This document shows, piece by piece, positions 1 through 64,000 of a stretch of DNA of 64,000 nucleotides. The stretch lies in contig CACVBU010001038.1 of NCBI GenBank assembly GCA_902728285.1, forward strand, positions 162,293 to 226,292, in the 5' to 3' direction. Numbering within the stretch: the stretch's first letter is position 1; the number at the start of each line of letters is the position of its first letter. The position numbers and the translations under genes are program-made. Under the pieces are notes generated by a model. The model was not told where the DNA came from and did not search any database. It saw only the letters and a program-made list of their open reading frames with translations. The stretch is from Clytia hemisphaerica (Eukaryota > Cnidaria > Hydrozoa > Leptothecata > Clytiidae).

Positions 1-2374
1 TATCGGTTATTGCATTATTGTGAATTGTAAATGATATTAATTGCCGTTGTATTTAAAAAGAAACATTTTTTACTACTCATGGAAGTGGTCTGATAAAGTT
101 CTTTTTTCGGGACACCCTGTACCCCAAACACTCGTTTGGACCCAATTCACTGGAGTATATTAATGTTTCAACGGACAGTTTTGTTTTCATGCTTTAGCTT
201 CTTTTGAGAAATTAGGGAGAAAATAGGATGTGACGTCATTATTGAGAACGTCATAAAATTCGAAATTAGAATATCTCGTAGAATCGTTAGACTTTTCCCT
301 GAGGTTTCTTAGACCTTTTCACGAATCCCTTCTATTTTGGTGTAGCTATAGTCTTCGCGATCTTCGGTTGATTTGAAATCTATTGTCTATTGCTAAATAA
401 CGCAGATATATATTTGGAGAGTGAAAGTACTTATTAAAGTCCTTCCTTTATGCATCTCGTCAACACATATACGTCCAATATCATGGTCGACGACCAATGG
501 TAATTCATCAACAACTGTTTAACGCATATCACAAAAGTCTCTTTCTTGAGTCTTGTCTATTTCCAAACAGATATTTTTTTGGAGAGTGAAAGTACTATTG
601 AAAGCAGTTGAAAGTCCTCACTTTATGCAGCTTATAAACAACCGTTTGACCATAGAACGTCATCACAGCATATTGCGTGAAAGAATCACCTTCTTGAGTT
701 ACTGAAGACGACTCTTGGTGCAGTACCCTCTTCATCGTACACCACTTGAACCATAACCATATCACCTGACGTATCACCTGTTCAAAAATAAACACGGAAA
801 GATTAAATAAAATCCATACACCCCTGTGTCACAGGCCCGCTGGGGCCCCAGCCCCACTAGAAAATTAGGCAAAGATTTCGTCCCCGGTGCGAAAGATACC
901 CTAGAATTTCAGCCCCACTGAGAAATTCTTTGTTTAGAATCTGTACTCCAAAACCATCTCCACTGGATTTTTTAACCTTGGAACAATATAATTTTTATTC
1001 CCCATTGAGATTTCAATCTAAATTTTTATCAGTTTAAGTGGCCCCCGAGCTAAATTGCAACCAGACTGTTTTGTAGAATTTAAATTGTGCTTTCATTACA
1101 ACTAGCCGTCCCGGCGTCGTCCGAGACGACTTCTTACTCCTTTTAATACGCTCGCTTCGCTCGCTTTTCTATTTTTCAGAAACTTGTAGGGATTTGTATA
1201 CAAATGTACTTATTTTGCGAGAAGAAATGTTCTTAAATTTAGGCCTTTTTCGTAAAAATTGATGTTTAAAATTTTTAAGGGGACACTAAAATTAATGCAC
1301 ATTAAAAAATATGGTGAAAGTATTTTTAGTTGAATTTTGATTTTTCTTCTCCTTATTAAATTGTATAAATTTGTCATAATTTCTTTTGTTGAAAACCTTC
1401 AAACAATAATGTTCTTGACTCGCTAAAAATAATGCTCATGTAAATATTGGTGAAAATTGAGTTAAAAATTTCTCGCGAGAAATCGGTCATACTTTAAACG
1501 TGCTTTTTTTTGGGTTTTTGGGAGAGGAAAGACTATTATTTTCCTCACGCAAGGATGAAGATAAAAAACAAATAGAAATTCAAATTCAGTATTAGAGGTA
1601 CTTGGCAACACCGATCACTCCAAAGACCACAGTGCTTTACGGTGGAATATAAAGAGTGCCTTTTTTCAATACCTCTTAACAGAGTCAACAATTATTTAAC
1701 AATTAAACTCAATGCGTAAGTAAGCGTAAGCGTTTTCATTTTGCTATCTCAATAGAACAAAAAATAGCAAACATTGATTAAAAAATTTCATAATTGAATT
1801 GGGAATAAGTCATCAACTTTTCTCATATTGTCAAGTCCATTAAATTGAAATGTTTTTATCAGAGTATCAAATATAAGGGAAATGTCATCGGAGCTTTATT
1901 AATCTCAAGGGTAATCATAAATATGATGTCTTTTTGAAAACTCAAATTTTATCTTCGACGTATTCCCATGTGAATCAAAATTATTTCATAACCGACATAA
2001 ACTTTTTTTTAAAAAACTATAAATTATGCTAATAGTGCTATTGCACAGTCAGTTGTGTTTCTCCATCAAGGAGAAATGTGCTCTCTTGAATGGAAGTGCA
2101 CTTGGCGAATAGAATTGAATATACAATCAAAAAGGCGCGAAAAAAATTGCCGTGTATTCAAAAAAAGCCTCATGCGAGAATGGGAGAGTTCCGATTTAAG
2201 CGTATTATAATATAGATATCATGTCGTTCTATTTCTATTTCAGAATTCGGTCCACCAATACCTAACTTAACATTAAAAAGTCTTGAATCATACCGTTTGC
2301 TTCGTTTGGCGTTGGCTTTCTTATCATTGATTCTTGAACATAATCGTTGTCTAGAAATGAAAGAAAAATGGTAG
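1..2374. other. Intergenic, no supported gene
   Basis: I see no convincing coding sequence here. The stretch holds AT-rich single-copy-looking DNA, a short direct repeat of the words 'ttggagagtgaaagtact' near 413 and 580, and the start of a MITE of the ACACCCCTGTGTCACAG family from about 819. The only longer open frame (595-795, minus) has no recognisable domain and a composition typical of chance. Confidence 0.5.
819..1090. mobile_element. Truncated MITE, family A (terminus CACCCCTGTGTCACAG)
   Basis: The left end CACCCCTGTGTCACAG follows a TA dinucleotide and is succeeded by the 'cccagccccact..aaaatttag' body shared with the copies at 22482-22808, 30538-30829 and 49727-50001. The matching right terminus (CTGTGACACAGGGGTG) is missing, so this copy has lost its 3' end; the right limit is an estimate. 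A further stub of the left end is at about 43638-43680. The family is non-coding and TA-flanked, which suggests a Tc1/mariner-type mobiliser, an inference only. Confidence 0.6.
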
Positions 2375-2545
2375 GGATTGAAGATTGAAGCAGATGACGG
2401 TTCACAAGGATCAGGTGCAGATTCCCCGTGTATCTCATACTTTATTCACGTTAATGCTGGACGGACGCTATTAGTGAACATCAAAAAGCTGGATACACTG
2501 GAAAACAAGGCCATAAACTTCAAATCCCTTAAAGCCCTTGTGTAA
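2375..2545 (+). other. Possible orphan exon or coding remnant
   Basis: A 56-codon open stretch after a TAG at 2372-2374 reads with a balanced, protein-like composition (…SPCISYFIHVNAGR… then …VNIKKLDTLENKAINFK…) and ends in TAA at 2543-2545. It has no start codon and no strong splice acceptor, and I do not recognise the family. It could be the last exon of an unseen gene, a captured exon or a decayed copy. The evidence is composition only. Confidence 0.25.
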
Positions 2546-3105
2546 TACTTTCTAGATTCAAAATTGTAATTTGAACCGATTCTCATTAGAGAGGATTCAA
2601 GCTTATAATAGATACCTGGTGCTCTAGGTTGTCGTTGAAGTCGTAAAGTTACACTTTCTCGAAACCTGTAGAAATAAATTGCAAAAAAAAATTTGAAAAA
2701 TCTTTTTTATTTTTAAGTCAGTTTTGAAACATATTGTGAATATAAAGGAGACAGATTAGATTTGCAATTGAGTTTTCCCTCATAAGGAATAACTTTAAAC
2801 TAGTTAATTTGGCAAATATTTTAAATAGCGCACCGCACTGAGTCTAAAAATAGATTTTATTTTTGACATAATCATTACTCTCGATGTGTTTGTACAAGTT
2901 CCAATCCCATCAACCTTTGCGTTAATCTCTTTTGCATGTTAATTGCATCATTTGACAAAAGAAATATAACAACTTGCACGTATCTTTAATTGAGCCGCTT
3001 TGAATTGTGGGATTGCAACTCGTACAATCGTCAAAAAAGTGAAAAGTAGTAATTATGACGTATGCGTTGCGGAGCGCTATTAAGACAGAAAAATATTGGT
3101 AAAGC

Positions 3106-6100
3106 TTACTTTTTATTCTTCTTGAAAAAGCAATACAACTTAGCGATGAATATAAGCAAGCCAACAGCACCGAACACACAAAGAACGATAACAATGATAT
3201 TTTGCTTGTCGACAGGCTTCTGGCGTTGAGAGAAATTGGGTAAGTTTTAATCACTGATTTTTATATATCCCTGGGCCAAGCTATATTCGCCATCTTTGAT
3301 CGAAGTTTTTTTTTGAATTGGTACCCGTAAAGAAGCCATTGCATTGTTAAAAATTAATGCCTAACGGCGCTACATCATCAAAAGTTTTGGAGGGAAAGTA
3401 GATCTAGCGCTCTCGATGTATTTACACCGCTATTGAGTAGTACCACTATAGTATAAGAAAACCGCGGCTGGAATATGTACCACATTGTCTTCTCAGTTAA
3501 TTGCTGTTCTATCTCTGTCTCCGAGCTTTATAAGAACATCAAGATGCTCAGTTTATTATTGGTAGATAGTTTTTGAAATTTTACTCTTATTTTCCTTCAC
3601 AAAAAGTTTTTTTATTGTTAGGTATCTTTGAATCTGTACCCAATAGAACACTTGAACTAATTTGGACATATTTTAGGGGTATTTTGAGGAAAAAATAGTT
3701 TTTCGCCAAAATTGAAATTATAAGAACTATATTCAAGATGACAACTTTCTTGTCAGTTTGAATGATAAATTTTGAAGGTGCTGGCATGAAACTTTCACAG
3801 TATTATCTAGATGTACTTTTTCATTGATTTCTAAAAGATTTCACTGAAATATTGCGAAGGCATTCGAGGCACTTTGTTTATTTTTGAGTTCTTTCAATTC
3901 TTTTCCATTTTGTGCTTGTTTAAATTTTTTATTGTCGATCTTTCCTTTACAATATTTTATAATGCAAGTGTATTATCAAGGGTATATCATTAATGTCTAA
4001 AACACACTGAGAAGTAAGTATTAACGACAAACTAATAAAATTTACCATTAAAGATGCTACATTACTGATCTCTTGATCAAAAAATAGTCATCAAATACGA
4101 CAGAGATAGAACAACAGAAGTTCAGATGTTATCATTCCAGCCGCGGCTTTCTTATACTATGGTGCCACCACAACTTTTCAAAAAACTCCGATCAAAGATT
4201 TTGCTTGGCCGGGATTGGTCCAGGGTATATAAAGGTCAGTAGTTTTAATAAGTTAATTACATTAAGATGCTATCAAACAAAACAAGTAAATCAGGTCGTT
4301 ATATTTAGCAGCAGCTTATGCTTGCATTAGACTCACTACGTTTGCTGAATAAAACTAACTACAATAGACTCCCGGTTGTTCGAAGCTCCAAGGGGGATAA
4401 AAGTTTATTTTGAATAACCGGGAGTTGAAATAACTGAAAGTTTTCTTTTCCCATCAGATTTTCAACTGAACCTTAATTGGATGAACTTTCCTGAAGTGAT
4501 TGAGGCTTTGTGCTGTGGTTCAGTTTGGAAAAAAATTCGAATGGCTGAGGCTGATTTCAGCCTATAATTTATAATGCGGCAAAATTTATCATCTTTTTAA
4601 AGAACTCTTTATAAGTAATATTCTCACTTTCCTATGTCTCAGGCAAGGCAGACGCTTGCTAATATACTATCATACAGAATCATATCGTCATCGAAAACCT
4701 ATGATCCTCGATTGATCATGCTAATAAGTAACATAGCGTCAGCCCCCCCCCCTGTTACACCCTAAATTTTATCCAAAAGAGGAGGGGGCTGGAAGTACAC
4801 CACTTTTTTGGGGGGACCTATGTACTTGGGGGGAGCTAAAATCTTATCACTTAACGTGGGGGCTAAAATAATTCAGCTTAATAGTTGGCTTCAATTACTC
4901 AAATTGAAACTCATGAATCTGAAAAATTTTCGCCTCCGGCCCAATATTTTTTTAGAAAGTGTGCTAAATTATTTATCTTAAACTTAGAACTGAACGCAAT
5001 TTACATTGGAAAAATATTTTTTACTGCATCAATTTTTTGAAAGTGTCTAGGGTCAAAAATCCTGGAGGCTAACGAAAAATTCATAAATCTTTGGGGGGAC
5101 TTAAAATTCAGGGGGGACCTAATTTTTGCCTGAGACCTAAACCCAGGCTGACACTATGAGTAAAAAAGTGCTCTACAGTAAAAAAAATAGTTCACCTAGC
5201 TCGTTTTGAAATTATTGCCATGGTGATTAACTCCCAACGGATTTTATTAAAACTACTTCCTATTCATAATAAAATAATTTAATGTCTCAAGGGACATAAT
5301 CACCATGGAAATCTTTTGAATACGAGGCAAGTGATGTTCGTGACGTACTTTATAAAAAGGTCTATTGATCATGCTAATAAGTAAAAAAGTACTCAACAGT
5401 AAAAAAAATAGTTCACCTTCATACAATTCGATTTTTTTTCCTCTAATCTTGTATCAATGGCTGCTGGAGAACCTGTCAAAAATAAGAAGACACCATCACG
5501 TGCGTCAATTGTCTGTACATAGACCCAGTATCTACAGCTAATTTCAAAAATAGTTGCCGTACTACGAAGCGATACCGATAAACATGATATACATTCTGGT
5601 ACAGAGTAGCGCGGCAAAGGAAAATTCTTTTTGCTTTTGGGTCAATCAGGGAAACCACATCATCTCTTTTCTTATAGAAATTTTCTTACTCTTGTCTTGA
5701 ATATCTATCACCTTTTTTCACAGGTTTGTTTTTTCTTTGCAATATTTTAGGATATTCAGGATCAAGTTTTCTTGAAGTGAAGCTCTGGTCTAAGGTCACC
5801 CAATTACATGTTTTTTTTTATAAGCATAACGCTTATAAGCATATGAAGGCTCAGATTTGCAGAATTCCTAAGCATAACATGAGCATATATGTCAGCCTAA
5901 AATATTTTTCAAGTGGTCATTTTTATCTGTTTTTGTTTCATTTTTATCTGGTTTGGTAGAGGCCAAGTAAAAAATAAGACATTCCACGGCTAGCTACATT
6001 CTACTGCTCCCAAAATCTGAACAAATTTTTTACAAAATTTCTGAATTCATTAAAAAACTTGGCTCGGGGTGAATCATAAGCATAATTCTTAAGCATATAA

Positions 6101-7877
6101 TAAGCATAAACTATGCCTGGATGCTTTGAGAACTTAAGCATACACGAGCCTGACCAAGGGGCATACACTTTCTTATAAAAAAAAAACATGTAGGCTCCCG
6201 TTTATAATTAACTTTACAGAGAGAGTGTTTAACTTCATTTCATGAAAACAATCAAAAGCACTTTCTTTATGGATTCCAATACAAGACAGGGGAAAATGTC
6301 ACATAATTTCACCAAAAAGAATGAATAATTTACCTGTTTGGCTACCAAATATTTGAAAGAATACTGGATATGTGTTTTTGTTGCAAGTCACAGTAAACAC
6401 CATCATCTGTCCGGCTAATTTACTCCAGCTTGTTTGATACTTTTCTGACCACTAAAGTAAAATTAATAATTTAATAAAAATGCATTATGTTGGGTTACTT
6501 TAATTTTAAGATTTCGAGGGAACTTAATTTCGGGGTTAGCACTACTGAGAGACAATATTTTCACACTTTTGTGCCTTTTTATATAATACTATCAAATCAT
6601 GCAAATTGGTTTTTGAAATACACATTATTTGTGCATCTTTGATGTCAGTAAACATTTAACAGTAGTGTATTTGACATTTTTTGAGTTTTGTCCAAAAATA
6701 TTTCACAGATAAGGCCTTTCCAAATTTCCATTGGGACCTAATTTTACAGATGACACCCAAATCCCCAACTAAATTTTAGCACTTTTTTTTTGAAAAGGCA
6801 ATGCTAAATCTCAAGTTAAACAACTCAATCCCCTCAGACAGCCTCAGCATAATTAAAGATCTCAAACTTTCGGGAATTATTACTCATACTGCCCGGGAGG
6901 GGGGCACTCGATCTGAAAACGACCATACGTTCGGCCCAAAATTTGGCTTCTAAAATCGGACCCTTACAGTGCAGTGAATTTCCATGAAAAATCATACCCT
7001 TACAGTGCACTTTTTCAAAATTTCTCGCCCGTAATGGGAAAAAGTTTAGCAATTTTCCAAGAAAATGTGGAATTTTTCCTCCAAAATTGACCAATTTTGT
7101 GCCAATTTTACCAAAAAATTGGCCTTTTAATACAATTTCCTACCCTTACATACAGTTCAGTGCAGTTAATTGTAATTTCCTACCCTTATAGTGCACTAGC
7201 TGAACTATGAAAAACCTACCCTTAAGGGCCATAGTCTGGTAGGTCATTTACCTTGAGTGGCCTCCCGGGTCATACCGTTATTTTATCATAACACGGCTAA
7301 ATTGCCTACTTGAAAATGATCTCAATCATACCTTAAACAACAACATTTCTTTGCCATTACTGATAACAGTCAATACTCTGAGTAAAACTTGACAATAATT
7401 TTGATGATAAGACTTCATGTTTCCTTCATTATCCACAAAATAGATAGGTCCTGCTTTACAACTATCTTCATTATGTATATTATATATATTGAACATGTAT
7501 TGTTCGAATGATTGAAGGTTGAAAAGAGTTGGTATTCTTGGTCCATGATGATTGACAAATTGAATTTGCCATGCTGTGAATCCTTTAATGTTGAAAGATC
7601 TGTATATATAACCTTGCGATACACATCCATCACTATAGCTTAGAAATGTGAAATCTGCTGTACAAACACAAAAGCAGCAATCTGGTAGAGAACCATACAT
7701 CGCACATCCAGCTGCATAAGAGTAACATGTGGTATGTCTACAAGCTTCATCAGTGCTTTTAAAGCGTGTAACATAATTGTCTTTCTGATTACCACGTTCA
7801 ATTAATGTAGTTGTATCCAGTGTTGGCAGAATTGTAAATAGCAAAAAAATCAAAAACATCACTTGATAACAGGTCAC
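3106..7877 (-). CDS. Cysteine-rich type I membrane protein, unrecognised family, 4 exons
   Basis: I do not recognise this gene; the function is unknown. Exons (minus strand): 7332-7877, 6334-6451, 5417-5595 and 3106-3219. All introns are GT-AG and the phases agree (0, 1, 0), giving 318 residues. Residues 1-19 form a hydrophobic signal peptide (MFLIFLLFTILP). Exon 1 carries a cysteine cluster (CRHTTC, then CCFCVC near residues 67-72) and a larger ectodomain region. Exon 3 adds more cysteines (ECISC, ISC, NCMK). The last exon encodes one membrane helix (about residues 288-308, IVIVLCVFGAVGLLIFIA) and a short basic tail FFKKNKK before TAA, so the topology should be outside-in with a tiny cytosolic end. 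The exon 3 acceptor (…TACCAG) is the least certain junction. The final TAA overlaps a possible donor (AAGTAAGC), so an alternative longer C-terminus cannot be excluded. Introns 1 and 3 are loaded with MITEs; intron 2 also holds one. Confidence 0.6.
3253..4240. mobile_element. MITE family G copy with 9-10 bp TSD, interrupted by another element
   Basis: The terminal inverted repeats begin ACTGATTTTTATATATCC on the left and end GGTATATAAAGGTCAGT on the right. They are flanked by AGTTTTAAT(C/A), a 9 of 10 base TSD. The arms (3253-3443 and 4165-4240) match the intact 282-bp copy at 57334-57615, so the roughly 720 bp between them are a later insertion (see 3444-4164). The element lies in the last intron of the type I membrane protein gene, its left end only about 33 bp from the exon 4 acceptor. 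A 9-10 bp TSD recalls Mutator-type elements; this is inference. Confidence 0.75.
3444..4164. mobile_element. Inverted-repeat element nested inside the family G MITE
   Basis: The ends are inverted copies of about 28 bp (CACTATAGTATAAGAAAACC… and …TTTCTTATACTATGGTG), and a second inverted pair (GTTCTATCTCTGTC / GACAGAGATAGAAC) follows inside. The interior has no coding potential. The TSD is not clear. Comparison with the uninterrupted relative at 57334-57615 shows that this block is foreign to the surrounding MITE. Confidence 0.65.
4732..5158. mobile_element. MITE with 5-bp TSD (AGTAA), family D
   Basis: The termini are CATAGCGTCAGCC and its inverted partner GGCTGACACTATG. The flanks read AGTAA at 4727-4731 and 5159-5163. 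The interior is G-run rich, with repeated 'ggggggaccta' words. The nearby empty sequence 'gatcatgctaataagtaaaaaag' at about 5366 shows the site without the insertion. It lies in the last intron of the membrane protein gene. Confidence 0.7.
5195..5363. mobile_element. MITE family C, left-truncated copy
   Basis: The core 'ccatggtgattaactccc' and the right end '…gatgttcgtgacgta…aaaaaggtc' match the complete copy at 56043-56241 and the copy at 32441-32648. The far left terminus is lost. It is followed by TA and by a direct repeat of about 45 bp (near 5162-5206 and 5381-5420) that includes the donor side of exon 3 of the overlapping gene. Confidence 0.65.
5817..6190. mobile_element. MITE family E (CATGTTTTTTTTTATAAGCAT), TA TSD
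   Basis: The ends are CATGTTTTTTTTTATAAGCA and its inverted form (…CTTATAAAAAAAAAACATG), each next to TA. The interior repeats the word TAAGCATA. A second copy of the same family lies at 23037-23308. It sits in intron 2 of the membrane protein gene (between 5595 and 6334). Confidence 0.7.
6892..7269. mobile_element. MITE with CCCGGGAGG termini, 8-bp TSD
   Basis: The left end CCCGGGAGGGGGGCACTC and right end GAGTGGCCTCCCGGG are inverted copies. The flanks are TCATACTG and TCATACCG, 7 of 8 identical, which would fit a hAT-type 8-bp duplication. The interior repeats CCTACCCTTAYAGTGCA several times. It sits in intron 1 of the membrane protein gene. Confidence 0.7.
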
Positions 7878-7929
7878 TCCTGATTTTATGTGATCTAAAT
7901 TGCAAAGGATAGAAAGAATATTATTATAA

Positions 7930-8271
7930 GCCCCCCCCAGCGGTTTGCGTGAATGCGTGAATGGCCATTTTTGGTTGCGCGAATGCGTGAAAATTGAAAA
8001 AACTTGCGTGAATGTGAAAATCCACTTTTTGACTGCGTGAATGCGTGAATCTGGGCTATTTTGTGCATGAATACGTGAATTTTCCCTTTTTTCCCACTGA
8101 TTGTGTGCAATGTTTCCGATTTTCCAATGTTTCCCGATTTTTCCCGAAAATTTTCTGATTTTCTGAAAAATTGGGTGATTGCGTGAAACTGGAAGAAAAT
8201 CTGCGTGAATGCATGAATTTCAAAAGAAAATTGCGTGATTGTGTGAATTGAGGGTCCGCTGGGGGGGCCTC
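7930..8271. mobile_element. MITE with GCGTGA-reiterated body, TSD TTATAA
   Basis: The termini are (GAG)GCCCCCCCAGCGG and CCGCTGGGGGGGCCTC, flanked by TTATAA at 7924-7929 and 8272-8277. Nearly the whole body is built of the word GCGTGA (GCGTGAATGCGTGAA…). The related copy at 33862-34090 has the same ends and a 6-bp TSD, TTCCAG. It lies just upstream of the start codon at 7877, so it could fall in the promoter of the membrane protein gene. Confidence 0.75.
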
Positions 8272-8299
8272 TTATAATCTGACAGCAAAAAATCCCTAT

Positions 8300-9640
8300 G
8301 AAAAACAACCCCTGGTCAAAAATGATTTGAATAAGGTCTCCATCCCATAATTGTAGACGTTTAGATTTTCTATTTTGTCAATAATTTTTTGTGAGCATAA
8401 ACTTTTGCAAAGGACCCTAGAAAGAAGTTTCAAAGACATTAACTTTTTTAATTTTTTATTTAGAATATTTTGCCAAATGTTATAGTTTTTTGAAGGGCTA
8501 GATGAGCAGACATAGCTAAAAGACTTTAGCTAGTCGCTATACCATTTTGACTTCAAAGGTGAATACATCATTACGCAATGACTCTACACAATAGCCTAAA
8601 TAGTAGATCAATTTCAACCTGTTTTATTTTTATCAAATACTGTATTTCATATAACTAATAACTAAGCGTATGCATGTTGAGATTAAAAGTCCAAATACAA
8701 ACATTTAGCAGTAGCTACATACAGATTAGACTAAAACTCCTACCGTCAACGGCTCTAACTTGGGACTACCTGACAAAACATGGGATGGCAATTCGGCCAC
8801 AATTTTACCGAAACACTAAAGTCATTTAATTTGATTATCAAATGCAAACAGCAAATTATGAAATAAGCAAATTTGCTTTTGCACCAAGTGGGCTTCAAAT
8901 CAAAATGGGCCATTCCAGAATTTGTCTATAACAGGGGGCGGACAACACGAGATTTACTAGGACATGTTTTCATCAAAATTCAAAATTTCCAAGGCGAGAG
9001 AAGAAAAGGCAATTCAACCAAAGGAAAAAAAATTATTTCCGAGGCTAGAAAAAAATTTAAAATGTACGTCGTCTGACGGGGGTAACGAAAATTATCTTGA
9101 ATGACCCAATATGTTAAAAAAACTTTGTATATAGTGGACTGCCTGCGCACTCTGATTGCACACTCGATCATCAGACTGAGAGGAAGAAGAATAAATTGGT
9201 GGCAACACGACGGAGCAAATCAATAATGGTTATTTGTTCATCACATCAGGCAATAGGCACACAAAAGGATGTGTTATCAGTTAAAGCATTTGGTAGGGTG
9301 CCCACTTATCGGGATTTTTGGCGCTGAACAAGGAAGAATTCACCAAAATAAACTTAACAATGCATTACCTGATACTTACCTTTAAATCGTTCAAATCTTT
9401 TCATTCTTTTTTTAAATCAATCAGAAATTACATATCAGGGAAACAAATAAAAAAACTGAATCTTTCCAAAGATATTGATGTTTTTTGACGTCAAGGTGAA
9501 AACATGACTAAGCGCTGACTTACGGCACCGGAAAATTCCTGACCTGCATGGAAACAAATGGCTGTCGCTAATGAGCTGGTTCATCTTTTCAATCACAGTT
9601 TTTTTAGTAAACCAAGGGTAGGATTAGGCTACAATCTATC
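8300..9640. other. Intergenic, nothing recognised
   Basis: This is low-GC sequence without a supported gene. Two short open frames on opposite strands (8873-9076 and 8980-9171) overlap each other, lack recognisable motifs and look like chance. No inverted-repeat element with clear ends was found here. Confidence 0.4.
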
Positions 9641-9647
9641 ACATGTA

Positions 9648-10175
9648 GCCTGGGAATCCAAGCGTTAAACTTTTTTCACAGTCTAGTTTATGATATTTTT
9701 GCTGCTGGTTTAACGCTTGGCGCAGGTAACTCGCCTGCAGGGAGATTTTTCCCTGCAATGCAGGTTCGACCTGATTGGCCAGCTTTCGGCGTATTACTTA
9801 GCAGTACTTTCGCACGCATTTTGATTATTTCGATGCGCGCGCATAATTTATGGAAAAAGCTGACTCTGCAGAAAAAAGGAAACCAAATGAAAATAGAAAA
9901 ATAGATTCATTTCAAAACAAAATGGCTGTTGGCTGGAAGTCTAAATACATGTGGCTGATGTTTTTATTTGGTTTTTAGTAGCTTTGAAAGTCTTTATAGA
10001 TTGTGGAGGAGTTTTATGGTAAGTTGATTATGTGTGTTTGCCTGGGTTCACACACAGACTGTTTATAACATTCTGTGTCTGACTAATCTACCTGCACCAA
10101 GCTCTATGATTTTAGAACTTTGTGAGGTGAGGTATTTTTTGTTTTTTCTAAAATTATGAGCTTGGATTCCCAGGC
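9648..10175. mobile_element. MITE with TIR GCCTGGGAATCCAAGC, TA TSD
   Basis: The termini are GCCTGGGAATCCAAGC and GCTTGGATTCCCAGGC, each flanked by TA (9646-9647 and 10176-10177). An internal partial echo (GTTTAACGCTTGGC versus GCGTTAAAC) lies near the left end. The interior is non-coding. It ends only four bases before the next MITE begins. Confidence 0.75.
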
Positions 10176-10179
10176 TATA

Positions 10180-10651
10180 TCGTGAGTGTGGTCCTAAATC
10201 CGACAGCCCTGCCTAAATTCGACCCCCCAAATAACTGTTGTGAAAAAAAATTCTATGTGTACAAACATTCCCTCTCCAAGTTGAACAATAAACTATTGAA
10301 AGAACTCTCGAAACAAAACATCTAACAAGACGCAAGATGACTATAATGTCAAGATGTCAATTAATGTGATCAAAAAAGTGTGAGTTGTAAAAATAATTAC
10401 CTCTTTTATATTTTTCTGAATCCTTTGTTCGTGTTTAAAACGTTTAACAATTTTGTAATAAAAAATTATTTTTTGTATAAGAAGCAATTATTGTTTTGGT
10501 TCAATTGGTTCAGTGTATCAAATCTCTCAGTTTAGTTGACACTTTGGTATCTTCATTGCGTCACAGCGAAGTTGTTCGTTTTTTTTAGTTTGTATCTTTG
10601 AAAGACCCCATCGGATTTAGGCAGGGCTGTCGGATTTAGGACCACTCACGG
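10180..10651. mobile_element. MITE with long TIR CGTGAGTGTGGTCCTAAATC, TA TSD
   Basis: The inverted repeats are more than 40 bp and near-identical; each arm carries CGTGAGTGTGGTCCTAAATC and then CGACAGCCCTGCCTAAAT. They are flanked by TA at 10178-10179 and 10652-10653. The total length is 472 bp, with no coding sequence between the arms. A TA duplication fits a Tc1/mariner-type mobiliser. Confidence 0.8.
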
Positions 10652-13065
10652 TATCACATGCTGCTTTATTTGAAAATCTACAGGTTGTTTGGAAAATAAA
10701 AGAAATTGCGATTTTTTCATGTTAGCAGTATACACCATCTGAAAGCTGAGGTTTTCAGCTTTCTAGTGCTAAAATTCGTTTTTAGCTATCACGTGAAAGG
10801 CTAGATTTAATCTGCTATTTTTGGTGCTTTCAAAAGATTATATATTTCTCGCTGGGCCGGGGGGGGGAGTAAGCAGATATTCTGGACTATTAAACTTTGA
10901 AAAGGTGATTTTTTGTGTTTTGATTATGGAATAACTTTGGAAATTACGCTCGACAATCGAATCACAATTATTTGATCACGTTCGATTACGTTCAATTGGT
11001 TTGATTGCGATTTTTGTTCGAAGTTGTACGATTGACACCGTCTGATCTCTGCTGGGGCATGCAATATGCATGAAACAGTAATTATGCTTTGCTGTATCAT
11101 TGTTTGTATGGCTGGCTTACATAATTATTCAACAGGGTTGCCTCTTTGAAAAAAGGTCTATTTTAATGACCAGACAGGTCATTAATTTGAGGGGTATGCA
11201 TGTTAGCCTCCACTGATGCAAGTAAAACCCACTCTCGTGGTGGTTCACTTTACTTTGACTATAAACCAGGAAGAGATAGAAGAGATAAAAAACAGTAAAA
11301 AAAATCTTTTGTTCCAGTATGATAGTTTGAGCTATATAGTCCCGCTGCTGAGATCGAAAAAAGTGGCTAGAAAACGATTTTCGTGATACATCTCTTAGAT
11401 CTAACTTTTTTTGGTGGAAACTCGCGAATTAGTATGTGTAGATTACAAAATCGAAAAGTTTCCGCGATTTTCTAGTGCAAGTGTCGAGAAAATCGACTTA
11501 AAAGTTGACTTTTATCGAGTTAATCGATTTTAATCGATTTTCATGAACTTAACAGTTTCTAGGTCATGAGTTTTCACTTTTATGATGCATTTTGCTTGTA
11601 AATACTAAAAGCCATCAAAATATTACACTAATAATTAATTCAAGCGATGAAAATGTAGGAAAAACGGCTAAAATCGATAAAATCATCGATAAAACATCGA
11701 ATGTCAACTGAAAAACTCCGAATGAGTCTGTAGACTTCAAAAATTGTCTGATTTGGCTGAAATTTTGCACACTTGGCCCTTGGGTGAATATCTGCAGATC
11801 TAAGTTTTCATTTTTTGAAAATTTTGATTTTTGGGGTCTGGGGACGAGTTTTTCGTCAAAACGAGGCTGAAACTTAGGGGCGGCCTGCGCAGACCTCAAC
11901 AATGGTCAGAATTGCTGAAATTTTGCACACTTGGCCCTTGGGTGAACATCTACAGATATAATTTGTCATTTTTTGAAAGTTTGGATTTTTGGGGTCTGGG
12001 GACGAGTTCTTCGTCAAAACGAGGCTGAAACTTTAAGGCACACTGCAGACTTAAAAAATGGTTGGATTTGTCTAAAATTTTGCACACTTGGCCCTTGGGT
12101 GAATATCTGCAGATCCAATTTTTCTTTTTTTGAAAATTTGTATTTTTGGGGCCTGGGGACGAGTTTGGGACGAGTTTCTCGTCAAAACGAGGCTGAAACT
12201 TTGGGGCAGCGTGGCAGTATTTTGAAGCAGACTTGTTCCCTTGGCTGAATGTTTTGGGGCAACAGTTTACATTTTATATTACATAAACTCTGGCACAAAG
12301 GGCCTGAAAGCAAGCGTCCTAAAAGAAAAATTCGCAATTTTTAAAGGGCAGATGCAACTTCTTTTCTTCAAAGATATTGATTGCGATGTTTTTAAGGTCT
12401 TCACTTTTTTTGATGAAATTGTCTTTTATTTGACTGAAACTTCATCATGATCGAATTTCGTGTCAAATAAAGTAAAACTTAAAAGGTATAGAAGTCGTAC
12501 GGCAGGTATGCTAAAAATTCAAGGGAAAATCTCATTTTTCTGATTTGCTAAATTCCTTAAGCTTTAGCTACCGCCGCAGTTATTTAAAATGTCGCGCATC
12601 CTAGCTTTGTTTTGAAGAAATAAATAAACATGCTACTGCCTTGAAGAAAATTCTTGATCTTGACAACCATTTCCTGCACTCACCACGAGCAATGAAGTCC
12701 ATTTTTGAGATGATATATCAATCCCGATGATTAAAAATCTATCGAAAATTGCACCTCTGTCTCAATAACTGGGTAAAGATTTTTAATGTGGCGAAATATA
12801 ATGCAAAATCCTACTGTTTCTACTTTGAAAGTAGAGATGGAGATTCAGCCCCAAAAGTTTAGTTTTTCCTTCTGGAGATAAATCTCATGAACTACTGTAC
12901 TTCATTGGAATTTCAGCATATCTTTCTTAGCGGGGACGATTTTACGGCAACTATTTTCAATGAGTAGAGTGGTCCCACCAGATCGTGACACAGGGATGTA
13001 CCTCTCTCTCTCAAGAAAGATTTATATCTCGTTTTATTCAGTGCAGTGACAATTCATATTACCTC

Positions 13066-13468
13066 ATCGGTACTTTTTACGCCACTGCCCATTTTTGGGC
13101 CTACGCCAATAAGGGCTGCAAATAACACCAAAACCTGCAAAAACTGCAATTTAATTTAGGCTTCAAAACAGAAAATTATGACAGAATATTTCATCAAAAT
13201 GCCATCTGTGAGTAGGAAAATTTGCGTAAAATTTTTATCGTCGAAATTCACTTATTTGGATACGAGGCAAGAATTTCGGTAATTTCCACCTTGAATTTGT
13301 TCAGAAAGCCACTTGGATTGCGAAAAAATGGTTCAAAAAAAAGAAACACCGCTTTTAGGATTAAAATGTATAATTTTGGCTCTTTTTACGTCAGCCTTTT
13401 TAACGCCGGTCCGTTAGGCCGCGAGCTCTAAAATAACGCCAATAAGAGCCGGCGTAAAAAGGGTCGAT
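13066..13468. mobile_element. MITE-like inverted repeat (CTTTTTACGCC termini)
   Basis: The left end ATCGGTACTTTTTACGCC and right end GGCGTAAAAAGGGTCGAT are inverted copies with a few mismatches. Inner repeats of 'acgccaataagrgc' occur near both ends. It lies inside the 5.8-kb element. The TSD is not evident. Confidence 0.5.
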
Positions 13469-14068
13469 AATTTGAACATCAACTTCCCCATCCCTTGATT
13501 CAGTGGCAGAGATCTCTGACCTAGAACCAGTCTTTCATTGAGGGGAAGAACAGGAAACGGGAGGTTTTATTAGGCTGCTATTAAAAGTAGTGCACTGATT
13601 ACTCTAGGAATCTTTCCTGAATAGAGAATACCGAACGTTGGTCCCGTGTAGAATAATAAAGGAGACAAAGTGAGGTAATAACTAAAGGCTTGCTATTATA
13701 AACATTATCTACAAAATCAATTTTGTTTTCTGGTGATTCTTTTTCACTTTTTCAATATTCCTGGATTAATTACGTCTTATCGAGCTGATAAAAAATGAAG
13801 AAATGTTTAAAGACGTTTATCAACCTTGATTCAACCTCAAGAGTGAAGAAAGCGATTGAGATCTATTTTACTCAAAGAACCAGGTCCCCTCATATTGCAA
13901 TACGAGATAGGTATATCAATATAATCCATCATAAAAAACTAGGCTTCAACCACTATCAAGAAATATACAAGATTAAGGCGATATTGGTCTAAAACGAGTG
14001 CTCGTTTGTTCTCATCTACAAATCCTACGGCGTTTAAACCTACTCAGACTATAGATTAGTAATATATA

Positions 14069-16012
14069 CGACAGTCAAAAGCAGCCGACGAGGCGATCTT
14101 TTTTAGGAGGTGTTCTGAACACATGTAGGAGCTAGAAAACTTGATGTGTTCTGAGATGCAATGAGACAGGGGTATCGAAAAATTATGAAAAATTGGTGTG
14201 TTCTTGTTGCCTGGTAACCCTAGAAAGCTAAAGAAAGCTAAAGAAGGTTTCAGAACACATCTTTCAAGGAAATAATTAGACATTTGTAGGCAAAAGGTTT
14301 CTCCTTTAATTTCAGAACACATCCTCCATGGAATAATGATAAATTTTGGGAGACATAGCTACATAGGTTTCCTAGAAATTAGAACACATCATTTGAATAA
14401 AAAAACTTGAAGACCATAAAAAGCTCCCTCCTAGCAAAGGGCCAAATTGAAAAGTCGTCAACCAAAAGACAAAATCAAAAATCTTACAAACAAAATAAGT
14501 AACTGTGATTTTTTATTTAAATAACCCTTAAATTTTCCAATTTCAACTTTTAAATCAACCGAGTCGCACTTTTAGACTCTGTAAGCAGGTGATTTTATCG
14601 AGACACAACTAGTGAGGTTTGTCACGGAAGGACAAGTGTTAAAATATAATGGACCTTCTTTTGAATAATAAAATGATTAATCAAAAATGAAATGTTGTTT
14701 TAAAACAAGTACATACCCTAGTTAGTTTAATAGGTTTATTCATTTTGAAATAAGTCGAACAACAAAAAAGTACTGCAAGCAGAAACTTTTTTTCAAATAT
14801 CGAATTCCTTCCGTGACAATTTCAAGACAAAAAGTTTTTTCACCAGTTTTGTGCAAGTCCACTATTCTTGATATTATTGCAAGTTCTAACTATTGGTACC
14901 CCCTAACAAAAAATGAAATTACATTCCAAAGCAACCTCCTTCATATTCACTTACAAGGTCTGAAATTATTGTCCTTCCGTGACACTTTCACCTTGTCCTT
15001 CCGTGACGGATTAAAAATATCTTGTTATTTTTAGAAATCTTGGACTTCAATGAGTCTAATTTATTGCAGGAGAGTGTCCTACAAGGTTTAGAACCATTGG
15101 GAACCAGCTCAACCCTGTATGGAGCTCAGAATAAGCTTAACTAAGGCTCCAGTACAATGCTGTAAGCTTACAGTGTAGGCCCAGGCGGCTCTGGAGGCCT
15201 AAAAACCTGTTTTCTGGCAAAACTACTGTTCCCAGCGGGTTCTAAACGCTCAAAATCGCTTCAGCACCATGGAAATATGCTAATTAGAGCCTTTGGAAGT
15301 AGCTCACTGGCTTGCAAGGTTGCGTTTTTACGTTTTTTTGCTTAAAAAAATATAATCTTTCCTGTAAAATTTCCTAATTATTATCACCATTATAATTGAA
15401 CAATAAAAATACAGTTCCAAGGTTTTGAAATGAGCTGAATAGTAAAAATGGCTATGATTCATGATATGATGTGTCACTTCACTAGTTTCAGTCAACATTT
15501 CTTACGCTATTGCTGATTTTGAAAAATAGGAATTTTTTCCTTCCGTGACGGTGTCCTTCCGTGACACTGACCTTTCTCAGTTGCAAAGGCCTGTAGCCAT
15601 TGAAATTAATTTTTTTTACTCAGTTCTTTTTTCAATGACAAGCAGATAGACATAAGTTTCTTCTGGTGGTATTTTGGTTTTAAAATTCTCTTTAAATTCA
15701 CAGGAATCTGAGTCAGCATACTTTTGTCTTTTTTAATGTCTTCGCTGCGTTCCTTCCGTGACAGAACCTTCAAAGTTCAATTATTCAACGAGGAAAAACT
15801 TTTATGAAATTTATTTTGCTTTGGAAGTAGTAGTACTATGAAGGCTTTAATTCAGGACTAATACTATTTTCATTCATTTTACCATTTTTCAAAAAAAGAC
15901 CAAAAAAGGCTCTGATTTCCTTCCGTGACAGGAACGGGACTTTTCAATTTGGCCCCAAATAAGAACACATATTTCTAAAAAATTGCTTCGCCGGCTGCTT
16001 CTAGACAGTCCT
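14069..16012. mobile_element. Nested inverted-repeat element with AGAACACAT words
   Basis: The left arm (GACAGTCAAAAGCAGCCGAC at about 14069) pairs with the right arm (GCCGGCTGCTTCTAGACAGTC, ending near 16012). The word AGAACACAT(C) recurs about six times in the left arm (14105-14395) and again at 15962. Within it a second inverted pair, GGCCAAATTGAAAAGTC (about 14440) and GACTTTTCAATTTGGCC (about 15950), bounds the next inner layer. Confidence 0.5.
14621..15929. repeat. Dispersed array of eight TCCTTCCGTGACA words
   Basis: The 13-mer TCCTTCCGTGACA or a one-base variant occurs at about 14806, 14972, 14996, 15539, 15553, 15751 and 15917 on the plus strand and inverted (TGTCACGGAAGGA) at 14620. 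The first and last copies are inverted relative to each other, so they could also be the ends of an innermost element. There is no coding sequence. The spacing is irregular, unlike a satellite. Confidence 0.6.
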
Positions 16013-17501
16013 GGCAGTGACACAATCACTATACGCTCATATCATAACTCCACATAAAGATCTTGAAGATCTTTTTAAGTGTTTGTTCCTCGTGTCAAAG
16101 TTTGTTTGTTCATTCGTCTACAAATTTCGCTAACTGAAGATGATCCAGCAAAGTAACTTTTATTTTCTTTGGAGCTAACGTAAAAATTTTCCCATGGATT
16201 AAGTGTCGTCGACGGAAAACATGTTTCTGGTCTTTCAAAACAATTTCAAAAAAGGAAAATCAGTATGGAAAAGTTTGCAAAATTTCATCCATTTAACCCT
16301 GTCCAGTCTACAGGCTGCCCACGCAAAGCCTCGTTTTCACAAGAAACTCGTCTCCGGACCCCAAATATAAATATTTTTAAAAAACTGGATGTTTAGATTT
16401 GCAGATATTCACTAACGCAGCAAATATGCGAAATTTCAGTCAAATCAGACCATTTTTTAAGTCTACAGTATGCCCTAAAGTTTCAGCCTCGTTTTGACGA
16501 AGAACTCGTCCCCAGACCCCAAAAATCCAAACTTTCAAAAAATGGCAAATTATATCTGTAGATATTCACCCAAGGGCCAAGTGTGCAACGTTTCAGCAAA
16601 ATCTGACCATTGTTGAGGTCTGCAAGCCGCCCCTAAGTTTCAGCCTCGTTTTGACGAAAAACTCGTCCCCAGACCCCAAAAATCAAAATTTTCAAAAAAT
16701 GAAAACTTAGATCTGCAGATATTCACCCAAGGGCCAAGTGTGCAAAATTTCAGCCAAATCAGACAATTTTTGAAGTCTACAGACTCATTCGGAGTTTTTC
16801 AGTTGACATTCGATGTTTTATCGATGATTTTATCGATTTTAGCCGTTTTTCCTACATTTTCATCGCTTGAATTAATTATTAGTGTAATATTTTGATGGCT
16901 TTTAGTATTTACAAGCAAAATGCATCATAAAAGTGAAAACTCATGACCTAGAAACTGTTAAGTTCATGAAAATCGATTAAAATCGATTAACTCGATAAAA
17001 GTCAACTTTTAAGTCGATTTTCTCGACACTTGCACTAGAAAATCGCGGAAACTTTTCGATTTTGTAATCTACACATACTAATTCGCGAGTTTCCACCAAA
17101 AAAAGTTAGATCTAAGAGATGTATCACGAAACGAAACAATTTTCGACCTCAGCAGCGGGACTAATACTACCATTGATCGAACATTATAACTTGGCTGTTG
17201 TTCCGGCTGTTTGTCCTTGTTCATTTGCATCTTCAGATTTTGTAATTTTTAAAAATTTTCCAAAATGAATCCGCCATTTTGGAATATTTTACTTTTTTCA
17301 CTTTCGTTTTTAAAACCTAAAACGCCGATTATCCCGATTTCAAATCAGATCCGATAAATACCGAATCGGAACATGTTTGTTATTGTTATCGCTTTCGTTT
17401 TCGATTTCGGTGACTAATTTTATTTTTCGAGTATTTTTTTACGATTCTTTGCTGTTGATTTTTGGTTTTCATTTGCTTGTAATTGTTGTAAAACCCTTAA
17501 T

Positions 17502-17744
17502 ATGCTAACAATCGACGAGAAAACCACATATTTCGACACTTTCATGAAGTATGGACTTTTCTTTGCTGCTATATTTCAATTAATGTGTATTCTTGCCCTA
17601 ATTTTTGTACCTACCAGTTATCTTCGTAAAATGGAAAAAGAGCGAGAGGAAAATGTTGCAGCAGGACTGAATAATGAAAATAAAAGCAATTTACCATCGG
17701 GAAAGCCAAAAAAACAGACTGAAAAAGTAAGAAAGAGGAAATAA
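17502..17744 (+). CDS. MANBAL / UPF0239 small membrane protein
   Basis: This single exon of 80 residues matches the MANBAL (UPF0239) family, whose vertebrate member is about 85 residues. The shared signature is the segment YGLFFAAIFQLMCILALIFVP (residues 17-37), a single hydrophobic helix, followed by a charged, lysine-rich tail ending in KPKKQTEKVRKRK. The family is a conserved single-pass membrane protein without an assigned biochemical role. The ATG at 17502 follows stop-rich AT sequence and gives the family length. A possible polyadenylation signal ATTAAA lies at 17845. There are no introns inside the coding part. The gene starts 340 bp after the end of the 5.8-kb repeat element, so its promoter may overlap that boundary. 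Confidence 0.8.
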   Translation: MLTIDEKTTYFDTFMKYGLFFAAIFQLMCILALIFVPTSYLRKMEKEREENVAAGLNNENKSNLPSGKPKKQTEKVRKRK

Positions 17745-17749
17745 TCTTT

Positions 17750-19980
17750 CATGGAAATGATGACTCACTTTTTTTTACTGTTTGTTTCGCGTTTTGTTGG
17801 AAAACGATAGCTAAAAGACAACAATCATTAGACACTAATAAGATATTAAAGGGTTAAAGACAAACAAAAAATGTCTATTCCTTCCTCGTAAGTGTTGAAA
17901 TATAATTCTGTAATCAAACGCCAAACGCCATGTGTATGTGGGTTATGTTATGTATTTAGATATATTAAGTATATGCTCTATAACTCTATAAGATAACATT
18001 TTTTATTTTTCTAATTTGTACGCATTGATTTTTTTAATAAGGGTAGATAATAAGATAATGAAACAATATCATTAAAGTTTTTCGAACCACCCGTTTTACT
18101 GATTTGTATTTCTCACCATTCGTCGACTTTTACTAAGTACCCATTCGAGTAACAAAAAGAATTAGGTCGTAGAATATAGTCGGGAAAATTTCATTTATTC
18201 CTACAGCTACAACGTATATTGATTTTGTCACGTTTAGAATGATAAAAAGACGTGTTTGGAGAAAATGCTGTTTTTCATTAACTTTGGGATGCGTGGATGA
18301 TTTATAACAGGGACCAGAATGGGTTGTTTTTAATTGAGATAAAAGTTCCGCGAGAGTTAAAATCGCTAACGAAAGAAAAACACTACAAAAAGGCTTCAAA
18401 AACATACGGCTATGATTTTATAGACTGGTGTTCCATCTGCTCATCCTCAAGACTAGAGAAAAGAGTTTCTAATAGAAAGCATCTCCATGGAGGTTGCAAT
18501 TCAGACCATGAAATTATTATAGACACTGGATTAACAGCTGACTGATTTTTACCGATTTCTCATGTTCAAGCCCTTCTACAATCAAGGTCAAAAATTGTAA
18601 GACAGAAAGGATTACAAGCTGTCTCCCCCCCCCCCCCCCCCCATTGGCAATGTTCACTGAACGATGAGACGGCCGTACACAATGAACATTGCCCTTGGGG
18701 GGGGGGGAGGGGGGCCTTTATCCAATGTTTTCTCAGTAATTTCAAGTGGTTTCCTCGAACATTTATGTCTTTGATTGTACCATTAAAATGATTCTTCATA
18801 GCATTTAATGGCATTTCTCATCAATATACACTTGTCCAATTCCAAAATGAGACTTTAAGCGCTCCTCCGAGACTCAAACTCATCTAGTGTAGTTAATTAC
18901 CGAAAGCATCCAACGAGGACCTTTTTATAAACATCTGTTTCCCAGGCATAGCCTTACTGGAAAATTTGATCTGTTGGTCAAAAGTTTCAAAAATCTTATT
19001 CCTAGAAATTAAGATCTGTTTCTCCTCAAAACCTAGATTTTTAATCTCAAAGTATCTTCCCTAGAAAATTTGGTCTGTTTCCACAGTTTTCAGAATCAAA
19101 ATTTTGATCTGTTCTCCCAGCCTATAAGAAATTTTTTTCGAACCTTAGTCACCTGTGCAGCACCCGAAGGTCAATGACCAATAAACTACAAAATTTTACC
19201 ACCATTAACCCTAGTTCACATCACATAGAGAATGGCGTATCGACAATTATAATCTTTGAAACTAATGTAAGCATCATGACCACTCCAACGACAATCTACG
19301 GTATACTCATATACACTCTTGTATCAGAATAATGACACGTAATTTAGATGGGTCAGGGAGAAGGTATCGGGATGGAAAATTAATAGCTATTTGAATGAGT
19401 GGAGATTCGAAATTTTTTTAATCTATTTTTTATTTCTATTTTATTGAGTGGCAAGAGGCTCATGTCCATTATTGCAACTATAGACGCTTTCAATGAGCAC
19501 CCCCGTCAGCCTTGTACTGACTACCGTGACCCGGGTGGACGTTCGTTAATTTACCAAAAATGAACCGTTGTGAGTGGAAATCGATTCAAAGTGTTGTCAA
19601 TCACCACCATACCACATCATCTGATAGGGATTTTCCAAATAAGTTCCAAGTAATATAATATTACTTTCCAAACAAGAGCTAAATTAGTTTTACAATGTTC
19701 TTAGTTCAATGTTTACCGATATAACAAGGGACAAACTACGGCTCTGTGAGACGGGGGTGTAGAAAGATGATTTTCATTATTTCAAAAACAAAATTCAAAA
19801 CCTGTTTAAAACCTGTTTTTTTTGGTGTGAAGAATTTGACGTCAAATGAAAGATTAAACACTTTTTGACGTCAATTTCAGTAGAGTTCAAATAATTTTGT
19901 ACAACTTTCTAACAACTGTATTCAACGAGACACCGGCTATCTAGTACATACACAAGCACAAAGCACCGACATTTTTCAAG
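17750..19980. other. Intergenic with G/C-homopolymer hairpin
   Basis: No gene is supported between the MANBAL-like gene and the basic-protein gene. A frame at 18297-18545 is open but has no recognised domain, acceptor or promoter. The notable object is the inverted poly-C / poly-G structure at 18622-18717, listed separately. Confidence 0.4.
18622..18717. repeat. Palindrome with poly-C and poly-G arms
   Basis: A run of about 18 C residues followed by ATTGGCAATGTTCA is mirrored by TGAACATTGCCCTTGG leading into a run of G residues broken by one A. The loop is about 30 nt. The arms would pair into a long hairpin, and the homopolymer could also adopt other G-rich structures. It may be the core of a short MITE. 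Confidence 0.7.
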
Positions 19981-20962
19981 ATGCGAACCAGAAGTAGAGC
20001 ATTAAGTAAGTATAAAACTTATGTTGAAGATGTTGAAAATATTCTAATGTTAATGCATGCCGGATACATAATAGTATAGTTTATCATCTTCCACCATAAA
20101 ACTAAACAAAGTTTTTTGTTATTGTTAATCTTTAGGACGGCGCGGACGATCTCCAGGTAGTAGGTTACGATCTTTATCACGAAGACGTAGTCCCCTGTCT
20201 CGTAAACAACGATCCCGCTCACGTAACCAACGCTCAATCTCACGACAACGTGCTCGTTCACAAAACCCGAGAGCAGTGTCCCGAAAACGTTCGACATCTC
20301 GAAAACGATCGGGATCGAATCGTCGACGTAGAACTTATGGAAGAAAGAGTTCACCGAGTATTGCACGACGACGATCACCATCGGCACGCAAAAGTCGTTC
20401 GGTAAAACGGAAACGTTCTCGTTCTGCCAAACGAAGCCAGTCGGCGGCTGTTGTTAATAAGCAAACAAACCAAGAAACGAAAAAGTTGGTTCAAACTTTA
20501 ACGAAAAGTCAATCAACAGCTTCTACAAAAAAATTGAACTCCCGGAAAAGATCAGGATCCCGAAAGAGGTCAGCCTCGAGAAAAAGGTCCGCTTCTCGAA
20601 AAAGTCTTGTGTCGGCAAAAACATCGACCCCCACCACCGACGTTCCCCAAGAAACATACTGCACACTGAAAAGATCGGTTTCCAAAAAGCGACGTGCTAG
20701 ACGACAAAAGTCTGCTACACCGACACGAAAACGATCAGCCTCGGCAAAACGAAAACGTTCTACCTCCCGTAAGATATCTTCTTCCCGAAAACGATCAACA
20801 TCGGCAAAACGAAAAAGGTCGGCTAGCCGAAGACGGTCGGCACGACAAAGAAAAGCAGCAGATAAACAAAACCAACCAAAAACTCGTTCTATCACTTTCG
20901 GAGAAACCACGAAAGCTGAAACTACTGTTGGAGAGTTCGAGCTTATCGATTTGTCAGATTGA
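19981..20962 (+). CDS. Arg/Lys/Ser-rich basic nuclear-type protein, 2 exons
   Basis: Exon 1 is 19981-20005 (MRTRSRAL plus one base, then GTAAGT) and exon 2 is 20136-20962 (acceptor …ATCTTTAG), 283 residues in all. More than 200 residues consist of R/K-R-S tri- and tetrapeptides: a SPGSRLRSLSRRRSP opening, many SRKRS, SAKRKRS and ASRKRS repeats, and SP/TP sites. The C-terminus changes sharply to a non-basic end (TFGETTKAETTVGEFELIDLSD, here abbreviated by its positions 262-283). This composition fits a sperm nuclear basic protein or protamine-like chromatin protein, or an RS-domain splicing factor without an RRM; the lack of any RNA-binding domain favours a DNA-packing role. Serine-rich repeats suggest phospho-control. 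Polyadenylation signals AATAAA are at 20998 and 21014. The family is inferred from composition only. Confidence 0.7.
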
Positions 20963-20997
20963 TTAACATTTATTGAATGTTGAAATGAATCTTTAAG

Positions 20998-21019
20998 AAT
21001 AAACACTTTGAAAAATAAA
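20998..21019 (+). terminator. Polyadenylation signals of the basic-protein gene
   Basis: Two AATAAA hexamers, 20998-21003 and 21014-21019, lie 36 and 52 nt after the TGA at 20960-20962. That is the expected place for cleavage and polyadenylation. Confidence 0.6.
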
Positions 21020-21090
21020 CTTCAAATGTTATCAGTTTCCATTTTGAGGAGAAAAAAGAGCAAGAGTAAATGTTTTACCTTGAATAATTT

Positions 21091-21339
21091 TTGCGGGAAC
21101 TAATTCGTCTAATGATGCTTTTGATCACACCAGATTTCATAAATGCAACCGTTTGGTATTCTAGCATTTATTTTCAAACTTTTGGCCAGCCAAAAGCAAA
21201 AATAGAGAAAGTTAAAGAACTTTTTAGAAAAAAGAGTGTTAATAATTTTGCTAAATTAGAGTCCCTCGAGCCGCATGACAGTTGTCCTTTGCGGACAAAG
21301 CCTGTATATCAATTGTTTTCTGATTTGATACAAAAATAG
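21091..21339 (+). other. Possible coding remnant
   Basis: The frame reads with protein-like composition in its second half (…EKVKELFRKKSVNNFAKLES… and …PVYQLFSDLIQK) and ends in TAG. There is no convincing ATG, promoter or splice acceptor, and I do not recognise the family. It may be the tail of a retrocopy or an orphan last exon. A SINE fragment follows at about 21371. Confidence 0.2.
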
Positions 21340-21370
21340 CATTTAGTGCCTCACTGTTTGATTAAAGAGA

Positions 21371-21480
21371 AGGATCAAGGGTAATCAGAGCAATCCAGGG
21401 AGAAAGTGGCACCCTCCCCTACCTCCAGTTAGCTAACAAAGAGAAGCTTTCGGGTCGCAGACATAATTATACTTTGCATT
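21371..21480 (+). mobile_element. SINE fragment (3' part)
   Basis: The block from 'ggatcaagggtaat' through 'gggagaaagtggcaccctcccct' to 'gggtcgcagacat' matches the body of the full SINE at 29697-29930, but the tRNA-like head is missing. It is a 5'-truncated copy in the same orientation. Confidence 0.65.
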
Positions 21481-21868
21481 TTTATAAGAGGACCTTTCCA
21501 ATTTTCGAAAAAATAAAGGTCCATTTGCAAAAAGGTTTGAAAAGTGAATCTGAGTTTGAATATGTAAATATAAAAAAAATGAATTTCAAAATATAACGTG
21601 TAAAAAAAGGTTACATAAATTAGCGAATAAATAGATCGATACAAAAATATAGAAATACAAACTGAAAATATTTTCGGCTTGAAAAAAAAAATTATATAAA
21701 ATCCATATCTCAAATTAGTAAATAGCAATATATAGATTTTAACCATCAAATCCATTGTTCCCTACTTTGAAAGATATCTTTATATGAAATATTCTTTAGA
21801 GCATTCAGTATATAGCGTCATCATTAGCTCCATTATCAGTTCCAGACGAGTTCTGGACCTTTAGAGCC

Positions 21869-24800
21869 TCAATAAAATTCTGTACCCTCAGAACCATAAA
21901 TATCTGTAGCCTCTGTACCATAAATTTCTGTAGCCTCCGTACCATATGATTCTGTGCCATATGATTCTGTAGCATCAGTACCATATGATTCTGTTGATCC
22001 GTCAGATACCCATGACCATGTAGCTTCACCTCCTGTTTCTGTTGTTCCTCGGGTTGTTCGTGGACGATTCGTTGCAGGTCTTCGGGTTGTTCGTGGCGCT
22101 GGTCGTGCTGTTGTTCGTGGCGCTGGTCGTGCTGTTGTTCGGCCACCGGCAGAATTACCTAATGGTTATCGTTTTCAAAAATGAAATACTGTCAACTCTC
22201 TTATTCGAGTCTCTCCTATTCAAATCTTTTTGTAATTCGAACTAAAATATTGATCCCTCAGGTTGAAATTAGTGTAAAACAGTCTTTGTAATTTGAATCT
22301 TTCTCTATTTCGAAGACAATTCTTGGCCACTTAAAGATCGATTTAGAGAGGGATGATAAAGAATACTTTCGGAAAAAATGAGGGAGAAAAGTCGGAGATT
22401 ATAACACATTTGTTGAAGTACAGAATGAAACATGGGTATTCCATATCAATATGAATAGATTTGACAAACTTTTGAAAGATAACACCCCTGTGTCACAGAC
22501 GTGTTGAAACCCTGGCCCCAATGGGAAATTGACTTTGATTTCAACCCCATCCAAAACCCAATATAAAAAATTGCACTCTTAACACATCCCCACTGGATTT
22601 TTCGACTTAGAAGAATAATAGAATTTTTATCACCATTGGGATTTCGATTGAAAGTTTCATCGGGGATCGGGGCCTATTAGACAAACTTTTTGAAAGATAC
22701 TTACATTTGAAGTAAGCTCTAACTTTTCAAAGATTTCTAAAATTTTATCTTCGCTGTGGGAAAGTTTCATTGGGGTGGGGTCCCAGCGGGTCTGTGACAC
22801 AGGGGTGTTAGATACTTACAGTTGAAATAAGCTCTAACTTCTTGTAAATCCTCTGCAGATAAATCGGGAACGTCTCCAAGGATTCGTAAGTCCTGCGCCG
22901 TTAACTTTGCACTCTGAGCATTTTTCAAGATCGTCATGGTGTTTTGACCATTTTTAGAGAATGATGACAAAGAGTATTGCATAACACTCATGTAATCATA
23001 TGGCTGTAATGTATAGCAAAAAAAATGAGGCATTTATATGTTTTTTTAATAAGCATAAATTCGAAAACAGGCTCGAAGATGCTTAGGTCGAGGGCTTGAC
23101 AAGGCTAAAAACAGCTTATAAGGATGCTAATATCACAAGCAAAATTTTAGGGAAATTCCGAAGATCCGTAAAATCTCAGCCAAAAACAGCAAAAATCTGG
23201 AAAATACATTTATTCGTAGGCTTAAGGTGATGCTTAAATTAGACTTAAATTTTTACCATATCTGAGCCTAGACATGCTTACACAAGTGCAATGCTTATAA
23301 AAAACATGTATAGTGCTTATTATTGGATTATGTTGAGGAGCAAGGCTACGCTAGTTCGTTCACCAAAAGCGATAAGACATTAGTTAATATTTAGAGTTTA
23401 GTCAGTAGTCTATATTCATCCACCGAGCTGCATTGCCAGTTCTGAATAGGACAAAACACGTGTCAGCAGATGGACATAATAAGTGCTACTACACACTACT
23501 ATAGGTGATATATGATAATTAGCAGATATTCAATGGGTAAAAGTTGGTTATTGAGATTTATTAACCCGAGGTGATGTAATATTCAACAGGCGAAGCCGAG
23601 TTAAATATACATCACCGAGGGTTAATAAATCCAATAACCAACGAAAACCTATTGAATATATGTTTTATTATATACCCAGAGGCAAAAATAAAACATTAAT
23701 TATGTCAATAGCTAAACGTTTCACTTTTAAAACACTCCCATTGGCTGCGTTTAGACCAGCCTGGCATTTGTAATTGCTTGCAGTATTCTTTTGAATTCTA
23801 TTTTTCCGCGCAATTGTTCGGTTTGTCAAACGCCTAATGATGCCAGCGTGTTGGCATTTCGTTGACATTTGAAATGCCATTTTGAGCAAAGGAATCCCCT
23901 TTTCTGGCATTTCAAATCAAACAAAGGAACCAAAACAAAGAGAAAAAATGACATTTTTGATTTTTTAAAGTATTTGCACGTTTTTTATTCAGTTCTTTCT
24001 ATAGATTGTAAAATTTGCAAGATTTGCCATAGCCTAGCCCTACGGCAAAAAGTTTCAGTCTTAATGACTGCAGTTTTTGAGAAATTCCATGCTTTTCATT
24101 GTTTGATCTGTCAAAGTTGAACTTGAGGGAATCACCTTTTCAGTAATGACTCTAAAAAGACGATTCCTTAAATGCAATGACAGAAAATACAATGGAAAAG
24201 CTATTAAAATCGAATCCCTCATGAGCAAATGCAAAATTACAAATGCCAGTTTGTCTAAACGCAGCCATAATCGAACGTTCGAATGTTTTTCTTTCTTAAT
24301 GATTTTCTTAATTACTTTAAGTCATAAAATTTGTTTATGAAATTGACAATAGATTTATTTTAATGAATTTCTTTGATAACAACAAGAGCAACAAAAAAAC
24401 TCAAACTTTGAAAGCAAAATTTGAAAAAAAATTCTACCGTGGTATAATAGCCATGGTATATCAGGAATTATTCAATGGCTGTTTTTGCCTACAGGTATAT
24501 AATAATGTGAAATGTTCCTTAACATAACCCGGATTTATTTTAAATTTAATTGTATAAAATGTATAATATCTGCTTATGACTTGCCGATTTTCGCCTTTTG
24601 AGAAAAACTTTTCCAGTCCCAAAAATGAATTAAAATAACACTAGTCAAAGAGATGAAATGAGATGAACTCATGCTCAGTTGATTCGCTAAACAGTCGATA
24701 TGAAGATATGAAATTTTTAAAGTTTAAGATTTGCGAAGTGAAATCCAATCAAAGAATTTGAGTTAACCGTAGAACAATAAGAAAGAGAACTCTTACCACG

Positions 24801-27800
24801 CTAGTTTGGAAGATGTTGTTATTTGATGCTTTGTCGAACTGACTTGCCATACCTAAATAGAGAAAACTCAGTTCAGATATCTAATTTTCTTAATTATCTA
24901 TTTTTGATGGGTTTTGAGTTTACCGGGAAAAAACAGTATTGAATATCCATAAAACCAATATAGTATCGTTTGTTGTAAAAATTAGTGATCAAAGGTACCC
25001 CTGAGGATAGGACTAAAATTACATGTTTTCCTGATGATTTCTCCATTAAATACAACCTACAAGAGACTAGTTTTTCGTCCTCCATGTATTTACGACATGT
25101 CCCTAAAGATAAACCTGCACAGGCTCTTTGGACAGAATAATCACCTCAGGGATAAAAGTTATTTAGAGATAAGAAACTTACCGTCTTGAATATTGTTCCA
25201 GTTGATTTTGATGAATTGATCACGATCGAAGCGATTCTGTTCATGATAGAATCCCATTGCATGCATCATTTCGTGCAAAACAATATCTAGCAAAAGAAAA
25301 GAAGTTTTATGATGATATAGCAGTCGTGCTGGTACGTAATATTTTTTAACGTTCATTTGACGTTTATACAGAAGAACCTGAACTCATGAAAAAAGTCTTA
25401 GGGCTATTTAGTTTATCTATAAATTTAACCAATGTCAATTCTAGTGACTATGATATAACCCTCCTTACTCGAATGATTTTTTCCTCTTTCCCCTTTCATG
25501 TTCGAGTTGTTGAATGTCGACTGTAAATCTTTTGAACCAGTAAACAATGTGAATGTGTCAATCCCGTTTCAATGCATCTTTCACCATCACCACAAGAGAA
25601 TTATACACCCCTTTCTCATAGATTCGACTCCTTCCGATTGGAAAAATTGGTATCAAAATATCAAAATCATATTCTAAATTCGAAAACAAATCCAAATCCC
25701 AAGCCATAAAAAAAGCATCTAGTTTTGGTCTGTTATATTTACCCCCACCGGGTCTGTGAGTAAAAAGTGAAGAGTAACAAGCTTACTTCTCGACTGTAAA
25801 TCAGAAAAATACGATAACATAAAAATACACCTTTTCGACCGTAGTCGCGCGTATTTAAAGGGACATAACAGTACTTGCGAAATTTGTAAACAAACTGTAT
25901 GCAGCGGATACAAAATCAAAACAAATGTCACATGTCAAAATAAAAAATCAAACCAAATATGGCTAATTTTGATTGTTCAATTGTTTTACAAGTTTGTTTT
26001 GGACACGTGATTTTAATTGTTTTTTTTAATGACACGTGGTTCGCGCAATGTTTACATTTTACTACTTTAATGTCCCTTTAATTACCCCCTAAACTCGATC
26101 CAATCCTTTTTTGATACATTTTTCTATTGTTTATAGGTGCGAAAAAAGGACTGGGACGGTTTTAGTGGAAAAAAACGAAAAATAAAATGCAATTGGTGGT
26201 TACAGTCGAAAAAAGTGCATATCACTCACGTTTTGCTTCGCATCCATCATCGATACTGATTGGTTGTTTATTCCCTTCACTGGTGTCTTTGCCCAATAAA
26301 CTGTAACAACTGAAAAGAGAAAAAACTTTTTGTTTCGACAATTGAAAAATCCCCCGTCATTCAAAAATAAATATCCCGAGAAGTTTCACTAGTATTTGCT
26401 TAAGCATTGATCACAATTTCAGGAAAATCTCTTAGGGTCCCATAAAAATATTTTGCTCCAAGGAAAACTTCAACTTATTTAATATTCATCCCAAATTTGA
26501 CTGGAAAAAATCAAAGCGGTGCGCTAACTCCTTATTTGTCACTTTGCATTTTTGTCGGAAAACACACTCCAATAGAACTTTAAAATGACCATAAATTTTC
26601 CTAGGGGTTTTGGGAAAATCACCCCAAAATCACTTAATATTGACCCCCCATTTTATAGATTTTCTCCCAGAGTACAAACCCCCCTGCTTATTCCTATTCT
26701 ATTCTATCTACTCGGAAATTAATAATAGTAAATCGATTAACAAACCCTCCATCCTTGATAAACTCAACACGATGAGCTTGGTTACTGTAAGGTACCCAAA
26801 CATCGTAACCACATCTCAAATGTTGATTCATGGATTTTATGGCTTTCTCAACGTATGGTCGAAGTCTATTTGGATAGTCAGATCTAAAGCGGAAAAAATA
26901 ACCTGGTTAGAACGAGATGTTCGAATATCCGTTTTTTATTGGGTTAGCAAGAACTTGATATAGTCTGATGCCAATGGAAATGCGTTAAAAAGTATTAGCA
27001 CTTGGCACAAAATCATTAATAAATTACAAATGGAAATGCGTTAAAAAGTATTAGCACTTGGCACAAAATCATTAATAAATTACAATTGGTCTTGAATTAT
27101 GAGAACACTTTGAGAATACCACAACAAAGACTGCAGCTAAATGCAAAATTAACGAGAAAGATTTCATCTTACCTGAAAGAGTATGGTATGACTAATCGTT
27201 CTCCGGGTTGTGTTGGATTCCAAAGGTTGATTTTGACGCTGTTTCGTTTACGATTTTCACTTTCTATTATATCGTTCTTTCGGCCTGTCAAAGCGAGTTA
27301 GAAAAAAAAATTAAGTAACGCCGCCGGCACCGCTTTAATTTGCTTACTGACTTCATAACCTAGGAACAAGATTGATAAGAATGAAATGGTCTGACCTTAT
27401 AAAAACACTCAGGAATGGTAACTAAATTGAGTTTTTCCACTCCACCCAACTTGCATAGTCTGAATAGCCTACCTCTACAAAACCCCAGGTAGTATATCCT
27501 TTAGTAGATGCCAGCAGCCTACCCAAGGTGCAAATTTTTTATGTCAAATCGTTAACATATATAAAATATTTAAATATCAAAACTAAGAATTATACCGTAT
27601 CTATGGTAGTTGACGTCAGCTACGCTTTTCAAGTGACCTGGGGACAAGTTAAAAAACAATGAAATTAGTGTCGGTTTTTACCGAAAATTTCAACTTTGAG
27701 ATTTTACAGGGTTTTAGTTGGACTTTATGACACGCCCACACAAAATCAAAATACTCAGTCATAAAACCTGATCTAGTGGGTGTATGATGATAACATTTGG

Positions 27801-30394
27801 TATACATATTAGGATTATGTTAAATGTCAAAAAGTTTCAGTGTCAAAAAAAGTTTTTTTCTGTGAGCTATTAACAAAAAACCACCAACCACCAAGGTGGT
27901 GGAAATCACCCCTCCCCTGATAAAAAGCGGGTTAAGCTTTGAAACGTACCAAATTTCTTCCTTGTATCAAGTACTCGTTTCAACACTTTCGTCTCTCCAA
28001 TGATGTGTTTCAATTTCTTTGCAAGGCGTTTGAAGTTGGACACTACAGTTTGGAGAGAAAGAAGAATAGGAAATTAGGATAGTGGTTAAAAGGAGTCATA
28101 AAAAGACCTAATACTATAGATTAATTTCGATCGAAGATTGGGACGGAGACGCCATGAAGTCCAGTTTCAAATCATAGTTTAAGTCAACTATTGATTATGT
28201 GGACAATACTGGGCATGTCTAAAGATGTATACAAAGCCATGGTTACCAAGATAATTTGATCAACTTCTAAATCAGAATGTAAATAGGGCTTAATTAGGCC
28301 AAGCTGCAACGGCTGCAATAAAATCGTAAACCTCCCGGAATAAAGTCTTACCATCATTATGTTGGATTCGCTCAATATCTCCATGTCGATCTAAAGTAAA
28401 CAGAAAAATTAAATAAAAGGCCTGTTTAGAAGATTAAGATAGATTAAGATTAAGATATAGTTGGATATATCAGCATAAATCATATAGTATTTCGTGATCA
28501 TTCAGTTTAAAAAATGTGTCAAGGAAAAAGGCTGAGTGGACTTAAATCAAGAAAGAATTTAACAGCTTAACCCTTTAAGTACCACGGTAATTTTTCAAGA
28601 AGAAAATTGCTAGTTCAAACTTTAAAGGCTTATGTCTCCGGATCTAGAAGGAGTTTGTAGCTCGTTTATAGTTCGTTGGATAGCTTAAGAGATTTAGGCG
28701 GACCTGCCTGAATGATAAAAAGGAGCCCAGTAGTAAAAATTCAAATTAATTCGCTAGAGGACAGAATCAAGTACAGCAGGGCTAATTTTGGAAGTTCTTG
28801 GATTACTCGTTGACCGAAAATAGTCAAAAACGGTCAAAATCTTAAAAAAGTTGATTTTTGTCAAATCTTTGCATTTTTCTTACTTTCTTTTTTCTCATTG
28901 GAAAGACTTACTTTTGATTTTTTTTTTGCTTGACCATGAAACCCAATCCAATTCCTACGAGTTAGACCAAGAATGACGATTTCTAACACAAACTGGGCAT
29001 TACAGGAGGGCTTGGTACTTAAAGGGTTAAGAAATGGGAATAACCTTTTTATATAACATTGTGTAAAACATATGTACTATCACTTACGATAAAAATTCTC
29101 GTTGACTTCAATTTCCGTCGGGGGTCGAAAGACGCCTGGAAAAAAGATTGCAATATCGCTGAACAATGGAAAAAAGTCATAGTCTAAAAAGGGTCTTGTT
29201 AAACCGCCCTTTAAAGTGTATAAACAAATGTCTGGCCGAAGATAAGATGAAGTATAAATTAGGCGTTTTAAGCCGCGTTTTGATTTTCATCAAAAGTTTA
29301 GAAGTATCCAGCATAAAACGGAGGATTACTCACTGGTTCTGCTGTGATTAAAAAACTAATTTAGTAAAATATAGCCTTTTTTATAAGAATAATTTTATAA
29401 GAACAGCAAGGCACCAAAATAAAGAACAATCTAAGAACAATGCTGAGTAAATTTTTATTCAAATTAAGGGTCAAAATAGTACAAATAGGGTATTAAACCT
29501 AAATTACTTCATTTTGGTTCTTTAAATAAGAAAAGGACACGAATTATTTGAGTGCCAAAAACAGATAAGAGCACCCGATCCTCATCAAACATTAATTGTT
29601 TTTATAAAAAAGGTGTATCTAATATTTATTGATCGATGCCTTTTTAGGAAACAAAAAGAGTGAACCGACAGCCTTTACCCTATTTTGGGTACTACTGTGA
29701 AAGCGACTGTAGTTCAGTGGTAGAGCATCCAGCTACAGTTCGCAAGGTTGTGGTTTCAACCCCCAGCTGGGTCATACCAAAGATTCTCAAAATGGTACTT
29801 GATGTCTCTCTGCTTGATGCTCAGCAATTAAGAGATGGATCAAGGGTAAGTGGAGATATCGAGGGAGAAATAGTGGCGCCCTCCCCTCTGGGTAGATAGC
29901 TATCGAAAGAGTCGCAGACTTACTTATTGTAAAAAGAAACCATTCTATTCAAGACCCTGTATTACAAAATCAAAGGAGATGGGATATATCGTAAGATTTC
30001 GCGGGAGTATGATTTCGCGGATGGCATTATTGGAAAACAATATTTTTATGATTTCGTTGCTTTACTGCCAAATCATGCATGTTGGTTGTCAAAATACGCA
30101 TTGTTAGCGCTTCATTGAAGCCAGTAAACATTTAAAAAGGAGTTTAATTTACAAGTTTTGAGTTTAGCTTAAACATTCTTCGCGGATAAGGACTTTCTAA
30201 ATTTCCATTGAGACTTAATCTCGCGGATGGCGCCCCCAAATCCGCGAAATCAATGAAATTCAATATCTGCGAAATTTTATACTATTAAAGTAGGTAAACA
30301 GGAGAACAGATACTAAAAATAATATTATACCGTGTTTTGGTAAAGCATCAAGTGTAACCACTATAAGCGATACAGCCAAGAATATCAACTTCAT
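21869..30394 (-). CDS. Astacin-family (M12A) zinc metalloprotease, 11 exons
   Basis: Exons (minus): 30331-30394, 29088-29135, 28352-28390, 27950-28042, 27173-27284, 26746-26883, 26230-26309, 25182-25286, 24797-24852, 22820-23003 and 21869-22158. All introns are GT-AG and the phases agree, giving 402 residues. Order: signal peptide ([17 protein letters not shown]), propeptide to about 95 ending in the basic site RKR (93-95), catalytic domain about 96-307, then a Thr/Pro/Arg-rich linker and a repeat tail. The zinc site is [13 protein letters not shown], with His196, Glu197, His200 and His206. The Met-turn is SVMQY (251-255; most astacins have H where this has Q), with zinc-side Tyr255. Cys143-Cys307 and Cys166-Cys188 match the two canonical astacin disulfides. 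No aspartate-switch FxGD is obvious in the propeptide. The enzyme should be secreted and cleave extracellular matrix, growth-factor or food proteins. The tail (308-402) has no CUB, EGF or ShK domain but repeats [14 protein letters not shown]. Several introns contain MITEs. Confidence 0.85.
22482..22808. mobile_element. MITE family A, rearranged, in the last astacin intron
   Basis: The ends ACACCCCTGTGTCACAG and CTGTGACACAGGGGTGT are perfect inverted copies, flanked by TA (22480-22481 and 22809-22810). The right end lies only nine bases from the last exon-10 base and leaves the donor GTAAGTATC intact. Inside, at about 22680-22740, is a second, diverged copy of the neighbouring exon 10 end plus donor plus intron start (…TTACTTCAAAT|GTAAGTATC… on the minus strand), so host sequence has been duplicated between two MITE portions. 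Confidence 0.8.
23037..23308. mobile_element. MITE family E, TA TSD
   Basis: The left end TATGTTTTTTTAATAAGCAT and the inverted right end ATGCTTATAAAAAACATG are each flanked by TA (23035-23036 and 23309-23310). It belongs with 5817-6190. It sits 33 bp upstream of exon 10 of the astacin gene, near the region where a branch point and pyrimidine tract would lie. Confidence 0.7.
26973..27084. repeat. Perfect 56-bp tandem duplication
   Basis: The unit starting AATGGAAATGCGTTAAAAAG occurs twice in a row with no mismatch (second copy from 27029). It lies in the astacin intron between exons 5 and 6. The identity implies a recent event or an assembly artefact. Confidence 0.8.
28571..29026. mobile_element. 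MITE with TTAA TSD and CCCTTTAAGTACC termini
   Basis: The ends CCCTTTAAGTACCA and TGGTACTTAAAGGG are perfect inverted copies, flanked on both sides by TTAA (28567-28570 and 29027-29030). A TTAA target and a CCCTTT start are the hallmark of piggyBac-type elements. At 456 bp without a frame it is a non-autonomous derivative. It lies in the intron between astacin exons 2 and 3. Confidence 0.8.
29697..29930 (+). mobile_element. tRNA-derived SINE
   Basis: The head (29698-29771) resembles a tRNA and has RNA polymerase III boxes: an A box TGTAGTTCAGTGG at 29708-29720 and a B box GGTTTCAACCC at 29752-29762, correctly spaced at about 30 nt. The anticodon and acceptor stems do not form a proper tRNA, and a body ending in 'gggtcgcagac'-like sequence follows, shared with the fragment at 21371-21480. 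It is transcribed antisense to the astacin gene, inside its first intron (between exons 1 and 2). Confidence 0.75.
29985..30300. mobile_element. Repeat with 'TTTCGCGGA' words
   Basis: The left part ATTTCGCGGGAGTATGATTTCGCGGATGG and right part with CCAAATCCGCGAAATCAATGAAATT…TCTGCGAAAT are inverted relatives bounding about 300 bp; the motifs are given by their key words GATTTCGCGG and CCGCGAAATC. A similar element with 'ACTAATTTTCGCGG' words lies at about 46360-46550. These probably are MITEs of a widespread family; exact ends are uncertain. It lies in the first astacin intron. Confidence 0.5.
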
Positions 30395-30537
30395 TTTTGA
30401 AAATGTATCTAGATGATAGAAAAGAATTAAATTTGAAAATAACGAGGTAAGCCAGTGTCCTATTTATAATGACATAATGATATTTTAAAATTAATTACCA
30501 TATAAATGCAAGATAAGCCTGGTACGGGCACCAAGTA

Positions 30538-30829
30538 TAGACACACATGTGTCACAGAGACAGCGGGTCCCCCATCCCTCTGGGAAATTTAGCCAAAGTT
30601 TCATCCCCAGTAGGAAAAATACCCTAATTAAATACAATTTCAGCCCAATTGTCCACCCATTTAAAGTTCAATGCAAAAATTGCTCACTTAAACCCCGACC
30701 ATTGTATTTTTTAGGTTGAATTTCTATCACAATTGGGAATTTGATAAAAAATTCATCCTTGCTGTGGGGATTTCCCTGGATTTCCCTATCTGCCGCGAAA
30801 CCCTCCAAAACGTCACTGAACCAGGGGTG
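30538..30829. mobile_element. MITE family A, diverged copy
   Basis: The left end CACACATGTGTCACAG and right end CAGGGGTGT with TA on both sides match family A but with many changes. The interior shows the family's 'cccagt..gaaa.ttcatcccc' body. It lies about 150 bp upstream of the astacin start codon (minus strand), so it may be in the promoter region. Confidence 0.6.
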
Positions 30830-30839
30830 TATAAAACTA

Positions 30840-32440
30840 AATAAAATTTTTTTTGTACCTGTTCCTGTTCCAATTATTGATGACTTTGATGGAGCACAAC
30901 TAAAAATCTGAATTTTTGAAAAAAATTCCCTTCCTTGCGACTCTCTCGGACTATGTCAGAAGAAAGGCTTTAATTTAATAGAAAGTAGTCACCGCATTAT
31001 AGTTTAGTAGTCGTATCTTTAATAAAATTCAATTAATTATGTATAGGAAAGGTTGTAATAATGTATCTCTATGTATATGAATTTTGCTTTGCTTGTAGTA
31101 AGCTGTGTTTAAACTTCGATGACATAAATTTGAAAGAGGCAATCTCGTACACAGAGCACTACTTTTTAGGTTGGCAAATGATGTAAAAATTATTGTTTTA
31201 TTTTGTTGATACAAAATGTTAAGTTTGTACTAATTTTGGAATTTTGTAATAAGAAGGGACTCCATGATTAAGGATCAAAAGCGACTAAAATTTGCGGTGT
31301 TTTTAAAGATATTTTAACAAGAAAAACAGACGTAGACTAGATAATTGCTCGCCTGTCCGCATCCCCTCTGAAATGGTTTGATATAGGGGATGTGTACTTA
31401 CCCCCGTCTTTGTGTTTTTGAAAAAGAAATTTGATTAGCTTGATTAGTAAGTTAAACTTTGAATTAAAAATTGGATTTCTAAACCTTTTTAAAGAAAATC
31501 AAAATTACCCCAAATTTTTGGGCATCTCTCGGACGGGAATTTTATACACGCTACGCATCCACTATATCAAAACATATCAGAGAGGATGCGTGCAGCCCAA
31601 ATATTCGGCTTATCCCTAGGGGTCAAATTTTTAGGTCACATTAAGGCTCCCCTGATGATTCATTTCAGCGCCCATTTCTTTTTTTACTAAAACAGTGATT
31701 TTTAGCGAAGCTAGGAAAAGCTAGCAAAATTTAGCAGTATTTTATATGAAATCAAATAAATTCTTATAAATTTTCACACCCATTAGAGCTAGAACACTGA
31801 GCCCTAAACCCTCAACTTCACTGGAGAAAATTTTATATTTTCAAAGAAGTAGGCAGTAAAATCGGTGTCAAGTTACATATTTTATCCAAAACTAGCAAAA
31901 ATTAGATGCCAATTTATTCATCCCCAAAACGCCTGTGTAAGGGAGCACTGTTAAAATTAGGATGAGCTGGAGTTTTTACAAGATACTTCACTAATTGGTC
32001 ATTTAATGTGATAGAGATGACGTGTTCTTTAGAAAAAGTAATAAGATTGTGTTGGTTCAAAAATCACAGATTTGTTAATTCAAACGAAAGCTTGAAGCTC
32101 AAAACCCATCCAAAGCTGGTCTTGTCCGATTTCGTTAACATTAGCAAATAACCCATGTTTACAAATTGAAGAAAAATAGAGAAACTCTATGAAAAGTTTC
32201 AGGCGATAAAAAATCCGCAGCAAACCTTGACAAGTTCAATCAACTCATGTAAAGGTGCACATTAGTTTGTTTGAGAAATCCAATTTTTCATAACTTTTGA
32301 AACAAAAAGATACTCTCGAAAATTAGAAGGTAAGGTGACAAGTTATCAAAACACAAAAAGAAGCCCCACGACACTTATAAAATACAAAAAGGTTAATAAA
32401 CCAAACGATACTTAGAACTTCTATTTGATGACTCCCAATG
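30840..32440. other. Intergenic, nothing recognised
   Basis: AT-rich sequence without a supported gene or a clear inverted-repeat element. Short frames at 31029-31214 and 31431-31619 have chance-like composition. Confidence 0.4.
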
Positions 32441-32648
32441 GACCTTTTCATAAATTACGTCACGAACATCACTTGCCTCGTATTCAAACGATTGCCATGG
32501 TGATTGTGTTCCTTGAGACATTAAATGATTATTTTATGAATAGGAAGTATAGTTTTAATAAAATCCACTGGGAGTTAATCACCATGGCAATAATTTCAAG
32601 ATGAGGCACAACCGTAAGTGATGTTCGTAACGTAATTTGTTCATGTGG
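32441..32648. mobile_element. MITE family C
   Basis: The termini are ACCTTTTCATAAATTACGTC and inverted ACGTAATTTGTTCATGT, with inner 'GAACATCACTT' arms and 'CCATGGTGATT' words. It is in the opposite orientation to the copy at 56043-56241. A TSD is not visible on the left side. Confidence 0.7.
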
Positions 32649-33779
32649 GGGTTATTCACGCTGTTTTTTAACACCTTGGAACAAAGGTTTACACGTTTTT
32701 TATAAGAACAAACTATTTCTGTACCTAACTCGTGATATTAACCCTTGAAAACCGTGTTTTTCAGCCAGAAACACCTATTTTGTCCAGTTTTTGCGCTTTT
32801 TGAAGCTCAATATCTCGAGTTAGGCACTGAAATCACCTATAATAAAATATCTCTAATCCTAATTTTTTGAGAGCTTTCCAAAAATATACAACAGGTCTCC
32901 GTTTTCTCGAGCTAAAATTTTCATTAATTTTTAACCCTATGATTTTTGCCTGGGACCGTAATATTTGTCCGAAAATCACACCAAAGTGTCCGAAAAAAGA
33001 TTGGAAACATAGTAATTTCGATTCCCCTACCCCTTAGCTTTCCAAAAATGTATAACAAGTGCTTCTAGTTCTAACAAAACAGTCGAGCGATTTTACAAAA
33101 TGCCCTCTACTATCTCGGGTCGAAGACTTGCGTATCGTTTTGTCTCGTATATCTCGTATATCCGACAGTAACCTTACTTACTTATACTTTATAATTTCTT
33201 TCATGCGATGTGACGACGATAAACGGAGACAACAAGACACGCTACCCGTAACCAATCCAGCAAACGACTAATGATAAATTGGGCGAATCGGATATACGAG
33301 ACAAAACGATACGCGAGTCATCACCGGAACTTATACTCCAGGAAAGAACCAGAACTTACCAAACGATACGATAATATACCGGAATGTGGACAATTGAGGT
33401 TCAATATTACCACTAAACAAAGTATTGAGATATTGGTAATTACAAGAGACTTAAGAACAGTGCTTTAACCCTCGAGGACGCGACCGTGCATTGGGACGAG
33501 GAATATGTATTTTCTTCTAGTGAAGGGGTTTGTGGCTCATCCGGCCGGTTCGCAATCACTTCGCAAACAGCAATGACATTCAAGCTAGAAAATTTTTATA
33601 CTGTACCCAACGAGCAAACGCCTTGTATTTTATATTATTCGCTGTCCAGAGTATCCTCAGTGCTGACAAAAGAACCCGAACACCAACATTTAAAGAAAAC
33701 ACTGTGTCTTTTCTTTATTGTGGGTAAGGGAGTTTAAGGGTATTTGTTGGGAGTTACTATGGTTCAGAGTTAGAGAAGA

Positions 33780-34130
33780 GTAGTAGCGCCATTAGGTTAC
33801 CATTTTTCAAAAAAACTCGATCAAAGATTTTGCTTGGCCAGGATTGAGAAACTTATTCCAGGAGGCCCCCCCCCAGCGGTTTGCATGATGGCGTGATTGG
33901 GACTTTTTTCTTGCGCGATGGCGTGATCAAATTTTTGACGTGATGCGTGATAGGGCAAAAATTTGAGGCGTGATTTGGGCTATTTTTCACTATTTTTTGC
34001 GTGATGACAAATTTTAGCGATTTTCGTGAGGCGTGATGGAGAAAATCTTTTTGCGTGATGGCGTGATTAGGGGTGCCGCTGGGGGGCCTCTTCCAGGGTA
34101 TATTAACATCAGTGGTCGTCAGGTATGAAG
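33780..34130. mobile_element. Family G MITE remnant carrying a second MITE (33862-34090)
   Basis: The flanks 33782-33861 ('…actcgatcaaagattttgcttggcca') and 34091-34120 ('ttccagggtatattaacatcagtgg') together make the right third of a family G element. It is split by a 229-bp MITE with ends GAGGCCCCCCCCCAGCGG and CCGCTGGGGGGCCTC and a perfect 6-bp TSD, TTCCAG (33856-33861 and 34091-34096). The inserted MITE is a relative of 7930-8271, and its body is again made of GCGTGAT words. Confidence 0.8.
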
Positions 34131-34448
34131 AGTGTTTCTTTTGTTCCAATCTAAAAAAAATCGAGTACCTTTTGTAACAGGCGTTGCAAGGGTTCGACCT
34201 AAAATGCATTTAATATCACAGTATAAATACAGCCTGTTTTTTATTATGATCAAATGTAATATCTACGTGATGCTTCTCACGCTCAATAGATAATGAATAG
34301 AGATGAAGAAATCATGTGTGGGTGGTCTATTAAAGTAATCTTATTTGAACAAAATTGCTATCTATATTGCTTGAATTTAGTTGAGTGGTTTAAAAAACGA
34401 TACTAATCTTTTCTTTTATATTTCATACTTTAATTTCATCGTCCGCCC

Positions 34449-34522
34449 ACAACGTTGTTTTAAACGTTATTCTAATGTTCATAACGTCCAAATAACGTTA
34501 GATAAACGTTAAAAGAACGTTG
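34449..34522. repeat. AACGTT-rich imperfect palindrome
   Basis: The words ACAACGTTGT, AAACGTTAT, ATAACGT, ATAACGTTA, AAACGTT and GAACGTTGTG follow each other within 74 bp, and the outer ends CACAACGTT and AACGTTGTG are inverted copies. It looks like a miniature hairpin repeat. AACGTT is itself a palindrome, so several hairpin registers are possible. Confidence 0.6.
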
Positions 34523-35113
34523 TGTGCTAGCTGGGATAGATCCTCAATCAAATACTTAAAACCTCAAAGCTTTACCCTCACAATAAATCGGTAATAAATT
34601 GTTCAAAACCAAAAAAACAAATTAAAGTCTGTCTCGCAGTTTCAAAATGACTACGACAGTATTTTCTATAAGATTATTCACGATAAAACTGGCCAAAAAA
34701 TCAAGAATATGCCCAAAGAATTACCATCTTACCATATGATATTACAGTATTTGGCAGCTGAGCCTAAGAATACCGATTTTTTAATAGAATTTTTACTTAA
34801 ATTATCAATTATTCTGACAGTAATGCTAACTATTTAAGAACCATATTCTTTTCTTTAAGGTATGTTGCATGTTCAAGTTGGGCTGGGTTTTGATTACTGA
34901 GCTTTTGAATTAAATTGAATTTGATGAATTTTGATGAAATCTTTTAATTTTTTAGCTTTCAAAGTTCATAAAATATTTCATTACCGTAAAATCTTAAAGA
35001 TAAAAAGTCTAATAAATAAAATAACAATGGAACCGTGTGTTTCATGAATAAAAATAAAATATTCAACGCATAATAAACATTTACTAAAAATACCTAGGAC
35101 TGGCAATGGTGCA

Positions 35114-36221
35114 AATCGAAGTAACGAAAGTGCCAAATGAATTTCAAATTTAGAAATTTGAAAAGAAGTAAAAATTTTCAAATTTCAAAATTTGAAAAAT
35201 GAAGAATACAAAAAAATTTTGATTTTCAAATTTTGAAATTAAAAAAATTGTTTATACCCCAATCGACGTAATAAAAGTGCCAAAAGAGGTTTTTAAATTT
35301 TAAGTATGAATAAATTGAGCTATTCCATTTTTAAACTGTACAGGGGTATTGACGAAATTTTCAAGGGGGGTCTAAGCCTTGATTTTCCAAGGGGTTTTTG
35401 TTCCTTTTTCAGCTTTTCCAAGGGGGTTATTCAAGGTTTATAGGGGGTTCTCCCCTCATAAACTGACATCAGTTGTTTTCCAGCCCTTTTTCACAAAATT
35501 TAGTTTTCCAGAGGTTTGTATCCCAATTTCCAGGGGATAATTTGCTATTCAATATTTCCAGGGGGGCTAGTGAAAAAAGTTCGTCAATACCCCTGTATAA
35601 TTTTTTTTAGAATAGCCCATTAGAAGGTTAGCAATCTGTGTTGACGTCAACAGGAGGTACACTAAAAGTGCAATAATCACCTAAAGCCCTGCAATTCGAG
35701 TGATTCTATCTTTGAGAGAATTGATTGGTTGATTAACGTCACGTGACCCGTCAATAGACTTTTTGTTCCTAGTATACAGAAGTGTGATTTGCACACACTG
35801 TAACATCATAATTTGACCTTAAGAACGTTTAGGTAATCAACTTTACCATATAAGGCAATAAAGAAACCACGTTATGGGGGTTTAGAACGATGTTTACTTT
35901 CGACTAATATAGCCTAATATCTGAGACAATAGGCAAAAAACAGGTGGATATTTTGTCCCTTCAATTTCACGAATATGTTTTTTCAAAGATAATTCTATTA
36001 GTTTGCTTCTTAAATTTCAGATAAATGAAAAAAGTGTGACAAATATAATTTTTAAAATTTAAACCTTTAATTGGCACTTTTATTACAACGAGCTTTGTCC
36101 AATTTTAAGCAATACTAAAAATTTTCCATTTTTCATTTTTCAAATTTTGAAATTTGAAAATTTTTACTTCATTTTAAATTTCAAAATTTGAAAATCATTT
36201 GGCACTTTCGTTACTTCGATT
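35114..36221. mobile_element. 1.1-kb inverted-repeat element, TSD GGTGCA
   Basis: The termini AATCGAAGTAACGAAAGTGC and GCACTTTCGTTACTTCGATT are perfect inverted copies, flanked by GGTGCA on both sides (35108-35113 and 36222-36227). The arms continue for about 170-200 bp with TTTCAAATTT/AAATTTGAAA words that can also fold on themselves. There is no coding sequence. A further MITE (35341-35595) is inserted inside. It ends about 300 bp from the stop codon of the BH3-like gene (3' side). Confidence 0.8.
35341..35595. mobile_element. MITE with CAGGGGTATTGACGAA termini, TA TSD, nested
   Basis: The ends CAGGGGTATTGACGAA and TTCGTCAATACCCCTG are perfect inverted copies, each flanked by TA (35339-35340 and 35596-35597). 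The length is 255 bp. It lies wholly within the GGTGCA-flanked element, so it is the younger insertion. Confidence 0.8.
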
Positions 36222-36308
36222 GGTGCAGATCCTAAAAAAGACCTAAAAACACAATTTAAAATGTGTAATTTCATAGAAATCAAAAGCTTGAAAGCAAAAA
36301 TGTTTCCC

Positions 36309-36314
36309 TTTATT
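36309..36314 (-). terminator. Possible polyadenylation signal of the BH3-like gene
   Basis: AATAAA on the minus strand, 215 nt after the stop codon at 36529. It is the first clear signal downstream. Confidence 0.45.
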
Positions 36315-36528
36315 TTTTTATAAATCCATAAGACAAACAGAGAGTTGCAAAATAAAATTCATGGAGTATCATAGGACAAAAATAATTCAAATATGTTACA
36401 AAATTGATAAAATTCATATTTCAAATTTAGCTAGTTCGATAAAATAAACTTTTAAAATATACCTCTTCCTCTAAATAAACTATATACAAAAACTCTAACT
36501 ATACTTGCATCTAAAAAGATTAATTCGA

Positions 36529-37220
36529 TCACCAAAACTGGTACCAACTTTTCGCATTGTATTTCTCCATCATGTCATCACCAATTTGGCAAAGCTTTAA
36601 AGCTATTTCTTCAAAGAGCACTTCGTCATTCTCAAAGTCAAAACTCAGCAGGTTGAAACCATCACTCGAAGGTCGACAAATTTGGAGTTCCTGTGATGTG
36701 GACTGGCACGATTTTTTTCTGATGGGTTCGTCTAGAAAATGACACTTTCTCTTCTTTTCTTCGCTCACCTCCTTATCAGAACTTGTGTCAGAGGAACAAA
36801 CTCTGGGTGCAAAAATTGCTAAAAACACAAGAGGCCATGGTAGCACGAATTTAGCAAATGGCAGTAAACACTTGACCAATTTTCCACGAACACACTGAAC
36901 CTCCAGTATGATTGATTTACCTGAAGACAAAGAAATGAATATATTACTTGACCATGAACTTATCATATGACCGGAAAAGTACCATGCCATAAAGGCTAAG
37001 GATTTCGCGAGTTTGAAGCTCGGGCTTTGAAATCAATGTCCGCCTTTGGCTAGCCTATCATATTTTTACAGAGTGCACTGAGAGTCTCCAAAAAAAAGCA
37101 TAAAAACTATTTAAAAATGATTAACTTACAAAATAAGCTTGCTTCTTTCCAGCTCTCGATTTTAGCTGAGCCAGATTGTGAAAGAATCCCATTTAATAAA
37201 TAGACTAAGAAGTCAGCCAT
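36529..37220 (-). CDS. BH3-only-like protein, 2 exons
   Basis: Exon 1 is 37130-37220 and exon 2 is 36529-36920 (donor T|GTAAGT, acceptor TTGTCTTCAG|GT, phase 1), 160 residues. Near the C-terminus residues 136-148 read IALKLCQIGDDMM. This fits the BH3 pattern of a hydrophobic residue, three residues, Leu (140), two residues, a hydrophobic (Ile143), Gly144-Asp145 and an acidic residue; it resembles the BIM-type core IxxxLRRIGDE. No BH1 or BH2 motif is present, so the protein would be a BH3-only death activator or sensitiser binding BCL-2-like proteins at mitochondria. A hydrophobic stretch at about 48-69 (LLPFAKFVLPWPLVFLAIFAP) could be a membrane segment, placed before the BH3 rather than at the C-terminal tail. 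The middle (70-120) is Ser-rich and polar, with basic pairs. The ATG context (AAGATGG) is good and a TATA box lies about 95 nt upstream. The main doubt is that a short motif can match by chance. Confidence 0.6.
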
Positions 37221-37311
37221 CTTAAGCAAGATGTTTTGGAATATTTGTGTTCAACACCGTATTAAGTTTCCTGTAGAAGATGACTGACAAAGCCAAGCAG
37301 TACGAGATTCA

Positions 37312-37320
37312 CTTTATATA
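37312..37320 (-). promoter_or_regulatory. TATA box of the BH3-like gene
   Basis: TATATAAAG on the minus strand, about 92-100 nt upstream of the ATG at 37220, leaving room for a 5' leader of about 60-70 nt. It is the only strong TATA match near this start. Confidence 0.55.
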
Positions 37321-37329
37321 GAGTAGGGA

Positions 37330-39150
37330 TTTAGACAGGGAAAATCCATTTGACTTTAGACAGAAAATTCCCTTGCAAGACGAAACAGGAATTTGGCAAA
37401 ATATTTGTTTAAAAGTTCCCTGTATAGAACGCAAACAATCACATACCCTTGACAGGAAGGACGGTTTTCTTCGGTTTGTTTACGTTGAAATTTTTTCAAT
37501 GATTCGGTCGCTGTGACCATTCCTGTCTGTCTATATTTTTATTTTTATTCAGTTTTTTTTCTTCAAATCGTATGATTTGTAAATAAAGCAAAGGATTGTG
37601 GGCATGTTCATTCATAAAAACAAACGTTTTGATTGGCCACTTTCTAATTTTCGAACGCACGTTCGACTGTTCGATCATTCGAATGTTTTTCGCGCACTTT
37701 TTATTTACGAAAGCTTCGGGCATGCCCATGACGTCACAGGTTAGCGGGAAATTTTGTTTTGATTCAAGCATAGTCACTAGAAATATTCAATTGACATTGA
37801 TTCAAGCAAAGTTTCTCAGAAAAGATCTGAACTTATGTATGAGAGTTCATAACATGAACGAGACTCTCATACGAGAAATACGAGAGTTGCTATCTTCTTT
37901 ATGTTAGTCAATTTAGTAGTTACCAATTCATTACCATGACAACACAAAATTAAATGACTTGTTAAAATGGGAATACCCCCTGCGACATTATGTTCAGTTT
38001 GTGTTGACAGGAAAAGAGAATCCAATCATTACAGCAATTGATTGAAGTCATAGCGCAGCACTCTAGATTTAAAAGACCACTATAGTGCAATATACTACTT
38101 AGTAAAATTATAGAATGTGTAATCCATCCCTCCATTATTTATCAAAATAGCCTATAAGAATTTTTTAGCCAGTGGGGAAAATATTAATCAATATACAAAA
38201 GTAAATCTTCTGTGGATTTCGAATTTCAATATACTCAAAGCTAAAAAAACCTATTGCTTGAGTTACTTTCTAAATTATGTCGTTTTTCCACCGATTATGT
38301 TGAGAGTTCAGTGTAACTTCCAAGAGCCAGAGATTGAGAGTTCAAAGCTATGAGGGGAGTATGAGAGAGACTAACTTTGGACTTTGGTGGTTTAAGGGAC
38401 ACTATGAGCCAGGGACTGTGAGACCCTGTCGGGGATCATTTATGAGTTTTTAGCCCCACGTCCCTATCAGGATCCCAATGGATCCAATGAGTTCGAAATT
38501 TTGGATACATCACACTAGTCTGACGGATTTTTGCTTTTTTTGTTTACTAAATCTGCCAAATTAAGTAAGTTCCCACTAAGATTGCAATGTGAGTAGATTG
38601 CAAACAACTCTAGCATTTTTCTCATGCCATTCTACTTTCTGATGCTACTTAAGGGCTCTGAAAAATTTGTTGAGAGATTTGAAATGAAACTTTTGCTTTG
38701 GGTTCCTTGACACTTTTAGCAAAAAATTGCCAAAAAGTTGTTTGGAAACTTATTCCATCAAGAGTAATTAAGAATTTAATTACTCTTAATTGCAAAAATG
38801 ACCTTATGAACTTTAAAAAGATGTCGATAGAATGTTATATTACCCTCGCTTGCAAAAAATGCTAAGTTTCAATGGGTAATTAACGTTTTCTTTTCGATTT
38901 TTTTTTTAAATTGTCTGCAAAGTTGAACTAATTGAAAATTTTCGGAAAAATTTTATAAATTGATGTATCAAAATTTATAACTGTTTTTCTACGAAAGATT
39001 GGGATGAAAAATTGGTCAACAACCGGTATTTTCAAGATTTTGAGACAAAGAAGCTTTTACAAAAATTTTCCGAAAATCTTTTTTTAGTTTGGTTAAAGAT
39101 ACACCGTCTAACGAAAAATTCACTATGGTCAGAGCCCTTAAAGGAATAAA
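37330..39150. other. Intergenic, nothing recognised except a small hairpin
   Basis: No gene is supported. The opposite-strand frames at 37496-37777 and 37596-37907 overlap each other and lack motifs. A perfect short palindrome (AAGAGTAATTAA…TTAATTACTCTT) is at about 38760-38793. Confidence 0.4.
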
Positions 39151-39152
39151 TA

Positions 39153-39330
39153 CAGTGGAGTCTTCATAAATCGAACAAAGCGCACGGGGGACACAAATTC
39201 GTTCGAGTTAGGGAAATTTTAAGTTAAGAAGTAAACTTTATATGGCACTGTTTATTGAAGGGACCATAAAACCTTTTCGAGTTAAGGAGACTCTCGAGTT
39301 ATAGAGGTTCGAGTTAAAGAAACTCCACTG
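39153..39330. mobile_element. pogo/Tigger-type MITE (CAGTGGAGTCT termini)
   Basis: The ends CAGTGGAGTCT and its partner ACTCCACTG are inverted, with TA on the left and CA on the right. The inner words TTCGAGTTA and CGAGTTAAAG are typical of this widespread family. Related CAGTCAACTCTC/TTCGAAT fragments are at about 22188-22290 and 39960-40025, and a GACTCCCGGTT…AACCGGGAGT hairpin at 4367-4425. Confidence 0.6.
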
Positions 39331-40530
39331 CATTGGCAGAAAGAAAATTTGACTGATTCAACCCCATATCCGCCTTATTAAATTACCACCAAAATTCCCG
39401 CAAAATTTAATATAATTAAATCATTCCCGAAATTTGTGCCTTTCTCACGTCTAAAATAGACCTTTTGCTAATAAAATAGCTATTTTGGGAGGTAATATCT
39501 TACAATTTTTATTTTTTCCACCAGATTATTTTTTTGGCAATCCGCCAAATCCAATTCCCACTAGAAGTATTTGCAGCCATCTGCCAATTCAAATTCCCGC
39601 CAAAATTTCTTCCCTTTGAGACCCAGTAGTGGACATTAGAGGGTTCATAACTCCTCAAACACATCATTGAAACCCGTCGAAAAAAAATTTTTGTCACTAA
39701 CACCTCCTAAATTATTCCCTTCTTAGTGACCTTGTGAAGACGAAAGGATCGTCTAGTGCTGAGTATCCAGTGGGATGCGATTTTTAAAATTTGAAATTTT
39801 AGCAGGGTATAAATTGTACTTAAAAAATTGAATGCGGTGGAAAGAATTCCCTTGATTTTCATCGAGGTGAGGAAGATTTCGACTACGTAGTAGGAGCTAG
39901 AGTACCTTTTATTCTTAGTCAAAATCTTATTATTATATTGTACTTAATTAGATGTGACCGAATCACTCCGTAATTCGAACAAATTAGATTACCTGTTCAA
40001 GTTCGAATAAAGGAGAGTCAACTGAATCACCATAAGAAAATCTCAAAATCAAAGATCAAACCAGTCAAAGGGCTTGGAAATTGCCCTACAAACCTGTTCT
40101 GATACAGATACTAAATTGAATAGAAGCAAAATTTTTAGCTTTTTGGGGGTATTCAACCTACTAATAATGGATTTCAGAAGATGAAGGAGCGAACCAAAAT
40201 CAGAATATTTCGGGTGGGGTACGTGGGGAATTCTTTATTAATTTCAATGGACCATTTTTTAACTACGGCATACCAATGGGGTGAGAGATTTGTCAAGTGG
40301 GGCAGAAAAAGGAAAAACATTTTTGGAAGAATTTTCCACTGGGGTAGCCAGTGGGATGGATCCAAATGGAACTGAGACAGGAGTATCTAAAAGATTCCGA
40401 CCATGTTTGGACAATTTTTGGAGTCAAAGTTAATATCGCATATATCTTCTCTTAGCTTAAAAAATGATAACGAAATAAATAAAAAAATCAGTCTATTTTG
40501 TCTGTTTGCCACATATGTACAGTATAGTGG
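39331..40530. other. Intergenic, repeat-derived
   Basis: It holds a diverged relative of the CCGCCAAATTAAATTCC element of 61117-61456 (about 39335-39625) and pogo-like fragments. Open frames at 39509-39922 and 40174-40375 have no recognised domain. Confidence 0.4.
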
Positions 40531-40533
40531 TTA

Positions 40534-42975
40534 TCAGACTTTATTATATTTAACGTTATCTAAACGTTGCTTTGTGATAGCTTCTTTAGTGTTTAACTGA
40601 GGTCTGAAAATCACAATGAACAGTTTATAACCATACAACAACACAAAATGTGTCGTGTTATAAATAGTTGTCACGAGTAGAACAATAAAGCTCCGATAAA
40701 CCATTGACTTCTGTGAGAAATAAGTTGCCGTGGCTGCAACGAAAACTACCGTTGATATAAAAGACGAATAAATGACATGGTTGGTTTCTTGAAAACGTGA
40801 CGGTAATTTCCGTGCACGGAAGCCTTGGATACCGTTGCACAAAGAAAGAACGGCTGCTATGAGAAGTTGAATATAAATCATGGTGTCGTTGCTGCAGTAG
40901 AATTCTTTGGTCAAAGTTTGGTCAAAATATTGAAGATCCACGGTGACTTCTTTGTTGATTACAGACAAGAGATGTAGCAAGGAGTTGATGATTAAAGCCA
41001 CTAGTATGATAATCCACTGCGAAGCTTTAGTCATCAGAATTTCAGTATTTGACATTCGAACTTTACTGTTTACGATCATGTAGAGTTTTTGAGATTTCGA
41101 TATGTTGATGGATAGTGTTATACTGAACAATATACCAAGGCAGATCTGGCGAAGCAAACATATTGACGGTGACGTCATTAGGAAGAGGATACTCGGTAGA
41201 ACGAATAATAACAGATGGCTGAGTAACTGGATACTGGTCATCGTGCGGTTAGCTAATTTAACGATAGGTGTTTCTCGCTTGACAAAGAAAACGACCATTG
41301 TCACTAAAGTTGTTAATGTCATCAGACACGAAGGACCAAAAACAAAATTGATAGCTAGGTCGTCAACTTTCAGCTTTTCTTCTGTGAATGGATCATAGCA
41401 TTCCGTACCTTTTTTATTGACGGTATTTGGATAAAAACATTCCGTGCAATTCTGGTTATTCCCAGGTTGTGATTTGAAGAATCGTTCTGGACATTCCTGG
41501 CAATTCCAGCCATAACTTTGTGTCCAGTAATCCTCTTTATAAAACGAATGAACAAGTTGTTGTCCAGCATCACAAAACGGCTTTTTCTCGTTGCAATAAG
41601 GTCGAGCTTTGAGAGCTTTGGTAGGATTAAACGACCATTGATCTAAAAGCTTTTCTTCACTGACATTTTCGATGTAATAAGTTTTTTTCCAAAAGTCCAT
41701 AAGAAGTAAAGTAGCATCTTCATGAGCCATAAGCGACTCCAATGCCTTTTCGAGCTTTCCAAAAGACTGTAGAAATTTTAACATATCAATTGTAATAGTG
41801 GAATTAAAACTTTCAAAGTACTCTTCTTTAAATTTTCTCTTTAAAAGTTTTTGAGCGTTTTCGTTTTTTAGTAGTCGCGTCCAGATAGTTTTGATTTTAT
41901 TTTCGCTCTTCACCTCTTTTAGTAATTCAGTTGGTAAATCGAAAGCAAAAAATAGAAAACCATTCACAGCTAGATATCCTTGGAAATTTGTCAACACATC
42001 TCCATCATCGTACTCAATATCCAAAGGATCGACTTCCGTTACAACATACTTCAAATCCTTTAATTGGGTCAAAAATGGCAAATAAAAAATATCACCCATT
42101 TTCTCACTATGTGCATTAACAGTACGTTGGAAAGTTGAAATCGAGCGACTGTCACCAGCTTCAAATATAAAAGATTGATTGACCGATTTCGCCAACTCCA
42201 TAACTTGGTTAACTTCAGTTTCATTGGATACATCAATGCTAATCTCTTTGTAACAATCAGTAGGGTTTAAGTTGATATAAATACACATCGCCGAAGCCAC
42301 AGGGTTTGTTTTACAAAGTTCCTCTGTTGAAACAGTTGTAATGCGTTCCCCAGAACCGAGATTGAAGAAAGCACTATAAGTCACGTTTAACTTTTTCTTG
42401 ATCTTGTTAAATTCTTGATGCATTTGGACGCCAAAGCCAGCTTCGAAACTGTATATTGCACGGGGATCTTCGATATAAGCTGCTGGATACATGGGACGAT
42501 CAGTTATACTAATAAGCATGATTAAATCTTGTGGCAGAAGTAGAGCACTTAAAAGCCTGGTCAAATCAAAGGATAAATAAGTCAGAATTAAAAGTCGTTT
42601 CTTAGAAATGTCCAGATCCCATGAGCCGTTTCGATTTTCACATTTAACTTGGTAGGTATCTCTCTCATCTGTGGTAAGCGGGAAAACGGTATTGACAAGC
42701 GTCCTGGTGTTATTTCCAATATCCTTAAAACATAGTTGAACGTCAAACCAGAATTGCTGGTGTTGATGAACTAGTAGCATTGTTTCTTGATTAATCTTTG
42801 CATTATGACAATCGAATTCATTCTCCTTGGTACAATTCGTTGTGGTAAATAGACCAAGAAATTGAAGTCCTAGTTTTCCATCAATAACACCAAAGCTCAT
42901 GTAAAAACAAAGCAGTATCAATATAACTGTATTAGACATCTTGAATGTGATAGAGTTGAGAACAAATATCAGCAA
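40534..42975 (-). CDS. Single-exon class C (family 3) G-protein-coupled receptor
   Basis: The uninterrupted frame has 813 residues. A signal peptide follows Met13 (MSNTVILILLCFYMSFGVIDG), so translation may start at 42939 rather than at 42975. Residues about 35-455 form the extracellular ligand-binding region, diverged from the usual Venus-flytrap sequence. Residues 461-526 are a cysteine-rich linker (Cys461, 468, 492, 495, 510, 513, 526) of the NCD3G type seen in metabotropic glutamate, calcium-sensing and vomeronasal/taste receptors. Seven helices follow at about 544-566, 580-601, 607-628, 652-672, 699-717, 734-755 and 761-785. After helix 1, TPIVKLANR matches the class C TPxVKxxNR motif, and helix 7 ends in YKLFIVIFRP, matching the YxxxFRP end. 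The ligand is unknown. The cytosolic tail is short. An AATAAA is embedded in the last codons (AAT AAA GTC TGA), an unusually tight 3' end. Confidence 0.75.
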   Translation of the reverse strand: MLIFVLNSITFKMSNTVILILLCFYMSFGVIDGKLGLQFLGLFTTTNCTKENEFDCHNAKINQETMLLVHQHQQFWFDVQLCFKDIGNNTRTLVNTVFPLTTDERDTYQVKCENRNGSWDLDISKKRLLILTYLSFDLTRLLSALLLPQDLIMLISITDRPMYPAAYIEDPRAIYSFEAGFGVQMHQEFNKIKKKLNVTYSAFFNLGSGERITTVSTEELCKTNPVASAMCIYINLNPTDCYKEISIDVSNETEVNQVMELAKSVNQSFIFEAGDSRSISTFQRTVNAHSEKMGDIFYLPFLTQLKDLKYVVTEVDPLDIEYDDGDVLTNFQGYLAVNGFLFFAFDLPTELLKEVKSENKIKTIWTRLLKNENAQKLLKRKFKEEYFESFNSTITIDMLKFLQSFGKLEKALESLMAHEDATLLLMDFWKKTYYIENVSEEKLLDQWSFNPTKALKARPYCNEKKPFCDAGQQLVHSFYKEDYWTQSYGWNCQECPERFFKSQPGNNQNCTECFYPNTVNKKGTECYDPFTEEKLKVDDLAINFVFGPSCLMTLTTLVTMVVFFVKRETPIVKLANRTMTSIQLLSHLLLFVLPSILFLMTSPSICLLRQICLGILFSITLSINISKSQKLYMIVNSKVRMSNTEILMTKASQWIIILVALIINSLLHLLSVINKEVTVDLQYFDQTLTKEFYCSNDTMIYIQLLIAAVLSLCNGIQGFRARKLPSRFQETNHVIYSSFISTVVFVAATATYFSQKSMVYRSFIVLLVTTIYNTTHFVLLYGYKLFIVIFRPQLNTKEAITKQRLDNVKYNKV

Positions 42976-44319
42976 ACGAATGTTTTACAGTGAGTTCTCG
43001 ACGATGAATTCTTGTTTTTGTTCCCTTTGTGGTATCAGGGGAAATGTTCTGTTGTCCTTTGATGCTAACGTTCTACTCCTCCATTCAATTCCCTCTGCTT
43101 CAAACTTTTATTTAAGTTTCTTGTTCAAACAAAATACAACAGACAAAATCGAAATCGAAAAAGTTTCTTTAACTATATACTCAGAATTGGCGAAATATCT
43201 TCCTCTTCACTCGAGTCTTCTTGATTGACTGACTGATATAAGATTCTTCGCTTCCTTTATCAACAACAAAAAAAACGTCCAACTTGTAGAATAAATTTTG
43301 AATTTCTGGGAAAAATAAAAAGACATATTTACTCATTCTCTTTGAATGAATATACTTAAATGCAATTATTGGGATTCACCTTTTTGTATTTTTTAATTGT
43401 TATCGGTATCTTTTATGACGTGTGTTCAATCAATCATACTTAATATTGGCAGACAGACAGATCTCTGACGATCGAAATTGTTGTTAAGTCGATGATTACA
43501 GTCTCATAATGACTACAAACCAGGATGAACGTGCTTCAGAACACGAAGAGCATAGTTTGATAAACACAATGCAAGGGTTGTAAAGGTTCTTCATTTTATT
43601 AATTACACTGACTTCTTTGTGATGTCTTACTTAACCAAAACATCCCCGTGTCACAGACCCATTTGGATACCCCCTCCTACTCACTGAATGTAGAATCTTT
43701 TGGACCCAATAACTCCTTAAACCGACGACTGTGTTATCAGACCGCTGCAAAGTCAGGAGCGAGACAATTCCGGGATCTTTCCGCTGTTTTTCTGAGCATA
43801 CCAAAAAAGTGTGTGGACAACATCCTACGGGACTGACCTATAAAAAACTGAAGTTACATCTTTATCTACCCAGAGTCTAAGTCTTTCTCCGATGTAAAGT
43901 GTCAATAGGAAAGTTTTCCAGGAATGAGAAAGTTTAGTCATCATTATATGGTACAAACCCCAAAAGAAAGAAAATAAAAAATCTATTAGTCAGAAAATCG
44001 AAAGGAAACAAACCCATCATTCAAATAATAAACAATAGAAATTCATTGGAATTGGTCATCTTTTCTTGGAATTAGTGTGAAAAGTTCCAGACAGCAATCT
44101 TAGCAACAATTTCCTAAAGAATAATGTCAAACTGCTAAACTTGATTATATATGGTGAAGATCAGAGATCTGACCTCAAGGAGAGCAAGTGTTGAAAATAC
44201 TAAATAAAATAAAGATGAAACATAAAAAGAGACTAATAATTTTATAATTATACGTTTTTTCTTTCTATTTTTTGAATTTTTCTAAATATATAAATCAAAC
44301 ATTCTGTCAAGAAATGAGA

Positions 44320-44700
44320 ATTTTATGCGAAAAAGAACCAACAAACCAAAAAGCCAAGCAGAAACACAAACACAGCAAGCACATAAACACAAACACCAAA
44401 AACAACTCAAAAACCCAACAAAAATGTAATGCAATCTGGAGTCCCCGACTTGAGACAGGCGCTGCGGCTTTAAACATGTTTTAAGGACGTCCAACACTCA
44501 GCCTCCCCCAGATTCCATAACCCTGAACCGACCCGCAGTCCAAACAAACTAACAAACACAGAAAAATAAACAAAAACTTGCACACAAAAACAAAGAAATA
44601 AAAAAGGGGTTAAACAACAGACAAAACAAACAAGTTCAAAGAGACAAGAACAAGACAAACGACAAGACAGCACCTAAAGTCCGAAATGCCGTGCAGCCGT
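44320..44700. repeat. A/C-rich, T-poor block
   Basis: Over about 380 bp the plus strand is almost wholly A, C and G with long runs of CAAACA, AACAAA and ACACAA words, split by a GC-richer core (TGGAGTCCCCGACTTGAGAC and then CAGGCGCTGCGGC). Such strand asymmetry is unlike the surroundings. It could be a piece of a retroelement leader. No coding sequence is claimed. Confidence 0.5.
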
Positions 44701-46359
44701 CCGCACGGGAAAGAACGAAAAAGAAAATGACTGAGAAAACTAACATACAATACATGATATTTAAATGTTTCAATTTTTCAAAAATGCAGTTGCGCTAAGA
44801 AATCATTTAAAGATTCTCCAAATTTCATTAAAGTCTCTGGAAATCTATAAAAACACTTTAAAATTTGTTTTCGCAAGAAAGATCTTTCAGCTCCCTGATT
44901 GAGCATGCGTTTGAATAGTTCTGAAATTCTGAGCAGAACATCTTCAAAAAGAAGAGTATATATTTCAATTTCAATTGTATTTCAATATATTTCAATTTCA
45001 ATTCAAAATTATAAATAATATAAGTAGCAAATAACTTTGAATGTCTTGGCAGAAACGGGGTAAATGTTATACATGTTGATGTGTATTATTCGTATTAATA
45101 TTATGTATTATCCATAACACATGACGCTAACATTGGTCGATTTGGGCTCGGTCTACTCAGGATAGTGTCTTGTAGAGGAAATTCAGTCTTCCGAATTTCC
45201 AAAAACCAAATGAAAACTTTTGGAACTCTACCATTACAAAACAGAACAATCATAAAAGTGGAGAGGCTGAAGGCTCAAAATGAGATACATTCACTAGGAA
45301 TTTGAGGAAAAAATCTCATTTGCTCAAAAGTGGGGAGGCTGAAGTCCCCCCAGTCTCCCCACTTCCGCCGGGCCTGAATCATATTTCTTGAAAGTGTTGT
45401 TGTCAGCAAAATTTTTGTAAATCGTCCTTAATATGGAAGGTAAAATAACTTTCTCAATCAATGTTCGATCTCTCGGAGTCACATTTAGTCGATATCGGTA
45501 AATAATCGAAGAAACGGTAAACTGGTATCTCTAGTGGTTATGAATCGACGAATTGGATCAAGCGGTTATCGAAGAAGATTCATTCTTTTACACCATAAAG
45601 TTTCTTCTGAAATAGAATAACTGTAATTAAAGGTTTTGTTTCTGAATAAGAGCGATATCGTTTGCTTACGTTTCAATTTTAACTTAAAAACTTTTTCATT
45701 GCATTAAATTGACAAGGATGTTGAGCCAGATTCGTCAGAAAGAGGAAAAGAAAAACATTTATTCAGCACAATATAACAATAGGGAGACATTGGCCTAATG
45801 TGTCATATGTATCTGATATGAAACGGGAGAGTTATGCAAAACAAAAACCTTTAAACTATTAAAAAAGTACTGAAACAAAGCTTTGTGCGATGTACTTTAA
45901 TACCGATGTTTAGTACCCATGTTTTAAAAGTTTTGGGGACATTTTGACAGACCTTCTATTTTTTCCAAAAGTGCTGATTCTTGCAACATAAAATTCATTT
46001 TTTGCACAAATTGATACTACTATAGAACAAAGTCCAAAGTTGGAGGTTCTGGAACATATTTGTATTTCTGTCAAGAGTGTCCAAAAAGTTCAAAAGTTTT
46101 CAAAGTGTTTTTCTTCAATGATTCTAGTTTTGACTTAGACTGATAGAAAATCACGATAGGAATGCCCAGCACAAATAAGACCAATTTCAGAATCTTCGAA
46201 GCTAAAAGCATTTAGGTCAAGAGATTTTTTTTCTTTCAAAAATATAACAGTAAGTAAAATTTGGTAAAAGTGTACAAATGTTACAAATCTGCAAAGACTA
46301 TAAAATATCACAACACGTTAAAATTACACAATTTGGTTATATTACCAACCCACGAGGGT

Positions 46360-46550
46360 ACTATTTGGGGAACTAATTTTCGCGGTTGACACCCACTTTT
46401 TACCAAAATTCTTTAATATATTCCTAGGGGTTTTTGAGGTTCTTTAGTAAAAATTGCATTTCGCGGAACTAATTTTCGCGGTAAACACCCAAAATCACGA
46501 AAATTAGTTCCCTCGAAAATTAGTCCCGCAAAAATTGGTTCCCTTTGTTA
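46360..46550. mobile_element. Repeat with GGAACTAATTTTCGCGG words
   Basis: GGAACTAATTTTCGCGGT occurs twice in direct orientation and CGAAAATTAGTTCC / GCAAAAATTGGTTCC inverted, forming an imperfect inverted-repeat unit of about 190 bp. It is a MITE-like relic; exact ends and TSD are not clear. Confidence 0.5.
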
Positions 46551-46983
46551 AGGTACACGGAAATTTCCTCAAATACTGTGGGTAGTACACAGAGTTTATC
46601 TAGGGGTCATCCATATATACGCAAAGTTTTTTCACATATTGGACACCACTCCTTGTACACAGAGAACAATAGAAATGACGTCATTTAAACTATAGACACA
46701 CGCTTCTGCTAAGTCCCCTCTCACCCTTCACTGCGTACATACTATGTGGATGCCCCCTATTTCAAATCCAAGAAGTATCAACTGATCAAACACCTTTCAA
46801 ATCTTTATGTATTGAAAGCTTTTCCATATTCTTCAGTATTTTTCATAAGAACACTTATCTCATAAGAACTTTACCTCAGTATCTCACTGCCTTTCACATT
46901 ATGTTTCGAGTACTTATCTCTCATGTGAATTAGTTACTCTCTAGATGCCCAATTTTCCTACATCCTCTTGTCATAAAAAAAAA

Positions 46984-48168
46984 TCAAACTGTATAATTTT
47001 CACCTTTTGTTGGCGAATGTCTTTCATCATCACCACTATTTATCGCCTCCTCATCACGATACTCTTTCGTCGAATCCTCAACGCCTCCGTGTGAAGTGCT
47101 TTTGAGATCGGCAGCAGAGCTAGTACTATAACCAGAACGACTGACAGTGTTGGTGCGACTTATAGTGGTCGAAGAATCCAAGAATTGGCGATAATTATCA
47201 CATCGGAACCACTCAGCAAACATAGTATACATCTCCTTCCGAAACATTTGACCAGATAAGCAATACAGTATAAAATTGATTGAAGAATTAAGGACTAGGG
47301 CAACTCTAGCTGGAGCATAAGCTGTACTGATATGATACCAAGCATCCTTGTCGTCGCTTTTGAATTGCAGCATGTAGAAACACTGAACAAGACATTGCCA
47401 CATGAGACAAAGCAGAAATGAAAAAGAAATGGTTAGAAGTATGACTGTTGTTTGGTGTTCTTTACTGCTTTTCCCTTTGGTCCTCACTGGACGGCGTTGG
47501 TAAAGTTTTCTGATGATCAACAAGTTCAATACGAAAATGAGAATCCATGGCACCAGAACGAGGACGATACAATGTCCCCAAAAATCATACATAACAGCGC
47601 TAAAGGACTTTCCATATTCAGTTTCAACGATGTTCCAAGTGTTTTGAACATTCCGCACAGGTCGATAATTAAAAAAGTGAGGAATATTAGTTAAAAACGC
47701 CAGAATGATTGTAGTGAAAATAATGATATAGCTTTTTCTGACTGTGTTCATGGATGCTGCTCGATGCGGTAGAACCACGGCAATAAATCGATTATAGGTA
47801 ATCGAAACGACCAGCCAAACGCTTGCCAATATGAAGAAAAAGTACACTGGGAATCCAATATAACAAAAGAACCAGACATAAACATAGCTGTTTTGAGCAT
47901 CAGTCGAAATATTCTGAAATCCTTCGGTCGCAGTGAAAAAGATTAATAATCCTGTATCAACGAAAGCCAAAGCGATCAAAAACATTCCAGCGCTTTTACT
48001 AGAATCGTGTCTCTGTCTATTGATTCGCTTCCATACCAAGATCGAGATGAGGTTACCAAGGAAACCAAGACAACAAAGTGTGATTCCGATATAAGCACTC
48101 ATAACAACGTGTAACCCGGTATTCCCGTCCGGTATATCCGATTCGGGTATCTGCTTGAACATATACAT
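46984..48168 (-). CDS. Class A GPCR, FMRFamide-receptor-like, single exon
   Basis: The frame has 394 residues and no intron. Helices: about 24-46 (GFLGNLISILVW, the GN motif), 57-78 (LIALAFVDTGLL, Asp71 in the usual LAxxD place), 98-123 with Cys102 at its top, 147-165, 199-219, 240-263 and 287-306. The DRY position reads TYNRF (Arg127 kept, Asp replaced by Tyr-Asn). The NPxxY region is NSSINFILY, a form common in FMRFamide and related neuropeptide receptors. Helix 6 has CLMWQC in place of CWxP. The C-terminal tail (about 320-394) is Ser/Thr-rich and acidic, suiting arrestin and kinase regulation. The start MYMFKQIPES gives a short N-terminus without a signal peptide, normal for this class. 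The ligand is likely a neuropeptide; this is inferred from family resemblance. Confidence 0.8.
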   Translation of the reverse strand: MYMFKQIPESDIPDGNTGLHVVMSAYIGITLCCLGFLGNLISILVWKRINRQRHDSSKSAGMFLIALAFVDTGLLIFFTATEGFQNISTDAQNSYVYVWFFCYIGFPVYFFFILASVWLVVSITYNRFIAVVLPHRAASMNTVRKSYIIIFTTIILAFLTNIPHFFNYRPVRNVQNTWNIVETEYGKSFSAVMYDFWGHCIVLVLVPWILIFVLNLLIIRKLYQRRPVRTKGKSSKEHQTTVILLTISFSFLLCLMWQCLVQCFYMLQFKSDDKDAWYHISTAYAPARVALVLNSSINFILYCLSGQMFRKEMYTMFAEWFRCDNYRQFLDSSTTISRTNTVSRSGYSTSSAADLKSTSHGGVEDSTKEYRDEEAINSGDDERHSPTKGENYTV

Positions 48169-48719
48169 TTTTTGTTTCTTTGTTTTGTTTAAATTTTCTA
48201 TAATTATAATAGGAAGTCGGAAGTGATTTGAAGAAATAATTAGGTATCCCTAAAGTACGATATTGCAAAATTAAAAAACCCATAATTACTTCAAAACTGT
48301 ATCATAAAAATATTCTAATAAATCGTAAAAACTCTTCTTACTTCGAATCTCTTATAAAAATATCTTACGTGACAAGCCTGGCAAAAACTGGAGTTTCGAA
48401 TACATATTACAACATATCGAGTCATATTTCTAATCTGAATATACATGTTTGAAATATAGAGCATTTGCTAATACCCGATCTGTTGACCCAGCAAAACCAG
48501 GGAAATTATCTATCTTAGAAGGGAAAACTTATTCGGCTAAAATTTAAGGCGGAAAAAATTCGTCACTTTCTTGAAAACCTTTGACACAGCTTCCTTCAAA
48601 TTGACCGGGAAGGTTTCGTCACTTTTCCCCGACTAGTTATTAAACGCGCCGCTTTCAAGTTAAAAAATCAAAACTTGCCTTTTTCGTGAGACCACCTTTA
48701 TTCCGACAAAGGTAAAAGA

Positions 48720-49004
48720 TAGTGTGCACCCCCCCAGAATAGTGGGGAGGGGGGGTTTGCTGATTTGGGTCGAAAATTTTCAGGTGGGATTTGGGGTTTT
48801 CCAGCTTTTAGGTGGGAGAAACAAGTTAAGGTGGGAGTTAATTTCTTTAGGTGGGACTTTGGGTGTTTTTGAAAAAGTTAAAGTAAAATTTCTTATTTTC
48901 AGATTTTATGATATATATTTTACGTTAAAGAAATTTTGTTTTGTTCCTCAAATTAGTATATTTTTTTGTTTTCAGGTGGGACCTGGAACCCCCTTGCACA
49001 CTAT
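48720..49004. mobile_element. MITE with ATAGTGTGCA termini and GGTGGGA words
   Basis: The left end ATAGTGTGCACCCCCC and right end GGGGGTTCCAGG…TTGCACACTAT are inverted. Inside, the phrase AGGTGGGA(C/T/G)TT recurs five times. The flanks GGTAAAAG and GTAAAAAA suggest a TSD, but it is imperfect. It lies about 550 bp upstream of the class A GPCR start. Confidence 0.6.
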
Positions 49005-49726
49005 GTAAAAAAAATGCTAGTGAGAGCCGGAGCCAACTTTAAAAAATAAAAATAGTTAACTTACGGAAAAATCAAAATATAATAGCCGCATTCTTTTTCA
49101 CCGTTCAACATATAATAGTTAACTTTAATAACAAAAACCATCAAAACGACGCCAAGGAAAATCTAGTAGATATGAAAAATACTGTATACATACATCTTTC
49201 AAAGACAAAACAGAAAAAACTAAAACAACATCATAAATTTACTCAACTTGTTTCTTTTAAGGTTTTAATTCAGATCATTCATCGTGCTTTAAACTGTGCA
49301 AAACGAAATTATATTATAGCAATTATAAATAGAAATGTCAATTAGTTAATTAAATCCTAGTGTTTTCTATGAAAAAAGGGAACTTTATGAGAGCCGAGAT
49401 AAATACCTCAATCTCTCAAAAAAACAAAAAACTAATTGATCAGGAAAAAATCTAGTTTATATAAAAAACTTCACTGATGTAAATAGTACGTCATTCCATT
49501 TTCCGGGAATCAAACCCAAAGAAAAATTACCCAGTGGTTTAACAAACAACCGAACTGTCGAGATAGAAAATTAACTTATTAAATTAACCCTGGGTTAAGA
49601 ATTCAAAAATGGACTGTCATGGTCACCCGAGAGAGCAAGATCTTTAAAAATCAAGTATTCTAGACTTAACCTACGAACTACTGTATTCTGTTGTAAAGAA
49701 ACTGGAAAACAAAATTCCCTACTATA

Positions 49727-50001
49727 AACCCCGTCTTACAGCTCCGGTGGAACTTATTCCTAACAATCGAAATCAAAATTTCTAATAAAATCCAAATGGG
49801 GATAGAAATTTTATTGTTCCCAGCTCAAAAAATCCAGTGGGGATGGTTTTGGAGTGTAATTTTTTCCATTGGATTTCAAGTGGAGATGAAAACTAAGTCG
49901 ATTACCAGTGGGGCTAAAATTATAAATTTTTCTACCGGGGTCGAAATCTTAGTAAAATTTTACATTTGGTGAGATCCACCGGGTCTGTGACACAAGGGGT
50001 G
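49727..50001. mobile_element. MITE family A
   Basis: The left end AACCCCGTCTTACAGCTCCGG is diverged and the right end GGGTCTGTGACACAAGGGGTG is well kept, with TA on both sides. The body carries the same 'ccagtggggat' and 'atttttctaccgggg' words as the other copies. Confidence 0.65.
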
Positions 50002-50756
50002 TAGTTATCGAAAATTTGAAAAAACGAGTGTTACTGATTGATCTTTTTCTTCGAGACTACACTTTCAGGGCTTTCCAGTGTTCGTCCGAACTGAAGGGCT
50101 GCTCATATAGAGGTGGGCTAGCCAGGTTCGCTCAAATCAAGTAGTTCTCATATGAGCACAATTTTTCCAAGGAAAAACGCAACCGAGAATGAGATCTCTC
50201 GGCTAACCACATCCATATGAACAGCCCCTGAGTTTTAGCCTATATACACAACACAAGAAGTCATAAAATCTTCAGAAAGCAAAGTGACAAAATAACAACA
50301 TGCATCACTGCAACACAAGCGCAACTTTAAACACTGAACAAATTTAGACAAAGAGTTTGACACGAATGACGAAAGCATACATTTAGCAAAGTAAACATTA
50401 GATCGAGAGAAGACTTTGGAGCTCTGTATTGTAACTTGAGCCTTGAACTTTTTTATAAGGTTAAATAGTCCTTCAAGATACTATAAATTACCAGTTGCAA
50501 CTGGTAAGGGTAAAAAGTGAATTGACCTTTCATCCTAAGTAGATAACCTTTCAGGGAAGTTTATTGATTCTGGATTATCATTTGGAAAAGAAGTTGACCT
50601 TTGAAATGAACGGATGACAGGATTTTGCGAAATCGTCATCTTAAGTGCTTATAAATGGACTTTGGAAATCACACTACATTCGCATGTCGATGCACGTGTT
50701 AATACGTGGCAAATCATTCAACTTTTGGCTCACAGAAAGCCTTGTTTTGTTCCTTA

Positions 50757-50977
50757 CACGTTTTTTATAAGAACATAAAGCTTCGATGGCCAAAATGTTA
50801 AGAACATGTTACGAACATTTTAAGGCTTCGCGGACTCTAAAACACCCGATTTCTTAAGAAAATGAACAAAAATACTCAAAAAATGGCGAAAATAAAAACA
50901 TGTTAAGAACATTTTTAGGCTTAATGCTCAAAAAGTTAAGAACATACGAAGGCTTTTGTTGTTCTTATAAAAACGTG
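50757..50977. mobile_element. MITE family F (CACGTTTTTATAAGAAC), TA TSD
   Basis: The ends CACGTTTTTTATAAGAAC and GTTCTTATAAAAACGTG are inverted and flanked by TA. The inner words AATGTTAAGAACA recur. A left-end stub is at 32690-32720 and a truncated relative at about 55010-55225. The family is close in design to family E (…TTTATAAGCAT). Confidence 0.75.
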
Positions 50978-51199
50978 TATCAATAATAAAAACATAACAG
51001 TGTTGACGAGGAATCAGAATTTCAAAAACTTTAAAAGCGTTCCTGAATTTACAACCATCAACCCTTAAAAGGCTATTAACTCCTTTAAAAACCAAAAGAA
51101 CAAGTGAGTATCACTTGTTACCTGGTTATGCATTTAACAAATATAATTGATATCTACGTGAGCATGACCGTTAAACAATCATTCAGAACACAAATAGTG

Positions 51200-52140
51200 A
51201 CGATCTATTAAAATTAGTCGTTTGTTTCTTATAAAAAAAACGTTTAGAAACCAAAATTTCATGCTCTTGAAATAATCTTTCATATTCAAGACTTCGTGAG
51301 CAAAAAAAAACATCTTTCTCATTAAAAAATTGAGTAATTTGGCTAAGAACATTGATGTATGCTTATTAATAGTGATTCTTATAAATAAAGATGCGTTTTT
51401 TTAGCTGAAAAATTATTTTTTTACAAAAATCTGCTTGAGCCATCTTTTACCTATTTTCATGTAAAAAATCAGAAAAAAACAATGATCCAATGTTTCACAA
51501 AGTCCAAAAAACCCTTTTTTTTAGCCGTTTTAGGCCCAAATTTGCCCAAAAACATTTTTTTTCGAAAATCGGGCTCCGTCACATTTGAGGGTTTAAAGTT
51601 ATGCATCTTTGTGCAAAAAATCATAAAGAATGAAAGAGCCAATCTCGAGAAAAGCTAATACCTAAGTAATTGATAATGTGCTTATAAAAAAATATCGAAT
51701 TTGGCCACTTTTTCTATATATAAAAACACGTTAAGCAACCAAAATTTCATGTCTAAACACACATACTCTCTAAAAGTAAGCCCTCGCCTCATGAAAAACA
51801 TCTATCTCATAAAAAAATTGAGTAATTTGCCTAAGAACATTCATGTATGCTTATTAATAGTGATTCTTATAGATAAACATGCGTTTTTTAAGTCAAATAA
51901 ATTTTTATGCAAAAATCTGCTTGAGCCATCTTTTACTTTTGATAGTACCCTACTTTCATGCAAAAAATCAGAAAAAATTAATGATTCAATTTTACACAAA
52001 GTCCAAAAAACCCGTTTTTTAGCCGTTTTTTGGCCCAAATAATTTTTTTTCGAAAATCGGGCTCCGTCACATTTTGGCCACCACCATTTTGCACCTTTGT
52101 ACCAAAAATCAAAAGATTCCTATGATTCAATCCTGAGAAA
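51200..52140. repeat. Direct duplication of about 480 bp
   Basis: Two blocks, about 51240-51620 and 51715-52110, share the order: AACGTTTAG/AACACGTTAAG with 'accaaaatttcatg', then 'attgagtaatttg…aagaacatt', 'tatgcttattaatagtgatt', 'ctgcttgagccatcttttac' and 'cgaaaatcgggctccgtcac'. They differ at many positions. A third, more distant relative lies at about 58370-58540. Confidence 0.7.
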
Positions 52141-52149
52141 AGTTGGTAA

Positions 52150-52200
52150 CAGACGAACGAACGAACGGACGGACGGACGAACAGACGAACAAACACAGGT
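52150..52200. repeat. Tetranucleotide tract (GAAC/GGAC)n
   Basis: An imperfect run GAACGAACGAACGGACGGACGGAC and then GAACAGACGAACAAAC, a microsatellite at the edge of the duplicated block. Confidence 0.8.
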
Positions 52201-52259
52201 TAATTTATAGTACCTCCACCGGGGTAGGTCCAAAAAACCAAAAGAAAAAAGCCTTAAAT

Positions 52260-53296
52260 CAGGGGGGGGGTCAACATCCAGATACCAGACCCATAGCCGG
52301 GTGGTGGTGTCTTTTTTTCCTTTAAAAGTCTGAAAAGTCAAGTTGGTATTGATGGGGGTGGGTCCCCCTTTTTTAGAAAAAAAGAGTTATCCTCAGTTGG
52401 TATTGATACCAAAATAGGGGGTGGGTACCCCTTTTTTTAAATAATATGATTCAGAAACTTGGTATCCATATCAAAATGACAGCAAAACTTTCCTAATTTT
52501 TGCCCTTATAGGTAGAAAATACCCCGGGGTACATATCAGTCTAAACAGGTTTCAATTAGATTTGTTTTAGCTTTTGAGTATAATGACTGTAAATGAGTAT
52601 TAAGTATAAATGACTTTGAAGTTTGTTTATTTTGGACTTTTTCGATATTTTCAAGTTTTATTTTTGATCAAGCCCGAAGCAAAAACATTTTTTCTGTGAT
52701 AGCATTTGGTAATGAGTGAATCTATTCTGTTCTAAAATTATGTACTAATAATAGCTCTCCTAGTTTTTGCACATCAATTATATGCAGATAATATTGATTC
52801 AGATTGATTTTGCTAGCTTCATTGGGTTTGTTTTTATTATATTTTCAGTTTTCAGTCATTTTCTATTTTAGCATATGACATTTTTTGTGTTGCGTTGAAG
52901 AAAGAGTATTTCAAAAATGAGTTTTTTAAAGTTTCTCTTAGTACCCTGTTTGTGTGGGAGGGGGTGGGTCCCCTTTAAACAGCTTTAAACTCAAATTTGT
53001 CAGATTGGTATTGGTACTAAATTAGGGGGTGGGTCCCATGATATTTTGTCAAATTCAAAAAGTCATGTTGGTATCGATACCAAGGGGGTGGGTCCCCCCT
53101 TTTTCTGAAAATTATGATTTTCAAGCTGGTATCGATACCAAAATAAGGGGGTGGGTCCCCCCTTTTTCTGAAAATTATGATTTTCAAGTTGGTATCGATA
53201 CCAATTTTGGGGTGGTGGTGTTAACTTAGCTCAAAAGGTCAAAAGTCAGGTTTTTGGGCTATGGGTTGGTATTATAAATGTTGACCCCCCCCCCTG
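52260..53296. mobile_element. 1-kb inverted-repeat element with GGTATCGATACC array, 7-bp TSD
   Basis: The termini CAGGGGGGGGGTCAACAT and ATGTTGACCCCCCCCCCTG are inverted, followed by the inner pair ACCCATAGCC / GGCTATGGGT. CTTAAAT flanks both sides (52253-52259 and 53297-53303). A CAGGG start and a 7-8 bp TSD fit the hAT superfamily. The subterminal parts hold about seven copies of the phrase TTGGTATCGATACCA…GGGGGTGGGTCCCC, each centred on a perfect palindrome. The middle (52520-52900) is plain AT-rich DNA with no transposase frame. Confidence 0.75.
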
Positions 53297-53854
53297 CTTA
53301 AATGACTTTTCCGAAATCCCGAAAAGAAAACTCTATGATGCTAATATATTTGGATTAGGAACTAAAGAAAAAATGGATATTTTTATCAGTTTTCTCTTGA
53401 CGAGAGTTTTAGAGACACACAAAAACATACCAAATACTATGAGAAGATCCTTCTTGCATCATCAGAGCTGCGATAATTTCATAATAAAGATTCTAATAAC
53501 TAACGATTAACAAGAAATGAAAATCATACAGGCACATAAATTAATCCACTTTAGAAGACTCAACAATGAAGAAAACCTGTATTAAAAGATCGCTAGCCCT
53601 ACAGCATCTGACTTGTTGATTGTATGTGAAAAAAGGCTATAAGCAAGCACATAATCGCAACATCAAGAGAACAGTTTTTTCACTCCCGGACAAATAGGTC
53701 GACTTAGAGCCATGAGAGGTTTGTATGACAAGCCTGAAGCCCTTGAACCTATCAGAATCTGGAAGGGTTGGATTAGGGATAATGGAAAATTGCATTAAGT
53801 AGCGTTAAATAAAGATGTAATAGAAATTTTAAACCTACCTTATCTCCGGATGCT

Positions 53855-56800
53855 TCAGATTTTTAGGACGTCCAGCAAATCAAGATTATCAACAGCACCC
53901 ATCAAACTGCCATTGTTATTCGATCCTTCCTTATCCACTACGTATTCTTGGTGTGGAGAAGAAGTAGCGATAGGTGGTGGACGTAGGGCACGTAGCGCAC
54001 GCATCGCATGATTATGGATGTCCTCGTTCGGATGAGTAGAGAGCTTGATCAGGTTATCGTGAAGTTTTTGGTTGACAAACTAAAAGAAAAAACGTTCAAA
54101 GTGGGAAGATTATGATCCATACCATTGAGTTTCAACCCCGAAGGGCTAGAGGCGAAACTTTAACCCTTCTCAGGCAAGAGAAGTTGAAGCCACTGATTTT
54201 CCATCCAAAACGCGCATAGAACGCGCCGTAATAATGACGACGGATTGTATCTAACGGTTGCTTTGTTTTAGAGGACTACATTTTTTGAAATCTAGCGATA
54301 GATTTTAGTTTCAATCCGGCGTTTGTGTAAAAACTACGCACAGGCGTTCTGGATGGGAAATAAGTAGTTTCATTTTCCATGTTAACAAGCAATCTCCAGG
54401 AAAGCAAGGAGATTTTCAAACATTTTTCAGTGCATAGTTGATGCGGCGAAGGTGTGTTACTTCAACGAATCTAGCTCCTTGACCGGATCGGGCTTCCCAT
54501 ATAAAAAAGAAAGTGTTTCGAGTTTTAGAGCTAACTATTCCCCATCTTGTTTTCAATTCTGTTCGTCAACAGCGTGTTTCGAATGTTTTGAAATTCAAAC
54601 GTTCGAAAATCTTACCAAGGTAAAATAGAAAACAACATCCCGGACTAGTCGACTTTAAAACTTGATACACTTTCCCGGAAAATCCGTTAGCAGTTAGTAT
54701 GTAAATAAATGATATATGTGGTTACTTCGGATGGTGAGATGTGAGGTAAAGTATCATGTTTCCATCTTGAATGAATAGCTTCTAAAACATTTGCACAACA
54801 ACACACTGCACGAAGTAAATATCGTTCTTCTTCGCCGATTGTAAGAAAGCATTCAACTGATCGAATCATCTAAAAAATAATGAATAGTTTTCACAAAGAA
54901 TCCTCATCGAAGGCACCCATTAGTATATAAGCGCAGTGCAAACTCCAATATTGTTCCGGCTACATATTTTTCAGTTTCCAGTTTCATTAAAAAATTTTTC
55001 AACTTCGAGTATTTTTATACAAGGCAAATGTTTTAGAAACCACTGGCATAGGCTTTTCCAGAAAGTATGGTACACAACACAGCCGATTTTATTTTGAGAA
55101 CAAATAGCTTTGGTGGCCAAAATATTTAGAACAAGTTTAGAACAAGTCAAAAACATTTTCAGGATTAATTAAAATTAAGAAAATCTGAAGGCTATGAAAA
55201 TTTTGGACGTTCTTATAAAAAAAGTTTAGTACTGAATCAATTAGGGAGTCGGGCAAGTTAAAAGTTTATTCTATCAGCCTCTCTTCCATTTCTCTACTAT
55301 ACAAATTATACATACCATTGCTGCCAATTCGAAATCATTTTCACAATTTCGCTTGTTCGTGGAGATGTTAACAAAGATTTTCAAGACTTGAAGCTACGAA
55401 GAGTAATAAAGAATTAATTCAGCAGGAAAAATTTTACGAAGTAGTGTCATATGGGATGGTTACTTGAATTATTTGCAGGTAATTCCAGGCTATTTTCAGG
55501 TCTGTTCAGGTTCCTAAAAAGCTTTTAATTAACCCAATAATTAGTTTTTTTTAAAAGAGATCAAGAGCAAGATTCTTTTGTCTGGGAGGAAAAATGGATT
55601 TAACACATAATTTGGTAAATTATGCAGAATTTTGAGACGGAAGACCTCTCTAAAAACTTCGCTGCGACGGAAATCCGTCTGATACGGAAGAAGTTTTGAC
55701 ACTTATTCAAACCCTCTCTTAGATTGTGAAAATTTTGCTTTTTATTTTTAAGACCCTTTTAAGAATCTTTTTTGCATTAGATACCTGAAAAAACAAATTT
55801 AATAAAACACAAAATTCACCTTCACTTGAACAATTTCACATTGCGTCAGTAACTCACAAAAAACAATCATTTTTGGGAGCAATGTCGAATGACTTTCGTC
55901 CAATGCAGTCAGATTGGTCAAAGCACACAACACAGCAGTGAAAAGTTTAATAGTTTCATCTTTGATGACATTTTTGCATAAAATTTGAATAAGTTGCGGT
56001 ATACTGTCCTGAAGAAAGAAAGCAAAAATATGAACATCAATAGACGTTTTTATAAATTACGTTACGAACATCACTTGCTTCGTTTTGAAATGATCGCCAT
56101 GGTGATTAACTCCCAGAGGATTTTATTAAAACTGCTTCCTATTCATAAAAAATCATTTTAATGTCTAAAAAGACATAATCACCATGATAATTGTTTGAAT
56201 ACGAGGCAAGTGATGTTCGTGACGAAATTTATGAAAAGGTCTATCTAGCTGGGAATTTAAAAACCCATTCTTCTAATATGCAGAATTCTCTTGCATATAC
56301 AGCATAGGGTAGATTGAGTAAAGTTCAATGAATTAGAAATGTAACAGATTATGCTGAACTCCAACGATTTTACATTGGTCGGAGGAATGATGTTCACTGA
56401 TTATAGATCATTAGTCACAAATACAAATGATTCATTTTCACCATGAAATGAATATATGATACCATACCACCGAGTAAAAACGAAAGAAAAGAGACAACTA
56501 GACGATGATCGACAGGGGAACAAAAACATCTTTAAATTAATAAATGTTACAAATGGAAAAGAATAAATATCAAAGCAAACCTTTAGTACAGTTTGATTTT
56601 GAACATTCATTGCCAAGTTATTAATCAACAAAGCAACTTGGCATTGGACATCCAAATCAGGGTACTTGATGACTTGAATAATCTTGGGTAAGTATCCAAG
56701 GCTACGAATCTTCTCCTGAAACATATGAAGGATGAGGTTTCACCATGATGCTGCTTCTTCTGGCTACTTGCAGCCCAAAGACAAGATTTTGAGTGCTCTG

Positions 56801-57837
56801 ATCAGAAAAAATAACTTATATGGTAATGCCAAAAAACAAAGCAACAAAATATAAATCCTTTGATAAAATTTATAATTTTAAAAACACGTCTTATGTAAAC
56901 TTAAGTAAGACTGACATTTCATAAGGCTGTTTAGAGCAAAATATTTTCCAAATTTTTCCCAATTTGTTCCTTAAATATATGCATACACAAATATTCCACA
57001 GCTTTGATTGGGCAAAACGTTTAATAAGTACCTGAATTTCAGTGAATGCTGATTGATCACACAGCGTTTTCAAAGTTATAATCAGGTCTTCTTTTTCAAT
57101 ATTATCTTCATTAAAAGCTTGTAAAAGCTCAATCAGGTTTGCTGCAAATAATAAAATATCACATAATGCTTAGAATATGAGAAAATAAATACAGTCTTGG
57201 AATCTTGGAAGTCTGGAATCTCTTTCGATACAAACAAAAAGAGCTGTAAAATGTGATAAATAAATCATAGCATCATCAAATATCAAATTAATCATTTGAC
57301 GAGTTAAAGTTACCACAAAAAGGGGTCAACAACACTGACCTTTATATACCCTGGACCAAGCTTCTCAATCCCAGCCAAGAAAAATCTTTGATCGGAGTTT
57401 TTTGAAAAGTGGTACCCTAATGGCGGCACTACTTGATAGCGGTGTAAATGCATCGAGAGCACTAGGTCTACTTTTACTCGAATTCTTTTGATGATGTAGC
57501 GGCGTCAGACGTTAACTTTTAACATTGCAATGGCTTCTTCTCGGGTACCAATTCCAAAAAAACTCCAATCAAAGATAGCGGATATTGCTTGGTCAAGGGA
57601 TATATAAAGGTCAGTGGTCAACAACAATGGAAATTGAAATTTTTGAAATCATTAAGTCATTGACAAAAGCATCATGAACATACCTCTAATTTTTGTTTGC
57701 TTGAAACTTTGTGATTGAAAAGTTTGTATTGTTTTGTAAAGAACATATCCAAGCGTGATACTCCCAGATGCCACTAAAGCTAAATGCTTAGGGTTTTGAA
57801 AATCCAACTTTGCAAATTGAAGCTTCAAATATTCCAT
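53855..57837 (-). CDS. ARMC10-like armadillo protein, mitochondrial outer-membrane type, 7 exons
   Basis: Exons (minus): 57684-57837, 57032-57141, 56581-56715, 55820-56008, 55316-55393, 54726-54869 and 53855-54079. All introns are GT-AG and the phases agree (1, 0, 0, 0, 0, 0); the total is 344 residues, the same size as vertebrate ARMC10. Residues 19-34 are an N-terminal membrane helix (LALVASGSITLGYVLY) followed by a basic stretch, the anchor layout of the ARMC10/ARMCX group at the mitochondrial outer membrane. From about residue 53 on, armadillo helices follow, e.g. LIELLQAFNEDN, KTLCDQSAFTEIQ, IRSLGYLPKIIQV, CQVALLINNLAMN, PQLIQIL, FTAVLCALTNLTAL and VLKIFVNISTNKRN. The C-terminal exon ends with an unstructured Ser/Asn tail. 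The exon 6 donor (GAA|GTAACC) is the weakest. The role is probably in mitochondrial trafficking or dynamics; the family assignment is from overall pattern. Confidence 0.8.
56043..56241. mobile_element. MITE family C, complete, TA TSD
   Basis: The ends GACGTTTTTATAAATTACGT and ACGAAATTTATGAAAAGGTC are inverted and flanked by TA (56041-56042 and 56242-56243). The arms continue through GAACATCACTTGC and CCATGGTGATTA. It sits between ARMC10-like exons 3 and 4. Confidence 0.75.
57334..57615. mobile_element. MITE family G, complete, perfect 10-bp TSD
   Basis: The termini are ACTGACCTTTATATACCCTG and the inverted …GGATATATAAAGGTCAGT. GGTCAACAAC is perfectly duplicated (57324-57333 and 57616-57625). 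The length is 282 bp, with no coding sequence. It lies in intron 1 of the ARMC10-like gene. It is the best reference copy for the interrupted relatives at 3253-4240 and 33780-34130. Confidence 0.85.
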
Positions 57838-57954
57838 GGCAATTTCTTCATTTGTTATAAATCATCTATTTTCTTTAAACTGTTAATCTAATTCAAATTA
57901 AAAGGGAATTCTTTATTTTGAAAATATCTGTACTGACTGTATAATATCTATAAG

Positions 57955-58037
57955 ACGAGACCAATTTAATTTGCTGTTCTACGGGCCCGACAGACCCTTT
58001 TTTTGCTAACATAAACCAACAAATTAAATTGGTCTCG
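57955..58037. repeat. Short hairpin upstream of the ARMC10-like gene
   Basis: CGAGACCAATTTAATTTG and CAAATTAAATTGGTCTCG are perfect inverted 18-mers separated by about 47 nt. It lies about 120 nt upstream of the start codon at 57837 and so within the probable promoter or 5' leader. Confidence 0.7.
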
Positions 58038-58039
58038 CC

Positions 58040-59955
58040 TAAGGTCAGCAAATAAATCCAACATCACATCTACCATATTAAATTCATTGTTGGGCAAAAA
58101 AAATTTCACCCCAATGCAAATGCTTCCAGCATCAGGACCTGTGACCTAACGGAATTTCCAGATCATACTTCATTTAATTTTATTGTAAACTATTTGATAT
58201 GCAGGCAAACAAGGGAACATACTTGGTCATATTTTTCCCTGGTTAATCTACAGAACATTAAACATGAAATTGAAATGATTTTTTTTTGAAGTGACACTAT
58301 GAAAAAGCAAGGCTATATGCTTACAAAACATGATACTAAATAATTGAATCTTACAAAAATTTTAGGGTTTATGGCTACACATCTTTGTAAAAAAATTAGA
58401 AAAAAGAAAGAGTCATTCACCAAGAAAGCTAGGACCTAAATAAATAGAAATATGCTTATAAATAAAGATATAATTTAGCTCATTCTCCCTTGAAAATTTA
58501 TCAACCCAAAAAAATGTTGTCCAAAATTGCAATTTCTTCAAAATCTTAATTTTTTTTACTTTATCTTTATACAATTTTTATCTATGCTGCCAGGTTTCTG
58601 AGAATGCAGCAATAGAAGGGAGTGTAAGCTCCAATATCAGACCACTATAAAGAGACCATGAAAGAACGAAGAAAAAACAAGGTTCCATGTTTAGTCACTG
58701 GGTATGTGTGTCCTTAATTGTGACTCTTGAGTCCAACCCTGAGCCTAACTGGTAATGACCCCATATCCTCTGAGAAATAACGACAAAGAACGAGAAAAAA
58801 AGGACAATAAAGAATGACATATACAGCCATCCCAAACCCCCACCTTGTTAGTGAGTATCACCCCTATGAATTCATTACTCTTTGTACTTTATGCTGTTTG
58901 ACTACTAGCGGTTTAAAGAACGATAAATTATGCATGCGCGTTATATGGGTGAATCCACTGTATGATATGGTGGTTAAATCAATGAAAATTCTAACAAGAA
59001 AATTAAACAAAATTATGGATATTGCACACCCAATAATCCTTTAAAAACATTTATTTGATTGGGAATTACAAAAATATCTAATATTTAACATTTTTATCAT
59101 TAATCCTTCATCTTCTTCATGTTATTGGTAGTATTTTGTCATTTTTGGGTGAAATTGAGCATATATATCTAATGAATATTTGAAAATGCAGAACACAGAG
59201 GATGCAGACGTACAAAGGTCGACTTATGTTGCAGGATACTTGGAAAAATTAAAACAAGCAGGCAAATAGCTCACAGTAAAATCTGCCAGACAAACCACTG
59301 CTTCCTAATTATTTAAACTTCAGGAGAGCTGATTCCAACAGTGTACCAGTAATGGTCAATCATTGGATTCCACCAATTGGATAAGTACCATGAAGTACAA
59401 AATCAAAAACGAAAGATCACAAAGTAAATATCACATCACAACGAAAGCAGCAGATAAAAATGATAACATGAAGAAGGATATTCATATTTACATTCATCTT
59501 TCATTGACATTGTTTGAAAATTGCTTTTTGACAATAGTTGCCAGGAGATCAAGAAAAGCTATTTTATCTAGAAAACACCGCACTCTGCGAATCCTTACAA
59601 AAACAAACAAAAACCAAAAACGTAAAGGAAAAAAAAACATCAAAAAAAAAATGAAATAAATTGAATTGAATATATTTTCCCTGAAACGCAGCAGGATAAC
59701 CCTTACATAACACCCATACAAAAAAGGTTGTTGCTTCTTTGTACAGATGAGAGTAGATCTTGTATTTTTCTATCTTTGATGTGGGATTTTCTGGAGTTTC
59801 TGAACCTTTAGGATGTTTCTAAGTTGGAGTTAGTCATTTTTATAATTCAACTTTGATATTTTGAAATTTGCCAAAGTTGAGTTCCCATTAGCACAAAGCC
59901 ACGGCACAGAATCAAAGTCCACTTATAGTGTGTAATTTACAGACCTATATATCCC
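58040..59955. other. Intergenic, nothing recognised
   Basis: AT-rich sequence with a distant relative of the 51-52 kb duplicated block at about 58370-58540. The lysine-rich frame at 59363-59659 reflects A-rich composition and is not supported as a gene. Confidence 0.4.
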
Positions 59956-59960
59956 CTATA

Positions 59961-60238
59961 TACTGTCATTTTGTATAAGATTCCCATTTCTGCACTAAGA
60001 TTCCTTTGCCACTTTTCTAACAAACAGAAAAAGACCAGGACTTGGTAGTTCAAAAATAAGCTTTGGAAAGTTAGGTAGTTTCATGAGCAGTGAATACAAG
60101 ATTTTCCGTACCTTCAGAAACAAACCCTTTTTAATCTCATGCCGGCTATCCTGGAAAAAATAGTGGAAAGACTCAGGCAGGAAAAGTGACAAGAGTCTTA
60201 GCGTGGAGAAATGGGAATCTAATACAAAAACAACTGTA
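59961..60238. mobile_element. MITE with TACTGTCATTTTGTATAAGA-type TIR, TA TSD
   Basis: The left arm TACTGTCATTTTGTATAAGA continues into TTCCCATTTCTGC; the right arm GAGAAATGGGAATCTAATAC continues into AAAAACAACTGTA. They are inverted with several mismatches and flanked by TA. The interior carries a second inverted pair (CACTAAGATTC / AGAGTCTTAGCGTG). Confidence 0.65.
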
Positions 60239-60639
60239 TATTAACAAACCAAGATTAGCCCCAACCCTATTTTGACTCTCTATCTAGCTCTATCTAACCC
60301 TGACACACTGATACTAGCCGTGAGATCCATGCTATGATTTCTCATTTACAGTATATACTGGTGAAATTAATAGCATGGTTAGGCTTGATAATTTAAAAGT
60401 TATAAATTTCCCACCAAAAAAACTGTTGATAAGAATCTGCCAATCAAAACACTTCTTTTTGCCGGTGGTCACACTCACTTTCGGAACAAAATTTATAAAA
60501 AGTGAAACTTTTTCTTCGGCAAGTGAGTTCAGCGAGAAAATAAGCTATTTTGTTTTTGAGTCTGAAAATGGACACATAGCTCTGACCCATCAATATACAT
60601 CATATTCAAATACGAAGACCGGTTTTTTCGTCTAAACTG

Positions 60640-60730
60640 GTCCTGACCCTAACAACGACAACAACAAGAACAACAACAACCATCTATCTCTATCTCTATC
60701 CATTTATTTATCTATCCATCTATCCATCAG
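60640..60730. repeat. Microsatellite (AAC)n then (CTAT)n
   Basis: A run of AACAACAAC-type triplets passes into CTATCTATCTC and TATCCATCTATCC repeats. Confidence 0.85.
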
Positions 60731-61116
60731 TTAGTAATTAAGTACTTCGATTTGCGAAGCGTCTTTACGTCACACAGAACAAAAGAAAATAGCAAAAGAA
60801 TAAAAGAGTTACCCATAGCTACCATTTTGCAACCATGGGAAATCATGATTTTACGGAAATGGGAATCCTTATATCGAATAAAGCATCTTCTGAAAATTTC
60901 ATTCATCCCATAAATGCGAAAATGAAAAACGAAGAAACTTTCGTGTTTTCTAATTGTCTTTTTAATCTGCCATCAAGTGTTATAAAATTCCTTATTGAAT
61001 GACACGTTCTTACTACTAAGAGGTTTAAAAAATGACGCAGAAACAAATCCTACGTCACAACCACGGAGTGCTGACTTTTAGTTTTAATGACTTGTTCTCA
61101 CATACAAAAGAATATA

Positions 61117-61456
61117 CCTTAAAAGAAGAAATTTTGGCGGAAAGAAAATTTGGCAGATTTGGCGATTTGACTGAAATCCGCCAAATTAAGTTCCCGCCAA
61201 AATTTCTTTTTTCCGACATCCGCCAAATTAAATTCCTGCCAAATTAAACATTTTGAAAATATGATCTCTTTTGAGGTGTTTTTGCTATTTTTTTACTGTT
61301 TTGACGCCATCTTAAGGTTAAATTTTTAAGTGACCGCCAAATTAAATTCCCGCCAAATTTAGTTTTTTCGTCCATCCGCCAAATTAAATTCCCTCTGAAA
61401 AAACTTTTTTGGCCATCCGCCAAATTAAATTCCCGCCAAAATTTCTTCCTTTAAGG
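61117..61456. mobile_element. MITE with internal CCGCCAAATTAAATTCC array, TA TSD
   Basis: The ends CCTTAAAAGAAGAAATTTTG and CAAAATTTCTTCCTTTAAGG are inverted and flanked by TA (61115-61116 and 61457-61458). The interior repeats ATCCGCCAAATTAAATTCC about six times, and its inverse TTTGGCGG near the left end. A diverged relative is at about 39335-39625. Confidence 0.75.
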
Positions 61457-61489
61457 TAAATGATAGAACCATTATGAAGAGCTAAAAGA

Positions 61490-62150
61490 ACACTCGAAAG
61501 TTACCTCTCAGACACTGGCTCTCCTATCGAAACCAAGATGGACGTGAAGGATTTAGGAGTCACTCTAGATGTGAACATGACATACAGCAAACACATCACA
61601 AACCAGATCGAGAAAGTCAAAAGTAACATTGTTTGGATCCATCGAACGTTCAAAACAAGAGATTGTCAAGTAATGCTAACTCTTTGGAAGTCACTGGTAC
61701 TACCACACATTGACTATTGCTCCCAGCTGTGGTCACCTTCAAAAAGATATCTGATCCAACAACTGGAATCACTTCAAAAAATCTTACCTGGGAATCCCTA
61801 CACTTCAACATTACAACTATTAGGAGAAGCTCAAAGAACTTAAACTATACAGCCTGGAGCGGCGCAGAGAAAGATACAGGATTATCTACACCTGGATCAT
61901 CCTAGAACAGCTTGTACCAAATTTTGACTATGCTGAAAACAAATGTGGCATCTTCAGTTACGATAACCAGAGACTGGGTAGAAAATGTTATCTAAAAGAG
62001 GTGAACATAAGGCAAAAAAACATATGGAGAGACTCCCTGTCAGAAGAAGCTGTGTAGCTGTAACCTCGATTTTCCAGGATTAGAAAAAGCTATACCTGTC
62101 ATCTCTTTTTTCTTTAAAGAATCAACAAGCCATCAACATCAATAAATTAC
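61490..62150 (+). mobile_element. 5'-truncated LINE (non-LTR retrotransposon), reverse-transcriptase C-terminus
   Basis: The reading frame begins inside the C-terminal part of a reverse transcriptase: SYLSDTGSPIETK, then KDLGVTLDVNMTYSKHI, LWKSLVLPHIDYCSQLWSP and QLESLQKI, all standard for LINE polyproteins of the CR1/L2/jockey kind. A frameshift or indel near 61830 moves the end (KELKLYSLERRRERYRIIY then ILEQLVPN and LGRKCYLKEVNIRQKNIWRD) into another frame, followed by TAG at about 62055. It is a dead copy. A poly-A tail is not obvious; the 3' limit is approximate. Confidence 0.8.
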
Positions 62151-62159
62151 ACACATTTC

Positions 62160-64000
62160 CTCAGAAATTATCTGCCATTATGATTCTCTTGAAGCCGTTC
62201 TGAAATTAACCAATTGGTTTATGTATCGGAATTCCTATGAGAGTTTTTTTCCGAGATTTGTAAAATAGATAAGTCAGCAAAAAAACTTTTCCCGGGGGTT
62301 TGAGCAAAAAACAGAACTGCTATAATTTGTTTTTTTATTTCACAATACATTATAATTTGCGCTCAAAAATACTTAAATTTTTAACAAGTTAATAATATTC
62401 AATATACTATTTGTATCTATCAGAAAATAAACACTTACAGAACGATAATATTTATCATTTGGAATACCCCTGTATTTGGACCATTCTATCGTGGGTGCAA
62501 AAAGGGCAAACTAAGTAGCCCTTGAGTGCAGATTGCCGCCTATCTTATTCGCCCTTCAAGAATGCGTGCTAATCATTTTTTCTCGCGCTGTGAACAGAAA
62601 AAAAGTATCGATATTCTTTGAAGGAAAACGTCAAAAAAAAACCAAAGCCAAAGATTTTTGTGTTTAGACGCGCTTTGAGATGAAAAATTCTGCTAATGTA
62701 GCGTTTTTTCGGAAGCTGAAAACTCTATTTCGATCTTCTAAGTAAAGAGTTGCGAGATTTGGGTTAGTGAGCAAAAAATTTGCTAAAAACTGGTAGATCG
62801 TAATCCTCAAAAATGAAGTTCCAGCCACTGAAAGTCCCAGACTATTTATGCCCCACCACAATCCTCCGTACCTCAAAAATACTCCAAAACGATTCTAAAT
62901 CATTGACCTTTTCCAATTCAATTACTACCAGCGAGCCACTGCTGCCGAATTACTTCCTCTCGGAGAGCTGATCAAACAGTAGTCAACTAGAATTAACTTC
63001 AGAAAACAACATTTTCACAACAAGGTGGTTCCCTGATCAGTTCAGTTCCAGACATAATTAAACTAGAAACTTAAAATGAGACAATACCGATTTCGTCTGC
63101 AGCAGCCGAAATCACACAACCAAATTTTGTCATGCAATTCCAAGACCGCCTTTGATTTTTAGGCTTGTTTACGCTAAAGTAAAAATAATGCCGTACAGTA
63201 AATGGGTCATTGTTTGAGGTCGGCAAAATTTCCGGAAATAGTCTTCCGGCGGTGCGCGGATCTAGGTGGGTTCCGCCCCCTGTAGATCTTTTCCTTGGAA
63301 ATTGATCTTCAAATTAGTTTTCAAGGTTGGCTTGGCTCAAATTTTTTCATCTATGGCTCAAATTTTAGGCAGTTCTCAAGTTTTTTAAATGTAATTTCAT
63401 TAAAAAGCGCCGGTTATTTTTTCAAGAATCCTTAAGAAGTTTTCGGCGCATTTTTTTGCTTAGAGTCAAGTAACGATATAGCTTCGCAGCAGTAATCTTT
63501 GATCGTATTTGGGCGGACCTAGTGTGACTAACTGTCAAATAGCATCAAAGTCATGGTCCATCATCGGATTTCTCAAATTGGATGATTGTTGAGACGAACA
63601 AAGAAGCCTTCAAAAAGTATCAAAAAGTAATATAAACAATTTCACCCGACCTACGATTGAATCTGTCCGACTCAGGGGTCAGTACAAATCCAAGACGCAT
63701 ATGAGTCTAAAAGGTTTTTTGCATTTTTGACATCCCCCCCTATTTTTGAAAAAGGATTTTAGTACCTGTACAAAATTTTTTTTGACATTTTAGCAGAGGA
63801 CCACCTAAGTAAGCTTTTTGGAATTCGTTCAGAGATGGCGGTCTTTGGATTTCAACAAAATGCCAACTCTGGTTATTTAAGCTGTCAATCAACCTGATCT
63901 ATATCTCCCTATTCCATTCTAGATAAAGACTCAAGTCAAGCCTTTTGCTCTGCTCTACTTTAGTTATTGCAAAGATTGATTGGTTATTTTTCACCTCTAA
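62160..64000. other. Intergenic to window end, nothing recognised
   Basis: No supported gene. The frame at 62664-62876 (minus) has a few protein-like stretches but no splice or promoter context. No clear inverted-repeat element was delimited here. Confidence 0.4.

Follow-up and report, generated by a model that had tools for sequence, protein, structure and literature searches.

The candidate gene and its neighbours in the window

The window, i.e. the whole stretch of 64,000 nucleotides that was analyzed, carries on its minus strand a predicted two-exon gene that would begin with an ATG at position 37220 in a good start context (AAGATGG). A TATA box (TATATAAAG; 37312–37320), also present in the other haplotype, lies 100 bases upstream of this ATG, and reading of the sequence places an Inr-like TCAGTC between them, with its A at 37285. 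The coding part of exon 1 (37130–37220) would specify residues 1–30 and the first base of codon 31, and ends at 37130 in the donor TTTT/GTAAGT. The predicted GT-AG intron of 209 bases (36921–37129, phase 1) has a pyrimidine-rich tract before its acceptor and closes with TTTCATTTCTTTGTCTTCAG; exon 2 (36529–36920) starts at 36920 directly after TTTGTCTTCAG and completes codon 31 through codon 160 and the stop, giving a spliced frame of 160 codons. A candidate polyadenylation signal (AATAAA, 36309–36314) follows approximately 215 bases 3' of the stop. The TATA box, the two exons, the 160-residue product and a BH3-like segment near its C-terminus had all been put forward in a preliminary description of this DNA, and the minus-strand sequence bears them out.

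Other features were recognized in the window. Two single-frame GPCR genes lie on the minus strand: one of class C (7tm_3; 40534–42984, approximately 800 residues), whose extracellular part matches poorly and which differs between haplotypes by 32 synonymous and 25 nonsynonymous codons, and one of the rhodopsin family (46984–48249; 7tm_1, E 3.2e-19) that we read as neuropeptide-receptor-like. A plus-strand frame at 17418–17741 matches UPF0239 (E 7.4e-14), and a minus-strand segment at 56401–56739 (Arm_2, E 7.8e-5) is probably an exon from a gene for an Armadillo-repeat protein. On the plus strand, a frame of 277 codons (20129–20962) is rich in Ser-Arg repeats and has no Pfam match. Scanning the window for Rfam families and tRNAs returned nothing.

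The gene occurs three times in the assembly (417 Mb in 951 contigs), on contigs C716, C111 and C436, and no paralogue was found up to an E value of 10 among the candidates scored in the genome. C111 and C436 are 99.97% identical across 3,207 bases and are collinear, piecewise, with approximately 16 kb of the window, and thus look like allelic copies. The frame is intact in the window and in C436 by direct reading, and in C111 by virtue of its identity to C436. Between the window and C436 the coding sequence differs by four substitutions (one in exon 1, three in exon 2), all of them nonsynonymous, and the BH3 segment is identical. The predicted intron carries one substitution and no indels, the 110 bases upstream carry no substitution, and the flanks diverge by 1.7 to 3.7%. 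The four allelic changes are uninformative, as they neither prove nor exclude constraint.

We scored coding potential with a codon model for which Bcl-2 exons, the two GPCRs and the UPF0239 exon served as training set. The candidate scored below 22 of 24 known coding pieces, and 19% of 171 non-coding open frames did at least as well as it; in another codon test the candidate frame came 25th of 48. As proof of coding, codon usage is therefore marginal in two tests, and the case for a real gene is carried by its signals and its integrity. These results bear on the alternative that there is no gene here, and that a 167-codon open frame in AT-rich DNA happens to be flanked by accidental promoter and splice signals. 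Such frames are common enough, since the window has 48 of at least 90 codons (the candidate and the GPCR genes among them), and both the marginal codon score and the lack of a synonymous excess between alleles would fit this explanation. However, the expected signals follow one another in the proper order (TATA box, good start context, GTAAGT donor, pyrimidine-rich acceptor, AATAAA), the 692 bases of the gene are free of indels between window and C436 whereas 29 gapped bases fall in the 1.5 kb directly upstream, and first-position GC (0.45) lies at the coding mean (non-coding 0.38, s.d. 0.07). We consider an accidental frame distinctly improbable.

The predicted protein and its BH3-like helix

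The predicted protein has a hydrophobic stretch in its N-terminal half (residues 48–68, CLLPFAKFVLPWPLVFLAIFA; 36808–36870), a possible membrane segment on the Kyte-Doolittle scale, with the strongest 19-mer at residues 49–67 (mean 1.95). Residues 73–130 are polar and charged. The BH3-like helix (residues 132–151, LFEEIALKLCQIGDDMMEKY; 36559–36618), located by matrix, pattern and profile scoring and contained entirely in exon 2, begins after a gap of 63 residues from the end of the hydrophobic stretch. Along the protein, the helical hydrophobic moment peaks at the 18-mer of residues 133–150, and an AF2 model of exon 2 from the single sequence placed its longest helix at residues 131–150, over the BH3; the mean pLDDT was 39.9, a low confidence which, in a model made without an alignment, is no proof of disorder around the BH3.

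The protein would end nine residues after Y151, and no hydrophobic anchor of the BIK or HRK type follows the BH3. The preliminary description was thus right about the position of the hydrophobic segment and the missing tail anchor, and miscounted the residues that follow NAK, which are six (SWYQFW) rather than eight. Lack of an anchor is not in itself unusual, since EGL-1 and BAD also have none. The layout, with the hydrophobic stretch ahead of the BH3 and no anchor behind it, is real in the protein as predicted. Confinement of the BH3 to one exon is also stated for three echinoderm sequences in a published survey (PMC8998228).

All the canonical BH3 positions are filled, as had been claimed from the sequence at first sight. 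Within residues 136–148 (IALKLCQIGDDMM) the four hydrophobic positions are I136, L140, I143 and M147, the acid is D145, and G144 directly precedes it. Positions for additional contacts, of which the preliminary description made no use, are filled too, namely L132/F133 (HP0) and Y151 (HP4+4), HP0 being placed by the HP1 numbering of BID. According to one account, a BH3 has four hydrophobic hotspots and one acidic residue, usually with a Gly preceding the acid; further contacts are made by HP0, ahead of HP1 in BID, and by HP4+4, which is Met74 of BAX with Tyr163 of BIM as its counterpart (PMC9171138).

Over 15 motif residues, the candidate shares 8 with the BH3 of L005, one of the genome's own Bcl-2 genes, 7 each with human BID and BIK, 6 with BIM, and 4 each with PUMA and HRK. 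Nevertheless, the BH3 is described as a degenerate short linear motif of poor predictive value (PMC9171138), and the protein could be a real small protein, probably membrane-associated as its hydrophobic stretch suggests, whose C-terminal amphipathic helix only happens to look like a BH3 and has no affinity for Bcl-2 proteins. That HP0 and HP4+4 fit as well, and that more than half of the motif is shared with L005, argue against such a coincidence.

In order to place the motif against chance, we built a simple scoring matrix from 13 human BH3 segments and scanned the window in six frames. The candidate ranked first with 16.4 bits, a value reached in 3 of 200 Markov windows. It exceeded 4 of the 13 human segments when each was left out (range 9.6–31.9), and 5 of 7 BH3 segments chosen by eye from Bcl-2 genes of this genome. 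The runner-up was an unrelated minus-strand frame at 22901 (14.4); the frame starting at 23033 obtains 6.6 bits in the profile described below. A strict pattern, composed only after the motif was known, occurs once in the window against 0.015 expected per 64 kb (200 simulated windows).

The BH3 profile search that the preliminary description had proposed was carried out with 13 sequences (10 human and 3 same-genome BH3s, candidate excluded), and in six frames it placed the candidate frame at the top of the window (12.6 bits, E 0.0086; next frame 6.6 bits), with 1 of 150 order-3 Markov windows above it. Run against the PDB, the profile recovered, among the matches listed, BH3 peptides named BIM, PUMA, BAK, NOXA, BAX, BMF, BID, HRK and BAD. 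The motif is thus about a 1-in-100 event per window, above chance here yet not rare across 417 Mb, where tens of accidental motifs of such quality would be expected. Since comparable motifs arise by chance at this rate, the motif alone is no proof of a BH3-only gene. If the small protein is real and has no further domains, a BH3-only identity would be favoured, because a proteome holds few small domain-free proteins.

Family searches and the Bcl-2 genes of the genome

The sole Pfam match of the whole protein is to BID (PF06393), over residues 96–152, at 14.3 bits and E 0.031. With the C-terminal 89 residues the match reached 16.4 bits (E 0.0071), and with the last 33 residues E 0.12; all three lie under the cut-off of 25 bits, and orthology to BID was rejected on this score. 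A match of E 0.031 is not strong alone, since E values below 0.1 were obtained for 4 of 10 other frames of the window, of which one was real (UPF0239) and three were chance only. A second control came from two genuine Bcl-2 genes found elsewhere in this genome: the BH3 segment of L005 matched NOXA at E 0.16 and L006 matched Bclx_interact at E 0.064, and the BID match of the candidate is no weaker than these. That no other Pfam domain appears in the protein also speaks against a chance resemblance to a BH3, an alternative that we regard as unlikely.

Further searches gave negative results. The candidate protein matched none of the Pfam families of BIM, BIK, HRK and PUMA and nothing in NCBIfam; in the PDB, phmmer found no relative of the whole protein and, for the last 33 residues, one unrelated chain (E 1.5). 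A genome-wide BID search had zero matches, the candidate gene included, and a genome-wide search with PF08945, the BIM BH3 family, did not return the candidate gene. Two weak PF08945 matches elsewhere in the genome (L035 and L036) were rejected, as both lack the BH3 Gly-Asp. Bacterial or archaeal and viral contigs held 77 and 8 pattern-matching stretches, respectively, none of which was upheld by tblastn, as expected for an animal gene.

A search of the genome with the Bcl-2 family (PF00452) yielded 18 places, 13 of them over the Pfam cut-off, and some of the 18 may be haplotype copies. The nearest PDB molecule to L006 is 'Bcl-2-like 4' (6wgz, E 5.8e-52; also 6wh0), which we take to be a Hydra protein, and the next molecule follows at 1.8e-24. 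Two adjacent Bcl-2 genes, L009 and L011, lie approximately 2 kb apart on the same strand of contig C224, and we read the BH3 of L009 as Bak-like. In L005 (1474–1500) the Bcl-2 frame opens directly at the BH3 (REIAKVLQRIGDDM), and an intron may therefore precede the BH3 immediately. One divergent Bcl-2-like gene is found on four contigs (L017, L018, L019 and L020) with a near-identical Bcl-2 part and differing ends, reflecting either recent spread or assembly copies.

None of the PF00452 matches is listed on the contig of the candidate gene, and Pfam, which lists BID only, gives no indication of BH1, BH2, BH4 or a Bcl-2 fold in the protein. The identity with L005 would be accounted for by a multi-domain Bcl-2 gene that has degenerated or been truncated down to its BH3, or by a short splice form of such a gene, but this family search and the 130 residues upstream of the BH3, which match no Bcl-2 family in Pfam, make such an origin most improbable.

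In the 14.5-kb mitochondrial contig, TGA codes for an amino acid, and a partial COX1 sits at one of the two ends. By our reading of its frames, the order is cox2, atp6, cox3, nad2, nad5, then nad6, nad3, nad4L, nad1, nad4, cob and cox1, which is consistent with the fragments of gene order that PMC4655093 gives for a hydroidolinan. On the strength of this order and of the nearest PDB molecule to L006, we place the animal in Hydroidolina.

A candidate BH3-only protein of a hydrozoan

Judged from its sequence, the gene probably encodes a BH3-only protein that lacks a tail anchor, from a frame with a single predicted intron. We prefer the BH3-only reading because the motif positions are filled, the sole Pfam match is to a BH3 family (BID, below its cut-off), the genome has many Bcl-2 genes of which none is listed on this contig, and the BH3s of two proven Bcl-2 genes in it give no stronger Pfam BH3 hits. 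The BH3-only assignment of the preliminary description is supported in part and stands as the preferred one. We consider it fairly likely that the candidate belongs, as a BH3-only protein, to the Bcl-2 network of this hydroidolinan hydrozoan.

The mammalian BH3-only proteins BIM, BIK, HRK and PUMA have a C-terminal membrane segment. The candidate shares with them an amphipathic BH3 of the form hxxxLxxh(G/A)D(D/E)h, but their membrane segment follows the BH3, whereas the hydrophobic stretch of the candidate ends ahead of it. BID has IAxxLxQxGDxM in common with the candidate and is a folded helical protein, whereas no confident fold was predicted for the candidate. EGL-1 of C. elegans resembles the candidate as predicted in being short and BH3-only and in lacking a tail anchor. 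In the survey cited above, BID is reported as absent before sharks and rays (PMC8998228).

A table in PMC10192318 names HyBH3-only 1–4 of Hydra vulgaris, which are likewise hydrozoan and BH3-only and come from an animal with many Bcl-2 proteins. BH3-only candidates are reported in further cnidarians as well (PMC8998228). A figure legend in that survey (its Figure 5) gives cnidarian BH3-only genes as being without introns, a survey statement rather than a definition, whereas our candidate has a predicted intron. Among the matches listed in a thin literature search of titles and abstract openings, none described a BH3-only protein with an N-terminal transmembrane layout. BH3-only proteins are thus already known in Hydra, and the candidate is probably a further member with an unusually placed hydrophobic segment. 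A bolder proposal is that it represents a cnidarian BH3-only lineage of reverse topology, distinct from the intronless genes, with an anchor in the N-terminal half, a C-terminal BH3 on a tether of approximately 63 residues, and an intron-bearing, TATA-driven gene; we hold this to be tentative and on the whole doubtful.

If the BH3-only reading is correct, and if the gene is transcribed, a protein without a recognizable folded domain would present its C-terminal amphipathic helix to the groove of the Bcl-2 proteins of this animal, the mechanism reported for Hydra (PMC8998228). I136, L140, I143 and M147 would occupy the four hydrophobic pockets and D145 would meet the groove arginine, with L132/F133 and Y151 as additional contacts. 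Docking may free or activate Bak/Bax-like proteins and so lead to mitochondrial permeabilization and apoptosis. Residues 48–68 may tether the protein to a membrane, in which case the BH3 would face the cytosol.

Cnidarian Bcl-2 families are large, and their BH3-only triggers are poorly mapped because these share little sequence. An Acropora study calls the characterization of BH3-only proteins particularly important and likely to be challenging (PMC4715348). With a concrete candidate gene and its likely partners available from one genome, the triggering of hydrozoan apoptosis becomes accessible to experiment; if the layout is real, the candidate would represent another way of holding a BH3 at the membrane.
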